A stretch of 64,000 bases of DNA from Bacteriovorax sp. BAL6_X. Lineage in GTDB: Bacteria > Bdellovibrionota > Bacteriovoracia > Bacteriovoracales > Bacteriovoracaceae. The notes beneath the pieces are model-generated. The model was not told where the DNA came from, did not search any database, and was given only the letters and a program-made list of their open reading frames with translations. The stretch lies in contig NZ_AUMC01000006.1 of the NCBI RefSeq assembly GCF_000443995.1, positions 372,001 through 436,000 on the forward strand. Reading direction: 5' to 3'. Position 1 is the stretch's first letter, and each line of letters begins with the position of its first letter. A program made the position numbers and the translations under genes. Below are positions 1 to 64,000 of the stretch, one piece after another.

Positions 1-104
1 TTTTTAGAAACTGCTAGGAATGTACACATACCTAGAAAGAATGCTAAGGCAAGGTTCTCAATGAATACTGCTTTAATAAATAAACTTAAATAATGTTCTA
101 ACAT
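1..104 (-). CDS. nqrE: Na+-translocating NADH:quinone reductase subunit E (5' part)
   Basis: The window cuts this gene; only the first 34 codons are present, running off the left edge. The translation starts [20 protein letters not shown] and continues with a hydrophobic segment, which matches the conserved N-terminus of NqrE, a six-helix membrane subunit of Na+-NQR. Its start lies 13 bases downstream of the nqrD stop, as expected for the conserved nqrABCDEF order. nqrE and presumably nqrF continue beyond the window. Confidence 0.9.
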
Positions 105-117
105 AATTCACCTACCC

Positions 118-735
118 TTACATTTCTTCTACTTGATCTTTCTTCCAAGTACGTAATCCCCAGATGAAAAAACCAATTAAGAAGAATGCAGATGGTGCAA
201 GAAGTGCCATACCATTAGTTTGGTACCAACCGCCTTCTCCAGTTGTTGCTAAAATAGATATTCCAAAAAGTTTTCCTGATCCAAGTAGCTCTCTGAAAAA
301 TCCAACAAATACTAGTACGAGTGAATAACCAATTCCGTTACCAATACCATCAAAGAATGACATGATTGGAGGGTTTTTCATCGCGTATGCTTCAGCACGA
401 CCCATAACAATACAGTTCGTGATGATTAGACCGATATATACCGACATCGACTTAGCAACGTCGTAAACATATGCCTTAAGAACCTGATCTGTCACGATTA
501 CAAGTGAAGCAATAATTGTCATCATAACGATGATACGAATTGCACTTGGAACGTGGTTTCTAATTAAAGAAACAAAAAGATTTGAAAAGGCACAAACAAC
601 AGTTACCGCTAGGCACATAACTGCTACTGATTCCATCTTTGTTGTAACCGCAAGAGCTGAACAAATCCCAAGGATCTGAAGTGCAATTGGATTATTTTCA
701 AATAATGGTGAAATGACTGTTTCTTTAAAGTTCAC
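118..735 (-). CDS. nqrD: Na+-translocating NADH:quinone reductase subunit D
   Basis: A 205-residue inner-membrane subunit of the Na+-NQR complex, which oxidises NADH, reduces ubiquinone and pumps Na+ outward. The sequence is almost entirely hydrophobic with about six membrane helices. It carries the family landmark [10 protein letters not shown] near residue 107 and [10 protein letters not shown] near residue 132, as in NqrD/RnfE proteins. The start is GTG, preceded by a strong GGAGGTG ribosome site; it overlaps the end of nqrC by 11 bases, so the two are translationally coupled. Length is normal for NqrD. RnfE is the only close alternative and is excluded by the nqrA, nqrB and nqrC neighbours. 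Confidence 0.95.
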
Positions 736-1510
736 TTTTCACCTCCACATCTTGAGTGTATTTATCAATGAAAGGTCCAAATGCATCGTCACCCATCCAG
801 TAGCGAACAGTTCCTGTTACACCATTAGCTGTAAGAGTTGCACCTGAAAGACCATCGATATCAAAGTTACTCGCATCACGTGCTTCACCTTTGATAACTT
901 GAATCTGAGGATTCCCATTTTCTCCAAAGATCTTCTTACCTGGCCATACTGATCTCCACTGAGGGTTATCAATCTCACCACCAAGACCTGGAGTTTCACC
1001 GTGAGAGTAGAACCCAATACCTTTTACAGTATTAAGATCTGTCTCAAGAACTAGGAAACCGTACATTGTTGACCAAAGACCTTTACCGTGGATTGGAAAA
1101 ACAACAGACTTAGTCTCTTCACCATCTTTTACAAAGAAAACTTTCGAATACTTTGCACGGAACTTAATTCCCGCCTTATCTTCTTTGGCAGGAATTGAAT
1201 AATTCATCTTTGAATCTTTAGCTGCTTTAACAGCATCGTAAGAAGCAACATCAATATCAGTTACATAATCACCAGTCTTAAGGTCGACTAGCTTTTCTTC
1301 GATTTGTTTATACGCATCTAAAATCTCTTTCTTTTGAGCTGTTGCTTTTACAAGACCAGCAGTCATCAGAAGATTTTTCTTAACATCTAAAACTTTATTC
1401 TCATCTTGAAGTGGCTTCAATGAAACCGCTGACCAAGATACGACAACTGAACAAACAACACATAGGATTGTTGCTACGATCAGAGTTTTTGCAGTACTAT
1501 CATTACTCAT
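725..1510 (-). CDS. nqrC: Na+-translocating NADH:quinone reductase subunit C
   Basis: This subunit carries covalent FMN in the periplasmic part of Na+-NQR. One N-terminal membrane helix is followed by a soluble domain. The flavinylation motif GLSGATLT is present; its threonine is residue 225 when counted from the start chosen here, the same number known for Vibrio cholerae NqrC. I place the start at 1510 ([10 protein letters not shown]) rather than at an in-frame ATG 24 codons upstream. This start has an AAGGGGGCAG ribosome site and gives the family length of about 261 residues, whereas the longer version would overlap nqrB. It sits 10 bases after the nqrB stop. Confidence 0.96.
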
Positions 1511-1520
1511 CACTGCCCCC

Positions 1521-2720
1521 TTAAACCGTTTTATATCCATTTGCACGTTTTTTGATATTTCCTTGAATAACAAAGTAATCAATTAAAGGTGCAAAACAGT
1601 TTCCGAAAAGGATTGCAAGCATAGTACCTTCTGGGAAAGCTGGGTTAATAACACGAACAAGAATAACCATGAAACCGATTAAAGCACCATAGAACCAGTG
1701 TCCTTTGTGTGTCATAGAAGCTGATACTGGATCAGTTGCCATAAACACTGTACCGAAAGCAAAACCACCAATCACTAAGTGCCAAAGTGGAGTTACAGAG
1801 AACATCATATTTGTATCAGAACCGATAGCATTTAGAATTGCCGAAGTAACAACAGCTCCAAGAACCATCGAAAGCATAATTCTCCAAGATCCAATACCTG
1901 AGATGATTAGAACCGCTGCTCCGATTAAACAAGCAAGAGCAGAAGTCTCACCCATTGAACCAGGCATAAACCCTAAAAATGCATCTTGCATTGAAGTTGT
2001 GATTGCTCCAACACCGCCAAGTGCAGCTTGAGAAAGAGCAGTTGCACCAGTGAAACCATCAACAGCAGTCCAAACTGCATCTCCCGAAATTTGTGCAGGA
2101 TAAGCAAAGAAAAGGAAAGCACGAGCAGTTAGTGCAGGGTTAAGGAAGTTCTTCCCAGTCCCACCGAAAACCTCTTTACCGATAAGAACACCGAAAGAGA
2201 TCCCTACAGCTACTTGCCATAGAGGGATTGTCGGAGGAAGAGTTAGTGGGAAAAGCATCCCAGTAACAAGAAAACCTTCATTAATTTCGTGACCACGTAC
2301 GATCGCAAAAAGAGCTTCCCAGAAGCCTCCAGCAATTTGTGTCACTAGAAAGATTGGGAAGAAATAAAGGAATCCATGCAGAAGGTTTGCTACTAGGCTA
2401 TCTGGAGAGAAGCCTGCACCAAGTGCTAAGATGATATCAGCACGCCAACCTTCTGGAGTCATACCAGCTGCAGCTAGAGCTGAGTTGGCCTGAAAACCAG
2501 TATTGTACATTGCCATAAACATTGCTGGAATAAGAGCAATAGCAACAGTGATCATTAATCTTTTTAAGTCAAGTGCATCTCTAACATGAACTGAACCTCT
2601 CGCCACTCCACCTGGAGTATAAAGGAAAGTATCGATCATTTCATAAACAGCATAAAACTTTTCGAATTTCCCGCCTTTGGCGAAGTTATCATGTTGAGAA
2701 TCTAGAAGTTTGCGCAACAT
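1521..2720 (-). CDS. nqrB: Na+-translocating NADH:quinone reductase subunit B
   Basis: A 399-residue membrane subunit of Na+-NQR that binds covalent FMN and riboflavin and forms part of the Na+ path. About ten hydrophobic helices follow a soluble N-terminus of roughly 50 residues. The FMN-attachment motif [10 protein letters not shown] is clear, with the modified threonine at residue 227 (Thr236 in Vibrio). Motifs such as [14 protein letters not shown] and [12 protein letters not shown] are typical of the NqrB/RnfD family. The ATG is preceded by AAGGATAA and lies five bases from the nqrA stop, consistent with one operon. Confidence 0.97.
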
Positions 2721-2725
2721 TGTAA

Positions 2726-4069
2726 TTATCCTTCTTTCTCAATAGTAGTTAAACTTTCTCTTAGAGCTGGACCGAAATCAACTTTACCAGGGCTTACGAA
2801 AGTACAAAGCGCTAAATCTTCTTCATCTAGCTCTAGACAACCTAGCTCGATTGCATAGTCATCATCTTTCGTTACAAGTGCTCTTAAAAGTTGAGTTGGT
2901 AGCATATCAAGAGGCATTACTTTTTCATATGACCCAACTGGAACCATAGCTCTATCAGAACCGTGAGTAGCAGTTGTGAAATCGAAAATCTGTCCTGGCT
3001 TTAACCAGTGTAAGAAAGTACGCTTAACAGAAAATTTATTAAGGCCTGGCTTATGCCATCCTAAGAACTCTCTTTCACGTCCTTCAGTAAGTAGAGAAAT
3101 TTGGTTATGGAAACGTCCTAGGTAAGAAAAAGTTCCAACCATTGCACGTCCACTGAAAACAGAACCTGAAACAACTCTCACCTCACCTTGTCCAACTTTA
3201 CCAGAAGTAACTTCACCTAAATGAGCTCCTGGAACAGTTTTAACAAGTGTTGGGTTTACAGATGCTGGACCTGCAATTGAGATAATTCTTTCTGTTGATA
3301 ATTCTCCAGTAGCAAAAAGTTTACCAATAGCAATTACGTCTTGGTAATTGATTGACCATACAATCTTATTTGCATTTACAGGATCAATAAAGTGAATGTG
3401 AGTTCCTGCGTTTCCTGCAGGGTGAACACCTGAGAATTCCTTTGTTTCAACTTTAGTTGTTGAAGGCGTTGGAATATTTGCACCAGCTGCCTTACAAACA
3501 AAAGTTCTTCCGTCAGTCAGCTTTGAGATTACCTCAACACCGTTTACGAAATCTTCGCTTGCTTCAGCAATTACTACTGCTGGATCAGCTGCAAGTGGAT
3601 TTGTATCCATTGCTGTTACGAAAATCGAATGTGGCTCAGAAGCTAAAGCTGGTGCTTTAGAAAATGGCCTTGTTCTGAAAGTAGGCCATAGACCTGATTC
3701 AACGAGAAGAGCTTGAACATCTTCTTTTGCTAAATCTTTTACTCCCGTGCCTTTGTAGTTTTCAAATGTAACTTGCTCGTTACCTGAAACTTCAATTACT
3801 AAAGTTTCAAACGCTCTTCTTGCACCACGGTTAATTTCAATAACCTTTCCGCTGATAGGTGCTGTATAAAGAACACCCTCAACTTTCTTACAAGAAAATA
3901 ACGCCTGACCTTTTTTAACTTCGTCACCTACTTGAACAAGCATAGTTGGCTTCATTCCAACATAGTCTGGCCCAGTAAGAGCGACTTTAGTCACTTGAGG
4001 TCCTACCTCAATCTTTTGTGATGGCTTCCCACTGATAGGAAGATCCAATCCTCTCTTAATGTGAATCAT
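2726..4069 (-). CDS. nqrA: Na+-translocating NADH:quinone reductase subunit A
   Basis: A 447-residue cytoplasmic-side peripheral subunit of Na+-NQR linked to quinone binding. It opens with [15 protein letters not shown] and has the biotinyl/lipoyl-like hammerhead section (residues about 40-80, [19 protein letters not shown]). The C-terminal part contains [21 protein letters not shown], typical of NqrA. It is the first gene of the operon. The 160 bases upstream should hold the nqr promoter, but I see no convincing -35/-10 pair, and the ribosome site (GGGA, 9 bases from ATG) is modest. Confidence 0.96.
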
Positions 4070-4229
4070 AGCGACAAATCCCGTTATCTTGGTTTGTTAA
4101 CAATAAAATATTTATGAAATTATTAGTTTTTTAACAGAAATACATAAAGTTGTAACCCTAATTTTAACTAATCACGGCACTCGTTTAAGAGACCACAACG
4201 CATTAAAACAAAGGCTATTGAGTCGACAA

Positions 4230-4700
4230 TTATCGACCACAACATTTCTTGAATTTCTTACCTGAGCCACAAGTACATGGGTCGTTGCGTCCAACTTTTA
4301 CGCCATCTCTCTTAACCTGCGCTACGATTGGCTCACCGTCAACGAAGAACCAGTCTCCATCAACTTTAACAAACTCAGAACGCTCATAATGCACATGGTC
4401 TTGTCCACCTAGGCCAAAAGTTGCCTTAAACTCAACCATTCCCCAGTCGTCCCTCTCTGTCCCCTCTGCAGTGTCAACGATCTCAAGGCCCTTCCACTCA
4501 GATTGTGATGACCATGCCTTGATTTCATTTACATCCATATCCTCTCTATGATCTGGATGTGTTGAATCAACGATAAAATCAATATCGCCGATTGTATAAG
4601 CAAAGTAGCGTGCACTCATAAGTTGAGCAGCAGTTTGGGCCTTGGCCTCACCTTTAACAATTGCTTCACATGTCTTTGTATCAAGACCAGAATTACTCAT
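4230..4700 (-). CDS. YchJ-like protein with C-terminal SEC-C zinc motif
   Basis: About 156 residues. The N-terminal three quarters resemble the YchJ/UPF0225 NTF2-like fold ([20 protein letters not shown], then [13 protein letters not shown]). The C-terminus is a textbook SEC-C motif, [20 protein letters not shown], a zinc-binding tail also found on SecA. E. coli YchJ has SEC-C motifs at both ends; here the N-terminal one is missing. The biological role of this family is poorly defined. I chose the ATG at 4700 over one at 4712 because a GGAG lies six bases before it. It directly follows the methyltransferase gene on the same strand. Confidence 0.8.
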
Positions 4701-4712
4701 AATAAACTCCAT

Positions 4713-5375
4713 TTAATATCGATATAATAAGTCGGTAAAATTCGTGTTTGTTTCATCAAAATATACCTTGCTTTCTAGTAGTCGACTAGAAATAAATGTA
4801 AAATGCTCCCTTAGCATTTTCTGGTATTTCGTACGACTTCTGCGAATTGCGTATTCGTCTTTGAACTCAAGGTCTTCAATTTGGCGATCCAACTCTTTAT
4901 CCGTTGGAACAGTTAGATAAAAATACTTTAACTTCGAAGCAAGAATTGGCAAACAGTACTCTATCTCTTCATCAGTCAGGTACTGAAAGACACTCGTACA
5001 CACACCAAGATCAAATGACTTCTTGGTCTTTTCATTCTTTCGACACCAGCTAACAATATCTGTTTGTTCTAACTTAAACTTTGTTGATTCAATTTTGTTT
5101 ATTTTACGTTCTCTAACAACTTTATAAGCATATTCACTCGGCTCAATACCATGCGCTTTGTATGGTTTAAACTCTTCAAGAAGCGCTTCAAATAAGTGTC
5201 CAAGGCCAAAACCTAAGTCGACAATTGAGCTAATATCAATATACTCTAAACCAAATAAATTTTTAATATAGCCAACGTGTTGTTCCACATTACCTATTCC
5301 ATCCATTTGATCAGCTTCCTCGTAGTTGACGTCCCAATAGTCTTTCGAGAACCCTTGTGATCCATTTTCTTTCAT
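4713..5375 (-). CDS. Class I SAM-dependent methyltransferase, substrate unknown
   Basis: 220 residues. The Rossmann-type SAM-binding motif I is visible as SIVDLGFGLGHLFEALLEEF near residues 50-70, followed by an acidic motif II region (HGIEPSEYAYK) and a later DLGVCTSVFQYLTDEEI segment that fits motif IV. No substrate-specific motif is recognisable, so the target (small molecule, lipid or protein) is unknown. Its ATG overlaps the stop of the MATE exporter gene by four bases (ATGA), so the two are probably co-translated. A link to modification of an exported compound is possible but is only inference. Confidence 0.75.
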   Translation of the reverse strand: MKENGSQGFSKDYWDVNYEEADQMDGIGNVEQHVGYIKNLFGLEYIDISSIVDLGFGLGHLFEALLEEFKPYKAHGIEPSEYAYKVVRERKINKIESTKFKLEQTDIVSWCRKNEKTKKSFDLGVCTSVFQYLTDEEIEYCLPILASKLKYFYLTVPTDKELDRQIEDLEFKDEYAIRRSRTKYQKMLREHFTFISSRLLESKVYFDETNTNFTDLLYRY

Positions 5376-6682
5376 GTTGATTTAACCTTTAATGTCTTTC
5401 TAACTAAGTATGCATTCGAAATAAAACGGTAGATACCCACCGAGAAAATTGCCCCCCAGAGGAGCAAGAAGGATTGATTCAAATAGCTTAAATAGGCCAG
5501 AGGAAGAAAGCATGTAAAGAAGGCGATCAGCATGTGTCGTCCTAGAAAGTCGAAGCGATTAATTCCAAAGACTAGGCCATCGTAGACATAGGCAATCGAC
5601 ACCGGAATCTGAGCAATGGCAAGAAAGTATATAATCCCATTTATAGCCTCATGAATACTTTCATCATAGGTAAAAAGTGAGACTAGAGGACCATTTGCAA
5701 AAGTAAAAATAAGACAAAAGAAGACTCCGATGGCCCCACCCATAAAAAGTAATTTATGGTAGATCTCCTTCAAATACTCATGGCCTATATTTCTAAAAAG
5801 TGTTCCACCAATAATATTTCCAGAAGTGGCCACACCATCTGTGAAGAAAGAAGCAAATAGCCAAAGATTTAATATAATTTGATGGGCCGCAAGCGCTTTT
5901 AAAGAGATAGAGCTTGCAACTTTAGTGGCCAAGAAAAAACTTAATGTTAAGAAGGCCGAACGCATGAAGACATTAATCGAGCTTTTTCCCATATGAAACG
6001 CATCGGCCAGGATAATTTTTTGCGATAAGAAAAGATGGCGAACCTTTTCATGGATAAGTATGTAGTAGAGGCTAATAAAGAAGCCAATTGCATTAGCAAT
6101 AATTGTTGCGGCTGCAACACTTGAAAGTCCCATATTGAGTTGATAGAGCCCAAGGTAAGACAAGATAATATTTACCGCAGTGGCCACACCAATAATACCC
6201 AAGACAATATTTACCTTTGCCATTCCTCTAAGAACAGATAAGGCCGACATGAATAATAAAATAAAAACATGTCCATAGAGTCTCGTTAAGAAATACTCAT
6301 CACATAAAGAGTAGAGATCTTTCGTTACACTTAAAAATTCATAAATAAAGTGTCGAGTCGGAACAAAGATCAATACGAGTAGAAATCCAATCGAGAAAGC
6401 AATTAGAAATGTGAGTTTGATAAGCGAGACAACATTTTCATACTCACCTTTAGCAAGTTTCTGAGAGATCGCTTGAATAGGTGCGTGTACTAAGAAGTTA
6501 AACATCCATGTGATGGATGACATAATTGAAACACCGATGGCCATAGCGGCCAGCATATTAGTATCAAAATTTCCAACAAGGGCCGTATCGACAATTGAGC
6601 TTAGTGGCTCAAGCATCGATGCGAGGATAGAAGGAATAGAAAGGGCCCAAAGGCCCTTATATGTTAACCAATCACGGTTCAA
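5372..6682 (-). CDS. MATE-family multidrug/toxin efflux transporter
   Basis: 436 residues with about twelve hydrophobic helices arranged as two halves, and MATE features near the N-terminus (SIPSILASMLEPLSSIVDTALVG, then LAAMAIGVSIMSSITW). The length is normal. MATE proteins export cationic drugs or metabolites using Na+ or H+; with a Na+-NQR operon nearby, Na+ coupling is plausible but not shown. The closest named branch looks like the DinF/NorM-type group. The gene is followed by an overlapping methyltransferase gene. A start at MNRDWLTYKG is used; no better ATG is seen downstream. Confidence 0.88.
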   Translation of the reverse strand: MNRDWLTYKGLWALSIPSILASMLEPLSSIVDTALVGNFDTNMLAAMAIGVSIMSSITWMFNFLVHAPIQAISQKLAKGEYENVVSLIKLTFLIAFSIGFLLVLIFVPTRHFIYEFLSVTKDLYSLCDEYFLTRLYGHVFILLFMSALSVLRGMAKVNIVLGIIGVATAVNIILSYLGLYQLNMGLSSVAAATIIANAIGFFISLYYILIHEKVRHLFLSQKIILADAFHMGKSSINVFMRSAFLTLSFFLATKVASSISLKALAAHQIILNLWLFASFFTDGVATSGNIIGGTLFRNIGHEYLKEIYHKLLFMGGAIGVFFCLIFTFANGPLVSLFTYDESIHEAINGIIYFLAIAQIPVSIAYVYDGLVFGINRFDFLGRHMLIAFFTCFLPLAYLSYLNQSFLLLWGAIFSVGIYRFISNAYLVRKTLKVKST

Positions 6683-6703
6683 TTTTTCTTCTTTTAAAAT
6701 TTA

Positions 6704-7057
6704 TTAGTATTTAGTTACTGCAGAGAAAATTGCAATAAAAATTAGTGCAAGAATTAAACCTAGACCAAAAAGGCGATTTGCTTTCATGCGTTTTGCAAGA
6801 ATTGGCCCAAGAGCAGATACTGCAACCCATAATCCAACTTTAACTTTAACCCATAGAGGCCAACCTTCTCCATGACTAACACCGATACGAGCAAGAAGCC
6901 CCATACCACCTACAAAAAGTAGGAAACTTGCAATACCAGAAGTAATTTTAAACAACTTTCTGTTTTGCGCTTCAGTACTTACAAATTGGGGTGCAAAGGC
7001 CGCAACCATAAGAACAACCATAAATACGTGAAGTACTTTGTAAAATTCATAACTCAT
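6704..7057 (-). CDS. Small four-helix membrane protein, SirB2-like
   Basis: 117 residues, almost all in four predicted membrane helices separated by short charged loops. The first helix carries a histidine (YKVLHVFMV), which recalls SirB2/CopD-like four-helix proteins, but no diagnostic motif confirms the family. The ATG overlaps the stop of the upstream potassium-channel gene by four bases, so the two are translationally coupled. Function is unknown; a role as partner to the channel is only a guess. Confidence 0.6.
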   Translation of the reverse strand: MSYEFYKVLHVFMVVLMVAAFAPQFVSTEAQNRKLFKITSGIASFLLFVGGMGLLARIGVSHGEGWPLWVKVKVGLWVAVSALGPILAKRMKANRLFGLGLILALIFIAIFSAVTKY

Positions 7058-7557
7058 TTCTTTTCTCCATTTCTCTCTTCAAGACTCGTCATTTTGTCAT
7101 TTAATATACTTAAAGTTTTATTTATTTTAGCTAGCTCTCTTTCTAACATTAAATCTTCTCTATGTAGACTACTTTGCATCCCTTCTACATTTCTTTTCAG
7201 GGCCTGTACACGTTTTCCAGTTGTAAGAAATTGTCGACCAAGCATAACATTGGCAAAAATTGCAGTATAAGTAGCAAATAGGCCCGTACCAAAAATCATT
7301 AGAACGATAGCTGTAACTCTTCCCCAAAATGTAATAGGAGTAATATCTCCATAACCAACAGTAGTTATTGTGGTAAATGCCCACCAAATAGCATCACCAA
7401 GCTCAGTAACTTTTGGATTTTGTCCATTTTCAAAATGTAGGAAGACGTAGGCGAAAATAACAACACCGAGGTTACCTATGATAGTTATAAACCAAAAGGC
7501 AACAGTTTTGAATAAATAGATAAAGCGTTCTATAAATACACGAAAACCTGAGCGCAA
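7054..7557 (-). CDS. Two-helix potassium channel with C-terminal coiled coil
   Basis: 167 residues. Two membrane helices (residues about 12-40 and 75-105) flank a pore loop with the selectivity filter TTVGYGDITP, the hallmark of K+ channels. The remaining C-terminus (about residues 125-167) is charged and heptad-like, LEREL..INKTLSILNDKM, probably a short coiled coil driving tetramerisation. There is no RCK/TrkA-N domain, so it is a minimal KcsA/Kch-like channel. The start lies close to a divergent gene at 7604, leaving only 46 bases for both promoters. Confidence 0.88.
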   Translation of the reverse strand: MRSGFRVFIERFIYLFKTVAFWFITIIGNLGVVIFAYVFLHFENGQNPKVTELGDAIWWAFTTITTVGYGDITPITFWGRVTAIVLMIFGTGLFATYTAIFANVMLGRQFLTTGKRVQALKRNVEGMQSSLHREDLMLERELAKINKTLSILNDKMTSLEERNGEKK

Positions 7558-7603
7558 AACTAACCTCTTCTACAAAATTTTAATTTACTATATAATATTT
7601 AAT

Positions 7604-8344
7604 ATGAGCTATTTTGGAAACAGCAATAAGGGAGAAAAGATCTTTCGCGGTGCATATAACTATTATCGCAAAGACAACCTCTATGCTGAAGAAACATTTG
7701 AAGTTTATCGCAGGCCCAAACTCCACCAAATCTACTTTGAAGGAGAGATGCTCGCACGAGTTATGACGGGAGAACTACTAAAGATCAACGTCGCTTACAC
7801 TGTTGATAAAGAATACACTCCTGTAAAAGTTCAAATCATAAAAAGTCTTGGGGAGCAAATATCTAAAGAGATATTCTTATTTGACCATTCAACTAGTGAA
7901 CTAAAATATCAATTTGAGTGTGATGGTGAAGTAAATCGAGAGTCTATTACAACATCCCCAAAATTCTACGTAACCACTCCACTAAGTTGCTGCAGTATGC
8001 TCTTTCTTTGGTCAAAGAAGTTTGATTCAGTTGGAAAAAACTACTACTCATTCTTTTCGACAAATAATCAATGGAAGTATGAGGGCCCAATTATCAATAA
8101 CAGTATAATTGTAGAACGAGCGGCCCAAACATCAGAATCAATAAAGATTGCGGGAACAACAGTTACAGCTGTTCAGTACAAATTATTTGAAAAGACAGAA
8201 TCAGAAGACAGTAAAGACTTAAAAGTCACACCAGATTTTCTAAACATCTGGCTCTCTCAGCATCAAACTATTCCATACATTATAAAAGACAAGCAAGGTA
8301 CTAATATTACTATTAAATATCTTAACAGCCTCGATCGCAGTTAA
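7604..8344 (+). CDS. Hypothetical protein, beta-rich, no signal peptide
   Basis: 246 residues with no recognised domain. No signal peptide or membrane helix is seen. The sequence alternates polar and aromatic residues in a way that suggests beta strands (KLHQIYFEGEMLARVMTGEL, and KYEGPIINNSIIVERA). A CC pair lies at about residue 127. The start follows a very AT-rich stretch and no clear Shine-Dalgarno sequence is visible. It stands alone between a divergent channel gene and a lipoprotein gene 75 bases downstream. I do not recognise the family. Confidence 0.65.
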   Translation: MSYFGNSNKGEKIFRGAYNYYRKDNLYAEETFEVYRRPKLHQIYFEGEMLARVMTGELLKINVAYTVDKEYTPVKVQIIKSLGEQISKEIFLFDHSTSELKYQFECDGEVNRESITTSPKFYVTTPLSCCSMLFLWSKKFDSVGKNYYSFFSTNNQWKYEGPIINNSIIVERAAQTSESIKIAGTTVTAVQYKLFEKTESEDSKDLKVTPDFLNIWLSQHQTIPYIIKDKQGTNITIKYLNSLDRS

Positions 8345-8419
8345 ACACATAAAAGCTTTAAAGTTAGTTTCCATAAAACATAAGAATAATTAACGTCAAA
8401 TAATGTATAAAATAGATAT

Positions 8420-8914
8420 ATGAGAAGTTATTTTTTTACATTTAAACTTTCTTTACTCCTAATCACATCTTCTTGTGCGAAAATTTCTATTAAAAGAAGT
8501 GATATAAGCAATAAGGGCCAGCTCCACCTTTCAAAGCAGCTCTCTCCTTTTATGTCAGATGGATGTTCAAAATGGCCGAATGGAACACTTGCAAATCCGG
8601 ACGCATGGCTTAAGTGTTGTTTTGTTCACGACCAACAGTATTGGCTGGGAGGTACGGAAGGCCAACGTTTTAATGCTGATCAACAATTAAAGGCCTGTGT
8701 AAAAGAAGAATTTACTGATTGGATGTCAATCATCATGTATTTAGGAGTTCGTATCGGAGGAGGGCCACAATACCAAACTTCCTACCGCTGGGGATATGGA
8801 TGGAACTATGACAGAGGTTATATCCCCCTAACTCAAGAGGAGATTGATTATGCCAAGACAATAGCTCCCAAAGAATTTGATGATATAAAAAAATACATAA
8901 GGAAGACAAAGTAA
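8420..8914 (+). CDS. Putative lipoprotein with phospholipase A2-like CC..HD motif
   Basis: 164 residues. The N-terminus is a signal sequence ending in SLLLITSSC, which could be a lipobox, although threonine at -3 is not classic. Residues about 50-95 contain DGCSKWPNG, then WLKCCFVHDQQYWLGG and FNADQQLKACV. CCxxHD is the catalytic His-Asp core of secreted phospholipase A2, and the further cysteines could form the usual disulfides. The Ca2+-binding loop is not obvious, so enzyme activity is inferred only. The stop overlaps the ATG of the next gene (TAATG), suggesting the two act together in the outer membrane. Confidence 0.65.
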   Translation: MRSYFFTFKLSLLLITSSCAKISIKRSDISNKGQLHLSKQLSPFMSDGCSKWPNGTLANPDAWLKCCFVHDQQYWLGGTEGQRFNADQQLKACVKEEFTDWMSIIMYLGVRIGGGPQYQTSYRWGYGWNYDRGYIPLTQEEIDYAKTIAPKEFDDIKKYIRKTK

Positions 8915-9711
8915 TGAAGAGCAAATTACATCTAATTATTCTTCTTATTCCCTTATTCACAATTGCCCAAGAGATGCCAATGAATCGAGTTAGCGAGGAG
9001 AAACCACGCTATTTTCCAATCTGGGGAGATGAGGCAAAAAAGCGAGGCTACACTCTTCCTCGTCCCTATGGAGTTAATATTTCAAGAGTAGAACATGATG
9101 AAAGATTTGGTGTAAAAAATGCGACTTTAAATGGTGAAGACCTATTTGAAGCTCTTCCAGTGACTGGAGATGTAAAGGTCGATACTGAAACAAAAATAAA
9201 TATGATTCGAACTGATTTTTGGCTACTACCATTCTTCAACTTATATCTTGGTTTGGGTCAAATTCACTCCAATATAAAACTTGAATTTAAAACACAAAGG
9301 CCCATAGTCGGTAGCCAACAACACAATATCCCGTTTAAAGCAAGTGGAACTGTCGCAAACCTTGGAGGAGTCCTAGTTGCTGGTTACAATAGCTGGTTTG
9401 TCATGACTAATTTTAACTTAACCGATGTAATCATTGAAAACGAGCTTGATGTAAATCTGTACAGTATTGCATTTAGAGGCGGATATAACGCTGGAAAGCT
9501 TCAAATTTTTACAGGCGCAATGTATATAGACAGCAATATTCAAATCACCGGCTCACGCCAAGATATTGTACTTAACGTAAGCCTTTCATCTAGTGGTTGG
9601 CATGGACTTGCTGGCCTAAACTATGAGATTAACCGTGAGTTTGGACTAACAACAGAACTAAGCTTCGGTGAGCGTTATATGTACCTACTCGAGTTTGGAT
9701 ATCGATTCTAA
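8914..9711 (+). CDS. Putative outer-membrane beta-barrel protein
   Basis: 265 residues. It has a signal peptide (LHLIILLIPLFTIAQ, cleavage near residue 19), then many alternating hydrophobic/polar stretches suggestive of transmembrane beta strands. It ends with an aromatic residue in MYLLEFGYRF, as is usual for barrels inserted by BAM. No named family is recognised. It is translationally coupled to the PLA2-like lipoprotein gene (TAATG overlap). Its stop overlaps by a few bases with the stop of the convergent helicase gene, leaving no room for a separate terminator. Confidence 0.65.
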   Translation: MKSKLHLIILLIPLFTIAQEMPMNRVSEEKPRYFPIWGDEAKKRGYTLPRPYGVNISRVEHDERFGVKNATLNGEDLFEALPVTGDVKVDTETKINMIRTDFWLLPFFNLYLGLGQIHSNIKLEFKTQRPIVGSQQHNIPFKASGTVANLGGVLVAGYNSWFVMTNFNLTDVIIENELDVNLYSIAFRGGYNAGKLQIFTGAMYIDSNIQITGSRQDIVLNVSLSSSGWHGLAGLNYEINREFGLTTELSFGERYMYLLEFGYRF

Positions 9712-12617
9712 TCCAGAGTATTCACAAAATCTTTAGAGGCCTCTAAAGCTTCTTTAAAATTTGTGCGATGGATTTGGTACGGCTCCATCTGTTTTGTAAG
9801 CTTTGCCATTGTAGAATTCTTCCACTTTTTCACACGTGAATCAATGACAACGACAGCACCTGCATCGGTCTCTGTTCTAAGTAGTCTTCCAAGTTTTTGA
9901 TGTAAATTTCTTGTTCTATGGGCAAGGTAGTAGTCTTCAAATTCGTTACCAATATTTGTCTCATAATATTCGCGACGAAGTCGAATAACTTGTTCCATAG
10001 AAAGGTCAGGAATTTTATCAATAAAGACAAATCTCAAGGCATCACCAGGAACATCAATCCCCTCGCCAAAAGATTCCATTCCAATCAAAATTCCGTTTCC
10101 ACTATCTTTAAACTCTTCAACTACATTGGCGCCCATACCTTGAACAAATACAGGGAGCTTGCCTTCAAATTTATCAAGCATATACTCCACGGCCTTTTCA
10201 AATCGAGCACGTGCTGAAAATAATAACAAACTTCTACCATCAATATCTTCAATAAATGGAGTTAAGCGATCACAAATTGTTTTTACAAAGTCCTTATCAT
10301 AAAGAGACGGAGTATCATCACATAAGAATACCTTCGTACGATTCTTATAATCATAGACAGAAGGTAAATAGAGCCCTGTTCTAAAGCGTCTTTCAGGTTC
10401 GCTATAAAGGTAACCTGTCGACCACTCCATCCCGCGACTACCTTGATCTCCGTGTTCATTTCCTAGCGTTGCAGAAGTGTAAACAACCGATGAAGAAGTT
10501 TGCAGAAGTTGGTCATGTAAGATGCGTCCAGTATTAATTGGTCCTGCACTTAGTAAGAATCCTTGCTGTTCATGATATTTCATCGAAAGAGAATGAGGCT
10601 GAGAAGAACTTTCAATCTTTAATAAAACGGAAAGTGCATTCATCACATCTTCAAGCTGTCCCACAAATGCCTCAAAACGTGTCCAGGCCGTAATTTCACC
10701 TTGGCCTTGCATATCACTTACCTGCCAGCGAATCGTATAAGGGTACAACCTTTCATGAACAGACTTTAGAAGATAGAAAATACTCTCCAGATGGTGGAAG
10801 ACACTTAGGCGAAGTGCTTCTTTTTCTGTTGGCATAATCATTGGAAGTTCATTCCAGAACTTATCTGTATAGCGAGGCATCTTTTTAAAGATCATCTCAA
10901 ACTTCTCAGGAAGTTCGAATAAGTGATCCCTAAGCATTGAGGCCGTATCAATCGATAACATACGAAGAGAAGAAATCTCTTCTTCTTGATTCTCATCAAT
11001 CATCGTATTGATTAAATAGAAAAGAGAACCTAAACCTTGTAGGTTTTGGAATTGCTTATGAAGGCTTTCAAGATCACTTTGTGCAACTTCAGCAGAGAAA
11101 GCTTTTGTCGCCTCACCTTCAATTTTATGGGCTTCGTCTACCACGACATAGGCAGGTCTTGGAAAAGACTTTGTCCAAGAAAACATCAGTGCATGGTTTC
11201 CAATAATAATATCGGCTTCCTTTGCATCTCTTAAACCTCGAATATAAGTACAATTGGCGTAGAATGGACACTGCTTACTTGAACAAGCACGGTAGTCTAC
11301 GGCCAAGTCTTTTTGAGCTTGTGAAAAATTTTCAAGCTTCATGCGAAGAACAAATGGAAGATCATCTTTAGAGATCATATGCTCAAGAGCACTATTTGAG
11401 TTGTGATAAAAAAGAGATTCAAAGTAGATATCTGAAAACTTATCTTTTAATTCACTACTTTGTGAAAAAAGATCTTCTTCATTTTGTCTTTGGGTGAAAA
11501 GAAGCTCACAAAAGTGGTTACTTGAGCCAACAAGCTGACGAATCTTTAAGTCCTTAGGAGAGACACCTAAGAGCTTATGAAGAGCTGGTACATCCTTATT
11601 CATGGCCTGTGCCTGAAGAGTCTTTGTTCCCGTGGCAACAAGAACTTGCTTTTGTTCACTTAGAGCAAATAAAGCACTTGGTACTAAGTAACCAAGGGTC
11701 TTCCCTGTCCCTGTTGGGGCCTGAACCATTGAGTGAATGTGATTCTTAAAAGACTGACCAACTTTAAGGGCCAAATCTTCTTGTGATTTACGGTATCGGT
11801 AGCCATTAAATAGAGTCGAAACCTTTTCTTCATTACTGAAGATATTCTTCACATTCTGACCATTAAAGGTCATATCAAAATTTTGTTCATATACCTGCTT
11901 ATCTTCAAGTGTCTTTGGGTAGGCCCATTCTAATGCCATTTCAATATGAGCTGTCGGTTCAAAATCAATTTGCTCAGATATTTCAAATAACTCTTCTTCA
12001 TAAAGACATAAAAACCTAAAGAACCAATAGTCTTGAAGAGAGTATTTATGCATTAAAGACATCATGAAGTTATACTTTCCAGCATCCTTCTTTGTCATCA
12101 GAGCAGCAACAATGACAACCTTTAGAAGGTCCACTGAATCCTGGAAGCCTCTGTGTAATTCCTTCTCGGCCAAACCAAAGCCAACAATAAAGTTTTCAAG
12201 CTTCAGTGAAGACATATGTGGGAAAAGAAGTGATAAGAAGTACAGAGAGTCTTGCCAACGATGGCCTTCTCTAAAGTCCAAAGTCTCAAAATGATGGTCT
12301 AAGAAGCCGGCTTCAAAATCAGCGTTATGAGCGAGAATGTCATGGCCATCTAACTCTAGAACTTCACCAATGACATCATCTAAAAGCGGGGCACGTTTTA
12401 GCATCTTATTATCAATACCAGTTAGCTTTTGGATGAATTTAGAAATTTCAAAACTTGGGCGACACAGAGATTCATATTTATGAACAAGTTTAGTTCCTTC
12501 AAATTGAAGAAAACCAACATCAATTATTTCATCAACACTGCAATCTGCCCCCGTTGTTTCAATATCAAGAAGTGCCCATTTGCCTAGTGTGTTATTATCT
12601 GTATTCATCGTATCCAT
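9708..12617 (-). CDS. dinG: DnaQ-type exonuclease fused to DinG-family helicase
   Basis: 969 residues with two enzymes in one chain. Residues about 10-175 are a DEDDh 3'-5' exonuclease: DIETTG (Exo I), HNADFEAGFL (Exo II) and HRGFQDSVDLL (Exo III). The rest is an XPD/DinG-type superfamily 2 DNA helicase with Walker A APTGTGKT near residue 296 and DEAH near residue 496. It also has cysteines (CSSKQCPFYANC and an upstream NHFC) placed like the 4Fe-4S cluster ligands of XPD-type helicases, and a C-terminal HRTRNLHQKLGRLLR motif VI. Such fusions resemble the Gram-positive DinG/YpvA form, where the nuclease domain is N-terminal. Role: DNA repair and resolution of unusual structures. A second in-frame ATG lies three codons in. 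Confidence 0.93.
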   Translation of the reverse strand: MDTMNTDNNTLGKWALLDIETTGADCSVDEIIDVGFLQFEGTKLVHKYESLCRPSFEISKFIQKLTGIDNKMLKRAPLLDDVIGEVLELDGHDILAHNADFEAGFLDHHFETLDFREGHRWQDSLYFLSLLFPHMSSLKLENFIVGFGLAEKELHRGFQDSVDLLKVVIVAALMTKKDAGKYNFMMSLMHKYSLQDYWFFRFLCLYEEELFEISEQIDFEPTAHIEMALEWAYPKTLEDKQVYEQNFDMTFNGQNVKNIFSNEEKVSTLFNGYRYRKSQEDLALKVGQSFKNHIHSMVQAPTGTGKTLGYLVPSALFALSEQKQVLVATGTKTLQAQAMNKDVPALHKLLGVSPKDLKIRQLVGSSNHFCELLFTQRQNEEDLFSQSSELKDKFSDIYFESLFYHNSNSALEHMISKDDLPFVLRMKLENFSQAQKDLAVDYRACSSKQCPFYANCTYIRGLRDAKEADIIIGNHALMFSWTKSFPRPAYVVVDEAHKIEGEATKAFSAEVAQSDLESLHKQFQNLQGLGSLFYLINTMIDENQEEEISSLRMLSIDTASMLRDHLFELPEKFEMIFKKMPRYTDKFWNELPMIMPTEKEALRLSVFHHLESIFYLLKSVHERLYPYTIRWQVSDMQGQGEITAWTRFEAFVGQLEDVMNALSVLLKIESSSQPHSLSMKYHEQQGFLLSAGPINTGRILHDQLLQTSSSVVYTSATLGNEHGDQGSRGMEWSTGYLYSEPERRFRTGLYLPSVYDYKNRTKVFLCDDTPSLYDKDFVKTICDRLTPFIEDIDGRSLLLFSARARFEKAVEYMLDKFEGKLPVFVQGMGANVVEEFKDSGNGILIGMESFGEGIDVPGDALRFVFIDKIPDLSMEQVIRLRREYYETNIGNEFEDYYLAHRTRNLHQKLGRLLRTETDAGAVVVIDSRVKKWKNSTMAKLTKQMEPYQIHRTNFKEALEASKDFVNTLD

Positions 12618-12748
12618 GCTTCTTTACTGCTCCCATTGGCCCGTGGCCTTTATTTAATTTAACATTGTTAAATCGTATTGATAATCACCTTTTTATGCCT
12701 TATTCTAGGCTACATATTATTAATATTTTAAATACGTAAGGGTGCGCC

Positions 12749-13144
12749 ATGTCTTCTGCGACATTTTTTCAAATTCAATCATTTCTGATCCTTTCTTTAA
12801 TGATTTATGGAGTAACCCAGAGCAAAAAGCGCCAAAAACACGTAAAGATAATGTCTGGTGCGATGATTTGGGATGTTATCTTAATTCTACAAATAGAGTT
12901 AAGCCGCAGTGCTATAGACAAAGCAATGGAAGTTTTCCAATCGCAAACAGCACTTAAGATTCACCTATTCTTTGCTGTCTCTAGTGTCTTACTTTACATC
13001 GCTATGGTTATTTCGGGCCTTAAGGTTCTAAAAGGAAACTCAGGCTTTATAAAAAAGCACCGCTACCTTGGTATCACGACTCTAGCATTTAGAATTTTAA
13101 CTTTTATCACAAGCTTCTATGCAGCTTCAAAAGTTGCACTATAA
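12749..13144 (+). CDS. Four-helix membrane protein, DUF420-like
   Basis: 131 residues with four predicted membrane helices. Histidines sit at helix boundaries (KKRQKHVKIM, LKIHLFFAV, IKKHRYLG), a pattern seen in DUF420 and cytochrome-assembly-like proteins that may bind haem. The match is only by pattern. ATG is preceded by AAGGGTGCGCC, a good ribosome site. Another frame in this stretch also stays open but lacks a ribosome site and protein-like composition. The bolA gene follows 30 bases later. Confidence 0.6.
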   Translation: MSSATFFQIQSFLILSLMIYGVTQSKKRQKHVKIMSGAMIWDVILILQIELSRSAIDKAMEVFQSQTALKIHLFFAVSSVLLYIAMVISGLKVLKGNSGFIKKHRYLGITTLAFRILTFITSFYAASKVAL

Positions 13145-13174
13145 GTAAAAGCGAAAGCAGAAAGCGAGTATTTT

Positions 13175-13426
13175 ATGTTATTTGAACAAGTAAAAACTAT
13201 CATTGAAGAAAATATCAAAGATTCACAAGTAATGGTCTATGACCTAACAGGTGGTGGTGATCACCTTGGTATCACAATCGTTAGTGATGAGTTTAAAGGC
13301 AAAATGCTTCTAGCTCAGCACAGAATGGTTATGGATATTTTGAAGCAGAAGTTAAGTGAAGACTTACATGCGGTCCAGCTGAAAACTCTAACTGTTGAAC
13401 AAGCACAAGCACAGGGACTTGTTTAA
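13175..13426 (+). CDS. BolA-family protein
   Basis: 83 residues, the typical length of the short BolA/Fra2/IbaG group. The sequence shows the class II KH-like BolA fold: DLTGGGDHLGITIVSDEF is the conserved core, and the invariant histidine lies in LLAQHRMVMDIL. BolA proteins work with monothiol glutaredoxins in Fe-S and iron handling. It ends seven bases before the stop of the convergent pseudopilin gene, so there is no room for a dedicated terminator. It probably shares a transcript with the membrane-protein gene just upstream. Confidence 0.92.
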   Translation: MLFEQVKTIIEENIKDSQVMVYDLTGGGDHLGITIVSDEFKGKMLLAQHRMVMDILKQKLSEDLHAVQLKTLTVEQAQAQGLV

Positions 13427-13433
13427 GCGACAG

Positions 13434-14405
13434 CTATTCAATGACATCAAAATTCACATCAATAAATGGAAGAGATACATCCTTGCGCTTAAAGGTAAGG
13501 CTTTTAAAGCCATCTCCTATAACGAACTCTTTATATTCTCCATTTGGCCTTTTGATCCCACGAAAAAGTTTGCCAAGAACTTGATCGTTATCCCTATAGG
13601 CCTTTAATCGATAACGAATAATACGGGCCCTTGCAATGTTAACAGAATTAGCAAGGCCATAAACAAATGGAATATTACGCAAGAAATCGTCTTCATCATT
13701 GTAATAATTCATACTTCTAATATCCCAATTAATGAACATATCGTCTTCAATATTTTCCTTTACCAAATTCTTAGAATTTTTAGACTTAACCCATCCAAGA
13801 TAGTTATACTTTACAGGAGGATTTTCTCCTGGTTTTTTGCTATCTTTACGAACAGGCAGGTTTGTATATGCATAGATTAGGGCATCCTTTCGCCAAATTA
13901 AATCCTGCGCATCATCCTCAACTCCTTGACGATAGAGCTTATTATTTAAGTTATTATTATAATTGAATCCGTGAAACTCTGTTCCATCATTATATGCCTC
14001 ACTAGGGTTTAAAATGACTTCTTTAGAAAAGAAAGGATCTTGAATAAGGAAATAAATCGATGTTGAATATGAACCAACTCCAGAAGGAGTCTTTAATGTG
14101 ATCTTTCTTTCACAATCTTTTTCACAAGTTACATCAAAGTAGAAGTCGAAGAAATTCTTATTATTCTCATCTTTAAATTCCAAAGACCCCAATGAAAGCT
14201 TTGCAAGAGAGAGGTCTTTACTTATTACTTGTTCAAATTGACTCAAATTAATAGTTTCTAAAATCTCTTGTGTTACTTTCTTATTATCTTTCTTGTATCG
14301 ACTAAAAAAATGAGTAGCAGATAAGAGAACAACTCCGGCCAGTCCAGATGCAACAAGAACTTCGACAAGAGTAAAGCCTTTCTTATTTTTTAACAACTTT
14401 AACAT
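13434..14405 (-). CDS. Type IV pilin-like (pseudopilin) protein, 323 aa
   Basis: The N-terminus, NKKGFTLVEVLVASGLAGVV, is a canonical prepilin signal: PilD-type cleavage after the glycine, then FTLVE with the invariant glutamate at +5. A hydrophobic helix of about 20 residues follows. The mature protein is long for a minor pseudopilin (about 310 residues) and resembles GspJ/PilW in size and in being the third pilin gene of a cluster. Cysteine pair CEKDC lies near residue 85-95. The start codon follows the previous stop with no gap. It is the last gene of the five-kilobase pilus operon. Confidence 0.85.
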   Translation of the reverse strand: MLKLLKNKKGFTLVEVLVASGLAGVVLLSATHFFSRYKKDNKKVTQEILETINLSQFEQVISKDLSLAKLSLGSLEFKDENNKNFFDFYFDVTCEKDCERKITLKTPSGVGSYSTSIYFLIQDPFFSKEVILNPSEAYNDGTEFHGFNYNNNLNNKLYRQGVEDDAQDLIWRKDALIYAYTNLPVRKDSKKPGENPPVKYNYLGWVKSKNSKNLVKENIEDDMFINWDIRSMNYYNDEDDFLRNIPFVYGLANSVNIARARIIRYRLKAYRDNDQVLGKLFRGIKRPNGEYKEFVIGDGFKSLTFKRKDVSLPFIDVNFDVIE

Positions 14406-14852
14406 TTATTCCCCAGAAATGATAAATTCATAATCTTTAAATCCTTCAATATATGACCTGTGGGTAACTCTTATGACAAGTTTTAAGAGACCTCGGTAAT
14501 TTGGATGTGGAATAAGAACATAGCCTAGTCTTCCCGGACATAGAGGACACTCTTCCACAGAAGTAACAAGCTTATCATTCCAGGCCAGAGGAAGGTTTTC
14601 ATTTAAGTCTTGCACACTTGTCATGGATAAGAAATCATCACTATTTAGGTTCATTTGAAATAATGCACTATTTGAAGAAATTTTTCGATAAAGAGAGTGC
14701 ACAATATTGTACTGAACGACTTGGCTTCGTGACTTCTTATTCGCTTTTCTAAATACATTCTGACCTCCAATGAAGGCATAAATAAGAACACCAAGTAGTC
14801 CTGCAGTAACAACAATTTCAGCAAGTGAAAGTCCCTTACTATCTAATTTCAT
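14406..14852 (-). CDS. Type IV pilin-like (minor pseudopilin) protein, 148 aa
   Basis: A short prepilin: MKLDSKGLSLAEIVVTAGLL has a six-residue leader, a cleavage glycine, L at +1 instead of F/M, and glutamate at +5. The mature length of about 140 residues is typical for minor pilins such as GspI/PilV. A CPLCPGR pair near residue 95 could form a disulfide. The gene abuts both neighbours with no intergenic bases, so the three pilin-like products should be made in fixed proportion. It probably acts in a tip complex with the neighbouring proteins. Confidence 0.82.
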   Translation of the reverse strand: MKLDSKGLSLAEIVVTAGLLGVLIYAFIGGQNVFRKANKKSRSQVVQYNIVHSLYRKISSNSALFQMNLNSDDFLSMTSVQDLNENLPLAWNDKLVTSVEECPLCPGRLGYVLIPHPNYRGLLKLVIRVTHRSYIEGFKDYEFIISGE

Positions 14853-17690
14853 CTAAAGACTCCCCGTTTCAACCCAATAGGTTTGTATATTAAAACGACG
14901 ATAACGATTTGGTATCTTAGACTTTGTCACGAGTCCACCATCATCTGGTAAGCCAATCTCTGGATCAACAGTTGTCCAGTTGTAATTATTTGGGCCCTCA
15001 AGCACAAAGTGAATTGGAGAGCATGTTCTTAAATCGTACTGTTCTTGTCTTGAGATATTCTTATCCCAAACCGTAATATTATTATTACAATTTAAAACAT
15101 CTCCGTTGTCTCTTCTTCGAGCAAGCCATTTATACTCTCGAAGTTTTTCAATGGCAGCTGGATGCCAAATATTATAGAAGTCAACTCCAGCATTAAGAGC
15201 TCCACTAGGTATTTCTAATTTATTTACAAGTAATGTCCCCACAAATGTTAAAGGTGTAGACCTTGCTTCGACTACTAAGTTCTGACATGCATAGAAACCA
15301 AAGATAAAATCAACCTCACTAGGTATAATACATTTCTTAGTCACTGACTGATTTGGAATACCACCAGCATCTCCTGGAAACATATTGCCTTGATTAAAGC
15401 GATAAAGATCTTGCATCTCCATGACATCAGTTAAGGTTACTCCATTACCTCCAACATCGTACATCCATGAATGTAGAGTATTCTTGGTAAAAGAAATATC
15501 CCAAGAGAAATTATCATTATCAGGTATACCAGAACACTTATCTTTGAGTTCCTTACTTTCTGATAATGTTAGTCCGTCCTCCGGAATATAAATCTCATCA
15601 CTTAACTTATCAAAAAATCCTTCCTCAGGTTTTCTTGGTGGTTCATTTGAAGAGTTGTCTTTTTTAAGAAGTGTCCAACCTCCTAGCTCTCTACCTTCGG
15701 CATTAGTGAACTTAACACCACTAAACTTTCCAACTTTATCCCTTAAAAACACGATATTTATAATATTAGGATTTCCTAGCTCATTTGGACCTGGTCTTTG
15801 AGGCTCACTTCGACGTGCACCAGAAACTGGGTTCGAACTATTTTCAATGGCAAAATCAAATGCTGTTATTGAAAGTATTATTTGTGATATATTCTTATAA
15901 ACATCAGTATTCAGCTGATCTTTATTTGTTATGCCTAAATTAAAGTTCGTGATATTTGTCGAAGATGCAGACATTTTCAAATCAATACTAGGTTGATTTT
16001 TTAAAAAATCATCAATCTCTTTTAATGAATCATCCTTCAGCTTTTTATAATCATCTGACAGCTTTTCAATTTCACTTACACGTGTATCACAAGTGGCCTT
16101 TCTTAAAGGTTTGTCAGCATACTCACTTGAACAACTTCCACTCTTATCAGTATTAAACCCGGTACTGACGAGGAGACATTGACTAGATCTCACATTTGAA
16201 TTTCTTGAGTCAAGTCTATTACATTTATCTTTCATACGACGAACGATATCTTCAAATTCATTCTCTTTATAAGTGTCGTCAAATTGTTCTTCCGAAACAG
16301 TTTCTTGATTCAAAACATCTTTAGATTTTATAAAGTTAATATTAGAATTTAAATTAATTTTAAACTGAGAATCTCTTGCTAATAAGATCTCTGCATACTC
16401 ACCATTTACAGGTACAGTAACATCCATTTTCATGATCGGTTTTTCTGATTTTCCAGGATCTATATATGAAACAGTATTCTTAGTATTCTCTAATATCTTT
16501 ATATAACCTTCTTTTTCACTAACCAAAGCACTAGGATAGCCATACTCCTTAAACTCATTTGAAATCGGAAGGTCCGTTTTAGATAATCCAACACTGAAAC
16601 CACTACTCGCTTTTCTACCAAATAAGCGAGAATCACGAGTTTCAGAAAAGTTCTCTTCTAGTTTTCGCCAAATATCACACTTCTTAGCAAGGCCTGTATC
16701 TGTATAATAAACATTACCAAATAAGACAGCAATCCCCTCATCGACCTCATCCTCAAAGATGACCCCTCTCTTTATCGTTTTAACCATTGGATAAGTTGAA
16801 TAAAGTTGGTCATCGAATCCACCATGACTTGGCGGTTCAAAATCTCCACTGCTTCCTTTAATACTCCCTCGTCCTAAGTGAATATTTGAATATAATCCAA
16901 CAGGGGCATATGAAGAGGTCGGAATAATTAAATCATTATCGACATAGATTGGTGCATGAATATTTAATCCTTTAGCACTTTTTGAACCGGAGTACTTCGT
17001 TATATCAAAGTCTCCACCTTTAATAATTGCAAATTGATTCAAAGTACGAGGGTATAGCCCCACTAAACTACGTGCATAAGGCTTTTTAACGTAGTCTTCA
17101 CATTGTGAATCATCTTTCATCTTCGCTTCAATATAAATTTCTATATAACGATCATCCCCAGATGTATAAAGAGCACTACTTTCAGCACGATTAAGTTTAA
17201 TCAGCACTTCATCCATACAGTTTCGCAAAGTATGTGTGAGGGATAAGTTAATAGGATGACTTTTGCTCAGCTCTTCTAATGACTTAATTTTTACGATTGT
17301 TTCTACTTCGTTTAAGGCAGGCTCAAATCCAATTTCTCTATTATATTCATTTTGATATGCTTTCTTTATTGCTGTTACGGCAGTACTAGACCAAAGAAGC
17401 CTTTCAAGATTATATTTATTACTAATTACCTCATGCATATCACCAGAGCATTTTTCACTACGCTCCCAACTATCATCCATACACCAACGATTCTTTAATG
17501 CATGAGAAGTATAAGAGATCAGTCCTCGGGTAAAAGTATCAATTTCGGCGTTTATACGGCCATCTTTCTTCTTTTTCGAAACCACGTCTAGAACCTTATT
17601 AAGGTTCATAGTTAAGTATGCTGCTGCAACAGAGGCAAAAATTATGAATGCTAAGGCTGCGCCACCTTTTTCATTTTTTATTAATTTCAT
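14853..17690 (-). CDS. Large PilX/GspK-like pilus-associated protein, 945 aa
   Basis: The N-terminus MKLIKNEKGGAALAFIIFAS has a basic leader ending in GG and then a hydrophobic helix (residues 10-30), resembling the PilX/GspK class, which lacks the strict +5 glutamate. The remaining 900 residues are a periplasmic or surface region with many cysteines (for example CMDDSWERSEKC, CNRLDSRNSNVRSSQC) and no domain I recognise. It is roughly three times larger than GspK. Placement directly before two pseudopilin genes and after an EF-hand-like protein suggests it is the large tip or adhesin-like component of a type IV-like pilus. That role is inference. Confidence 0.65.
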   Translation of the reverse strand: MKLIKNEKGGAALAFIIFASVAAAYLTMNLNKVLDVVSKKKKDGRINAEIDTFTRGLISYTSHALKNRWCMDDSWERSEKCSGDMHEVISNKYNLERLLWSSTAVTAIKKAYQNEYNREIGFEPALNEVETIVKIKSLEELSKSHPINLSLTHTLRNCMDEVLIKLNRAESSALYTSGDDRYIEIYIEAKMKDDSQCEDYVKKPYARSLVGLYPRTLNQFAIIKGGDFDITKYSGSKSAKGLNIHAPIYVDNDLIIPTSSYAPVGLYSNIHLGRGSIKGSSGDFEPPSHGGFDDQLYSTYPMVKTIKRGVIFEDEVDEGIAVLFGNVYYTDTGLAKKCDIWRKLEENFSETRDSRLFGRKASSGFSVGLSKTDLPISNEFKEYGYPSALVSEKEGYIKILENTKNTVSYIDPGKSEKPIMKMDVTVPVNGEYAEILLARDSQFKINLNSNINFIKSKDVLNQETVSEEQFDDTYKENEFEDIVRRMKDKCNRLDSRNSNVRSSQCLLVSTGFNTDKSGSCSSEYADKPLRKATCDTRVSEIEKLSDDYKKLKDDSLKEIDDFLKNQPSIDLKMSASSTNITNFNLGITNKDQLNTDVYKNISQIILSITAFDFAIENSSNPVSGARRSEPQRPGPNELGNPNIINIVFLRDKVGKFSGVKFTNAEGRELGGWTLLKKDNSSNEPPRKPEEGFFDKLSDEIYIPEDGLTLSESKELKDKCSGIPDNDNFSWDISFTKNTLHSWMYDVGGNGVTLTDVMEMQDLYRFNQGNMFPGDAGGIPNQSVTKKCIIPSEVDFIFGFYACQNLVVEARSTPLTFVGTLLVNKLEIPSGALNAGVDFYNIWHPAAIEKLREYKWLARRRDNGDVLNCNNNITVWDKNISRQEQYDLRTCSPIHFVLEGPNNYNWTTVDPEIGLPDDGGLVTKSKIPNRYRRFNIQTYWVETGSL

Positions 17691-17718
17691 AAAATTCCAT
17701 TTTTAATCAAAAAAATTA

Positions 17719-19137
17719 CTAAAGAGCAGGAGAAAACCAAATGTCATAAACACTTCCATTTCGTCCATCTTCAGTAGTAAAGATTGATCTTTCTCTCGCT
17801 TCGGCCCTTCCTTCAAAGGCGATATGCCCCTTCTTATAATCTAAGCTTATTGATGTAACTCCTAACTTTAGGAGCGTTGTTAACTCGTAGCTTTCACTTA
17901 CACCATTTCCATTTACATCATTCCACAATATAAGATTTGTATAAATGTCGTCATCAGCATCAATGACACCGTCATTATTTGAATCATATTTAGCAAGTGC
18001 TCTAAAACCATTTTCATATGTATTTTGATTACCAAATAACTCTAATGCACTATTAATTTTTCCATCTCTATTACGATCCAACGCAAGAAAGTATCCCTTC
18101 GATTTTGGTTCAACCCAATTTATGACTGGAACATCATTGATAAGTGGAAACGAACTTCGACCTAGAAATTGTGGTAGCTCAGAGTCGAAAAATAACATTA
18201 ATGGCGAGTAATAAGAGCCACAGAATTGATTACGTCCCAAGAAAGCAGCTTTTATATTCAAACAATCCTCAAATTCATTAAGGCCAATACTACCTTTGTA
18301 ATCTAACTTAACCCATTTATCTTCATCAACATTATGTTGAAAAAACTCAACACTCACATCACTTGATTTACCAGAAAACTTAACTCTCCCAGTACTTAAA
18401 TCTCTTGCTCCTGTACGCTTAGGAACCTGTACCTCAGGTATGAGGACATTAACTTCCCCTTCATGAATTTCACTTTCAGCATTATTATTAGCACCTGAAA
18501 CAATACTAGTTTCTACATCCATTGTTTCTTTACCGCGAATTCCGCAATTAGCAATTTCAGGCTTCTTGGTATAAGAAGACTTAGCAGCATAACCTGTCCC
18601 CTTCCAATTATAAAAAAACTTACATTTTACTTTCTTATTAAGATCGGCCTGTCCTAAAGGGTCACCTTTACGAGAGCAATCAAGATAGTCATTTAAGAAA
18701 AATTTTGCTCTATTATAAGAACAATTATAATCGACATTTCGCGATGAATTACCACTTTGAATTAAACACTTTACTTTATTTGTATCAGCTTCCCAACTAC
18801 AAGACTGTCCATAAGTATTTGGCCAAGTAACTTGAGGCGAGAAGATAGTATTACTTTCAAATAACTTTCCACCATTTGATAGCTTAACGTTCATTTTAAT
18901 ATCACCGCCACGTGGATCAATTGAACTCTTAGCGTGACGAAGATTCGCACCATAACATGTCGGTGTAAGGGTAATATTTAAATGTTTAGAACGAAATTGG
19001 TCGCAAGAGTTTTTCTTAACAACATTACCGACTTGATTTAGCTTGACCCCAAGAGCTGTATTATTAGGTATAACTGAAATTCCTTGAGCGAAAGTCTGAT
19101 GACCACTAAATATGATTAAAAATAAGAATGCTATCAT
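17719..19137 (-). CDS. Secreted protein with EF-hand-like calcium motifs
   Basis: 472 residues with a Sec signal peptide (MIAFLFLIIFSGHQTFAQG). The N-terminal 250 residues contain several cysteines and no known domain. Near residues 352-420 three Ca2+-loop-like motifs follow one another: DRNRDGKINSALELFG, DSNNDGVIDADD and DVNGNGVSESYEL. These match the DxDxDG pattern of EF-hands and of the FG-GAP/dockerin-like loops common on surface proteins. It precedes the 945-residue pilus-like gene by 28 bases on the same strand, so it is likely an exported, Ca2+-stabilised component of the same structure. Confidence 0.7.
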   Translation of the reverse strand: MIAFLFLIIFSGHQTFAQGISVIPNNTALGVKLNQVGNVVKKNSCDQFRSKHLNITLTPTCYGANLRHAKSSIDPRGGDIKMNVKLSNGGKLFESNTIFSPQVTWPNTYGQSCSWEADTNKVKCLIQSGNSSRNVDYNCSYNRAKFFLNDYLDCSRKGDPLGQADLNKKVKCKFFYNWKGTGYAAKSSYTKKPEIANCGIRGKETMDVETSIVSGANNNAESEIHEGEVNVLIPEVQVPKRTGARDLSTGRVKFSGKSSDVSVEFFQHNVDEDKWVKLDYKGSIGLNEFEDCLNIKAAFLGRNQFCGSYYSPLMLFFDSELPQFLGRSSFPLINDVPVINWVEPKSKGYFLALDRNRDGKINSALELFGNQNTYENGFRALAKYDSNNDGVIDADDDIYTNLILWNDVNGNGVSESYELTTLLKLGVTSISLDYKKGHIAFEGRAEARERSIFTTEDGRNGSVYDIWFSPAL

Positions 19138-19289
19138 TTCACTATTTCCTTTCAGTAAGTAATTTTCTTTAGTTTAACATCACTAATTTAAGTACTTTCA
19201 ACTTACTGAATTCACAAAACTCAACAACACAAACCTCTTATGTACCTAAAAATATGTGATAACTATTCTTGGCACCAAGGTAACAAAAT

Positions 19290-19751
19290 TTACTTACGAA
19301 GACCTTGTTTATCTACTAGCTCGTTAAACGACTCTTCGATCTCTTTAAAGTAATCGCCTTTTCTAAAAGTTACCTTCTCTAAAAATTGCTCTTTATCTTC
19401 TTGAGAATTGGCCAATTTTTTAAAATGCTGATCCAATCGATACAGTGGGCCAGCTATCTTATGAGACATCGTTAGGCCTAAATAAAGAAATAGCAAGAAT
19501 GAAACGAGCACAGCGATTAGAAGAGAAAAACTTATAATTTGAACCTGCACATCCCAAAATCCTTGAAATGCTTGACTCTGAAAAAAACCACTCTCCTCTG
19601 CCATCTCTTTGACATTAACTAAGAAAGACAAAATTGTAGCAACAAAGAGTCCACATGAGATGAGGTTTAAAAATCCAAATTTAACGAGAAAGTGTTTTTG
19701 AAATTCTGGGTTTATCCAGATTTGTTTTAGACGGCGGCGGTTTTTGGCCAT
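19290..19751 (-). CDS. Membrane protein with HAMP-like cytoplasmic region
   Basis: 153 residues. A basic N-terminus is followed by two membrane helices (about residues 25-50 and 70-95). A HAMP-like segment then runs MSHKIAGPLYRLDQHFKKLA, in which the KIAGPLYRL core is typical of HAMP-type signal-transduction linkers. The protein ends soon after at KGDYFKEIEESFNELVDKQG, without kinase or methyl-accepting domain. Stand-alone proteins of this type are known in several deltaproteobacterial-type genomes, but their partner is unknown. An AT-rich non-coding stretch of about 150 bases separates it from the pilus operon. Confidence 0.65.
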   Translation of the reverse strand: MAKNRRRLKQIWINPEFQKHFLVKFGFLNLISCGLFVATILSFLVNVKEMAEESGFFQSQAFQGFWDVQVQIISFSLLIAVLVSFLLFLYLGLTMSHKIAGPLYRLDQHFKKLANSQEDKEQFLEKVTFRKGDYFKEIEESFNELVDKQGLRK

Positions 19752-19836
19752 ATCTGAACTCCTATAATATATATTTAAATACTATTATAGGAGCTTATTT
19801 AAGTAATTGAAATAAAGGAAAACTTATCCTTTATTC

Positions 19837-19953
19837 CTAGTGATGATCATCCATCATTGCATCATCAAAATCTTTGCATGCAATTGCAAGAGAAGCTGGA
19901 AGAAGGGCCCAGAAACCAACTAAACTAAGTGCTACGAATACTTCTAAACTCAT
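19837..19953 (-). CDS. 38-residue membrane peptide
   Basis: A small gene. The translation begins MSLEVFVALSLVGFWALLPA, is one hydrophobic helix, and ends in a short acidic tail rich in D, M and H. ATG is preceded by AAAAGGAAT seven bases upstream, a good ribosome site. The hydrophobic start plus acidic FDDAMMDDHH tail recalls small accessory subunits of respiratory oxidases such as CcoS, but the match is weak. It lies between the HAMP-like protein and rmuC on the same strand. Confidence 0.6.
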   Translation of the reverse strand: MSLEVFVALSLVGFWALLPASLAIACKDFDDAMMDDHH

Positions 19954-19997
19954 ATATTATTCCTTTTAATCTAAACTTCTTTGAAATCTAATGACCA

Positions 19998-21203
19998 TTA
20001 TAAGTCATTTAAGCTTTCCTGACTAGATAATTCGACTTCTGGAAGCTGCCCCTTATCGATTTCAACTTCCATAATCTTTTGAAATCTCTTAGAAATCTTC
20101 CCAGTCGTTATATTTATATTATTTACATCTTTAGTTACTGTTGCTAAGTGCTTAGTCAGGTCACCCCACCTCTTCTCATATAGGCCAAAATCAACGCCCA
20201 GCTTATTGATCTCTTCGTGTAGAATCGACATATACTTAGATCGCTCCATATTCATCAGAACTGATTGAACAGTTGTTAATGTGGCCATAAAGGTTGTTGG
20301 TGAAGCAATCCATACATTCTTCTTTTGAGAGTAAGCGATAATATCTTCGTGATAGGCATGTATCTCAGCAAAAATTGCTTCTGCAGGAAGAAATAAAACT
20401 GCCTGCTCAGAAGTCTCCCCCTTAATAATATACTTAGAAGAGATATCATCGATATGCTTTTTAACGTTCTTCACAAATTCTCGGCGAGCAACAGTCTTTT
20501 CCTCGACCGAGCCCTCAAACATTCTCTTAAAGTTCTCAAGAGGGAATTTCGAGTCCACACAAAGCCTTCCAATGGGTTCAGGAAGATCAAGCATAGCATC
20601 TACGAGCTTATCATTCTTAAGTTTGTACTGAAGCTTATAGTACTTATCTCCTTCTCCAAAGACCGATTTCAAAAGCGACGTAAGCTGAACTTCCCCAAAA
20701 ATCCCGCGTGATTTCTTATCTGTTAAAACTTCTTGTAAACTGACAACATTAGTTGAAAGGGATTCAATCTTCTTTTGGGCCTCATCAATTTTTGCTAGAC
20801 GAGCAATAATCCCAGTAAAGGTTTCATTGGTTTTTTTAAAACCTTCATTTAAGTTTTCTTGAACCTTGTTATTGATCTTCTCTAGCTTTTCTTGGATAGC
20901 ATGATTAGTCTTATCAAATTTCTTTTCAAGATCTTGTGTTAATTGGTCCTTGAAACTAAACATATCTTTATTAAGTGCACCTTTCGTCTCCATTAGGCGC
21001 TCAACCACGATCTCACGAAGATTTGAAAAGTTCTCTGCTAGTTGATTATTATTTCTAAAAAGCGTCTCAGTAATATCATCTTTTTGAGAACGGATGAGGT
21101 TTGTTACTTCATCAAAATTAACAGTATGTTCTTTCTTAAAAATAAGAAATAAGAAAGCTAGGATTGCAACTTGTAAAACGATGACAATAATAATTGGAGT
21201 CAT
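19998..21203 (-). CDS. rmuC: DNA recombination protein RmuC homologue
   Basis: 401 residues. An N-terminal membrane anchor (residues 3-22) is followed by a long coiled coil (about 25-150). Then comes the RmuC nuclease-like core: KKSRGIFGEVQLTSLL near residue 162, later DSKFPLENFKRMFEG and VLFLPAEAIFAEI. RmuC is a membrane-tethered, PD-(D/E)XK-like protein that limits DNA inversions and rearrangements. The length is near that of E. coli RmuC minus part of its tail. Its ATG overlaps the stop of the M23 peptidase gene by one base (TAATG), so it is co-translated with it. Confidence 0.93.
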   Translation of the reverse strand: MTPIIIVIVLQVAILAFLFLIFKKEHTVNFDEVTNLIRSQKDDITETLFRNNNQLAENFSNLREIVVERLMETKGALNKDMFSFKDQLTQDLEKKFDKTNHAIQEKLEKINNKVQENLNEGFKKTNETFTGIIARLAKIDEAQKKIESLSTNVVSLQEVLTDKKSRGIFGEVQLTSLLKSVFGEGDKYYKLQYKLKNDKLVDAMLDLPEPIGRLCVDSKFPLENFKRMFEGSVEEKTVARREFVKNVKKHIDDISSKYIIKGETSEQAVLFLPAEAIFAEIHAYHEDIIAYSQKKNVWIASPTTFMATLTTVQSVLMNMERSKYMSILHEEINKLGVDFGLYEKRWGDLTKHLATVTKDVNNINITTGKISKRFQKIMEVEIDKGQLPEVELSSQESLNDL

Positions 21204-22159
21204 TAATTCTTCCCTTCAACATTTGGCATGACATATTTTTGGGCCTGTTGGACTCGCCCCTTTTCTTTAATAAATTGTAGTCCATCGATCCATTTACCTT
21301 GAACGCGAACTCCCCAGTGCAAGTGTGGAGCACTAGATCGACCAGTATTACCACTTAAAGCGATGATTTGACCACGCTTTACTGTGTCACCTTGATTAAC
21401 CTTGAATTTTGACAAGTGGCAATACATTGTAATGACACCGGCTCCGTGGTCGATAAAGACGGCATTTCCATTGAAGAAGAGATCTTTTACTAAAATAACC
21501 TTGCCATCATTCGATGCCTTTACCGGAGTTGGCCTTCTGGCACGCATATCCGTTCCAGAGTGCCAACTATTCTTCTTATTATTAAAGACACGACGATTTC
21601 CATAATGGGCCGTAATTTTAGAATTTAGAGGCTTAATAAAATCTTTATCCGTTAACGACTTCTCTAATTCAGCTGAAGCATAAGCTTCCTTTTGAAGTCT
21701 TACTTCCTCTTGCCAGCGCTTTACCGCCTCGGGAGATAGATCAACATGTTTCTTAGAAACCTTGATATAAGATTTTTTATAATCAAAAGGTTTTATTTCA
21801 AATGTTGCGATATGGTACTGAATCTCTTGCCCGTAAACCTCAGACTTCAAGTAGCAATGAACAGAAGTCGCAGCGTTTGTCTTTTCTCCGTCTTTTGTTT
21901 CAAAGTACCAATAATCTGGAGCCCATACAGTCTCTAGAGTACTTCCTGTTATATTGTGTCCGAGAGTGTCTTCACCACAAATTACACGAAACTTCTCACC
22001 AATACTTGGCAATTCCAAGACAATTTTATTGACCTTACCAGGATGGGCAACTCGCTGTTCAACTTCATATGTCCCAAGTTGTGGAAGCGGCCTGATTCCA
22101 GCACATGAATAGATAAATAGAATAAAGAAAAGTGGTAATAGCTTTGTGTGTTGTCTCAT
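21203..22159 (-). CDS. M23-family (LytM) peptidase lipoprotein
   Basis: 318 residues. The N-terminal signal ends with FIYSCAGIRP, suggesting a lipid-anchored protein. The C-terminal half carries an M23 metallopeptidase domain: HSGTDMRA (first zinc His and Asp) near residue 200, MYCHLSKFKVNQGD, and HLHWGVRV near residue 283. All zinc-ligand positions look intact, so it is probably an active peptidoglycan endopeptidase rather than a degenerate EnvC/NlpD-type activator. The product would work at the cell wall, either of the host cell or in a predator on prey wall. It leads the operon that continues into rmuC; the divergent hisS gene starts 104 bases away. Confidence 0.9.
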   Translation of the reverse strand: MRQHTKLLPLFFILFIYSCAGIRPLPQLGTYEVEQRVAHPGKVNKIVLELPSIGEKFRVICGEDTLGHNITGSTLETVWAPDYWYFETKDGEKTNAATSVHCYLKSEVYGQEIQYHIATFEIKPFDYKKSYIKVSKKHVDLSPEAVKRWQEEVRLQKEAYASAELEKSLTDKDFIKPLNSKITAHYGNRRVFNNKKNSWHSGTDMRARRPTPVKASNDGKVILVKDLFFNGNAVFIDHGAGVITMYCHLSKFKVNQGDTVKRGQIIALSGNTGRSSAPHLHWGVRVQGKWIDGLQFIKEKGRVQQAQKYVMPNVEGKN

Positions 22160-22263
22160 AATAAAATTATGACAAAGAAGTCACGTTTTTTAAAGGCCTA
22201 TTGCTTTAAAAGTACTAAAAATCAGGGTATAAACAAATATATTTATTTCGAAGGGGTAATTTA

Positions 22264-23604
22264 ATGGCGATTATTAAGCCGCAAAATGCAAAAGGTACAA
22301 GAGACTTTGGTCCAATTGAGTCATCAAGAAGAAATCACATTTTTGAAGCAGTTAAAAAAAGGTTTCAATCTCATGGTTTTATGCCACTTGAAACTCCGGC
22401 CGTTGAAAACTTGAACGTACTGACGGGAAAATATGGTGAGGAAGGAGATAAACTTCTTTTTCGCGTTTTGAACTCTGGAGACTTTTTAAAGAAAGTTAAA
22501 CCTGAAGATCTTCAAGAAAAGAACCTTAGTGCCGTTTCGAGTAAGATGTGTGAGCGTGGACTTCGCTACGACCTCACTATTCCTTTCGCTCGTTATGTGT
22601 GTGCAAACCTAAATGATCTTGCACTGCCATTTAAGCGCTACCAAATTCAGCCGGTATGGCGTGCTGATCGTCCTCAAAAAGGACGCTATAGAGAGTTCTA
22701 CCAGTGTGATGGAGATATCATCGGAACAGAATCACTTCTAAGTGAAGTATCACTTGTTGAAGTCTATCACGATGTATTTAAAGACCTAAAAATCGACGGT
22801 GTTGAAATCGTTATTAATAATAGAAAAATCCTACAAGGAATTGCAAGTGTTCTAGGTGTTAGTGATAAATTAACAGATATGACAATTGCCATTGATAAGC
22901 TCGATAAAATTGGCGCTGAGAAAGTTGGAGAAGAACTACTTAATCGTGGCTTCTATGAGGACCAAGTAAGTCGTCTTTCAACTCTTCTAACTCTTGAAGG
23001 TAGCTCAGATGAGAAACTAGCAAAGATTAAAGACTTTCTTGGTGAAGATGAGATTGGGAAGCTAGGACTTGAAGAGCTGGAATTTGTTCTTTCAAATGTA
23101 AGAGAGCTTGGTATTGAAAACCTTGTTTTTGATCCAACTCTTGCCCGTGGACTCGATTATTACACAGGTTGTATATTTGAAGTAAAACTAGTTGACGGCT
23201 CAATGGGAAGCATTGGCGGCGGTGGACGCTACGATGACCTAACAAGTATGTTTGGCCAAAAAGAGAAGCTTTCTGGTGTTGGAATCTCATTTGGAGCCGA
23301 AAGAATTTATGATGTGATGCTAGATCGCGGTTTATTTGAAGATATTAGTGCAAGTGTTGATTACATGATCATCAATATGGATGAGAACGACCAAAAGCAA
23401 TACCTTCAAATTGCTAGAAAATTTAGAACAGAAGGCCACTCTATTGAAATCTACCCTACTTCGGCAAAAATGAAGAAGCAGATGACTTACGCTAATAAAC
23501 GCGGAGTAAAGAATGTAATCTTCTATGGCGAGGCCGAAAAAGAAAAAGGTGTGTTACAAGTAAAACATATGGAGTCTGGAGAACAAACAGAAGTAAGCAG
23601 ATAA
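22264..23604 (+). CDS. hisS: Histidyl-tRNA synthetase
   Basis: 446 residues, a class II aminoacyl-tRNA synthetase that charges tRNA-His. Visible landmarks are the start KGTRDFGP, motif 2 YQIQPVWRADRPQKGRYREF with YQCDGDIIG, the histidine-A signature LARGLDYYTGCIFEV, and motif 3 GGGGRYDDL near residue 320. The C-terminal anticodon-binding domain follows from residue 350. The ribosome site GAAGGGGTAATTTA precedes the ATG. A strong terminator follows the gene. Confidence 0.97.
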   Translation: MAIIKPQNAKGTRDFGPIESSRRNHIFEAVKKRFQSHGFMPLETPAVENLNVLTGKYGEEGDKLLFRVLNSGDFLKKVKPEDLQEKNLSAVSSKMCERGLRYDLTIPFARYVCANLNDLALPFKRYQIQPVWRADRPQKGRYREFYQCDGDIIGTESLLSEVSLVEVYHDVFKDLKIDGVEIVINNRKILQGIASVLGVSDKLTDMTIAIDKLDKIGAEKVGEELLNRGFYEDQVSRLSTLLTLEGSSDEKLAKIKDFLGEDEIGKLGLEELEFVLSNVRELGIENLVFDPTLARGLDYYTGCIFEVKLVDGSMGSIGGGGRYDDLTSMFGQKEKLSGVGISFGAERIYDVMLDRGLFEDISASVDYMIINMDENDQKQYLQIARKFRTEGHSIEIYPTSAKMKKQMTYANKRGVKNVIFYGEAEKEKGVLQVKHMESGEQTEVSR

Positions 23605-23608
23605 AACA

Positions 23609-23634
23609 AAAGCCTCGCAAAGCGAGGCTTTTTT
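23609..23634. terminator. Bidirectional rho-independent terminator between hisS and histone gene
   Basis: A ten-base-pair stem (AAAGCCTCGC with GCGAGGCTTT, AAA loop) is followed by TTTTTTATTT on the plus strand. On the minus strand the complement ends in TTTTGTTTT. It sits between convergent hisS and the histone-like gene and can end both transcripts. Confidence 0.9.
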
Positions 23635-23661
23635 ATTTCTAACGAAATTGATTCGTGTCGA

Positions 23662-23946
23662 TTATCCTAGGATATCGTATGGACGAATTGTCTTTCTACC
23701 GTTAGCTGTACATCTCTTTTGAGCTTGATCAACTAGCCAGTATACGTACTCGTTCATTGCTTCAAGAGCATCTGAAGATACGTTGTATCCTTTACCCTTA
23801 AGAGCTTCTTTAGTTTTTGAACCAACTAGAAGCATTTCTTTTTTCTTAGTTGCTTTTTTAGCTGTTTTCTTAGCTGCTTTTTTTGGAGCTGCTTTCTTTG
23901 CTGCCTTCTTTGGAGCTGCTTTTTTCGTAGCTTTTTTCTTTGCCAT
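23662..23946 (-). CDS. Histone-fold protein with lysine/alanine-rich N-terminal tail
   Basis: 94 residues. Residues 1-36 are a basic tail of alternating KKA/KKAAP units like histone H1 or AlgP-type tails. Residues about 40-94 look like a complete single histone fold. There is a short helix 1 (SKTKEALKGKG), then V-S-x-D-A at the start of a long central helix 2 (SDALEAMNEYVYWLVDQAQK), then the loop R(K)TIRPYDIL, which fits the KTxxxxD paired-element and helix 3 of histones. Bacterial histones are known chromatin proteins in Bdellovibrio; this copy adds a long basic tail. It is predicted to bind DNA as a dimer. The function is inferred, but the fold signature is clear. Confidence 0.8.
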   Translation of the reverse strand: MAKKKATKKAAPKKAAKKAAPKKAAKKTAKKATKKKEMLLVGSKTKEALKGKGYNVSSDALEAMNEYVYWLVDQAQKRCTANGRKTIRPYDILG

Positions 23947-24137
23947 TTTAAACCTCGTGTTTAGTGTTTTTAATGAAATTTTTGTAATAATGTAATTTTA
24001 AGTACCTGGCCTAAACTACGTCAATAAAAAAACGGAATGCCTCTTTAATTTGTCGATAAAACCCCCTGATCTCAACTAAATAAGTGGGTAAAATGGTCAC
24101 CTTTGCACCAAATCTAAGCTTAAGCTAGTCTTTAGAA

Positions 24138-24572
24138 ATGGATAAGCAAGCTATTAAAATTGCTTCGGAAAAAAGCAATAAATTTATGTTAGCGTTTGAG
24201 AATATCACAAGTAATACAAACGTCTACGATACAGAGAAGAACCAAATACTCATGCTGGAATCACCTAGTAGTATTTGTGCAATTATACCTAAGAAAACAT
24301 GTGCAAACGGGCACAAGATCAATCTCTACATTATTCAAAGCTCGCAAGTGCCAAAAGGTCAGCTCGGTAATATTACAAAGCTTGCTAATGTCATAAAGCT
24401 TGTAAGCGAAGTGATTGAGATTGAAGACTATGGCCCAGAGAAAAATAAAGTTGTCTTTCGTTTACTTGAAGACAATTTAAAAGAGCATAAGAAATTTGAG
24501 GCCGTAATTTTAGAAAGACAAGAGCGCTTCAACGAACTTTTAAATCAATATAGAAACACACACAACGAATAA
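24138..24572 (+). CDS. Hypothetical protein, 144 aa
   Basis: A soluble 144-residue protein with no signal peptide. The central part alternates strands and turns (VYDTEKNQILMLES, then HKINLYIIQ, then VSEVIEIEDYGPEKNKVVFRLL), suggesting a small beta-barrel, and the C-terminus is a charged helix. PilZ-like folds have this general look, but the RxxxR and DxSxxG motifs are absent, so I do not assign it. It is followed 30 bases later by the TPR protein gene and probably forms an operon with it. Confidence 0.6.
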   Translation: MDKQAIKIASEKSNKFMLAFENITSNTNVYDTEKNQILMLESPSSICAIIPKKTCANGHKINLYIIQSSQVPKGQLGNITKLANVIKLVSEVIEIEDYGPEKNKVVFRLLEDNLKEHKKFEAVILERQERFNELLNQYRNTHNE

Positions 24573-24601
24573 GAATTAGAGACAAGTACGGAACAGAAGA
24601 A

Positions 24602-25933
24602 ATGAATAGAGATATATTTTTTAACGACATGGAAGTTTTGGTAGTCGAATCGATAGGAAACGCACGCGTAGCCTATGAAAATGCGTTTAAAACTCTGGGG
24701 GTTCAGAGGAAGAACGTGCGATTTTCCAAGACTTACGAAGATGCTATTAGGGAGATGAAAAGCTTTAAGCCTACTCTTGTATTCTCGTATGAAGTACTTG
24801 CTGAAGGACGCTACAATAAAGTACTGAAAGAACATTTAAAAATTCTTCCTAACCGTACAAAGAATAGCTTTATTCTTTTAACACAAAATGATTCTATTGA
24901 TGCTATTTCAAGAATTGCTCAACAACAAGTTGACCTAGTTCTTCCTATTCCTTTTACGGTTGATAGTATAAAGGCACTCATGGAAGAACTTTACAAAATG
25001 AAGTCTTCTCCAAGTGAGTATAGAAAGTTAATTAATGAAGCTTATGAATACGTGGGCACAGGCCATGACAAGGTTTTTGAAATAACACAAAAAGCTCGTG
25101 AACTTTCGCAAAAAAATTCATATGAGACGTTCTACCTAGAAGGTCTATGTAACTATAAAGAAGAGAAATATGATGATGCTATCAAGTCACTAGAACAGGC
25201 TTATGCACTAAACCCAAAGGACTTCAACACTTTAAAGCTATTTTTTAAAACATATAAACATTTAAAAAATTACAATATGTCTCTTCAGTATTCATTGAAG
25301 ATGCACGAAGCCTACCCTATTTCTCCAGATATGCTAAGAGATCTTTCAATGGTTGCAGTAGCTGCAAGAAAGCATGAGCTTATTTTAAATTACTATGATG
25401 CCTATAAGAAAGTTAATGAGCCGGCCTATGATATAAAAGATGCAATTGCTGCAGCTATCGTTATATATGTCCAATGTGAATTAGATAAGATTGATTTTGA
25501 CAAAGCAACAATTCAAGATCTTGCAGTTAATAAGAAATACAGAGAATCACTTAAACTTTTAGAAGAGGCTTCTGTTATTTGTACAACAAAGCCAGCAATC
25601 TTAGAACGCATGCTTGTTATTCTTGCCCACACACCAGACAATAGAACAACTAAATATATTCAAATTAAGCAAAAAGAAAAATTTCCGCAATATGAGAATG
25701 CACCTCTCATGGATGCCCTTGTTTGTGACAAAGACTCCACTGCTTCTCAATCATTAAAGATGGCCATTGATACGTTAAATAGTGGCTATACTTCAGAGAT
25801 ACTTTACGAAATCATTATTAAACGATCTGTGGAAATGAAGCGTAAAAAGGAAAGTACTCAAGAGTGGTATGAGCAGGCCCTTAAAATATATCCAAATATG
25901 AAGGTTAGGCTCGATAAATTTTATAACCCCTAA
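24602..25933 (+). CDS. Pseudo-receiver domain plus TPR repeats
   Basis: 443 residues. The first 130 residues have the layout of a response-regulator receiver (MEVLVVESIGNARVAYENAF, then LVFSYEV, then LLTQ, then VDLVLPIPFTVDSIK). However, the usual DD and phosphorylatable Asp are not present in the expected places (SYE replaces the D of strand 3), so it is probably a phosphorylation-independent pseudo-receiver. Residues 140-430 contain TPR helices; the clearest unit is YLEGLCNYKEEKYDDAIKSL with a following ALNPKDFNTL. It is likely a scaffold or signalling adaptor in the cytoplasm, with an unknown partner. Rough family: receiver-TPR proteins of Bdellovibrio-like bacteria. Confidence 0.75.
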   Translation: MNRDIFFNDMEVLVVESIGNARVAYENAFKTLGVQRKNVRFSKTYEDAIREMKSFKPTLVFSYEVLAEGRYNKVLKEHLKILPNRTKNSFILLTQNDSIDAISRIAQQQVDLVLPIPFTVDSIKALMEELYKMKSSPSEYRKLINEAYEYVGTGHDKVFEITQKARELSQKNSYETFYLEGLCNYKEEKYDDAIKSLEQAYALNPKDFNTLKLFFKTYKHLKNYNMSLQYSLKMHEAYPISPDMLRDLSMVAVAARKHELILNYYDAYKKVNEPAYDIKDAIAAAIVIYVQCELDKIDFDKATIQDLAVNKKYRESLKLLEEASVICTTKPAILERMLVILAHTPDNRTTKYIQIKQKEKFPQYENAPLMDALVCDKDSTASQSLKMAIDTLNSGYTSEILYEIIIKRSVEMKRKKESTQEWYEQALKIYPNMKVRLDKFYNP

Positions 25934-26028
25934 TGTGATTACGAACACTTCGCTCCGCGCCGTATCATAAAGACCTTTGCATAGGCCCACCAAAATTATA
26001 TAAGAATAGGAAATTTTTGGGGGTATTT

Positions 26029-26652
26029 ATGTTTAGAGCAGTAATCTTGCTAGCGGCTATTGTTTATCTTACCAGTACAATGGCAAGTACAATGGCGCAA
26101 TTTCAAGCACCACAAATTCCATCTCATACACAAGCTCAATGCGTAGAGAAGCTATGTGCAAACAATCCAGGAGAATGTAGTTCAAAAACGCAGCATCGTA
26201 TGATCATTGATGCATGTTCAAGACAACTTGATCTAGGATGTGTTGATCTTTCAATGAAGCTAATCTCAAGCTATGAACAAAATGACCTAGAAGAGATGAT
26301 CTCAATTGCTCGCTCTTGTCAGTATGTTTCAGGAAACGCTCACCAAACGGCCATGAAGAATATGTACCGTTATGATCGCGATGAGTTTTCAGAAGTCACA
26401 TTTATTAACTCAAGACTTTGGCTTGTTCAAAACTCTTGTTTAACAAGTGCCCTATCAAGACTACAGTCAAGAGACTTTGATAGCCTTGAAGATTTAAAAG
26501 CAATTACAAACCAATGTACTGGTACTTTTGATGTTGCCTGCTTTGAGACGCAGTGTAAGTCAAAGTACTCATGCAATGATCAGGATGAGGTTGTGAGTGC
26601 ACTTAAAAAATGTATCGCGGGGCCAAGTAAAGTAGATCGTCGCAGACTTTAA
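26029..26652 (+). CDS. Secreted cysteine-containing protein of unknown function
   Basis: About 207 residues. I start it at the ATG at 26029, because GGGGG lies five bases before it, rather than at a TTG four codons upstream. The signal peptide is MFRAVILLAAIVYLTSTMA. The mature protein is helical and cysteine-rich, with pairs such as CVEKLCANNPGEC and later CFETQCKSKYSCND, so disulfides in the periplasm or outside are likely. No family is recognised. A 62-base AT-rich gap separates it from the large secreted protein gene, with which it is probably co-expressed. Confidence 0.7.
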   Translation: MFRAVILLAAIVYLTSTMASTMAQFQAPQIPSHTQAQCVEKLCANNPGECSSKTQHRMIIDACSRQLDLGCVDLSMKLISSYEQNDLEEMISIARSCQYVSGNAHQTAMKNMYRYDRDEFSEVTFINSRLWLVQNSCLTSALSRLQSRDFDSLEDLKAITNQCTGTFDVACFETQCKSKYSCNDQDEVVSALKKCIAGPSKVDRRRL

Positions 26653-26714
26653 AATTAAAAAAAATTAAAAAACTTAACACAAACACACAAGAACACAACA
26701 CACAGGTTTTTTTA

Positions 26715-28916
26715 ATGATTAAAATTCTAATTAAGATTGTGGCCATCACGATGGTGGCCACATTTTCTAAGGCTCAATTTAATAGCTCAATACTCTTTAA
26801 CGGGCGCCTAGCTAACTCATGTCAATTTGTAAGTGATCAGGCAGTCCTTGAGGTCGTAGACACACTTATTACTGCAATAAAAGATATCAATGATGAGCGC
26901 TATCGCTGCCAATCAATTTATGCAAACTCAAAAGCATTCCTTGCTTCTTTAAGTGAGCAATACCGTTCTAGCTCTAATGAACTCTCAATTATAGATGCCA
27001 ACCTAGAAACAATATCAAGTGAAGTTTACAAACGCATAACCGATGCTTCATATGAAGGAGAATATGACCAGGAGATTCTAAGCCTTCAGCGCAGAAGACA
27101 AGAACTTCTCGACGAAGACAACCATCACAATAATGGAGTTGTAGATTCTCTAAGTATGGCCACAACAATCCTTGATGATCTCAGGGCGGCTCCGGAGTGT
27201 GACGAGGACCTTGGAACAAAGATGATTCGTCCAACGATCATGCTAATGGGCCAAGTTGCTGGAGCACTTTATCCAGGCTCAAACCTATTTACGGCCGCAG
27301 TTTCAACCGGCCTAGCAAATATGGTAGATAGCCTCGTTTCATACGTTCAGTTTAAAGGAAATGATGCAAACCAAGCACTTAAAGACCTCTACAATAGTCG
27401 TAACTATTATGTATCTTATAAGTGTGCCTACAAGAATATCAATGCCATGACTTGTAACCTCCGTCGTAAGAATGCAACGAGAGAAGAAGCAAAGTGGCTT
27501 TACAATTACATTAGAGAGCTAGATACACCGAATAAGGATTTTGAACGAATTAAAGACCTTAGAAAGCACTACCCTCGCCTACAGCGTATTCTAAGTGAAT
27601 TACGAGATATTTACGAAACAGCAAACCAGCAAGATACGATTGTTACCATAGCCACACTTCAAAAAGAGCAGGCAAAGCTTAGACTTTACCAACCTGACCC
27701 GTATTCAATTGAATACTGGGACGATAGTTTCCAAAATATTCGTCCATGGGCTCAGTGGTCTAATATGCTGACTTGGTACTCAAATATCAACTCAAAACTA
27801 AAAGTGTACTGTCGTGAATTCCAAAACGGAAAATACTGGGTAAAAGAAAGTAGTGATTGCCAAGAAGATGCTATTGCACGTAACGAAGATCGTACACAAT
27901 ATATCCAAGATGTTGTAAAACCTGCCTTAGCAGACCTTGCAGCAGATAAGGAAAGACTTTCTGAAAAACTTAGAAACTCAGTAAACGTCGAAAGGCTTTA
28001 TAAAATTATCGAAGCTGAAGACAATTGGCGTGACAACAAAAAAGACTTCTCTATCACTGAAGTTATTCAGATCTTTGAAGAGGATTTAAATAATACTGAA
28101 ACAAGGCCACAGGCGACTTCTTTATTCTCAATAAGAATCAGGAAAGCACTAAAAGCGCTTAAGGCATTAGTTAATTTTGAGAATGTCGTGACAGATACAC
28201 AGGGGCTGACTCCAGAAGATTGCGATATTGATAATCCGACTTGTCAGTGTAGTAGTTTTAAGGATCTCTCTCAAGCCGCCTATACATACCTTGCAAATAA
28301 TCTTTCAGATGGTGACGTGCTCTCAGTTGAAACTATTGATGCTAGCTTTTACAATTATATCCGTACTGTGGAAGAGTACTTTCTCTATGGACTTCCATAT
28401 GTAGAGTCTCCAAAGCTAACTTACGAGGATAGCTTAAATTACTCTAAGTATATTTTCCTAGTTCCAATTTACCGTAGCATTCAAGAAAGTCTGCTACGAG
28501 GAGACAACGTTGGGGCAAGTAATATTCCATTGATGAATACAGCACGTCGTAACTTTGAAAAAGTTTTCGCAAAAGAAATCATCAAGGTACTTAATAAGAA
28601 CGTAAAAGTTGCCTTAGACAAAGGAAGCCGTCACGATATCTATCGCGACACTCTCCACTCTTGTGCCATCTACTACCCAATGATTAAACAAAAAGGGATG
28701 GGCCTACGTGCGAAATACGTCCTCAAAAGGTGTAAGGAGCTACTTGATAAGAGCGGTGGTATCCCTTACCTCATCCAAGGCCAAGAGCGCTTCTCAACAA
28801 AGAACGAAGCTTACAAGAACCAGTGTTTCTATCGTGACTACGAAGAGGCCGTAAGCACAAAGAAAGCAGAAATCGCTCGCGAACTTGATCAAAGTGGTGA
28901 TTTACCGGAATTATAA
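26715..28916 (+). CDS. Large secreted helical protein of unknown function, 733 aa
   Basis: 733 residues with a signal peptide (MIKILIKIVAITMVATFSKAQ). Most of the protein appears alpha-helical, with several charged heptad stretches, and it carries scattered cysteines (CDIDNPTCQC near residue 510). One hydrophobic patch at residues about 175-200 (MLMGQVAGALYPGSNLFTAAV) might insert into or associate with a membrane. No known domain is recognised. It follows the 207-residue secreted gene and may form a pair with it. Role unknown; an exported structural or prey-directed protein is possible. Confidence 0.7.
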   Translation: MIKILIKIVAITMVATFSKAQFNSSILFNGRLANSCQFVSDQAVLEVVDTLITAIKDINDERYRCQSIYANSKAFLASLSEQYRSSSNELSIIDANLETISSEVYKRITDASYEGEYDQEILSLQRRRQELLDEDNHHNNGVVDSLSMATTILDDLRAAPECDEDLGTKMIRPTIMLMGQVAGALYPGSNLFTAAVSTGLANMVDSLVSYVQFKGNDANQALKDLYNSRNYYVSYKCAYKNINAMTCNLRRKNATREEAKWLYNYIRELDTPNKDFERIKDLRKHYPRLQRILSELRDIYETANQQDTIVTIATLQKEQAKLRLYQPDPYSIEYWDDSFQNIRPWAQWSNMLTWYSNINSKLKVYCREFQNGKYWVKESSDCQEDAIARNEDRTQYIQDVVKPALADLAADKERLSEKLRNSVNVERLYKIIEAEDNWRDNKKDFSITEVIQIFEEDLNNTETRPQATSLFSIRIRKALKALKALVNFENVVTDTQGLTPEDCDIDNPTCQCSSFKDLSQAAYTYLANNLSDGDVLSVETIDASFYNYIRTVEEYFLYGLPYVESPKLTYEDSLNYSKYIFLVPIYRSIQESLLRGDNVGASNIPLMNTARRNFEKVFAKEIIKVLNKNVKVALDKGSRHDIYRDTLHSCAIYYPMIKQKGMGLRAKYVLKRCKELLDKSGGIPYLIQGQERFSTKNEAYKNQCFYRDYEEAVSTKKAEIARELDQSGDLPEL

Positions 28917-28920
28917 TATT

Positions 28921-28941
28921 GCCAACCCTACATGGGTTGGC
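28921..28941 (+). terminator. Hairpin after the 733-aa gene
   Basis: A perfect eight-base-pair stem (GCCAACCC with GGGTTGGC, loop TACAT) begins five bases after the stop codon. The following CTATTATACTTT is only weakly T-rich, so it is a likely but modest terminator before the tRNA gene. Confidence 0.55.
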
Positions 28942-28967
28942 CTATTATACTTTATACCATTTCATAT

Positions 28968-29043
28968 GGGCCTTTAGCTCAGCTGGGAGAGCGCTTCGCT
29001 GGCAGCGAAGAGGTCAGCGGTTCGATCCCGCTAAGGTCCACCA
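28968..29043 (+). tRNA. tRNA-Ala (anticodon GGC)
   Basis: A complete 76-base tRNA cloverleaf including a genomically encoded CCA at the 3' end. The acceptor stem is GGGCCTT/AAGGTCC with the G3:U70 wobble pair that defines tRNA-Ala. The D arm is AGCTCAGCTGGGAGAGC. The anticodon stem CTTCG/CGAAG encloses a loop with anticodon GGC, which reads GCC and GCU codons. The T arm contains GGTTCGATCC. It is followed by a terminator, so it is transcribed alone. Confidence 0.97.
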
Positions 29044-29050
29044 AAACAAA

Positions 29051-29080
29051 AAAGCCCACTCTTGCGAGTGGGCTTTTTTG
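29051..29080 (+). terminator. Rho-independent terminator after tRNA-Ala
   Basis: An 11-base-pair stem (AAAGCCCACTC with GAGTGGGCTTT, loop TTGC) is followed by TTTTGTTTTTG. It is the typical downstream terminator for the tRNA transcript. Confidence 0.92.
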
Positions 29081-29126
29081 TTTTTGTTGATATTAGTATC
29101 AGATCTAATTGCTTTTGGCGGTTGCC

Positions 29127-30641
29127 GGAAGTACTCGGTAGACAGTGGAAGAATAACAAAACAAACCTCTAATAAATTAACTTGAACATTCTCATTTTCA
29201 ATAACTTTGCCGTTAGTAATTTAAGTATCGGTTTTCTTATTAAATATTTTTAACTTTAAATGCACCTCTCCACTTGAATTCTATAATTCATGCTAAATAG
29301 ACAATTTTAAATCTCAGACTATCGGCAGTCGTAAATCAGTTTAAGTCTATAATTTTCAAATTTTCGATATCCGTAGGCCTTTCTTTGTATTAGTTTGGCC
29401 TTGCGGTTATACCCTTCTGTCTTTCCATTGGTGATCCTGGTTCTAAAATAATTCAATATTTCTTTTCGCCATTTCATCAAAGTTCGACGAAGGGATTGCA
29501 CTTGTTTTCTTCCTGATAATGCCATCGCATCGGTAAGTTTAATGTAAGCCTTCTCAGCTCTTTTCTTACCTCTCATATTGTAAATTTTAAGCATCTGCTC
29601 TTTGAACTCGTAAATCTCTCCTAGTTCACCAAACATCCAATTAATGTGATCTACAATATTGCGCTGAGAGCGATTAAGACGACTTCTGTTTGTTAGATAA
29701 AGTCTTCGCATTGGTGAAGTTCGACTCTTTTCAAATACTCGATGCTTCATTGTCTCAATTCTTATTGTATTTAAGTGATGATTAAAAAGCTTAATTACAT
29801 GAAATTTATCAACTGTGATGGTTGAATTTGGGAAGTGAGAGCGAGCAAACTTTTTAAAAGTTGTAGACATATCAATGACAACATTTTTTACATTCTCACG
29901 GCCTTTAATATCCATAATATGTGAACTTGATAATTCATTATAAGATCGTCCTAGAGCTACATCACGAACTCTATCGTTATTGAAGTCTACAAAGATCGTA
30001 GCAAATTCTTTAAAGTGAGTTTTTGTGTTTCGAACAAAGGAATGTTCATCAATCCCAATCGTTTTAGGCCATGGATAATCAAGTTTTTTTACCTCTAAAT
30101 TGAGCTGCTCATAATAGGCTTTGTAAACCATCCAAGTAGAGCATTTACACTTGTCTTTCACACGCTTTAAATCAGTGAAATTAGAAGCACACCATCTAAT
30201 GTGAGATCTAAATCTTTGTGTGCTTCTAAAGCCCTTTACAATGCCTTGTACTGGCTCACGAAATACTGATGAACAGTTAGGACATTTAAACCTTCTCTTT
30301 CTAATTTTAAGGAAAACCTGTTTGTCACGAATAGGTGTATCTTTGATGTTTACATAGACATGATCGTAAACTTTATAAGACTTTGTTGCACACTTTGGGC
30401 AGACTTCAAAAGTAGATTGCTTAATGGCCTCAAATTCAATCGTATGATTTGTGAGGTTACGTTTTTTGATAAATTTGACTTCAGGTAGGGATAAAAACTT
30501 GTTAAACTTATACTCAAGCATGGGTATTTCCTTTGTTCAAAATTGTTTGTGGTAAAACTATTTTAAACGAGAATATCCATGTTTATTTTGTGGGGTAAAT
30601 TAGTCTTGTATTAAGGTTTCCACTGCGAACCGAGAAGACCC
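29127..30641 (-). mobile_element. ISL3-like insertion sequence (about 1.5 kb) with terminal inverted repeats
   Basis: The left end (29127-29150) and right end (30618-30641, read on the minus strand) share 17 of 24 positions. They share the terminal GG, the block CTCGGT at positions 8-13 and CAGTGGAA at positions 17-24. The single transposase gene lies inside, on the minus strand. Immediately outside the two ends I see no 8-bp direct repeat (CGGTTGCC left, GAATCTAT right), so either the target duplication has decayed or the flanks were rearranged. The left end is duplicated elsewhere in the window (35892-35919), showing that this element was active or recombined here. Confidence 0.8.
29319..30521 (-). 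CDS. ISL3-family transposase
   Basis: 400 residues. The N-terminus has a zinc-finger-like cluster (CPKCATKSYKVYDH, then FKCPNCSSVF) typical of ISL3 transposases. The DDE catalytic core follows: GIDEHSF near residue 165 (first Asp), VVIDMSTTF and TVDKFHVIKLF (second Asp), then the C-terminal helices with TNGKTEGYNRKAKLIQRKAYGYR (Glu and conserved ISL3 end). No frameshift is seen, so it looks intact. It starts 30 or so bases from an AT-rich promoter region inside the element. Confidence 0.9.
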   Translation of the reverse strand: MLEYKFNKFLSLPEVKFIKKRNLTNHTIEFEAIKQSTFEVCPKCATKSYKVYDHVYVNIKDTPIRDKQVFLKIRKRRFKCPNCSSVFREPVQGIVKGFRSTQRFRSHIRWCASNFTDLKRVKDKCKCSTWMVYKAYYEQLNLEVKKLDYPWPKTIGIDEHSFVRNTKTHFKEFATIFVDFNNDRVRDVALGRSYNELSSSHIMDIKGRENVKNVVIDMSTTFKKFARSHFPNSTITVDKFHVIKLFNHHLNTIRIETMKHRVFEKSRTSPMRRLYLTNRSRLNRSQRNIVDHINWMFGELGEIYEFKEQMLKIYNMRGKKRAEKAYIKLTDAMALSGRKQVQSLRRTLMKWRKEILNYFRTRITNGKTEGYNRKAKLIQRKAYGYRKFENYRLKLIYDCR

Positions 30642-30660
30642 GAATCTATCGAATCCTCCA
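30642..30660. repeat. 19-bp direct repeat, left copy
   Basis: The sequence GAATCTATCGAATCCTCCA occurs here, immediately after the IS right end, and again unchanged at 35217-35235. The ending ...GAATCCTCCA looks like a tRNA 3' end, but no full tRNA folds here. The two copies bracket the three-gene toxin unit and may be boundary or attachment-like sites. Confidence 0.6.
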
Positions 30661-30665
30661 CATGG

Positions 30666-30689
30666 AACGCCGAGTCAAAGCTCGGCGTT
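30666..30689. terminator. Hairpin downstream of the left 19-bp repeat
   Basis: A nine-base-pair stem (AACGCCGAG with CTCGGCGTT, loop TCAAAG) is followed by TATGTTTCTG. It resembles a terminator left behind after the original upstream gene was lost or displaced; the T run is poor. Confidence 0.5.
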
Positions 30690-30852
30690 TATGTTTCTGT
30701 GGAATTAAATGGCCTGCTTATTCCCTTTAAATTTAGATAGTTATAAATACAAACTTAATTATGTCTTAAGTTGTTGAAAATACTGCAGTTTTAAGTCTAC
30801 TAATCCGATGTGCTTGTGTGAATTTGTTCATATATGTTATCGGGAACCTTAA

Positions 30853-32268
30853 TTGAAACCTATTACTAAACTACTTGTTACACTTCTCTTCTTTGTAAGC
30901 TTTGGTTACTCGAATGAAATAAGTTTCGAATTAGATGGTGAGAACTTATTGTTCTCTAAGGATGGACATAAAAGTCGTTTTGAAATTTTTCAATATAAAA
31001 AGTCTGAAGATAAAAGTTTACTAGAAAAATCTTTTAAAGAATCTTTTGGTTTTTCATTATCTCTCTTTCTAAAATCGAAAAGAGATATTAAAACCACTGA
31101 TAAAGAAACCATTGACTTGCTAGAGCAGATTAAATCATTTCCGTCTTTAAATCTTAGCCTAATGAATTATTCTCAATATACATGTGCTGGTAATTCAGAA
31201 GACACTTTTAATTTAATGAAAAGAGAGCGACCTTTTGAGCGTGAAGGGGACGTTCTAAGAAATAGTCGAATTAAAGATAAATGTGAAAAACTTGTAAGAA
31301 AAATTTATGATCCTTATAAAAAAGCGAAAATAATAGAGTTTGATGCTTCTATTTCCAAAAAGCAGTTAGAGCTAGATTCTATAATTTCAAAGTTTAATGA
31401 CTCAATAGTTAAAACTCCTCATAATGAGCTATATTTCACAACTAAGGTTGACTATAAGGATTTAAGTGATTTTCTTACGGAGAAAATATTTACTTGTCAG
31501 TTAATGTTCCCGCAAAAAAAGTCTTTGGATGACTTTATTGACTTATTTCCTGATGATGGGCCTATAAATACAGACACACTCCTAGCAAACAATACCTTGC
31601 GCCTTTTTAATAAGCAGAAATCAGATGCAGAATCTAGTTGTGAAACGAAAAGAAGAATAATGTCTGGTTTTAAAAGTCTAGAAGGACGTGCTAGTAAAGA
31701 AGCTGAGTTTAGAAGTATTATAGCTAAGGACGTCTTCTGTCGTATTCATAAAAACGATAAGCTCAATAAGAAAATAATTAATGAAGTAAAAGTTAGACTA
31801 GCTAAACTAAAAACTGAGAATAGTGAATTAAAAACTTCACTTCAAAATTACCTAACACAACTCACTTATATTAATACTGATAATTATGACTCTGGTGATT
31901 ATGACAATGTTCTTTGGACTACAATGTTTAATAATATGAAAAGTAACTGTAGTGTTGAACCATTTGAAGAAAGATCTGCTAGTGAAATTGCTGTAAGTAT
32001 TGCTCCTTTTTTGGAGTTAAACTATCGGCAAGATTGCTTAGATTCAAATCGTTCACTTCTATATTACCAATGTCAAAAGCAGGCTATCGAATTCGGTGTC
32101 GACTTAGGAAAGAAACTTAAAATCGCTAGAGCAAATTTAAAAAAGGTAGAAGAAGCAAAAAGTAAATGGCATGACAGTACTTCAAGCTGCCATAAGAAGT
32201 TTAAGGACAGGTGTAACTCTGCTGAACCGAGTTATTCAATTGAGGAATTGAGAAAATGCATGCCTTAG
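30853..32268 (+). CDS. Secreted cassette protein upstream of toxin, unknown function
   Basis: 471 residues with a signal peptide (ITKLLVTLLFFVSFGYSN). The start is TTG, with a GGGA eight bases before it. The mature protein is largely helical and charged, with about ten cysteines mostly in short-range pairs (for example CAGNSEDTF..., CETKRR, NCSVEPF, CHKKFKDRCN near the C-terminus), so disulfides are likely. The gene overlaps the 853-residue toxin gene by 13 bases, so they are co-translated. I recognise no family. It could be a carrier, chaperone or secretion partner for the toxin. Its codon use is more AT-rich than that of neighbouring housekeeping genes, suggesting transfer. Confidence 0.7.
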   Translation: MKPITKLLVTLLFFVSFGYSNEISFELDGENLLFSKDGHKSRFEIFQYKKSEDKSLLEKSFKESFGFSLSLFLKSKRDIKTTDKETIDLLEQIKSFPSLNLSLMNYSQYTCAGNSEDTFNLMKRERPFEREGDVLRNSRIKDKCEKLVRKIYDPYKKAKIIEFDASISKKQLELDSIISKFNDSIVKTPHNELYFTTKVDYKDLSDFLTEKIFTCQLMFPQKKSLDDFIDLFPDDGPINTDTLLANNTLRLFNKQKSDAESSCETKRRIMSGFKSLEGRASKEAEFRSIIAKDVFCRIHKNDKLNKKIINEVKVRLAKLKTENSELKTSLQNYLTQLTYINTDNYDSGDYDNVLWTTMFNNMKSNCSVEPFEERSASEIAVSIAPFLELNYRQDCLDSNRSLLYYQCQKQAIEFGVDLGKKLKIARANLKKVEEAKSKWHDSTSSCHKKFKDRCNSAEPSYSIEELRKCMP

Positions 32269-34817
32269 TTAGGTTTATACTTCTTTCGTTGTTATGCCAG
32301 TATTTTATTTATGGGAGTAAGTGTAGTTCTGTTTTTTCTGGAAGGTTTTTGTTTTGTATAACTGAAGATGGAAGTAAGACTTTCAAGAATATTATAGATC
32401 ATAAAAAGTATAAAAAAATAGGACAAGAGTGGTTTGAATGTATCAATGAAAAGTGTACTCCTTTGTTAGATGAAAAAAAGAAACTGTATTTTGAGACTAC
32501 AGTAGGGTTAAGTGAGAAATCTGATTTTGATGAAGCTATAGAAATGGAACCTCTATATATTGAATGTAGTAAACCTGAAGCTCTCTCATTGATCAAAAGT
32601 AAATCTACTCTATCTAAAGTTCGTGATGTGAACTCTATATTAAAGAATAGAATTAAAGAGGTAAAAAAAGAAAGGCTTTATCATTTGGGTTACTATGATG
32701 CCCTCATTAGTGTCATAGATACTTATGATAAAAATGTTAAAAATGTTTATAATAAAAAATTTATAAAAAGTTATGCTTATAATAAAGTTGATCACCCCCT
32801 TGAATATTTGATTGATCTAAATTCATATAAAAGAGATCTTATAAACTCAAAAAATGAGATAGAAATATTATTGCTTGCATATGATTCTGTTGACTTCAAT
32901 ATACACTTTGATCTAGAAAAAAATAAGGCCGTCAAAGAACTTTTTGATGAATTCACCGAAGCATCAGGCTTTCCAGGTAATAAAGAAGAGATTTTTAAAG
33001 AAATTGATCGTAAGTTGGCAGAAATAGAAAAAGAAGAAGAAAGTCTGCAGGTCATATTAATGGATAATAAAAAAGCCGATATCTTAGAGTTTGAGCGACA
33101 GTTAAGTGAAAATTTCCGTTTTAAATCTGTTGCCGAGGATATGGCTTTTGCTAATATTGAGAAAATTAATACAGAGGTTGAAAGCCTGAAAAAGCAGGGA
33201 AATATTCAAGATGCATATCGAAGAATTGCGAAATTTGAAGAGGAAAGTAATAATTTAGAAGGCCTTTTGTCGTTACAGGTTAATAGTAAGTCTAGACAAA
33301 GAACTTTAAAAAAAATCAAGCTAATGAACAGCGAAATAGCCTCAAATTTTAAAAAATCACTTTCTGAATATATTCAAGAAAATCGAAAGAGTTTGTTTCA
33401 ACCTCGTCCTAATGAGGTAGATATTCCATCTGGAGGTGTTGCTTCTTCATCTGAAACTAATCCTGATGTTTTAAATGATCGGGCAAGAGATCAAGACCAT
33501 AATTCAAGGGAAGAGACTCGTGTCGTTATTAATAGTGCAACTAAGGAGGTCTTTGAAGTAACTTTGAGAGATGGTCAGTGGATGAAGAAAGGTAGTTTTG
33601 GTTATATTGTTGGGATTTCAAATGGTAGTGACGCCTTCCTGGTAAGTGATGGCGATATAATTCACAAAATTGATATTAAAGATGCTTTTGTTTTTCAGAA
33701 TGAAACAACTGATTTTATGCGTAAGGGTGTTGATGTTACTGAGTTTAAAATCGATAATAGCTTTTTTGAAGGAGTTGAGAGTAATAGACTTGTTTTAAGT
33801 AGAACTCCTGAAGGGAGAGATTTTTTAGATAATACGTTAGAACTTAAAAATGAAATTAACCTAACAAGTGATCTAAAGGTCTCGAAGATCAAAGAAGCAA
33901 GGGAATTGATAAGACCAAATGATTGGAAAGTCGATCATGGTCCGGTTATTGGGGATAATGATCCTAAGGGTAGTGACTTAAAGGTTTCATCTGTTGTTAT
34001 ATATACTATCTACTTTGGCGTGAGTGTTACTCCAGTTGTTAGTGATATAGCAGACCTCGCAGAGTTTGTTAATATGCTGATATCCGGAAAGGACTTTTTA
34101 GGAAATGATGCAGCAAGCTTAGATTATGTTCTTACTGGGTTAGGTGCTTTACTTCCTTGCGTTTCAGGTCCAATGCTGAGAGGTTTAACTACACTTATAG
34201 ACTATTTAAAAAAAGGTGGAGTAGAAGCTTTAGGTAAGTTTTTAGAAGTTGCACGAAAAGGTGATAAGTTTCTTGAGAATCTTTTTCAAGGACTTATACG
34301 TGGTGTAGACAAAAAAGTAAATGTTCTAACTGATTTATCTAGCACATTTTGGGGTTTTGCCGATGATGTTATTGAACTTGCTAATAATGCTGGGTTAAAG
34401 ACAAAAGAAGGGATGAAGTCTTTATTTAGAGAAGTCGTTGAAATTGTTGGAAATGATATTGGAGCTATCGGTGATAACATAGCTAATTTTACGAAAAGTG
34501 TAGAGAAGTACAAACAAGATATTATTAAAAATCATTCTGGTATATTGCAACGTGTACATAAAGGAATGCACTCATCTGTTAGCGATTCATTAGCTTATCA
34601 TGTTGCTAAGCATGGTAAAGGTAGAAGTGCAACTGAATATGTAAATGTAGGGCTTGACTTTTTTAATAAAAATAAAAATATAGCAGTAAAAACTATTTTT
34701 AAAGATGGTACAGAGGGTTATAGAATTCAAACTAAATACACTAATAGCTTGGGAAAAAAAGTTAATAGAGGTGGGCTATTTACAAAGGATGGAAGGTTAC
34801 TTTCTTACTGGGACTAA
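32256..34817 (+). CDS. Polymorphic toxin: secreted protein with pre-toxin and RNase-like C-terminus
   Basis: 853 residues. The signal peptide is at residues 1-20 (FILLSLLCQYFIYGSKC). Residues 30-400 are helical and coiled-coil-like; residues 420-570 are a short beta-rich part. Residues about 585-650 match a pre-toxin (PT-TG-like) domain: TPVVSDIADLAEFVNMLISG, then KDFLGNDAASLDYVLTGLGALLP. The last 80 residues form the toxin tip: AYHVAKHGKGRSATEYVNVGLDFF, then the GYRIQ...GLFTKDGRLLSYWD strands. The KHG histidine and the final strand pattern recall BECR-fold RNases (EndoU/colicin D/CdiA type). The next gene is the likely immunity protein. Export appears Sec-dependent. Toxicity is inferred. Confidence 0.75.
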   Translation: MHALVRFILLSLLCQYFIYGSKCSSVFSGRFLFCITEDGSKTFKNIIDHKKYKKIGQEWFECINEKCTPLLDEKKKLYFETTVGLSEKSDFDEAIEMEPLYIECSKPEALSLIKSKSTLSKVRDVNSILKNRIKEVKKERLYHLGYYDALISVIDTYDKNVKNVYNKKFIKSYAYNKVDHPLEYLIDLNSYKRDLINSKNEIEILLLAYDSVDFNIHFDLEKNKAVKELFDEFTEASGFPGNKEEIFKEIDRKLAEIEKEEESLQVILMDNKKADILEFERQLSENFRFKSVAEDMAFANIEKINTEVESLKKQGNIQDAYRRIAKFEEESNNLEGLLSLQVNSKSRQRTLKKIKLMNSEIASNFKKSLSEYIQENRKSLFQPRPNEVDIPSGGVASSSETNPDVLNDRARDQDHNSREETRVVINSATKEVFEVTLRDGQWMKKGSFGYIVGISNGSDAFLVSDGDIIHKIDIKDAFVFQNETTDFMRKGVDVTEFKIDNSFFEGVESNRLVLSRTPEGRDFLDNTLELKNEINLTSDLKVSKIKEARELIRPNDWKVDHGPVIGDNDPKGSDLKVSSVVIYTIYFGVSVTPVVSDIADLAEFVNMLISGKDFLGNDAASLDYVLTGLGALLPCVSGPMLRGLTTLIDYLKKGGVEALGKFLEVARKGDKFLENLFQGLIRGVDKKVNVLTDLSSTFWGFADDVIELANNAGLKTKEGMKSLFREVVEIVGNDIGAIGDNIANFTKSVEKYKQDIIKNHSGILQRVHKGMHSSVSDSLAYHVAKHGKGRSATEYVNVGLDFFNKNKNIAVKTIFKDGTEGYRIQTKYTNSLGKKVNRGGLFTKDGRLLSYWD

Positions 34818-34820
34818 TAA

Positions 34821-35135
34821 ATGAAATTTGATAAGAAACTAGACAGATTACTTGGCAGACATTTTGAACTTACTTTTCCAGATTTTCCTGAAGACGATGA
34901 ATTCAATGACTGGGTCACCGAGCTCGTCGATTACGATAGCTACCTCTTCGGAGCTTCAACTGCTGGAAAGGTTAATAGCAAAATGATTAAAGATTTTTCT
35001 ATCTTTTGTAAAAAACTAGATGAACTAAATTTAAAAAATGAAGATGACAAAGTGATTCTTAAAAACTGTTTGATATATACTGAGTCTTTGAAGTCTATTA
35101 TTGAATATGCTTTACAATTTAGTGGAGAAAATTAG
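34821..35135 (+). CDS. Putative immunity protein for the adjacent toxin
   Basis: 104 residues, acidic, cytoplasmic (no signal peptide) and mostly helical, with the start LDRLLGRHFELTFPDFPEDD and the end LKSIIEYALQF. It begins three bases after the toxin stop (TAATAAATG). Small acidic proteins directly downstream of a polymorphic toxin gene are usually the cognate immunity proteins that bind and block the toxin domain. I cannot place it in a named immunity family; the role follows from position, size and charge. Confidence 0.65.
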   Translation: MKFDKKLDRLLGRHFELTFPDFPEDDEFNDWVTELVDYDSYLFGASTAGKVNSKMIKDFSIFCKKLDELNLKNEDDKVILKNCLIYTESLKSIIEYALQFSGEN

Positions 35136-35216
35136 GATTTGTATATGTTTATCGTTTTTCTGTTATGCCGTGCTTACATGTGCTTAATTGAATACTTAAT
35201 TTATTGAAATATTGGA

Positions 35217-35235
35217 GAATCTATCGAATCCTCCA
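35217..35235. repeat. 19-bp direct repeat, right copy
   Basis: Identical to 30642-30660 over 19 bases. It lies 81 bases after the immunity gene and directly before a terminator. Together with the left copy it brackets a 4.6 kb unit, as expected for a mobile or exchangeable cassette. The original target is not identified. Confidence 0.6.
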
Positions 35236-35250
35236 AAAATTCAAAAAGAA

Positions 35251-35280
35251 AAACCCAGGCTTGTCCTGGGTTTTCTTTTT
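35251..35280. terminator. Terminator after the toxin cassette
   Basis: A nine-base-pair stem (AAACCCAGG with CCTGGGTTT, loop CTTGT) is followed by TTCTTTTTTATT on the plus strand. On the minus strand the complement ends in TTTCTTTTTG, so it can also serve the convergent 149-residue gene. Confidence 0.9.
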
Positions 35281-35315
35281 TATTCCTAAATATAATTTTT
35301 GAAATAATTCCTTTT

Positions 35316-35765
35316 TTAGATATTCATACAGCTATATGTTGCGTATTTCTTCGTTTCAATATCGTAAAGATATAGTGCTTCACCGTACTTTCTTGTTCGA
35401 GCAAAGTAGAGGCCTCCTGATCTTGGATTTCCGCAGTAGAACCTTTTGTTGTCTTGAAGTCTTCTTACTGCAGTTTCGGCACCATCAAGGTCTTTCCACC
35501 ACTTTCCGTACGTCGCCTCATTGATATTGTCTTGTGCCTTTATAAACTCTTCTTGAACTTCGTCATAGAATGGAAGAGATTCGTTAAACTCTTGGCATGG
35601 GTATGACTTAAGGTCGTTTAGATCTGTATTATCAACGTAGTGGTAAATATCGCCATTCTTATCAGTATATATTTTAATGTGAAAGTCAGTTCTTCCGCAG
35701 TAGATAACAGCGGCATATGATGACATCGTCATTAGAAATAATGCAGTTATAGCAAGTGCTTTCAT
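35316..35765 (-). CDS. Secreted protein of unknown function, 149 aa
   Basis: 149 residues with a signal peptide (MKALAITALFLMTMSSYAA). The mature protein has cysteines at the start (VIYCGRTDF), middle (YPCQEF, FYCGNPRSGG) and end (YSCMNI), which suggests two disulfides. Aromatic residues are frequent, giving a compact extracellular domain. No known family is seen. It converges with the toxin cassette and lies just before the remnant IS end. Confidence 0.65.
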   Translation of the reverse strand: MKALAITALFLMTMSSYAAVIYCGRTDFHIKIYTDKNGDIYHYVDNTDLNDLKSYPCQEFNESLPFYDEVQEEFIKAQDNINEATYGKWWKDLDGAETAVRRLQDNKRFYCGNPRSGGLYFARTRKYGEALYLYDIETKKYATYSCMNI

Positions 35766-35891
35766 ATCGTTTCCTTCGGTTATATAAACAATATATACTA
35801 AAATGCTCTATAAGGGACTAGACCCTGTAAATTTGTACTAGACTATCGAATAGTTTCTTTCACTACTGATAGGTCCTTGAATAGTCTTTTG

Positions 35892-35919
35892 GGAAGTACT
35901 CGGTAGACAGTGGAAGAAT
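35892..35919. repeat. Solo copy of the IS left end
   Basis: 28 bases here are identical to 29127-29154, the left terminal inverted repeat of the ISL3-like element. No transposase or right end accompanies it. It is therefore a footprint of a deleted or recombined second IS copy, located directly before the truncated DUF2459 reading frame. Confidence 0.85.
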
Positions 35920-35936
35920 GCTTTTAAACTATCTGA

Positions 35937-36197
35937 TGTAAAAGTTTCGCCAATGCAATTGAATATTATATAGAAGATTCTTTTAAGTTAGAAAAATCAC
36001 GTCCTATTAAAATTCAAGTAAAGGGATACAATAATTCTCCCCAAGTTAAGGATAGCTTTTTTGAAGCTAATGGAAGCTACCATATGTTTAATACTTGTAA
36101 TATGTGGACGGCCAGAGGCCTCTTTGAGGCAGGGATTAAGACATCCATATTTACTCCGTTTAAATACTCAGTTTCAAGGTTTATTAATAAAGATTAA
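35937..36197 (+). pseudogene. Truncated DUF2459-family gene (3' part only)
   Basis: The frame is open from 35937 to a TAA at 36197 and encodes about 86 residues without a start codon or ribosome site. The translation contains SYHMFNTCNMWTARGLFEAG, which matches the C-terminal NTCNxW...L..AG signature of DUF2459 (TIGR02117) proteins. The 5' part is missing: an IS-end remnant lies 18 bases upstream. The gene was presumably destroyed by an IS insertion and later deletion. The rest of the 35766-36285 gap holds no other gene. Confidence 0.7.
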
Positions 36198-36285
36198 GAT
36201 CTTCTTATCCATAATGTGACCTAAGACATATTCGAGTACTATTGTATAAAGAGATAATATCGATATAAGAACATAAGGAGGTTCC

Positions 36286-36735
36286 ATGAATAAGCTAATG
36301 ATTTGTGTTGATATAACTGATGAATCTATCAATGCCTATAAGAATCAATTAAAAGATTTCGACTGGAATCGTTGGGATGAAGTTCATCTCGTGCATGGCT
36401 TTGAAACTCAGGTATACGCGGATACTTTCTACTTCGCTTCTTATCCGCTAGAAGGACAAATGGGTGATATTGAAAAATCAGTTTCAGATCTCTTATTGGG
36501 GCTTTCTAATGAAATCGTCGCTGAAGACTATAAGGGAAAGGTACTTGGAAAATGTCTCTTTGCTAGTTCTGCAAAGGTTGCTCTAAAAGAGTATGCCGAA
36601 GAAAATAAAATTGATGAAATGATCATAGAAACAAGAGGGAAACACGGAATTGCGGCCCTGTTCTCAAGCTCGTTTGCCGAGTATATGGTGGGCCATGCCC
36701 CGTGTCGTCTAATGATCTTACGTGAAGTTAAATAA
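36286..36735 (+). CDS. Universal stress protein (UspA family)
   Basis: 149 residues, a single Usp domain. The start KLMICVDITDESINAY is the first strand and helix of the alpha/beta fold, and the end IIETRGKHGIAALFSSSFAEYMVGHAPCRLMIL keeps the G-x2-G-(8)-S type nucleotide loop and the typical final strand. A strong AAGGAGG lies six bases before ATG. Usp proteins help cells survive stress and low oxygen. It overlaps no other gene but is followed ten bases later by a cytochrome c, suggesting a respiratory-stress operon. Confidence 0.92.
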   Translation: MNKLMICVDITDESINAYKNQLKDFDWNRWDEVHLVHGFETQVYADTFYFASYPLEGQMGDIEKSVSDLLLGLSNEIVAEDYKGKVLGKCLFASSAKVALKEYAEENKIDEMIIETRGKHGIAALFSSSFAEYMVGHAPCRLMILREVK

Positions 36736-36744
36736 GAGGTGATT

Positions 36745-37146
36745 GTGAGGAATTTGATATTACTTTTTACGCTATTTTTAGCTTACTCTTCATGCTCAAG
36801 TGTTAACACTGAATCACGTCAGTATTATGAAGACAAGAGCATGAGGCATGGAGTTGTTCCAGTGGCCGAGAGTGAAGATAAGACTCCTGTGACTCGAATT
36901 TATAGTGCCGAATCTGTACTTAGAGGAAGGCGCATATATATGAATAAGTGTTCTCAGTGTCACGGTGAAAATGGCAGGGGAGTTGATAAGGTTGATCTTC
37001 AAGAGTTGTCTAAAGAAATACCTAATTTTAATTTCTACTTACAGGTTTCTAGTTATAAACAGAAGATGCCTGGATGGAAGAATGTTTTAACTGAAAAAGA
37101 AATTAAAGACCTTGAGAATTATATTTATTCGCTTGCTAAGAAATAA
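36745..37146 (+). CDS. Small c-type cytochrome, probable lipoprotein
   Basis: About 133 residues. I choose the GTG at 36745 because AGAGG lies five bases before it; another GTG two codons earlier has a poorer site. The signal ends in LAYSSCSS, a probable lipobox. The single haem site is CSQCHGENGRG near residue 75, and the axial methionine is in KMPGWKNVL near the C-terminus, followed by the final helix LENYIYSL. It is a monohaem class I cytochrome for electron transfer at the outer face of the inner membrane. Confidence 0.9.
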   Translation: MRNLILLFTLFLAYSSCSSVNTESRQYYEDKSMRHGVVPVAESEDKTPVTRIYSAESVLRGRRIYMNKCSQCHGENGRGVDKVDLQELSKEIPNFNFYLQVSSYKQKMPGWKNVLTEKEIKDLENYIYSLAKK

Positions 37147-37147
37147 G

Positions 37148-37175
37148 AAAGGCCCCTGTTTATCCAGGGGCCTTT
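37148..37175 (+). terminator. Terminator after usp-cytochrome operon
   Basis: An eleven-base-pair stem (AAAGGCCCCTG with CAGGGGCCTTT, loop TTTATC) starts just after the cytochrome stop and is followed by GTCATTTT. Strong hairpin, moderate T tail. Confidence 0.8.
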
Positions 37176-37246
37176 GTCATTTTAAAATTATCTATTTGCG
37201 CGACCTTGGTGTCTAGCACGATAACCTAGGGCATTAAATTCTTCTT

Positions 37247-37570
37247 TTAGTAATTCTTATCTTTATTTCCATTTTCTATTGCGATAACAATCCCTGCAAA
37301 TATTGGGGCAAGGATAGGAAGACCTGCTCCTAATGAGACTCCAATAATCGCTCCTGGGATATAGGCAGCAAAACCACAATAAATAAGATTCTCTTTTAAG
37401 CTCTTTTGTTTTGAAAAACATTCTTTAATCATCTCTCCAGGGATTTTTGATGGAAGATAGCTTGTTGATTTAGTTCTTATTTGAATATCTCTTGCTAATT
37501 CATTCTTGCAGTTAAATGCAAAAGTTTGTGTTGCCAGTAGTATTGATAATGTAAGTGCTAGTTTTTTCAT
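37247..37570 (-). CDS. Small secreted/membrane protein of unknown function
   Basis: 107 residues. A signal peptide (LALTLSILLATQTFA) is followed by a cysteine-containing stretch and then a glycine/alanine-rich hydrophobic region (CGFAAYIPGAIIGVSLGAGLPILAPIFAGIVIAI) ending in NGNKDKNY. The second region could be a membrane hairpin. The ATG is preceded by GGAGACAAG. No family is recognised. The gene lies alone between convergent and tandem genes. Confidence 0.6.
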   Translation of the reverse strand: MKKLALTLSILLATQTFAFNCKNELARDIQIRTKSTSYLPSKIPGEMIKECFSKQKSLKENLIYCGFAAYIPGAIIGVSLGAGLPILAPIFAGIVIAIENGNKDKNY

Positions 37571-37662
37571 TTCTTGTCTCCATTTTTTTGTTATGGAGGC
37601 AAAGTAGTGGATATTAGAATTTATCTCATTTACATGAGGTGACGTTTTTGAATATCGTGTAT

Positions 37663-38772
37663 TTATTTCACAAATTTATGGCGCTTTCTCTTTTTGTTTC
37701 GATTAGTCATTTCAAAGTCAAGCTGTATCCATTTTGAATATGAATCAAATAACCTAATAGTCTCTTTTACATCCAGATTATTTGGGAAGTGAAAAGGATA
37801 CTTTTTCTCTAATGAAACTTCATTTTCTAGAGTCATTTTTGAATCATTTAAATATTGCCATGTAAGGTACTCCAGAATCTCAGCATCTCCATCAAAATAG
37901 ATATGCTCCCATGTCGTCTTTATTTCTTGATTGGCAACTTGAGCAATATCAAGATCAGCTAGTGTGAGTCCTGCCTTATTAAAGTAGAGGTTTAGCTTAT
38001 TTGTCTCTTGCCAGTAGCGTTTTGACTGTATAATTGAAAAAACAGAGTTTAACTCTTCTTGTGACAGTGCATTTTTTAAGTCTCTGTATAGAGAAATAGC
38101 ATGGTGTCTGGCAAAGATCTGCCCGAGGCGCATATTCGGCCTGTGATCTGTCTGAGAATGCTCCTTAGTATCGAAGAAGTCTTCTATCGTAATTCTAAAA
38201 GGGAAGGGGGCCCCTTCTCGCTTCATTTTTCTTCTTATGGCTTCGCCGCGTGAGCCTGTACCTTTTAAAAAGTTTTTCACATAGCTTCGATCTCTGATAT
38301 TTAATAGGTCATTTCGTTGTCCTACAAAACCTCGCCATGTTGGATATTCTCCCCAGAGCGGTTTTGGTCTTTGACCATGACATTCTAAGCATTTTGCTTG
38401 ATTAACAAGCCACTTTTTATTTTTAAGGTCAAGGACAAGAAGTTCGTAACTAAGCTTTTCTTGATTCCAAGAGATCGCTTCGATTGAATCTTCTTCATTT
38501 TGAACTGTTTCAAATGTTGAGAAGGTGATAACAAATGAATTTTTCTCATTCCAAATTACTGGCCTTAATTTATCTGGCGATGCTGGTAGTAGCGCTCCTG
38601 ACTTATAGGCCAATGTCATATTTTGATAGTCTTCCTCTGGGATACTTTCGATAACTTGTGTAAGTGTTTGAAAGTCATTTGATTTGACCCAGTTTAGGAA
38701 AGCATCTTTGTCGAGGACAGTGGCCCTCGACATTGATGTGATAAATATCGATAGAATGATATATTTAAGCAT
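37663..38772 (-). CDS. Secreted protein with CxxCH haem-like motif
   Basis: 369 residues with a signal peptide (LKYIILSIFITSMSRA). Near residue 140 it has AKCLECHGQRPKPLWGEYP, a CxxCH motif that could attach haem c, preceded by a beta-rich N-terminal part. No axial methionine is obvious, so a haem role is uncertain. The C-terminus is helical and very basic (MTNRNKKRKRHKFVK). I do not recognise the family. It follows the 39344-38781 gene on the same strand by eight bases and is probably co-transcribed. Confidence 0.65.
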   Translation of the reverse strand: MLKYIILSIFITSMSRATVLDKDAFLNWVKSNDFQTLTQVIESIPEEDYQNMTLAYKSGALLPASPDKLRPVIWNEKNSFVITFSTFETVQNEEDSIEAISWNQEKLSYELLVLDLKNKKWLVNQAKCLECHGQRPKPLWGEYPTWRGFVGQRNDLLNIRDRSYVKNFLKGTGSRGEAIRRKMKREGAPFPFRITIEDFFDTKEHSQTDHRPNMRLGQIFARHHAISLYRDLKNALSQEELNSVFSIIQSKRYWQETNKLNLYFNKAGLTLADLDIAQVANQEIKTTWEHIYFDGDAEILEYLTWQYLNDSKMTLENEVSLEKKYPFHFPNNLDVKETIRLFDSYSKWIQLDFEMTNRNKKRKRHKFVK

Positions 38773-38780
38773 TGTGACTA

Positions 38781-39344
38781 CTATCTTCTGTCGTTGTAAG
38801 AGTTGTAGTCAAAGTTTTCAAAAAGTACGTCAATTTCTTCTAGTGTCCCGTAGCGAACTTCAGATTCGATGCTACAACGAGCATCATATGAAGTTTCATT
38901 ATTGTAAACAGATGACATCTTAAGTGTTCCTCTAAGATCATAGCTTTCCCAATCTGGGTTGTAGAGGTGCGCATCTAAGCTTGAAGCAATCAGGCTCATT
39001 GTCGAAGAGTTGTCTGCCGACTGATGACTTAGTTCTAGTAGATATCCTGTTTTTGTTTGGTTCGTAAGTGGATCGACAAATTTCTTAGCTTCGAATTTGT
39101 AGTCAATTTTTTCAAGTGCTTTGCCATCAATTGAAATTTCGTTGAAAAGAGCTTCTCCAGATACTTCTGAGTAAACTTTTTTTACGACAAGTTTTTTATT
39201 GAAACTACCGTAATTACAAGATGTAGTCGTTTCGATAACTGTGTTGATGTCTTCATCATAGTAGTCATCGTATCCATCGTAAGATGCGAATGATGTGTTA
39301 GAAGTAAATACAAGTGAAATAAGTAGAAGTAGGGAATTCTTCAT
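38781..39344 (-). CDS. Secreted beta-rich protein, unknown function
   Basis: 187 residues. I start at the ATG at 39344 because GGAG lies six bases upstream; a longer version from a TTG codon is possible. The signal peptide is MKNSLLLLISLVFTSNTSFA. The mature protein starts with an acidic, tyrosine-rich segment (SYDGYDDYYDEDINTV) and then looks beta-rich, with a cysteine pair (TTSCNYGS and ARCSIESE). It leads the operon with the CxxCH protein. No domain is recognised. Confidence 0.6.
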   Translation of the reverse strand: MKNSLLLLISLVFTSNTSFASYDGYDDYYDEDINTVIETTTSCNYGSFNKKLVVKKVYSEVSGEALFNEISIDGKALEKIDYKFEAKKFVDPLTNQTKTGYLLELSHQSADNSSTMSLIASSLDAHLYNPDWESYDLRGTLKMSSVYNNETSYDARCSIESEVRYGTLEEIDVLFENFDYNSYNDRR

Positions 39345-39489
39345 TTGGATCTCCAAGAAAAAAGTTTTGCTTGGAGAATTATTTAGTACGGATTTCTAAG
39401 CAGTCTGTCAAAGTAAAACTATGTAATACAATTATTTTTTTCCATTTTACTTAATTACGGTAGTTTACATAGGAGCATATTATTTGAAC

Positions 39490-39990
39490 TTAATTAGAAA
39501 GAAATTCTTCAGCTTTATAGATCCCCATAAAGCTAATTCCTGTTGTGAAAGATTTAACGACTCCTTTATCTAAGAAGATCGTTGTTGGAGTAACCTGAAT
39601 ACCTAAGTCGTAGCCCAAGTCATTATCTTCTATAAATGTAAAAGGATAGGGATTATTTTTTAGAAACTTCTTTATTTGGGCTGTGCTTTCAAATGGATTG
39701 ATGGCATAGATTGAGCCTTTGGATATTTTTCCACTTTCAACAGATTTCTTTAATCGTAGCATTTCTATTTTGCATGGAGCACAAGTTGTCATCCAAAAAA
39801 ATGTAACGACCTTCTTGTCTGGTGGGAATTGTATGTTCTTAGGGTTAGCTTCAATTGTTTTGACAGGTCTTTTTGAAATATTCTTTTCTTTTAGTCTGAA
39901 GCTATTTGCGATACTAGGGCCTTGTTTAAAGGCAAATAGAGTTAATGCAATTATAAGTGCTAAATTTTGTAAAGAGATATACTTTTTCAT
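39490..39990 (-). CDS. Membrane-anchored thioredoxin-like protein (TlpA/ResA type)
   Basis: 166 residues. An N-terminal signal anchor (residues 10-28, LALIIALTLFAF) is followed by a thioredoxin fold: VVTFFWMTTCAPCKIEMLRL contains the active-site CxxC (CAPC) and VTPTTIFLD holds the cis-proline. The domain faces the periplasm, so it likely reduces disulfides for haem attachment to cytochromes c, of which candidates exist nearby. It is shorter than AhpC/TSA proteins. ATG at 39990 is used; the gene is on its own. Confidence 0.88.
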   Translation of the reverse strand: MKKYISLQNLALIIALTLFAFKQGPSIANSFRLKEKNISKRPVKTIEANPKNIQFPPDKKVVTFFWMTTCAPCKIEMLRLKKSVESGKISKGSIYAINPFESTAQIKKFLKNNPYPFTFIEDNDLGYDLGIQVTPTTIFLDKGVVKSFTTGISFMGIYKAEEFLSN

Positions 39991-40090
39991 ATGCTATTAA
40001 TTTTAGCATTAGACAGATGAAGCGCAAAATATTCCCGATATCTATTCTTGAGGATTTTCATTAGAATTTATTGAGGAGAGGTTTGTTTTT

Positions 40091-40861
40091 GTGAGACACA
40101 TATTTATTCTATTCTATTTTTGTTTATTTAGTATTTCTAATACTAGCGCAAATGAAGCTGCTCTAAAGCGTGTCCAAAATTCATGTATCGAGAGTATCGA
40201 CTGGTCAAATAAGAAATGTAGCCTCGCTTTTGATCAACAATACAATCTTGATTCCGTTGAGTCTGCTTTTTCGACTTTTTTTAACTTTGTTGAAGGTCCA
40301 CTTATCGATGCCATCGCTTATGCTGATATTCTTGTTGAAGAGGCGATGACTTGGGAAGATTCTCCTAGAAGAATTGAGCGTGAAAAAGGTAAAAAACTTA
40401 AATCTAAAGTTCTAAAATCAATTAAAAGTGCCGACAAAGGTCTGTCCTCTTGTCAGAAAGCTTGTCTTGTTAAATGTGTGACAAGTAATTATCTGGAGTA
40501 TTCAGCAAACTTTTCTAAATTTATCAATACAGATGATATTTTCAATAATGCTAAAGGTGTCTGTACTGAGTTCTCTGATCTTGCAGAGTACTTAGGTGAT
40601 GAGTTGGGTATTGAAGTTAGAGTGGCCACTGCAATCACAAAAAAACATGCTTACAATCAAATTAAGATTGATGATCGCTGGTTTTCTTTTGAACCTCAAT
40701 CAGAACGATGTGAGTTCTATATTGAGAAGGATGATCATGCAATGATTGAAACTAATACGAATAAACACGCTCTGAATGATGACTTTCGTGGTTTTGATAC
40801 TTCTAAAATAGTGCATTATCGAAAAGCTAAAAACTTTAGTAAGTCGGTAAAAAATCAATAA
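40091..40861 (+). CDS. Transglutaminase-like secreted protein
   Basis: 256 residues. The start is GTG with a signal peptide (RHIFILFYFCLFSISNTSA). The C-terminal half carries a transglutaminase-like Cys-His-Asp core: GVCTEFSDLAEYLGDELG (nucleophilic cysteine near residue 158), then ATAITKKHAYNQIKIDDRWF (histidine near residue 190) and the acidic residue in the DDRW turn. Such proteins often act as peptidases or cross-linking enzymes. The N-terminal half has extra cysteines and helices. Its substrate is unknown, and it stands alone on the plus strand. Confidence 0.78.
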   Translation: MRHIFILFYFCLFSISNTSANEAALKRVQNSCIESIDWSNKKCSLAFDQQYNLDSVESAFSTFFNFVEGPLIDAIAYADILVEEAMTWEDSPRRIEREKGKKLKSKVLKSIKSADKGLSSCQKACLVKCVTSNYLEYSANFSKFINTDDIFNNAKGVCTEFSDLAEYLGDELGIEVRVATAITKKHAYNQIKIDDRWFSFEPQSERCEFYIEKDDHAMIETNTNKHALNDDFRGFDTSKIVHYRKAKNFSKSVKNQ

Positions 40862-40984
40862 TTAATGCTCATGCATTACTAACAAAAATTACATTCAATT
40901 ATCAATTTTTGATATTTCTAATTTGTGTGATTTATTTTTAGCACTTAATTCTTAAACTATTATTTATATGATTGTTTTTCTTAG

Positions 40985-41399
40985 GCCGTCTTAAAGTTCA
41001 ATGAAATTGAAATTGCATACAATCGCTCCAAAGAATATGACCTATCTCAAGAGGAATTAAAGTCTCTTGATAATCTATTTTCAACGGCCAAGGAATATCG
41101 TGATAATTTAGAGATATTGAAAAGCCTTGATGATAGTCAGGCAGACCTTGCGGCCAAAGAAGTTATTAGAATATTAGAGACTAAAGAAGCTCTATGTAAA
41201 TGTCTCTGATAATGGCGCTACAATTAATCTCTCTGGTATTGCTTAGGCCAGTGATACTTGGAGTATTCATCAATTTAATGAAGATGATGAGCGAAACCTC
41301 GGGCGCTCTTACAAGCGAATGTATAATCACATGAAAGTAGTTATAATTTCTATATCGCGGCCGGAATTAGATTCTAGGCTTTTTAAGATTAAAAATTAA
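40985..41399 (+). pseudogene. Decayed gene remnant with frameshift and in-frame stop
   Basis: The 606-base gap between the transglutaminase-like gene and the alcohol dehydrogenase holds readable protein fragments without a start. The frame from 40985 gives a charged helical stretch (NEIEIAYNRSKEYDLSQEEL and on) to a TGA at 41210. In the +1-shifted frame, reading continues as YVNVSDNGATINLSGIA, meets a TAG, then continues as SDTWSIHQFNEDDERNLGRS to a TAA at 41399. Conserved-looking coding sequence broken by one frameshift and one stop is the mark of a recent pseudogene. No family is identified. Confidence 0.6.
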
Positions 41400-41466
41400 G
41401 AAAATCATAAATCTCTAGGTTGTACTTACCTAGTAAAATGCCTCCATATTAAATAAGGAGAAATTT

Positions 41467-42519
41467 ATGATTAAATCAAAAGGAATCGCTGCCAAAAGTC
41501 CTAAGGCCAAGCTTGAGCCATATAATTTTGAAAGAAGAAGTCCTAATGCCAATGATATTGTCATCGATATTAAGTTTTGTGGAATTTGCCACTCTGATAT
41601 TCATATGGCCAGGGATGAGTGGGGTTTAGGAACTCCTTTTCCTCTAGTTCCAGGTCATGAGATTGCTGGTGTTGTTCGTGAAGTTGGTGCGAATGTAAAA
41701 AAATATAAAGTAGGTGATCGTGTTGGAGTAGGCTGTCTTGTTGATTCTTGTCGAAAATGTTCACCATGTGAAAATCATCTTGAACAATATTGTGAACAGG
41801 GTTCGACCCAAACTTATGGATCAGAAATTGAAGATGGCACAGGTTATACACAAGGGGGCTACTCTGATGTAATTGTCGTTGATCAGGATTTCGTCTTAAA
41901 AATTCCAGATAATATTGATTTAGAAAAGGCCGGCCCACTAATGTGTGCAGGAATTACTCTATATTCCCCTTTAACCCATTGGAAGGCGGGGCCTGGGAAG
42001 AAAGTTGCCATTATGGGCCTTGGTGGCCTTGGCCATATGGGGGTCAAAATCGCGGCCGCTAAGGGAGCTGATGTTACAGTGCTTAGCCATACGAAGAGTA
42101 AAGAAGAGGACGCAGTTAAACTTGGTGCTCACAATTTTCTCTATACTGGAGATGAAAAGGTCTTCGAAGAAAATGCTGAAAAATTTGACCTCATTATAAA
42201 TACTGTTTCTAGTAATAAGCTCGATATGGGGAATTACTTTAACTTACTAAAGCTTGATGGAACACTCGTTTCAGTTGGTGTTCCTGAGGAACCTCTTACC
42301 ATTCATCCTTTTGCGCTTATAATGAAGAGAAGGAGTTATGCTGGTTCTGTTATTGGTGGACTAAAAGAAACTCAAGAAATGCTAGACTTCTGCGGCAAGC
42401 ATAATATCACTCCTGAGATAGAGATGATTGAGCCTAAACAGGTAAATGAAGCTTATGAAAGGGTTTTAAATAGTGATGTTCGTTACCGCTTTGTCATTGA
42501 TATGAGTAAGCTTGGTTAA
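41467..42519 (+). CDS. Zinc-dependent NAD(P) alcohol dehydrogenase (YahK/CAD-like)
   Basis: 350 residues, a medium-chain dehydrogenase. The catalytic zinc site is [10 protein letters not shown] and GHEIAGVV; the structural zinc site is the four-cysteine lobe [15 protein letters not shown]. The Rossmann motif [13 protein letters not shown] near residue 185 binds the nucleotide. The order and the [15 protein letters not shown] segment resemble the cinnamyl-alcohol/YahK aldehyde-reductase branch, which reduces aldehydes with NADPH. The ribosome site AAATAAGGAG lies seven bases before ATG. It is followed by a strong terminator. Confidence 0.93.
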
Positions 42520-42523
42520 GATA

Positions 42524-42550
42524 AGAAAGGGATCCTATGGATCCCTTTCT
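42524..42550. terminator. Bidirectional terminator between adh and the 134-aa gene
   Basis: A twelve-base-pair stem (AGAAAGGGATCC with GGATCCCTTTCT, loop TAT) follows the dehydrogenase stop by four bases. Short A/T tails on both sides let it serve both convergent genes. Confidence 0.85.
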
Positions 42551-42555
42551 ATATT

Positions 42556-42960
42556 CTACTTTCTAAGGTCACTTAAATGACATTTATAAAATTTAAAAAC
42601 TAATCTTGATTTTTCTTCACAAGTTACATTGTAGAAGTGAGTTCCACAAGTTTTTCCATCCGATGAACAAGTTGCTTCATTGATATCATTTAAGGCATCA
42701 AAAATATCTTGGGCATCACTTCCTTTTACTGTTTTGAGAAGAATATCACCATTTGAGTATGCACCAACTCTACACTTCGTTCTTTTAGATATGTCCGTAC
42801 ATAGAATTTGATCAAGCTCGATAACACACTTTTTCCCAATACAATCAGGTGTTACAGTTGATTCGAGGGAAAGAAATAAGTTCTTTGCAAGATCTTTTTC
42901 AACCTTAAAGTCGCCAGCGTTGGCCATTAGTGCAATGAATGCAATAATTAAATACTTCAT
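42556..42960 (-). CDS. Small secreted eight-cysteine protein
   Basis: 134 residues. The signal peptide is short (MKYLIIAFIALMANAG). The mature protein has eight cysteines, a number compatible with four disulfides (PDCIGKKC, ILCTDISKRTKC, ATCSSDGKTC, VTCEEK, YKC). No family is seen. It starts directly after the YebC stop codon (no gap), so it is translated from the same message as the regulator gene. Confidence 0.65.
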   Translation of the reverse strand: MKYLIIAFIALMANAGDFKVEKDLAKNLFLSLESTVTPDCIGKKCVIELDQILCTDISKRTKCRVGAYSNGDILLKTVKGSDAQDIFDALNDINEATCSSDGKTCGTHFYNVTCEEKSRLVFKFYKCHLSDLRK

Positions 42961-43686
42961 CTATTCCTCACTCTCTTCTAGATTGTGATAAACAGTTACA
43001 ACATCATCATCTTCTTCAAGTAGGTCAATCAATCTTTCAAATTGCTTTAATGTATCTTCATCATCAATTGCTTTGTGATTAAGTGGAACTCTCTCAAGCC
43101 TAGCTTCTTCAGGTGTGATTCCAATTTCTTGAAGTTTCTTTTGGATATCTCCAAATGACTCTACTGGTGCAATAATCTCAAATACACCATCTTCAAGTGT
43201 AATATCTTCTGCTCCAGCATCGATTACTTCAAGTTCAAATTCATCGTGGTCAGATACATTTTCTTCGTTAACTAAGAAATTTGCTTCTCTTTTGAAAACG
43301 AATTCTAGTGATCCAGTTTGCCCAAGTGATCCTTGAACTTTATTGAAATAACTTCTTACACTTGCTACTGTTCTAGTATTATTATCCGTTGATGCTTCTA
43401 CGAATACAGCAACGCCACCAGGGCCGTAGCCTTCATAATTAATATCTGTATAACCGACACCGTCTCCACCTTGGCCTTTTTTGATTGCACGGTCGATATT
43501 GTCTTTTGGAACGTTAAACTTCTTACAACGATCAATTGCAACTTTTAGAAGAAAGTTTGTTTCTGGATCGCCACTTCCGCTTTTTGAAGCTAAGAATACA
43601 TCTTTTAGTGCTCTCGTGAATACCTGTCCACGGGCCTTGTCCGCTGCGCCTTTTTTTGCCGCAATTTTTGCTGATTTTCTTCCCAT
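42961..43686 (-). CDS. YebC/PmpR-family protein
   Basis: 241 residues, a normal length for the family. It starts with MGRKSAKIAAKKGAADKARG (the usual YebC variant begins AGHSKWANI), then FTRALKDVFLASKSGSGDPETNF, PKDNIDRAIKKGQGG, and the conserved YEGYGPGGVAVFVEASTDN and RSYFNKVQGSLGQTGSLEF. YebC proteins are now known to help the ribosome or to regulate transcription, depending on the species. The first residues are more basic than usual. A 134-residue secreted-protein gene follows without gap. Confidence 0.93.
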   Translation of the reverse strand: MGRKSAKIAAKKGAADKARGQVFTRALKDVFLASKSGSGDPETNFLLKVAIDRCKKFNVPKDNIDRAIKKGQGGDGVGYTDINYEGYGPGGVAVFVEASTDNNTRTVASVRSYFNKVQGSLGQTGSLEFVFKREANFLVNEENVSDHDEFELEVIDAGAEDITLEDGVFEIIAPVESFGDIQKKLQEIGITPEEARLERVPLNHKAIDDEDTLKQFERLIDLLEEDDDVVTVYHNLEESEE

Positions 43687-43874
43687 AAATCTCTCTTACG
43701 TTAAATTATTATTCTATAGTTTTAGTCAAATCATCATAAATCGTCTAGTTTTAGGCCTATTTATTTAAGCTAAGTATCCGAAATATGTATAAGTAATAGT
43801 CATTATTGAAGTATATTCAAAATATGACACTCTGTGCTTTTTAGATGTTAATCTGTGCACAAAGGAAGAATATT

Positions 43875-44690
43875 ATGGGTAAATACTTTGCATTAATACT
43901 TATCAATTTGAATCTCTTTGCTTCGTTTGGAGGCTTAGGTGGCATGGGGGGATTTGGCCCTGATATCGATCATAATCCTACATATCGTCATCGTTCTCAA
44001 AACCAAAAGGTTGAAGTTGCAAAGTGTAGCATCAGTCGTGGAGACCAAAATTTCGACTTAAATAAAACAAATTACCAATTAGATGAACTATTCGCATTAG
44101 TATCGTCGACGAACAAGGGAAAGGAAGTTATCAATAAGATCAAAGCTCTTTTAGAAAGAGGCGAACTTAAGATTAGAAACCTTTCGCAATATGAAAGGCA
44201 GCGCCGAGGACTATCTCAAAGAACCTCAGCACTATATGATTTCACAATGGAAACTCCAACGATCTTTTTAGGTTTTGAAGATGAGCTAGGCCTTGTTGCG
44301 CACTTCTTTGTCCATGAGGCAACACATGCACTAGATGATCTAATTCCTCAAGAGTATGAAGTTGATATGATCTATTATAATACGTTTAAGGACTTTCAGC
44401 GATTATTTGGTCTGGATAGAGAACCAATGAAAGAGCTTACTTCATATGAAACTTCTAAGATGTATGAAATCTATGAATTAAAGGAAAGAAACCGCACCCA
44501 ACACGCATATCGTGCCGAGCGCTTCGCTTTTGACCAACAGGGTATATTCACGAGTCAAGTTTTAGAAGCTAATGATTGCTACGAAGAATATATTTCACAA
44601 CATCGAGAGAGAAATAAGCTTAAACTCTATCGTCATACTCCAGACGATCATATTTTTAATGCTTATGACATTAACAAAGACTATCTCTAA
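43875..44690 (+). CDS. Secreted protein with HEATH zinc-metalloprotease motif
   Basis: 271 residues when started at the ATG at 43875, which has GGAAG six bases before it. The signal peptide is MGKYFALILINLNLFASF, followed by a glycine-rich start (GGLGGMGGFG). Near residue 150 it has HFFVHEATHALDDL, an HExxH motif with an additional acidic residue downstream that could complete a zinc site. The rest is helical and charged, ending in LYRHTPDDHIFNAYD. If active, it would be an exported metalloprotease. The last codons overlap the convergent TonB-receptor gene by four bases. Confidence 0.7.
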   Translation: MGKYFALILINLNLFASFGGLGGMGGFGPDIDHNPTYRHRSQNQKVEVAKCSISRGDQNFDLNKTNYQLDELFALVSSTNKGKEVINKIKALLERGELKIRNLSQYERQRRGLSQRTSALYDFTMETPTIFLGFEDELGLVAHFFVHEATHALDDLIPQEYEVDMIYYNTFKDFQRLFGLDREPMKELTSYETSKMYEIYELKERNRTQHAYRAERFAFDQQGIFTSQVLEANDCYEEYISQHRERNKLKLYRHTPDDHIFNAYDINKDYL

Positions 44691-46735
44691 AACTCATAGC
44701 TTGCACTAATACCATAGCTACGTGGAGCTTCTTTTTGTGTGTAGAGCTCGTCTTGCCATGTTGGAGGCATATTGGCGAAGTAGTAGCCACGAAGTGAGTA
44801 AGTTTCATCAAAAACATTCTTGCACCAAATTGAGATGTCTAAAGATTTATAACGATAGCCAACTTTCGTATCGACTAATTGATAGGCCGTTGACTTTAAG
44901 TCGTGTGAGTTTGAAAAGTAAAAAACATCAGACGCATAGAAATTAATATCCCAATACATACCGTTCTTGTACTTGTAATTTAAGTTGAGGTTCACTTGAT
45001 AATTTGGCGCATGAGGCATCTGTCTGCCATCGAGATCTCTTGTTCCTATATTATAGTCACCATACCTTGTCCCAAGAAGGCCTATTCCCGAAGTTACGCT
45101 TAGGCCATAGGTCTTTGTAAGGCTTGCTTCAATCTCTGTTCCATAGTTAAAACCACTTGCCGCATTATCTGTATAGAATGTAAATGAGCTTGGGTCCATT
45201 GGGTCATCTTGAAATGATGTTTTAACTTGTGCATTGTTACGATACATGAAAAATAGAGAACTACTTAGCGAGATCCCTTTTTCCTTTAAATGATATTTTT
45301 GACCAAACTCAAATGAGTAAAGATCCTCAGGTTTAAATTCTTTACGTGTATCAGGTACTGCTGATTGTGTATTTATTCCTCCAGGTTTATAACCCTTAGA
45401 TAGTTTTAGGTAGGCGAGATCTCCAAGTAGACCTTTCTTAGATAGTGTAATATTTAGGCCATACATTAAGTCTTCTGGTGATAGGTTTGTTTCTGTTCCA
45501 CTTTCTTGCGCTTCAAATTCGACATTACGATATTCAATACGACCACCGTAATTGATATCAATACTTTCACTTATTTCTTTTGTCTGCTCGGCATAGACTG
45601 ATACTAGCTTAGTGTCGACTTCTCCATCTATACTTTTTCTTACCGCTGAATCTTCATATCCAATTTCTTTGAAATCTTCATTTGAGAACTTTAGATAAAC
45701 ACCGATAGTACTTCTTTTTGATGAGAAACGCTGATCAAGAGTAAAGTCTTCGCGCTTTCTTGGGAATTCAATATTATAGTCGTAGTCTGTATTCCATCCG
45801 GGAATAGTATTCCAGTAAGGGTTATTACCCCAGTCTTCATCATAGCTATAATAAGAATTATTTTTAAAGTGTGTTATAATCGTCGTACTTGTTAAGTTGG
45901 CATTTAGGTCTTTTTCCAACTTTAGGTATTGTCCAAGGGTTTCACTCTTATCCTTACCTGGTTTGTCTGAACGAGTTGTGAAGCTATTATCTTGTACAAA
46001 AGCGTCATATCCATTTGCTTTATCAAAATAGTGAAGTCCAAATGTAAGTGTTGAATCGATAAAGTCTTTAGCTAGACTTGCACGAATATTTAATTCATCT
46101 TGGCCATTTGTGTCGTTACGTTTGAGGTATTCATTTTCCATGAAGCCATCACTGTCTCTCTTTGATAGACTTAGTGTCAACCCTGTCGAATGATTAAGCA
46201 TACCTGAGTAGCTAATACTCTCTTCCCATGTATTAAATGACTCATATGAAAGATACGTTTTAAATTTTGATTCCTGCGTCGGGTCTTGAGACTTTAGATG
46301 AATCATTCCTGCCATTGCACTTGGCCCAAAACGTGTAGCCTGAGGTCCTTTATATACTTCTAATTGCTTTATACCCTCTAGATTTGTTGTTCCTGAAACA
46401 CCAGTGTAGTCAATTTCATCAACCATCAGTCCTACTGAGTAGTTTGATATTCCTTCGTATGCCGATCTTTCGCCAATTCCTCTGATTTGAAAGAAGTTTG
46501 AACGTGAGCTTCCACTTGCCATATTAAGGTTAGGAATGGACTTAAATAGTTCACTTAAATCAGTGGATTGTTCTTGTGAAAATTCTTTGGCCGTCTTTAT
46601 CGATGTACTATTGGCGTCGCTATAATATTCTTTCTTTTCAAAGAGACCATAAATATAAATAGCATCGTGACTATTGGCCGATGTTGTTTGAGCAAATGTT
46701 AGTTGGGAAATAAATACTAATATTAGTATTTTCAT
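44687..46735 (-). CDS. TonB-dependent outer-membrane receptor, probably for thiamin
   Basis: 682 residues. A signal peptide (MKILILVFISQLTFAQ) precedes the plug domain (residues about 40-150: FKSIPNLNMASGSSRSNFFQ, IRGIGERSA, EVYKGPQATRFGPSAMAGMI). A long 22-strand-type barrel follows, ending in aromatic phenylalanine (SYGISASYEF). The upstream TPP riboswitch implies expression when thiamin pyrophosphate is low, so the ligand is probably thiamin, as predicted for other TPP-controlled TonB receptors. The Shine-Dalgarno AAGGAG six bases before ATG lies at the riboswitch 3' end. No TonB box is clear. Confidence 0.9.
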   Translation of the reverse strand: MKILILVFISQLTFAQTTSANSHDAIYIYGLFEKKEYYSDANSTSIKTAKEFSQEQSTDLSELFKSIPNLNMASGSSRSNFFQIRGIGERSAYEGISNYSVGLMVDEIDYTGVSGTTNLEGIKQLEVYKGPQATRFGPSAMAGMIHLKSQDPTQESKFKTYLSYESFNTWEESISYSGMLNHSTGLTLSLSKRDSDGFMENEYLKRNDTNGQDELNIRASLAKDFIDSTLTFGLHYFDKANGYDAFVQDNSFTTRSDKPGKDKSETLGQYLKLEKDLNANLTSTTIITHFKNNSYYSYDEDWGNNPYWNTIPGWNTDYDYNIEFPRKREDFTLDQRFSSKRSTIGVYLKFSNEDFKEIGYEDSAVRKSIDGEVDTKLVSVYAEQTKEISESIDINYGGRIEYRNVEFEAQESGTETNLSPEDLMYGLNITLSKKGLLGDLAYLKLSKGYKPGGINTQSAVPDTRKEFKPEDLYSFEFGQKYHLKEKGISLSSSLFFMYRNNAQVKTSFQDDPMDPSSFTFYTDNAASGFNYGTEIEASLTKTYGLSVTSGIGLLGTRYGDYNIGTRDLDGRQMPHAPNYQVNLNLNYKYKNGMYWDINFYASDVFYFSNSHDLKSTAYQLVDTKVGYRYKSLDISIWCKNVFDETYSLRGYYFANMPPTWQDELYTQKEAPRSYGISASYEF

Positions 46736-46741
46736 CAGATT

Positions 46742-46829
46742 CTCCTTACGCCAGCATTACCTGGATCAAGTTTAAAAGGTTTGACGGCCTAATCCGTTCT
46801 TCTCAGCCACATTATGGTGTAGCTCCCTT
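46742..46829 (-). promoter_or_regulatory. TPP (thi-box) riboswitch
   Basis: Read on the minus strand, this leader shows the conserved THI elements: GGGAGC near the 5' end, GGCTGAGA with the following bulge, and TTGATCCAGGTAATGCTGGCG near the 3' end (the pattern ACTTGATCC..GGTAATGC matches the helix P4/P5 consensus). AAGGAG at 46742-46747 immediately follows and is the ribosome site of the receptor gene. TPP binding should therefore hide the site and stop translation, the usual mechanism in Gram-negatives. Confidence 0.93.
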
Positions 46830-46879
46830 GCGTGAATTTTCGTATTAATTACATTAATATACTAAAAAGGGCAAATAAA

Positions 46880-46900
46880 AAGGCCAGCTTAGCTGACCTT
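46880..46900 (-). terminator. Terminator after the 119-aa gene
   Basis: On the minus strand AAGGTCAGCT and AGCTGGCCTT pair around a single loop base region with one G-T/A-C mismatch allowed, followed by TTTTATTTGCCC. It lies 13 bases past the 119-residue gene and before the TPP riboswitch. Confidence 0.75.
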
Positions 46901-46912
46901 CTTATGTATATT

Positions 46913-47272
46913 TTAGAATTTAACTTTATAGTTTTTAACTTTCACAACACCTTTTTTCATTTTTGCTGCGATCACAAGCTTAACATCTGTAGCACCTTCA
47001 CATTCATAACGTAGGTAAACATTAAATAAAGTTGCTGATGCTTTTTGTGGAAGAGCGATACATGCTGCTAGATAATCATCTTCAACCGTCTCAACGATTG
47101 CCTTAACTTCATCACTTGCCATAAGTTCTTCAACTGTTTCTACAAATACTCGTTGTGATTGTTCGATTGAATCATAGTCAGGCATACTCATTCCCGGAGG
47201 TAGTCCAATCGATATACCAGCTTGGGCGCTTACTGTTAGTAGACATACTAGAGATAAAAGTACTTTTTTCAT
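46913..47272 (-). CDS. Small secreted protein, unknown function
   Basis: 119 residues. Signal peptide: MKKVLLSLVCLLTVSAQAG. The mature protein starts ISIGLPPGMSMPDYDSI, continues with a charged helix, and has one cysteine pair (AACIALPQ and RYECEGA). No family is recognised. Clear ATG with GAGGAAT upstream. The gene is isolated between the adhesin locus and the TPP-controlled receptor. Confidence 0.65.
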   Translation of the reverse strand: MKKVLLSLVCLLTVSAQAGISIGLPPGMSMPDYDSIEQSQRVFVETVEELMASDEVKAIVETVEDDYLAACIALPQKASATLFNVYLRYECEGATDVKLVIAAKMKKGVVKVKNYKVKF

Positions 47273-47369
47273 ATATTCCTCACTTTTATTTATGTTATTA
47301 AATTGGCTTATTAAATCCCATCTTACTTATGAAAATGCAAGAGAAGCTGTTCTTCTTTGAAATTATTTC

Positions 47370-48296
47370 TTACTTAAACTCTGTAATAATATCGAATATT
47401 TCAGTATAGCTAGATGATTCGATATCATCTGATATCGTTAGCTCAAAGAGTGACTCAATTGTGAAATTGATTGCAGAACAATAACTTTTTGCTGTGTTAT
47501 TCTTTATTTTAAGATAGGCCAAACGAGAATTTAAAGGAGTTGGGTTATTCTCACATTCTATAGTGAATGAATCTCCACCGCTTTCTGTTGGTGCAACGGC
47601 AACCACTGAGTCTAGAATAGTATCACATGTTGGGTAGTAAATAGGGTTAATACTACGTGGTGCTAGCTTTACTAGCGCTTCATCGTTTGCACCAAAAACA
47701 CCCTCAAGCTCGATATTCCAATTCTTTGATTCGGGATTATAGAGATCCTCTTCAGTCATAGAATAGTTGAAATTAGATTGGTTCTTCAATTGTAAATAGC
47801 GACTGTTTGCAGGATCTCCTGAACCGTTACTTATGATCCATTCGAAGTCATCGATACTAGTAAAGAATGGGATCTTTATTCTTATTTGTTTTAATGTTGT
47901 AGAATTACCTGAAAAGGTATGACGATACGTTTGCCAATACCATCGATTACCATCAACAGCATCATAGACTACTTGGTTTCTAACTCTTTGAACATGTCTT
48001 ACACCATTTGATGTGATGCCTTTTATACTAAGTTCGCCACTTTGATTAGTTTTAAAGCTAATCTCAAGTGTCACTCCTGCTGGTACACTTGTATCTTCAA
48101 TATCTAATATATAATTACGTGTGCTCCACGAAACACAAGAGTAGCGGCCTTCATAGACTTGCCAGGGATTGAGGTATAGTCCATCAAGGCCATTATCTGA
48201 ATAGCTCTCACATTTAAAAGAGCCTCCCATATTACAGCTCCCTTGTATACTAACTGCTATAAGAAGTGTGAATGTGAGAGCTATTGTTTTAATCAT
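47370..48296 (-). CDS. Secreted beta-rich protein of the adhesin locus, 308 aa
   Basis: 308 residues with a signal peptide (MIKTIALTFTLLIAVSIQGS). The mature protein is beta-rich, with cysteines in pairs (CNMGGSFKCES, CVSWST, PTCDTI, IECEN, YCSAINF). Its start overlaps the stop of the 225-residue gene by one base (TAATG), making it the last gene of a four-gene, tightly packed unit. No family is recognised. It could be a tip or minor subunit of a fibre assembled by the upstream usher-like protein. Confidence 0.65.
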   Translation of the reverse strand: MIKTIALTFTLLIAVSIQGSCNMGGSFKCESYSDNGLDGLYLNPWQVYEGRYSCVSWSTRNYILDIEDTSVPAGVTLEISFKTNQSGELSIKGITSNGVRHVQRVRNQVVYDAVDGNRWYWQTYRHTFSGNSTTLKQIRIKIPFFTSIDDFEWIISNGSGDPANSRYLQLKNQSNFNYSMTEEDLYNPESKNWNIELEGVFGANDEALVKLAPRSINPIYYPTCDTILDSVVAVAPTESGGDSFTIECENNPTPLNSRLAYLKIKNNTAKSYCSAINFTIESLFELTISDDIESSSYTEIFDIITEFK

Positions 48297-48973
48297 TAAT
48301 TACCATCAATACCTGTAAGAGCAACATTGATTTTTGCTGAGAAATTATCAGAACTTGCTTCATCACCAGCTTCAAGAGAGATAATACCTCTTACTGTCAG
48401 TGCCGTATCATCGCGAAGTGCAGAAAGAACTTTTGCATTTTCCACACCAGGGTTCTCTGCTCCTGAGTCATATACGTCTACTGCAACGGCCGTAATACTT
48501 TTCTTTGTATCTACCATGATTGAACCATTTGATAGGTTAGAACTTGTGTCTCCAAGTGTTTGTTGACCAAATAGGCTTGAACCTGCTGATACGAAGATCA
48601 TTTTTTCAAGTGCAACTGTTACATCATTCGAAGTTGTGACTAATGACTTTGAGATCTTTAGTGTGTCGCCTTTGAAAAGTAGCATTTTTGATTTGATTTC
48701 AAACTTCACAAAACGAGTGTTTGATTCACCATTGAATGTACCAAGGCTAAGTGAAGCATCTTGAGAGTGTGAGCCAAAGCTTGTTGATGAAAGTGTCGCT
48801 TCACAGTCGTTAAGTGTTACATCTGCACCACAGTCAACTAATGCGATTGAAACAGTGCTTACTTTTGGTGAAAAAATACCTGAAAGTGTGATTGATCCAT
48901 TCGCTGTAGAATCTGCTGCAAAAGTGCTAAAGCTAAGTGCTGAAGCAAGAGTTAAAAATTTAATTAATTTCAT
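48296..48973 (-). CDS. Secreted small subunit-like protein of the adhesin locus, 225 aa
   Basis: 225 residues. Signal peptide KLIKFLTLASALSFSTFAA. The mature protein starts DSTANGSITLSGIFSPKVST and is rich in Ser, Thr, Val and alternating strands, with a cysteine pair (ALVDCGADVTLNDCEA). This size and composition resemble a fimbrial subunit or matrix protein. It lies 17 bases after the chaperone-like gene. I propose it is the main structural subunit of the locus; this is inference. Confidence 0.65.
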   Translation of the reverse strand: MKLIKFLTLASALSFSTFAADSTANGSITLSGIFSPKVSTVSIALVDCGADVTLNDCEATLSSTSFGSHSQDASLSLGTFNGESNTRFVKFEIKSKMLLFKGDTLKISKSLVTTSNDVTVALEKMIFVSAGSSLFGQQTLGDTSSNLSNGSIMVDTKKSITAVAVDVYDSGAENPGVENAKVLSALRDDTALTVRGIISLEAGDEASSDNFSAKINVALTGIDGN

Positions 48974-48990
48974 GTCTTCTCCTTAAAAAA

Positions 48991-49887
48991 TTAATTTGTG
49001 TGTATCATTACGGACTTTAATCCTAATGGAAGGTTTTTGTGGTTTTGCCAATCGTTGTAGTCTATGCCATAAAGAGGAATGGCCGTAAGGTTTAAAACCC
49101 TAGGGAAGTCCTGATCTGGAAATTGCTGTTTAAATTGTTCTTTTAAATTTCTTATATGTGAATCTAAACTGATTTGTGAAAGAATTGTCTTACCACCTGG
49201 AAGGAGATAATTTCTAATATTTGCTTTGAAGAGGTACAGTTTATCATTATCCAGGACTCCGCGTGATTCAAAACCAGTCATTGGGTCGGTGTAGATCAAA
49301 TTCATTGTGAAGAAAGTATAGGCATTACCTTTGTTTGCAACTGCATATAGAAGTTTCTTCTTGTTTTTATCAAATTTTAAAAATTTTAATTGCGGTGATA
49401 CTTGGGTCTGTTTCGTCGAATAATAAATTTCTCCTACGATAAAAGACGTTGAACCGTTCATATAATCAATTTTGTATCCGGCCTGAAAGCTTCCTACACT
49501 TTGTTCTTTAGGAATATTGACTTGTAGTCCGTAGTGCCTTGTTTGTCCCGGTCCCAAGCTCTGTTCTATGGCAAAGCTTTCATTTCCTTTTTCATCTAAT
49601 AATGACATGAAAGGAGACAATGAGTATTTTACTTCTTGTCCCTCTCTAGATGGTAGGTAGCTATAGCTTCCATCTCTGGATTGGATGAGTTCTGTCTTAA
49701 TTATTGTATAGTGACAATTTTCTTCGGTTACATTTTTAACAACGATCTCACGCTTTTTATCTCCATCTTCAAGATAGTGTTTGATCGCAGGGTGTGATCT
49801 CTTACCATTGTCGTCTTTTTGTAAGACTAAACAAGCTGAAGTCGTTAGGTGTGCGCAAAGTAGTATAAGTGTTAAAAAATAGTTCAT
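48991..49887 (-). CDS. Chaperone-like secreted Ig-fold protein, 298 aa
   Basis: 298 residues with a signal peptide (MNYFLTLILLCAHLTTSAC). A first beta domain (EIVVKNVTEENCHYTIIKTELI) is followed by a second with the pattern FAIEQSLGPGQTRHYGLQVNIP, then GSFQAGYKIDYM. The overall impression is of two Ig-like domains in tandem, as in PapD-type pilus chaperones. The G1-donor motif and the conserved Arg/Lys cleft residues are not clearly identified, so the homology is only tentative. It lies 12 bases from the usher-like gene and 17 bases from the putative subunit gene. Confidence 0.6.
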   Translation of the reverse strand: MNYFLTLILLCAHLTTSACLVLQKDDNGKRSHPAIKHYLEDGDKKREIVVKNVTEENCHYTIIKTELIQSRDGSYSYLPSREGQEVKYSLSPFMSLLDEKGNESFAIEQSLGPGQTRHYGLQVNIPKEQSVGSFQAGYKIDYMNGSTSFIVGEIYYSTKQTQVSPQLKFLKFDKNKKKLLYAVANKGNAYTFFTMNLIYTDPMTGFESRGVLDNDKLYLFKANIRNYLLPGGKTILSQISLDSHIRNLKEQFKQQFPDQDFPRVLNLTAIPLYGIDYNDWQNHKNLPLGLKSVMIHTN

Positions 49888-49899
49888 TATTTTATTCTT

Positions 49900-52863
49900 C
49901 TAGTTGTTGTAGTAGAGGCTTCTTGCCCTTTTAATATGTAATTTGTTACCGATTTCGTTTTCTAATTCAATTTCAATCGTGATCTCATTATTTTTACTTA
50001 TCAGTGAAATAAGGTTTTTAAGCTCTAGGTTGATATCCCATAGTCCCGAATATAATTCTTCTATTTCAATATCAACTTGATAACCATCAAGTTTTACCGA
50101 AATATTAGAAAGTATATTATATTCAGTCTCTGTCGAATCGAGTGTTAGAAGCGCTCTAAAGTTAGGTGCACTAATAATGCTGTTGTCGAACTCTGTAATG
50201 ATTAGATCCTGGATTGGGAGCGTATTCAAATCAATGATTTCAAAGCCAAATGCAACAGTTTGCATATTGTCTTTTGGAAGATTAACTATAACTTCCTTTT
50301 GAGTTTCTTTATAGATTGGTGATTTTGATATTGCTAATAATTTGTATTGGCCATTACTAAGACGTGAATAATTAATTGTATTTAAAGACTTACCACTTAT
50401 AGGAATGATCTCATTATTTTCACCTATTAATTGATATGTGATATCTCCTATAAGAGTATCGAAATCTTTATCATAACGCCCATTCTTATTAATATCATTG
50501 TAAGAAAATGTGTTAATTGTAGATATCTCTTTAAGAGCAAAGTCGACGTAGACTGTTTGATTCTTTATAACCTTTGTTCCTTTGTAGTATTCAGATGACT
50601 CAAGTGAGTTGGCCGTAACCTGTCTTTCAATGAGGGAGATATGGTCAATATCTGGCTTAAGCTCATTAATAATATACTTACCGTCTTTGTCTGTCGTTGC
50701 GCTTCCTGTAACACTGTATATACTTAAGCCTTGAACTCCTTTCTCAAAGTCTTCGCAAGTACCATTTAGATTACTGTCTATACATATTCTACCGGCAATA
50801 CTACCAGTTCTTTTTCCTCCGAAAGTGTCTTCAACCTTTCGTGGTGTTTTTGCACCGAAGCGATATTGAAAACGTATTCCAATTTGATAGTCAATATCAT
50901 CATATTGATGATTATCTTCAGCTCTTGTGTAGACTTCAAAAGTATAGTTACTATCAGTTCCAGCACGGATTCCAGCTTCAATATAATCCAGATCTGTTTG
51001 CGTTTGAGTAACATAATCTCTTCTTTGGCCTTCGTTATGACCAATTCTTACATAGGCATTACCATTAAAGTAATTATTGTCGATATTGTAATCGATTCCA
51101 ATGTCTGTTCGGGTACGATATGAATCATCACCATATGATTCGTATTCAACGTGTGATCTTATCGTAAATTTTGGTGCTTTATAGCTTAAGTCTACTGATA
51201 TAAATGGTTCATTCGTATAATCTTGTAGATTACTGTCTGTATAATTCTTGCTGGCAACACCGGCCCTCATTGCCGCATATAATTGTTTATTTTGGTAAGC
51301 AAAGGTAATGAACTTTCTCTGTTCTTTTACACTTGAGCTAGTGTGATCTTGATAATTAACACTTGTAGAAAGACCGCCACCCATTGGAAAACTAACTCTT
51401 ACTTGATTTGAGCTACGATGTTCTCTATTTTGTTCATTTGTTGCAAAAGTATCTCGATCTAATTCGTCATTTCGACTAAGCTCAATCAGTACTCCATCAA
51501 AGTCGTAAGAAAGAGATGCATTGTTGTAAATAACTTCTTGAAAACGATCCTTGCGATATCCAGATGAAATAGCGATAGGAAGATTCTTTCTCACCATATA
51601 TCGAACTGCTGTACGATAGTCTTGAATGACTCCACGTTGAGGGTCATCTGAAACTGTTAGGGATGGTGCAAAGGAGAGTTTATCATTTATGTTGAAATTT
51701 CCACGATATCCAATTGAACCCGATGTTTCACCTGAATCTGAATTTTGATTAACGACAACAAATGTACGCTGCCCTGGTTTGGGATCATATTGTATCATGG
51801 CAGCAGTGTTAAATTCATCATTCTCATCTACACCCACAAGAGTTCCAACTTTTAAATTTGGAAGAATATCTCTTGTATATGCGACACCATCACGGGCCTC
51901 GTTACCAACATTTGTATCAACATCAAGATCGACGTTATTACCAGCACTAAAGCGCCAGCTGTCACCATCAAAGTGGAACGTTCCTCGTGCATCCTGTGCT
52001 TGTCCGTTAACCATATTGGCCTGTACGTAGCTTGATAAAGAAACGTAGTCTGATAGTGCGCCATTTGAGTTCAAAACAACAGAACTAAGGTTGGAGTCTC
52101 TACCTTCGACACTCATATAATCATTTGTGATGGTAAGTGTTGTATCAAGGTAATTCCCTTGACGGTCTTGATTATTTGCAGAGCTAACAAATTTAACCTG
52201 AAACTTCTTTTGAAATTTTGTGATTCCACCAACTTTGGCATTAACTTCAAACGCTGCATATGTCGAAGTACTATTTTTAAAATTAACTCTAACTGGAAGA
52301 AGCTTTACTTCGTTAGCTGCAATTGTAATAGGTGAGCTATTAACACTTACACTTACTTCTGGCGTTAGGTTTCTAATTGAAAAATTATAAACTTCGCTTG
52401 CATTACCTGTATTTTTAACTTTTAAGTTAAGTGTGTGGTTTTTCTTATTTGTTTCAATGTTTTGATCAGCATCAAAGAAGTCAAGGTCACGCTTCTTGGC
52501 CACTACAAAGCTTATGCTATTTTCAATCTTCTCCTGAGTTTCAATATTGGTGAAGGTAATCTTTAACTCATGAATTGTTCCAGCATCAACAAAGCTAGGT
52601 GTATAGGTATAGAACGTTAGGTAAGTCAGATCACCTGCAATTAGCTCAATACTATCTGGGCCTTCGGCACGCCACTGTTGGTTGCTTTCAATGGAGATCT
52701 TATAAGTAGTATCTATTGGAGATTTAACGGGCAGAACCTGAATCGCCACCTCTCCAGGTTGGACACTCTTGTCAGGAAGCATACTAATATCGAGATCACT
52801 ACCGAAAATTAGTAGGTTAAAGAGGATTAAAAATAGGCAATATACTGGTTTAAAAGTCTTCAT
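49900..52863 (-). CDS. Usher-like outer-membrane barrel with Ig and SdrD-B-like domains
   Basis: About 987 residues. I use the ATG at 52863; a GTG three codons earlier is possible. After a signal peptide (FKPVYCLFLILFNLLIFGS), residues about 25-230 are Ig-like (NPCBM/APHP-type: LKVKNTGNASEVYNFSIRNLTP). Residues 240-690 look like a long beta-barrel (many alternating strands such as YDFDGVLIELSRND and SYKAPKFTIRSHVEYESY). Residues about 700-800 are an SdrD-B/carboxypeptidase-like domain (GSIAGRICIDSNLNGTCEDF, then TTDKDGKYIINEL), followed by two further beta domains. The layout recalls fimbrial ushers, although the canonical plug motifs are not seen. A clear barrel-and-chaperone set sits next to a giant adhesin. 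Confidence 0.6.
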   Translation of the reverse strand: MKTFKPVYCLFLILFNLLIFGSDLDISMLPDKSVQPGEVAIQVLPVKSPIDTTYKISIESNQQWRAEGPDSIELIAGDLTYLTFYTYTPSFVDAGTIHELKITFTNIETQEKIENSISFVVAKKRDLDFFDADQNIETNKKNHTLNLKVKNTGNASEVYNFSIRNLTPEVSVSVNSSPITIAANEVKLLPVRVNFKNSTSTYAAFEVNAKVGGITKFQKKFQVKFVSSANNQDRQGNYLDTTLTITNDYMSVEGRDSNLSSVVLNSNGALSDYVSLSSYVQANMVNGQAQDARGTFHFDGDSWRFSAGNNVDLDVDTNVGNEARDGVAYTRDILPNLKVGTLVGVDENDEFNTAAMIQYDPKPGQRTFVVVNQNSDSGETSGSIGYRGNFNINDKLSFAPSLTVSDDPQRGVIQDYRTAVRYMVRKNLPIAISSGYRKDRFQEVIYNNASLSYDFDGVLIELSRNDELDRDTFATNEQNREHRSSNQVRVSFPMGGGLSTSVNYQDHTSSSVKEQRKFITFAYQNKQLYAAMRAGVASKNYTDSNLQDYTNEPFISVDLSYKAPKFTIRSHVEYESYGDDSYRTRTDIGIDYNIDNNYFNGNAYVRIGHNEGQRRDYVTQTQTDLDYIEAGIRAGTDSNYTFEVYTRAEDNHQYDDIDYQIGIRFQYRFGAKTPRKVEDTFGGKRTGSIAGRICIDSNLNGTCEDFEKGVQGLSIYSVTGSATTDKDGKYIINELKPDIDHISLIERQVTANSLESSEYYKGTKVIKNQTVYVDFALKEISTINTFSYNDINKNGRYDKDFDTLIGDITYQLIGENNEIIPISGKSLNTINYSRLSNGQYKLLAISKSPIYKETQKEVIVNLPKDNMQTVAFGFEIIDLNTLPIQDLIITEFDNSIISAPNFRALLTLDSTETEYNILSNISVKLDGYQVDIEIEELYSGLWDINLELKNLISLISKNNEITIEIELENEIGNKLHIKRARSLYYNN

Positions 52864-53002
52864 AATGCTCACATCTTAACTGAATAAGATGAAAATATTT
52901 GTTATTGAGCATTGTTTACTTCTATGTTTATTGTTTGTACATGATATAAATCAGTGTTTTACAGAGCAATCTTCTAAATAACCTTAAACCTCCTTCTTTA
53001 TG

Positions 53003-56000
53003 TTAGAGAAAATATTCAGCTACTCCATAGAGCCCATTTTGTTCAAATGGGAAAATGATAGAGTCATTTGTCGGGTTGTAATCGAATTGAACGCCACGAC
53101 ATGAGAGCTGAGGCATTGCCCATGTTAGTGCTCCTAGATCAGTATTTGTATCAATATTGTGGCCATAGAGACGACTTCCATAACAGTAGTAAAGGTACTG
53201 AGTTCCACCACGTCTCGCGTAGACAAAGCCATCGTCAATATTTCTTGCCGTATAAGCGATTTGTTCAACGTTGCCGTCTTTGAATGCAATAACTCTTCGT
53301 TGGGCACCACGATACATTTTGGCAGTAATATACTTAGCATCGACACTATCGTAGAAGATATTTCTGTAATTATCCCAATACTCATACTCACATGTGCTTC
53401 CCGAAGTAGGTGCTGTCCTAAGTGCCGTACAACTTTCGTTTACATCGTTGTACCCTAGAACACCCCAGATATGCTCTTGTCTATAACTGTCAGCAGAATC
53501 GTAGGCCTTAAGCATGAAGTCTTCGTATCTAAGGTCTGTTGAGTTATGTTTCATTCTACTTAAGAATAACTTTCCATTAGCAAAACCAAGAGGTAATGCT
53601 CTGTTATTACTTCCGGCTACGTCTATATCACTTCCGGTTTTACCATCTGATGTTGGATCGTAGTAGCTGGTACCACTAGTGTTACTGAAGACATCTTCCC
53701 ACATACCAGTTGCTCGATTAAGCATGGCAAAACGGCCGTAGTGCCATTCTACACGGTCCATATAGATATTCCCCGTTGCGCGGTCAACAACTGTCCAGTA
53801 TGGGTTTCTTACAGGTTGTGTATTAGCAGCTGCAGATGTCGATGCTGTTGCAACGGTACCATTACCAGCTAAAATATTGATATTTCCTTCAATTGTGAAT
53901 TCTTTTAGGTAGTACGACGATGTGTCATTAACAACAACTTTTCCGTTATCTAGCCTCGTAACACGGCTAATATTACTAAAACGTGCATTAACAGCGTTGA
54001 CGTTATCTCCATAAGATTGACTTTGACCAAAAATTGTAACAACTTTACCTTCTTCATCAAGAGTTCTAATTCTACCACGGTCGTTAAAATATACCTTTCC
54101 ATTCTTATCGACAAAGACCGAGTAGATATCCATATTACAGGCCGTCGCTAATGTCCCATCTGCACATTCACCTAGAGTTCCCGAACCTAGGATTCTCGTA
54201 TATGTTCCATCAAAATTATTTCGATTCATATAACTTCTAGCAACTGTTACATATGATTTACCATCCATTCCTGTGTAGTTATAGTAGTGATACCAACGGT
54301 AACTATTATCAAATGGTGTAATGGCCTGACCTGTCGTCGGATCAAAGTAGACCCTTGCGTATGTATATGTAGATGTCGAGCCATACATATCACAACCGGC
54401 AAAGTTTTGGTGATGATAGGCATAACCAGTAATACCTTCAATTTGAGATGTTGTTTGATTAAATTTTATACCAGTATAACCAATACGGCACTTAGAAAGA
54501 TCTTGAGTAGACTGCCAACCGTCTCCCGTTCCACCTAGGTAGAATGATTCAACCTGTCCTGTTGCTGCTTTGTAGATTCGTACTTTAAATCCACCATCTG
54601 TTTCAATGCTCTCAGATCTTTCTGCATTAAACCAAAGGTCACCATTTGGAAGTGGGGTAAAAAGAACTGCATTTGTTCTATAATCCGAGCTAGATAAATT
54701 TCTCATTTGAAGATCAAGTGGGTTTGCTACAGTGTCAGCAGTACTTGAACCACCTCCGATAATCGTTTCAATTGTTGGGTTTTCAAGGTTTAAATCTACT
54801 CTTCTAATTCTATTGTAATCAAGAATTAAGAGTCGCCCTTGATAGTCAAGAGTGATCTTCATTGGATAACGGAGAGTTGCGCTCTCTGCAGGACCTCCAT
54901 CACCAGTTGATGTTCCTGTTTTAGCAATAAAGAGTTTCTGCTTACCATCAGCTGGATCAACTGTAATTATCCCTCTTTTATAGTCGGCAAAATAAATATT
55001 ACCATCTTCTGTAAAAACGAGAGTGTTTATATCTGAAGAATCTCCTACACGCTTATTAAAAAATAGGGCAGACCTTGCATCTCCACCAAGACCAGCTTCC
55101 GTATTACCTGCAATAATCTTAATACGATCAGCATTTATTGGTGTCGATGTAAGCTGTGTGCTCACTCCTGATAAATTCGTTACTTTTACTCTAATTTTGT
55201 ATGCTGTTGCTAGAGGAGAACCACCTGTCCATTTAAAACAACCTTCATTAGCGGCCAGAGTAATTCCTGGACAACCGTGATTTGTATGAGGAGCTATTCC
55301 TTGTGCACCCGCAATGGCCGTAAACGTCTGTTCGTCTTGGGTGTAGTAGACATTAATTGCCGTTGCAGGTAATCCTACGCTATCGTCTACTTTCCAACGA
55401 ATATATAAGTCCGTTCCAGTTGGTACAGCTGAATCAGCTCTTGTTGGAGGAATTGAGGAAGTATCATTATTAGCGGCAGCAACGTCCCAAATAGTAGGAG
55501 GGGATGCTTTGTCATAATTTATTTGATCATAGTCAGTGTCTAGAACCTGACTATTCGAAGAAATATTTCCAGCTTCATCTTTTACCCATGCATAGACGTG
55601 ATAGAGGGCCGGCTCCCAGCCAAGGAGATAAGAGTAATTTGTTACAGTAATATTTTGCGCCGGAGTTATCCCAATTGATGTTGAATTAACAGCAATCCAA
55701 CATGAATCATCAATGGCCGGCTGAACTGTGTTATTTGATTGAAGGCAAATATGTGTCAAGTATACATTCGCATTTTGAGAACTGGCCGTTAAAGAATATG
55801 GGACAAAATTCGTTGGAGATGGGTCTGTATTTCCTGCTGAAATTGAGTTTACAACAGGAAGTCCTGTCTCTCTATACCAGTACCCTGAAACTGTCGACGT
55901 ATTTGATGCTCCATTTGTTTGTGCGAAATTATAGGTATTGTTAACGTCTGATGCTGTTGTGGCCGTTGTCCAAGACCACACGCCAGAAGAACAAGTCGTT

Positions 56001-59000
56001 GTTGTCGTTTGTGCGCCAGTTATATTAATAGTTAGGCCGTCTTCACATGTTCCTGTAAACGTTGCAGTTGTACCATTATTCTTGATTGAACTTAGATCGA
56101 TAGCAAGAGCAGGGAAGTTAGAGTCTCTTGTCCAAGTATAGGTTAAGGCCGAAGTGTTACCCGCCGAGTCTGATTGCGTAAATGTAAAAGCTCTTGTCGC
56201 ATCTGTTGTATAATTGGCGGATGTCCATGTCCAAGAAGAAGCTGAACAAGTAATCGTGTCTGTTTCAGTTCCAGAGATTGTAATTACATTTGTTCCTTCA
56301 CATGTACCTGTTATTGTAAAACTATCTCTTAATAATGTTTCAGACTTGTTTTCTCCAATTTCAATCTGAATTGGAGATGTTGCATTGAACGGCGGTGGAG
56401 TTGCATCTCGTTGCCAAGAAAGAGATAGAGCAGGAGAAGATGTATTTCCAGCAGCATCTGTTTGTACTAAGTTATAAACAAATGTTCCATCTGTCGTCTT
56501 TGGAGAAGGTGTCCAGCTCCATGTTCCTGATGAACAGTTAAATGAAGTTGTCTCATCACCTGTTACATAAATGGTATATGTTCCTTCACAAGTACCTGAC
56601 CACGCATTTGGTGTGTTGGCATTTGTGAAGTCAGGAGAGATACCTGCTGTCTTTGTTAGGATAGGTGCCACTTCATCTCGAATAAATGTTCTCGTAACTG
56701 ATGTTGAGTTTCCAGCAGCATCAACTTGATTTATCGTGATATCTTTCGCTCCATCATTGTCTGAGAAATTTACCGTCTGTGAGAATGTTCCACCAGAGCA
56801 TGCAATAGAGAAGTCGGCCTGAATATCACCTGAGATATTAATATTAATACCACTTTCACAATTACCATTAATTGTTGTACTTGAAAGATGATAAGAGTTA
56901 TTGGCCGGTGATGTATAGCTTAAGGCCGGCGCAATTGAATCTATTTCAAATACACTTGATTCAACTGATGCAGAGTTACCTGCAAGGTCTGTAAATGAAA
57001 CTCTAAATTTAGCATTAGTCGTATTAATTGATGGTACAGTCCATGATCTTGAAAAGGCCTGTGAACTAATTGGGCCGTTAATTGCCGTAGTTGTACCTAC
57101 TGAAGACCAGCTACTTCCATTATAAATGTCTACTTGGAAATTTTGAGATGAAGATGTACTTGCATCAGTTGCAGTCCATGCCAGATTAATATTATTCCCA
57201 CCTTTTTGAATTGTTGGTGTTGTCAGTGATAGACTTGGATTAATTGTATCGTAATAGACATTGATATCACTTGAAGTTGTCGAGATATTTCCATGTGGGT
57301 CTTTTGACCATGCCTTAAGAGTGTGTAGGCCCTGAGTGGTACTTGAAAGTGTATAAGTTGTTGCATTTGCTATTGTCGAACATGCTACCCAAGAATCGCC
57401 GGCCGCAGGCTGAGTTCCCTCATTAATAATTACTGAGGTGATATCGCTACAGCTACTAATAGTCATCGTATTTGCTGTAGACGTTGTGTACGTTGCGGAT
57501 GTAAGTGCAATCATTGGAGGAGCTGAAGGAGTTTTGTCAGTGACTGTGATTGTTACTGTCTCAACAGAAGCTGCATCAACAGTTCCATCATTTGCGATAA
57601 AAGTGAACGTTTCTGTTCCATGGAAGTTAACATTACTTGTATAAGTACAAGTTAAATCAGTTCCATAACTACCTGTCGTGATACAATTTGAAAGTGTTCC
57701 ATTAGTTGGTGCCGTTACAATCTTATAAGTTAGAGTATCACCGTCAACATCACTTGCATTACTAAGAGTAATTGCTAGGGCCGTGTTATCGTCAGTTGAA
57801 TATACCTGATCTGCTGCCATTACTGGTGCATCATTAATAGAGTTTACAATAATAGTAACAGTTGAGACTGTTGAGTCTGCAGCACCGTCATTTACTCGAT
57901 ATGTGAATGAAGTCGTTCCGTTATAATTTGGAACAGGAGTGTATGTACACGAGCGAGATGTTCCACCTGAACAATTTAGCGTCCCTGTTGCTGGGTCAGT
58001 AAGTTTAACATAATAAAGAGTGTCACCATCAATGTCAGCACCAGAATTTAAATCGAAATTTAGAGGTGTATCTTCATCTGTTGAAACAGTTTGAGTCGCT
58101 GCAAGAGTTGGAGCGTCATTAACTGCATTAATTGTAATATTAACAGTTGAAATTGACGCTGAATCTAGTAGTCCATCGTTTGCAATGTATGTGAATGAGT
58201 CTGTACCATTAAAATTTACACCTGGCGTATAAGTACAAGTGATATCTGTCCCATATGTTCCAGTTGTAATACAATCAGTTAGAGTACCATTGGTTGGTAG
58301 ACTAATGACCTTGTAACTAATCGTTTGCGCTGGTACATCCACGTCAGTTGCACCATTAAGGGAGAAACTAAGTACAGTGTCTTCATTCGTCACTTCATTT
58401 TGATCGGCAACCATAACTGGTGCATCATTGATAGCGTTGACGCTAATACTGACAGTTACTGTATTTGAATCCTGTGTTCCATCATTTGCCTTGTAAGTAA
58501 ATGAGTCACTTCCTTCAAAGTTAAGATTTGGTGTATAAGTACAGGCCGTAGAAGTTCCACCTGTACATGATAAATTACCATTTGCAGGGTTTGAAACAAC
58601 GATATAAGAAAGAGTATCATTTTCAATATCGCTCGCTGCTGTTAAATTGAAGTTATGAGCAGTGTCTTCGTTTGTTGAAAATGACCAGTCTCCCGCTAGG
58701 GTCGGTGCATCGTTTACACTATTTACTGTTAGAGAAACTGTTGCATTTGTAACGGCAACACCAACACTGTCAGTTGCAGTATATGTAAATGAGTCACTAC
58801 CATAGTAATTTGCATTAGGAGTATAAGTACATGAGATATCTGTCCCATAGCTTGCTGTTGTAATACAATTAGAGAGCGTACCATTTGATGGCGCTGTGAT
58901 AACTTTGTAGCTCAACGTTTGTGCCGGTACGTCAACATCTGTCGCACCATTAAGAGTGAAGTTTAGCGCTGTATCTTCATTTGTTGAATGAGCTTGGTCC

Positions 59001-62000
59001 GCTGCCATAACAGGAACGTCATTAACTGAGTTAACAGTAATTGTTACGGTTGCTGTATTTGAGTCAAGTGCCCCGTCATTTACTTTGTAAGTAAAAGTTG
59101 TCGTGCCGTTAAAATTTAAATCTGGTGTAAAGGTACATGCTGTCGATGGGCCTCCTGTACAGCTAAGGTTTCCATTTGCTGGAGTTGAAATGATAATATA
59201 AGAGAGAGTATCACCTTCAATATCTGATCCGGCAGTTAAGTTAAAGTTTAAAGCTGTGTCTTCGTTTGTAGATACACTTTGCGTGGCCGCAAGAGTTGGA
59301 GCATCGTTAACAGGAGTGATTGTGATTGATACTGTTGAGTCAGTTGCTGAATCAGTTAGCGTATCATTTGCTCTATATGTGAACGAATCACTTCCATTAA
59401 AATTCACCCCAGGTGTATAGTCACATGTAATATCTGTTGAATAAGTAGATGTGTTAATACAATTAGATAGAGTACCATTTGTAGGAGATGTAATCAGTTT
59501 GTATTGGATAGTTTGCGCCGGAATATCAACATCTGTTGCACCAGAAAGTGTGAAACTTAATGTATTATCTTCAGCAACAGTCTCGGTCTGATTTCCGGCC
59601 ATTACAGGAGCATCATTTGCTGAAGTAATATTAACTGTAACTGTTGCAATTGCTGAGTCTAATTGGCCATCATTTACTTTGTAGGTAAATGAAGTTGTTC
59701 CATTATCATTAAGATCAGGTGTATATGTACAATCTCTTGAAGTGCCACCCGTACAAGTTAAGGTTCCTTTTGCAGGACTTGATACGATTAAATAAGAAAG
59801 TGTGTCGCCTTCAATATCTGCACCTGCATTAAGTGTGAAGTTAAGAGCTGTATCCTCATTCGTACTTACAGTTTGAGTCAGGGCAAGAGTTGGAGCATCA
59901 TTAACTGCAGTAATCGTTAGGGTAACTGTTGCAATTGTAACAGCATCAGTAACTGTATCGTTTGCAATATAAGTAAATGAGTCTGATCCGTTGTAATTAG
60001 CATTTGGCGTATACGTACAGTCTCTATCATTGATATAAGTAGAAGTTGTAATACAATTTGTTAGTGTACCATTCGAAGGTCCCGATACTAGTTTGTACGA
60101 AATTGTTTGAGCAGGAAGATCCACGTCAGTTGCAGCATTTAACGTAAAATTAAGAGCTGTATCTTCATTAGTTGTCTCTGACTGATTTGCCCCCATAACT
60201 GGTGCATCATTAACTGTGTTTACAGTAATTGTCACAGTAGCAGTTGTTGAATCTAGCTCTCCATCATCAACTTTATATGTGAATGTATCTGTTCCAAAAA
60301 AGTTTAAGTTTGGTACATAATTACAGGCCGTTGATGTTCCTTGTGTACAAGATAGAACACCATTGGTCGTTGTAGTAAGAATTGTATAATTTAGGGTTGT
60401 ACCTTCGATATCACTACCAGCATTAAGATTGAAGCTAAGTGATGTGTCTTCATTTGTTGACTCTGCTTGAGTAGCCGCAAGTGTTGGGACATCGTTAACT
60501 GGAGTAATTGAAAGAGATACAGTTGCAACGCCTGAAGAATCTAATGATCCATCATTTGCTATATAAGTAAAGCTATCGCTTCCATAAAAATTTGCGTTTG
60601 GAGTGTAGTCACAAGTCAGATCATTTCCATATGTAGCTGTTGTAATACAGTTTGAAAGTGATCCGTTACTAGGTGAACTTATAATTTTATATGTAAGTGA
60701 TGCTTGAGCATTATCAACATCTGTTGCTTGATTAAGAGTGATTGCAAGTGTGTTGTCTTCGGCAGTTGTCAGGTTCTGATCGGCACCAATTACTGGCCTA
60801 TCATTAACATTTGTAACATTTAAAGTAACTGTAGCTTCTGTTGAATCAAGTTCGCCGTCATTTACTTTGTAATTGAAAGAATCAATACCTACGAAGTCAG
60901 CATTTGGTGTATAGGTACAGTCATTTGTTGTGCCTACACAAGTTAATGTACCATTTGTTGGTAGGGAAGTTATTATATAAGAAAGACTTTGAGAGTCTAC
61001 ATCATTACCTGACGTCAAGAAGAAGTTATGTACTGTATCTTCTGTTACATTTACACTTTGTGACGCTGTCAGGGTAGGTGCATCGTTAATTTGTTCAATC
61101 TCTAGTGTATATGAAAACTCATGATGTACTAGGTCTGTGTTGACATTTGCATCGCTATCATTCTTTTTACCAACTCTAAGAATAATTTCAACACTAGAAG
61201 CTGTATCTGCTGGAGGAGTATAGTTCCATGTGCCAGCATTTGAAACAGTTGTTCCATCAAGAATCCATTGATAAGCAACTGGATAAGATGAATCCCAGTG
61301 AACAGCACTTACTTCGAATTCACTTTGATCCCCTTCTTTTAATGAAGTTGGAGTCTCAAGTGTTTTCATCTTTGGAGCAGCGTCTTTTAGAATCGCCGCT
61401 GTTTCACCTTGAGTTATTTCACTAAAGTAAACACCTGCATCAGCATTATTTTCTAGTTCAGTATAGATGAGATCATAATCAATTGTTTGATTATCAATAT
61501 TGGCATGTATTAATGATTCTGTTTGATCAAGATAGTTTGCAAGCTCTCTTGTTGGAGTGTATTCAATATCTGTATTTGTTATCTTTGCAAGAAGAGTTGA
61601 AACAGGAGTAATATCTTGTGGTTTAAAGTAACTCGTAACAACCTTCTCTAGTTCGTCGCTACAGCCCGTTACCTTTACCTTGTAACGTGCAGGTGCAGTT
61701 AGATCTAGTGCTAGCTTCTTTGCATCAAACTTAAAATATGTCGAAGTGTTAATCCCTTCAAATGTAATTGGGTTATCTTCTAGAACTGTCATCGACACTA
61801 GATCAAAGAGTTCAACTTTCGGGTCAGTACATGTCGTCGCTGCGTAGGCATTACTAATTAAAAAACTATTATTTGTTTCAGTTATTAGTCCTGATAGAGG
61901 AGGAATACGACCCTCGATGGAAGGTATTTCAATGACAATATTATTAGGGCCATTATTTTGTTGGCCACTTGTTGTATCATCATTTTCCTCTTCTTCATCC

Positions 62001-62458
62001 TTAGGTGGTTTTGGAAGAGAGTAAACAATTTGTTTTTGATCTTTTTCTTTGGCCTCAACTTTCTTATTGTCTTTTGTTGCAGTAGTTCTTTCAAATGTAT
62101 TTTTTAAGTCATATGGCCTAGAGTGATTTAGATCATTTAAGAAGACTTGCGTTGAATTCTTCTTTTTATTTGCAGCATATTTTGAGCTTTTGCGTTTAGC
62201 TTTCTTATTACTTGGCGCAACAGTTTCTTCACTATGTTCTCGTGCTACCGAAGATGGCGCTCTTTTACTAATCGTTGATGTCGTTGAGTTTAGTTTTGCT
62301 TTAACCTTAGGCTTAACAAGTTCATATTCGATACCAACTTCTTTCGCTAAATAACTATAAGTATTAGACTTCGTTGCATTATTACCAACAAAGAAGACAT
62401 AGCTAAAGCTAAATAATGTTGCCAGGAATAGTCCGACGTATAGTATTGATTTTTTCAA
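53003..62458 (-). CDS. Giant surface protein with cadherin-like repeats and NHL propeller, 3151 aa
   Basis: 3151 residues. It starts with TTG, with GAGGGA only three bases away. N-terminal anchor MKKSILYVGLFLATLFSFSY; residues 40-190 are a lysine- and acid-rich linker. Residues about 454-1642 are twelve cadherin-like domains in six alternating pairs. Residues about 1643-2320 are Ig-like domains, four of them carrying a GTCEG...C type Cys pair. Residues about 2440-3151 are a beta-propeller-like region with NHL-type repeats (SGDGGPA, DYQGRLLILDYNRIRRVD). It is predicted to be exported and cell-surface bound. A role in attachment to prey or self is inferred. Confidence 0.85.
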   Translation of the reverse strand: MKKSILYVGLFLATLFSFSYVFFVGNNATKSNTYSYLAKEVGIEYELVKPKVKAKLNSTTSTISKRAPSSVAREHSEETVAPSNKKAKRKSSKYAANKKKNSTQVFLNDLNHSRPYDLKNTFERTTATKDNKKVEAKEKDQKQIVYSLPKPPKDEEEENDDTTSGQQNNGPNNIVIEIPSIEGRIPPLSGLITETNNSFLISNAYAATTCTDPKVELFDLVSMTVLEDNPITFEGINTSTYFKFDAKKLALDLTAPARYKVKVTGCSDELEKVVTSYFKPQDITPVSTLLAKITNTDIEYTPTRELANYLDQTESLIHANIDNQTIDYDLIYTELENNADAGVYFSEITQGETAAILKDAAPKMKTLETPTSLKEGDQSEFEVSAVHWDSSYPVAYQWILDGTTVSNAGTWNYTPPADTASSVEIILRVGKKNDSDANVNTDLVHHEFSYTLEIEQINDAPTLTASQSVNVTEDTVHNFFLTSGNDVDSQSLSYIITSLPTNGTLTCVGTTNDCTYTPNADFVGIDSFNYKVNDGELDSTEATVTLNVTNVNDRPVIGADQNLTTAEDNTLAITLNQATDVDNAQASLTYKIISSPSNGSLSNCITTATYGNDLTCDYTPNANFYGSDSFTYIANDGSLDSSGVATVSLSITPVNDVPTLAATQAESTNEDTSLSFNLNAGSDIEGTTLNYTILTTTTNGVLSCTQGTSTACNYVPNLNFFGTDTFTYKVDDGELDSTTATVTITVNTVNDAPVMGANQSETTNEDTALNFTLNAATDVDLPAQTISYKLVSGPSNGTLTNCITTSTYINDRDCTYTPNANYNGSDSFTYIANDTVTDAVTIATVTLTITAVNDAPTLALTQTVSTNEDTALNFTLNAGADIEGDTLSYLIVSSPAKGTLTCTGGTSRDCTYTPDLNDNGTTSFTYKVNDGQLDSAIATVTVNITSANDAPVMAGNQTETVAEDNTLSFTLSGATDVDIPAQTIQYKLITSPTNGTLSNCINTSTYSTDITCDYTPGVNFNGSDSFTYRANDTLTDSATDSTVSITITPVNDAPTLAATQSVSTNEDTALNFNLTAGSDIEGDTLSYIIISTPANGNLSCTGGPSTACTFTPDLNFNGTTTFTYKVNDGALDSNTATVTITVNSVNDVPVMAADQAHSTNEDTALNFTLNGATDVDVPAQTLSYKVITAPSNGTLSNCITTASYGTDISCTYTPNANYYGSDSFTYTATDSVGVAVTNATVSLTVNSVNDAPTLAGDWSFSTNEDTAHNFNLTAASDIENDTLSYIVVSNPANGNLSCTGGTSTACTYTPNLNFEGSDSFTYKANDGTQDSNTVTVSISVNAINDAPVMVADQNEVTNEDTVLSFSLNGATDVDVPAQTISYKVISLPTNGTLTDCITTGTYGTDITCTYTPGVNFNGTDSFTYIANDGLLDSASISTVNITINAVNDAPTLAATQTVSTDEDTPLNFDLNSGADIDGDTLYYVKLTDPATGTLNCSGGTSRSCTYTPVPNYNGTTSFTYRVNDGAADSTVSTVTIIVNSINDAPVMAADQVYSTDDNTALAITLSNASDVDGDTLTYKIVTAPTNGTLSNCITTGSYGTDLTCTYTSNVNFHGTETFTFIANDGTVDAASVETVTITVTDKTPSAPPMIALTSATYTTSTANTMTISSCSDITSVIINEGTQPAAGDSWVACSTIANATTYTLSSTTQGLHTLKAWSKDPHGNISTTSSDINVYYDTINPSLSLTTPTIQKGGNNINLAWTATDASTSSSQNFQVDIYNGSSWSSVGTTTAINGPISSQAFSRSWTVPSINTTNAKFRVSFTDLAGNSASVESSVFEIDSIAPALSYTSPANNSYHLSSTTINGNCESGININISGDIQADFSIACSGGTFSQTVNFSDNDGAKDITINQVDAAGNSTSVTRTFIRDEVAPILTKTAGISPDFTNANTPNAWSGTCEGTYTIYVTGDETTSFNCSSGTWSWTPSPKTTDGTFVYNLVQTDAAGNTSSPALSLSWQRDATPPPFNATSPIQIEIGENKSETLLRDSFTITGTCEGTNVITISGTETDTITCSASSWTWTSANYTTDATRAFTFTQSDSAGNTSALTYTWTRDSNFPALAIDLSSIKNNGTTATFTGTCEDGLTINITGAQTTTTTCSSGVWSWTTATTASDVNNTYNFAQTNGASNTSTVSGYWYRETGLPVVNSISAGNTDPSPTNFVPYSLTASSQNANVYLTHICLQSNNTVQPAIDDSCWIAVNSTSIGITPAQNITVTNYSYLLGWEPALYHVYAWVKDEAGNISSNSQVLDTDYDQINYDKASPPTIWDVAAANNDTSSIPPTRADSAVPTGTDLYIRWKVDDSVGLPATAINVYYTQDEQTFTAIAGAQGIAPHTNHGCPGITLAANEGCFKWTGGSPLATAYKIRVKVTNLSGVSTQLTSTPINADRIKIIAGNTEAGLGGDARSALFFNKRVGDSSDINTLVFTEDGNIYFADYKRGIITVDPADGKQKLFIAKTGTSTGDGGPAESATLRYPMKITLDYQGRLLILDYNRIRRVDLNLENPTIETIIGGGSSTADTVANPLDLQMRNLSSSDYRTNAVLFTPLPNGDLWFNAERSESIETDGGFKVRIYKAATGQVESFYLGGTGDGWQSTQDLSKCRIGYTGIKFNQTTSQIEGITGYAYHHQNFAGCDMYGSTSTYTYARVYFDPTTGQAITPFDNSYRWYHYYNYTGMDGKSYVTVARSYMNRNNFDGTYTRILGSGTLGECADGTLATACNMDIYSVFVDKNGKVYFNDRGRIRTLDEEGKVVTIFGQSQSYGDNVNAVNARFSNISRVTRLDNGKVVVNDTSSYYLKEFTIEGNINILAGNGTVATASTSAAANTQPVRNPYWTVVDRATGNIYMDRVEWHYGRFAMLNRATGMWEDVFSNTSGTSYYDPTSDGKTGSDIDVAGSNNRALPLGFANGKLFLSRMKHNSTDLRYEDFMLKAYDSADSYRQEHIWGVLGYNDVNESCTALRTAPTSGSTCEYEYWDNYRNIFYDSVDAKYITAKMYRGAQRRVIAFKDGNVEQIAYTARNIDDGFVYARRGGTQYLYYCYGSRLYGHNIDTNTDLGALTWAMPQLSCRGVQFDYNPTNDSIIFPFEQNGLYGVAEYFL
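57530..61095 (-). repeat. Twelve-domain alternating cadherin-like repeat array (coding)
   Basis: About 3.6 kb inside the giant gene consists of twelve domains of about 297 bases. Odd domains (A) start APTLAATQ-like and have a C-x6/7-C pair near ...LSCTGGTSTACTYTP. Even domains (B) start APVMAADQ-like and have a C-x11-C pair near SNCITTASYGTDISC. All share TNEDTALNFTLN and GSDSFTYKVNDG. The two-type alternation implies duplication of an AB dimer unit of about 200 residues. Confidence 0.85.
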
Positions 62459-62822
62459 GATCCCTCACAGGTCATATTTTTTCACTTCGGGTAAAGAAAA
62501 TTTATTCTTAAATATTTTCGACTTACCGCTGTATTTCTTTAGTATTTAAACATTTGACGTATAAATTACTAAATTCAGCTACTTATATCGGCTTTTCAGA
62601 GATATTATTGAATTTGCTGGCAATTTTTTGTGGAGTTTTAAAAAAATGAAATGTAATTTCAGTATGTTACAAAGTTAGTTGGCTTAACTAAATATTTTTA
62701 CATTCATTAATTTAATGGCTTTCTTAAGGATTTCTTGAGGTTTGTACTTAATATTTATTTAGCTAATTGAGAGGCCCAACTAAAAGTTAGGCCTATTATT
62801 TTTTTAAAATTGATTGCTACGG
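62459..62822. other. AT-rich intergenic stretch upstream of the giant gene
   Basis: 364 bases with no supported gene. A nine-base hairpin (AGGCCCAAC with GTTAGGCCT, one mismatch, at 62772-62794) is the only structure seen; it is followed by a T run on the plus strand. The promoter of the 3151-residue gene must lie here. I could not pin down a -35/-10 pair. Confidence 0.5.
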
Positions 62823-63143
62823 TTATTCAGCGGCAAAGTGGCCAATGTAATCAATCGAACATGTATCTGGGTTAACAGCTACTGCAGCATTGAACCAACC
62901 TGAGTGCTCTGAACCGATTGCCGAGTAGATAAGCTTGTCTTCATTGAATTGTGCTAGCTTATTTCCTCTATCATTTAGAAGCTCCGTACCTTCTGTTAGG
63001 TACATTAGGTATCTTACTTGAAGTGGACGATCCGCTCTAATTTTTCTTTCAAGTTTCTTGCTTACAATATTGTCACAAGCGATCACATTTGAATTAATTG
63101 CTAAAAATGAGATAAGTGATAAAAGTGTCATTACTAATTTCAT
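62823..63143 (-). CDS. Small secreted protein, unknown function, 106 aa
   Basis: 106 residues with a signal peptide (MKLVMTLLSLISFLAINSNVIA). A cysteine pair (ACDNIV and DTCSIDYIG) is likely to form one disulfide. The mature protein has a charged start (SKKLERKIRADRPLQVRYL) and a compact end. ATG is preceded by an AAAGGCC. The family is unrecognised. It is separated from the giant surface protein gene by a 364-base gap and from the regulator gene by 109 bases. Confidence 0.65.
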   Translation of the reverse strand: MKLVMTLLSLISFLAINSNVIACDNIVSKKLERKIRADRPLQVRYLMYLTEGTELLNDRGNKLAQFNEDKLIYSAIGSEHSGWFNAAVAVNPDTCSIDYIGHFAAE

Positions 63144-63252
63144 AAGTTGGCCTTTGTGTGGGTTTTAGTTGGCCGCATCCTATCTAAGCAATGTTATATA
63201 GACAAGCTTGCGCTGCCTTAAATGTAAAAATTGCTATGAAATTAACAAGATC

Positions 63253-63867
63253 TTAATAATTCTCAATAGAGTATTTTAGAAGTTTTTGCTCGTCTATAAT
63301 TTCGATACTTCTGCCACTTTTAGTTATTAAACCTGCTAATTCTAGCTCCTTTAAGATTCTTGTAACACTCTCAAAAGTTGAAACTGCAAAATCTGCAACT
63401 TCTTTGCGAGTCCAATGATGTTCCGGGTGCTTAAGTTTTAAATAGACTAGTGCTTCTACAATTCTTGCCTTGGCCGATTTATCTGCCATTCTCGCAAGTC
63501 TTCTTTCTGCATTGCCTAGCTCCCTTGCAAGAATTTTCGTCATATTCTTAAGTAGATCTGGGCTTTGAAGACAAATTTTGTCACATTGTTTACGATCAAT
63601 AAGCATTAATTTTGATTTTGTGAGGCTAATTGAATTGGCGTGATAAGGTTCTTCTAAAAAGTATGAACGATGCCCGAAGATCTCTCCTGGGCCATAGACT
63701 CTTAAAAAGCTCTCTTTACCATTTTCGCTATTATAATAAAGTCCAATAATTCCCTCTTCAACAATATAGAGGAACTGAGGGGCTTCTAATTCTCTGTAAA
63801 TGGCCTGGCCTTTTTGGTACTGACGAAAAATAGGCCGTTCAATATTATTTAAGATTTCCTTTATCAT
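63253..63867 (-). CDS. Crp/Fnr-family transcriptional regulator
   Basis: 204 residues. The N-terminal cNMP-binding beta-roll (residues 15-120) has the RVYGPGEIFGHRSYFLEEPY segment typical of Crp/Fnr proteins. The C-terminal winged helix-turn-helix is WTRKEVADFAVSTFESVTRILKELELAGLI, in which VSTFESVTRILKEL is the recognition helix; its E-S-V-T-R pattern fits binding to TTGAT half-sites. No N-terminal Fe-S cysteine cluster of FNR is present, so it is not an oxygen sensor of that type. The signal it senses is unknown. A matching operator lies just upstream. Confidence 0.92.
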   Translation of the reverse strand: MIKEILNNIERPIFRQYQKGQAIYRELEAPQFLYIVEEGIIGLYYNSENGKESFLRVYGPGEIFGHRSYFLEEPYHANSISLTKSKLMLIDRKQCDKICLQSPDLLKNMTKILARELGNAERRLARMADKSAKARIVEALVYLKLKHPEHHWTRKEVADFAVSTFESVTRILKELELAGLITKSGRSIEIIDEQKLLKYSIENY

Positions 63868-63879
63868 ATTTTTCCAAAT

Positions 63880-63893
63880 TTGATGGGCATCAA
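63880..63893. promoter_or_regulatory. Crp/Fnr-type operator, TTGAT-N4-ATCAA
   Basis: A perfect palindrome TTGATGGGCATCAA sits 12 bases upstream of the regulator start codon. This is the consensus FNR-type binding site. So close to the start it would overlap the promoter or leader, so autorepression is the likely outcome. Confidence 0.75.
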
Positions 63894-63984
63894 TGTTAGT
63901 TTATAATCATTATATATAATTAATTAAATTATGTAAGTCTTTGAACTATTGTAAAGGACTGATTTTCAACAAAAAGGTAAGTGT

Positions 63985-64000
63985 ATGACTAACTCTCTAT
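63985..64000 (+). CDS. Start of a plus-strand gene cut by the window end
   Basis: ATG at 63985 reads M-T-N-S-L and is preceded by AAAAAGGTAAGTGT, a plausible ribosome site. Only five codons are inside the window, so no product can be named. The divergent position beside the Crp/Fnr operator suggests it may share control with that regulator. Confidence 0.45.

What the first reader, a model, noticed from the sequence alone, without database searches (positions are those of the whole stretch)
23662..23946. Bacterial histone fold fused to an H1-like lysine/alanine tail
The sequence shows a single histone fold of about 55 residues, with long central helix SDALEAMNEYVYWLVDQAQK and loop/helix RKTIRPYDIL. 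It is preceded by 36 residues of KKA/KKAAP repeats. Tail-less bacterial histones are known as chromatin proteins in Bdellovibrio; a lysine-tailed version combines the two eukaryotic-like elements (H1-style tail and core-histone fold) in one bacterial chain. Whether it wraps, bends or bridges DNA, and whether the tail is modified, is unknown.
Basis: partly seen in the sequence, partly recalled or inferred. Interest (0 to 1): 0.8.

Follow-up and report, generated by a model that had tools for sequence, protein, structure and literature searches.

The report
Tailed tetramer-type histone in predatory bacterium
This gene from a marine predatory bacterium of the Bacteriovorax group encodes a small DNA-packing histone with a long positively charged tail; it belongs to an already described family of bacterial histones in which such tails are common, so it is a good new member rather than a new kind of protein.

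Summary
In detail: 23662..23946 (-) encodes 94 aa, a 37-residue Lys/Ala N-terminal tail (net +17) followed by one 57-residue histone fold. AlphaFold gives a disordered tail and helices 42-51, 58-81 and 89-93. The interpretation needs correcting. The nearest solved relative is not Bdellovibrio Bd0055/HBb, a DNA-bending dimer, but HLp of Leptospira perolatii, a "face-to-face" (FtF) histone tetramer reported to wrap about 60 bp. All three conserved FtF tetramer residues (R78, N82, R84) and the five main HLp DNA-binding positions are present; HBb lacks two of the three tetramer residues. Schwab et al. 2024 already reported FtF histones in class Bacteriovoracia and basic N-terminal tails as common in bacterial FtF histones. 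The tail is therefore not a new combination, and its position is that of a core-histone tail, not an H1 tail. Added here: tail length varies from 0-2 to 43 residues across relatives, and all 14 genomes found with two FtF copies pair a longer basic-tailed copy with a 4-6-residue uncharged one. This genome has only the tailed copy, plus HU/IHF and a divergent second histone. New member of a known kind.

The parts
23662..23946 (-). Tailed FtF-type bacterial histone, 94 aa, 10.3 kDa, pI 10.3
23836..23946 (-). N-terminal tail, residues 1-37 (MAKKKATKKAAPKKAAKKAAPKKAAKKTAKKATKKKE), net charge about +17, predicted disordered
23662..23835 (-). Histone-fold core, residues 38-94 plus stop; tetramer residues R78, N82, R84; RD clamp R84-D91; DNA-contact positions S43, K44, K46, K50, R88
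23953..23956 (-). Shine-Dalgarno GAGG, 6 nt before ATG
23995..24024 (-). sigma-70-like promoter TTGACG-18-TAAAAT (consensus match only)
23608..23632 (.). Hairpin terminator-like site between convergent hisS (+) and the histone gene (-), found on both strands
22264..23604 (+). hisS (histidyl-tRNA synthetase, named from sequence knowledge), convergent neighbour conserved in the genus; context, not part of the system

Best explanation
A chromosomal chromatin protein of the bacterial face-to-face (FtF) alpha3-histone family. Two chains form the handshake dimer through the alpha2 helix. Two dimers close into a ring-shaped tetramer through R78/N82/R84 and the C-terminal residues. DNA is wrapped about once (about 60 bp) round the positively charged rim made by the alpha1 ends (S43/K44/K46/K50) and loop 2 (R88). 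The four disordered tails (about +65 in total) lead into alpha1, whose start contacts DNA in HLp. They add non-specific affinity by neutralising wrapped, linker or neighbouring DNA, and so favour compaction and bridging of beads. Shown here: sequence, predicted fold, conserved residues, tail charge and predicted disorder, occurrence in relatives. Inferred from HLp: tetramer and wrapping. Inferred only: the tail's role.
For: HLp is the best sequence match and the best structural match. The three tetramer residues of HLp (R49, N53, R55) align with R78, N82, R84; the FtF-type relatives extracted keep R or K at the first position and N at the second. The five residues said to give 52% of HLp binding energy (R59, K21, K15, S14, K17) are all identical here (R88, K50, K44, S43, K46). 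The FtF motif RxTxxxxD is present (R84-D91). Tail disordered and +16 to +17. Codon choice resembles ribosomal protein S4 and HU rather than ordinary genes (8 of 12 C-ending in F/Y/N/D/H/I codons, against 31% pooled in six window genes; Fisher p=0.012), consistent with high expression. The published survey places FtF histones in Bacteriovoracia and reports basic tails as common.
Against: No multimer prediction could be run, so the tetramer is inferred from residues. 22 of 110 relatives have K instead of R at the first tetramer position, so the exact contact is not invariant. Relatives with 88-90% identical cores have only 5-8 residue tails (L014-L020), so the long tail cannot be essential to the core function. 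The codon test rests on 12 codons.
Confidence: 0.82

Rival explanations
1. A Bd0055/HBb-type 'bacterial dimer' histone that bends or coats DNA as a dimer, with a tail added.
For: HBb is the second-best sequence match (E 6e-4) and superposes well (TM 0.75-0.81 by target). R78 is replaced by K in some relatives.
Against: R78 and N82, whose absence marks bacterial dimers, are present. HLp is closer by sequence by nearly eight orders of magnitude in E-value. The published class assignment is Bacteriovoracia = FtF, Bdellovibrionia = dimer.
Confidence: 0.08
2. FtF histone whose tail is mainly a regulated platform: its lysines are reversibly acetylated, as shown for the lysine-rich HU homologue HupS of Streptomyces, so that chromatin is loosened or tightened, for example between attack and growth phase. 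(Concerns the tail; compatible with the FtF core.)
For: The genome encodes one protein of the histone-deacetylase superfamily (PF00850, E 2e-37). Precedent: HupS acetylation lowers DNA affinity (PMC11229371).
Against: PF00850 proteins are found in 9 of 14 control genomes, most of them bacteria. The tail is not conserved in sequence or length. No proteomic data.
Confidence: 0.12
3. FtF histone whose tail is a nearly neutral low-complexity extension that grows and shrinks with little effect. (Concerns the tail; compatible with the FtF core.)
For: Tail length ranges from 5 to 43 among relatives with 80-95% identical cores. The tree needs about 14 changes between long and short tail, though only 2-3 are forced by well-supported branches.
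Against: Net positive charge is kept in every long tail (+5 to +20). All six genomes of the genus are tailed (20-43 residues). Codon-shuffle tests show no recent DNA duplication, so lysine content seems kept at protein level. The short-tailed copy is consistently the other paralogue in 14 of 14 two-copy genomes.
Confidence: 0.15

Closest known systems
HLp, FtF histone of Leptospira perolatii (PDB 9QT0/9QT1/9QT2; PMC12701072)
   Same: Fold, truncated alpha3, tetramer residues R-N-R, RD clamp, all five main DNA-binding residues, about 45% identity over the core
   Different: HLp has only about 7 disordered N-terminal residues; here 37 lysine/alanine-rich residues. Two extra C-terminal residues after the position of HLp F63
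Bacterial FtF histones of Bacteriovoracia and other phyla (Schwab et al. 2024, PMC11390915)
   Same: Same family, same class of bacteria, positively charged N-terminal tail reported as common
   Different: Nothing that the tools show; tail length of 37 is at the long end of the range seen here (0-2 to 43)
HBb/Bd0055 of Bdellovibrio bacteriovorus (PDB 8CMP, 8FVX)
   Same: Single bacterial histone fold, RKT loop motif, similar chain fold
   Different: Dimer that bends DNA, no long tail, lacks R48/N52 of FtF; more distant in sequence
Mycobacterial HupB / Streptomyces HupS (HU with H1-like lysine-rich tail; PMC5676037, PMC11229371)
   Same: Works-like comparison: lysine/alanine tail on a nucleoid protein, shown there to be needed for nucleoid association (HupB) and acetylated with loss of DNA affinity (HupS)
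   Different: HU fold, C-terminal tail; not homologous
Eukaryotic linker histone H1
   Same: K/A/P-rich composition of the tail
   Different: No winged-helix globular domain; tail is N-terminal and attached to a core-histone fold; composition only

Membership tests
Face-to-face (FtF) bacterial histone | Single alpha3-type histone fold with short alpha3 | tested here: met
   Helices 42-51, 58-81, 89-93; Foldseek best 9qt1/9qt0, TM 0.76-0.78 by target
Face-to-face (FtF) bacterial histone | Conserved R48 and N52 (profile numbering) plus R54 for dimer-dimer contacts | tested here: met
   R78, N82, R84
Face-to-face (FtF) bacterial histone | RxTxxxxD motif | tested here: met
   R84-K-T86-I-R-P-Y-D91
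Face-to-face (FtF) bacterial histone | Torus-shaped homotetramer | not testable with these tools
   Only single-chain prediction is offered
Face-to-face (FtF) bacterial histone | Wrapping of about 60 bp DNA | not testable with these tools
   Shown for HLp (PMC12701072); DNA-contact residues conserved here
Bacterial dimer histone (HBb type) | Absence of R48 and N52 | tested here: not met
   Both present (R78, N82); HBb has S and D there (alignment)
Linker histone H1 | Winged-helix globular domain | tested here: not met
   No such domain in Pfam scan or model
Eukaryotic core histone with conserved tail | Tail sequence conserved among homologues | tested here: not met
   Tail length and sequence vary even among close relatives
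Eukaryotic core histone with conserved tail | Post-translational modification of tail lysines | not testable with these tools
   Needs mass spectrometry; only a deacetylase-superfamily gene was found

The most novel reading that the evidence does not exclude
In many Bacteriovoracia a tailed and a nearly tail-less FtF histone co-exist (14 of 14 two-copy genomes found). They may mix into hetero-tetramers or mark different chromosome regions, so that tail dosage per bead acts as a bacterial histone-variant system; the window's genome, with only the tailed FtF copy, would be its all-tailed state.
Probability: 0.12. Interest if true: 0.65.

Novelty: new member of a known kind. Interest (0 to 1): 0.3.

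Why it matters
Natural relatives with about 90% identical histone cores differ mostly in tail length (5 to 43 residues), a ready-made series for asking what a lysine tail does to a DNA-wrapping histone outside eukaryotes. It also bears on how tails arise: in the window's clade all 28 long tails start with the same MAK as most of the short ones, which points to growth between a fixed start and the fold rather than the new upstream start codon proposed for other prokaryotic tails (PMC10919886).

Tried and rejected
Pfam PF00808 against the own genome found nothing: the histone is below the curated threshold. NCBIfam hits for the whole protein are low-complexity tail noise. Recent DNA-level tandem duplication of the tail: Tandem Repeats Finder reports a 27-bp unit, 3.7 copies, 80%, but shuffling synonymous codons gives equal or stronger periodicity in 20-67% of shuffles, so the repeat is explained by the amino-acid repeat; rejected as evidence of recent slippage. 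Phage origin: no match in 50,697 phage records. Tree of cores: too few columns (57) to resolve, used only for rough counts. A literature search for Halobacteriovorax histones found no study.

Full report
Observation. The window's minus strand at 23662..23946 encodes a 94-residue protein. Residues 1-37 are lysine/alanine repeats with 18 basic and 1 acidic residue; residues 38-94 form the core. The start is supported by a GAGG ribosome-binding site 6 nt upstream and by the same MAK start in most close relatives. AlphaFold, on a shallow alignment of nine sequences, gives pLDDT below 50 for residues 3-33 and 75-89 for most of the core, with helices 42-51, 58-81 and 89-93.

What it is. By sequence the nearest solved protein is HLp of Leptospira perolatii (9qt0, E=8e-12); HBb/Bd0055 of Bdellovibrio is far weaker (E=6e-4). 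By structure HLp is also first. HLp is the first characterised bacterial face-to-face histone: a tetramer in solution and in crystals, with R49, N53 and R55 at the dimer-dimer contacts and an R55-D62 clamp. Simulations end with about 60 bp wrapped, and MNase protects 35-72 bp. The aligned residues here are R78, N82, R84 and D91. The five HLp residues that dominate binding energy (R59, K21, K15, S14, K17) are R88, K50, K44, S43 and K46 here, all identical. HBb lacks the first two tetramer residues, which is how the survey separates 'bacterial dimers' from FtF. The protein is therefore filed as FtF by residues and fold; the tetramer itself was not tested.

Relatives. A search of 369 genomes of the phylum finds relatives in 230 at E<=0.001 (a looser set than FtF alone), with cores up to 95% identical. 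The convergent hisS neighbour is kept in all five sampled congeners. In 110 extracted sequences the tail ranges from 0-2 to 43 residues (0 where the assigned start lies at the core boundary, L031); long tails average 44% K, 23% A, 12% T. All six genomes of the genus have tails of 20-43 residues. Some relatives with 88-90% identical cores have only 5-8 residues. In the clade ending in YDIL or similar, all 28 long tails begin MAK, as do 11 of 16 short ones, so the start codon is probably the same and length changes inside. A DNA-level test does not support recent tandem duplication.

Paralogues. Fourteen genomes yielded two FtF genes. In all 14 one copy has a longer basic tail (8-30 residues, net +3 to +14; 13 or more residues in 11 of 14) and the other a 4-6 residue start with net charge 0 or below. 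In G037-G039 the difference is only 8 against 6 residues. The window's genome has only the tailed one. Its second histone, on contig 10, is a divergent HBb/ZZ-histone-like protein. It also has three HU/IHF-family proteins, none with a lysine/alanine tail like this one.

Function. The core's role is carried over from HLp. The codon choice of the gene (8 of 12 C-ending) is like that of ribosomal protein S4 (74%) and HU (74%), unlike six neighbouring genes (31% pooled); p=0.012, small numbers. High expression is therefore likely, as reported for the Leptospira FtF histone. The tail's role is inferred from charge and from HupB, where an analogous C-terminal tail is needed for nucleoid association, and HupS, where acetylation of the protein lowers DNA binding. 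One deacetylase-superfamily protein exists in this genome, which is common in prokaryotes and is weak evidence.

Novelty. The 2024 survey already lists FtF histones in class Bacteriovoracia and says that bacterial FtF tails are common and mostly positively charged. The reported item is thus a new member of a known kind. The tailed/tail-less pairing was not found stated in the papers read, but supplementary files could not be opened, so its novelty is not claimed firmly.

Noticed in passing
L002:1225-1677 (G000:C10 near 871331): Second histone of this genome, resembling the C-terminal half of the ZZ-type histone seen in L108 (APRRIIVG there, EPRRILV here), but without a cysteine-rich ZZ domain in the same frame upstream; possibly a ZZ-histone that lost its ZZ domain.
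   Followed up: partly
L128, L129, L139, L141, L144, L145: Six MAG contigs labelled Candidatus Omnitrophota carry FtF histones 71-84% identical in the core to the window's, with short tails; either gene transfer, misbinned contigs or an undescribed host group.
   Followed up: no
L178:2064-3266 (-): A protein that looks like a DNA topoisomerase IV subunit A (recognised from sequence, not searched) ends in a KKKAKKKAVKKKSK tail, another lysine-tailed DNA protein in this genome.
   Followed up: no
14 genomes, e.g. L046/L074 and L041/L075: Two FtF histone copies per genome, always one with a longer basic tail and one with a 4-6 residue start of net charge 0 or below.
   Followed up: partly
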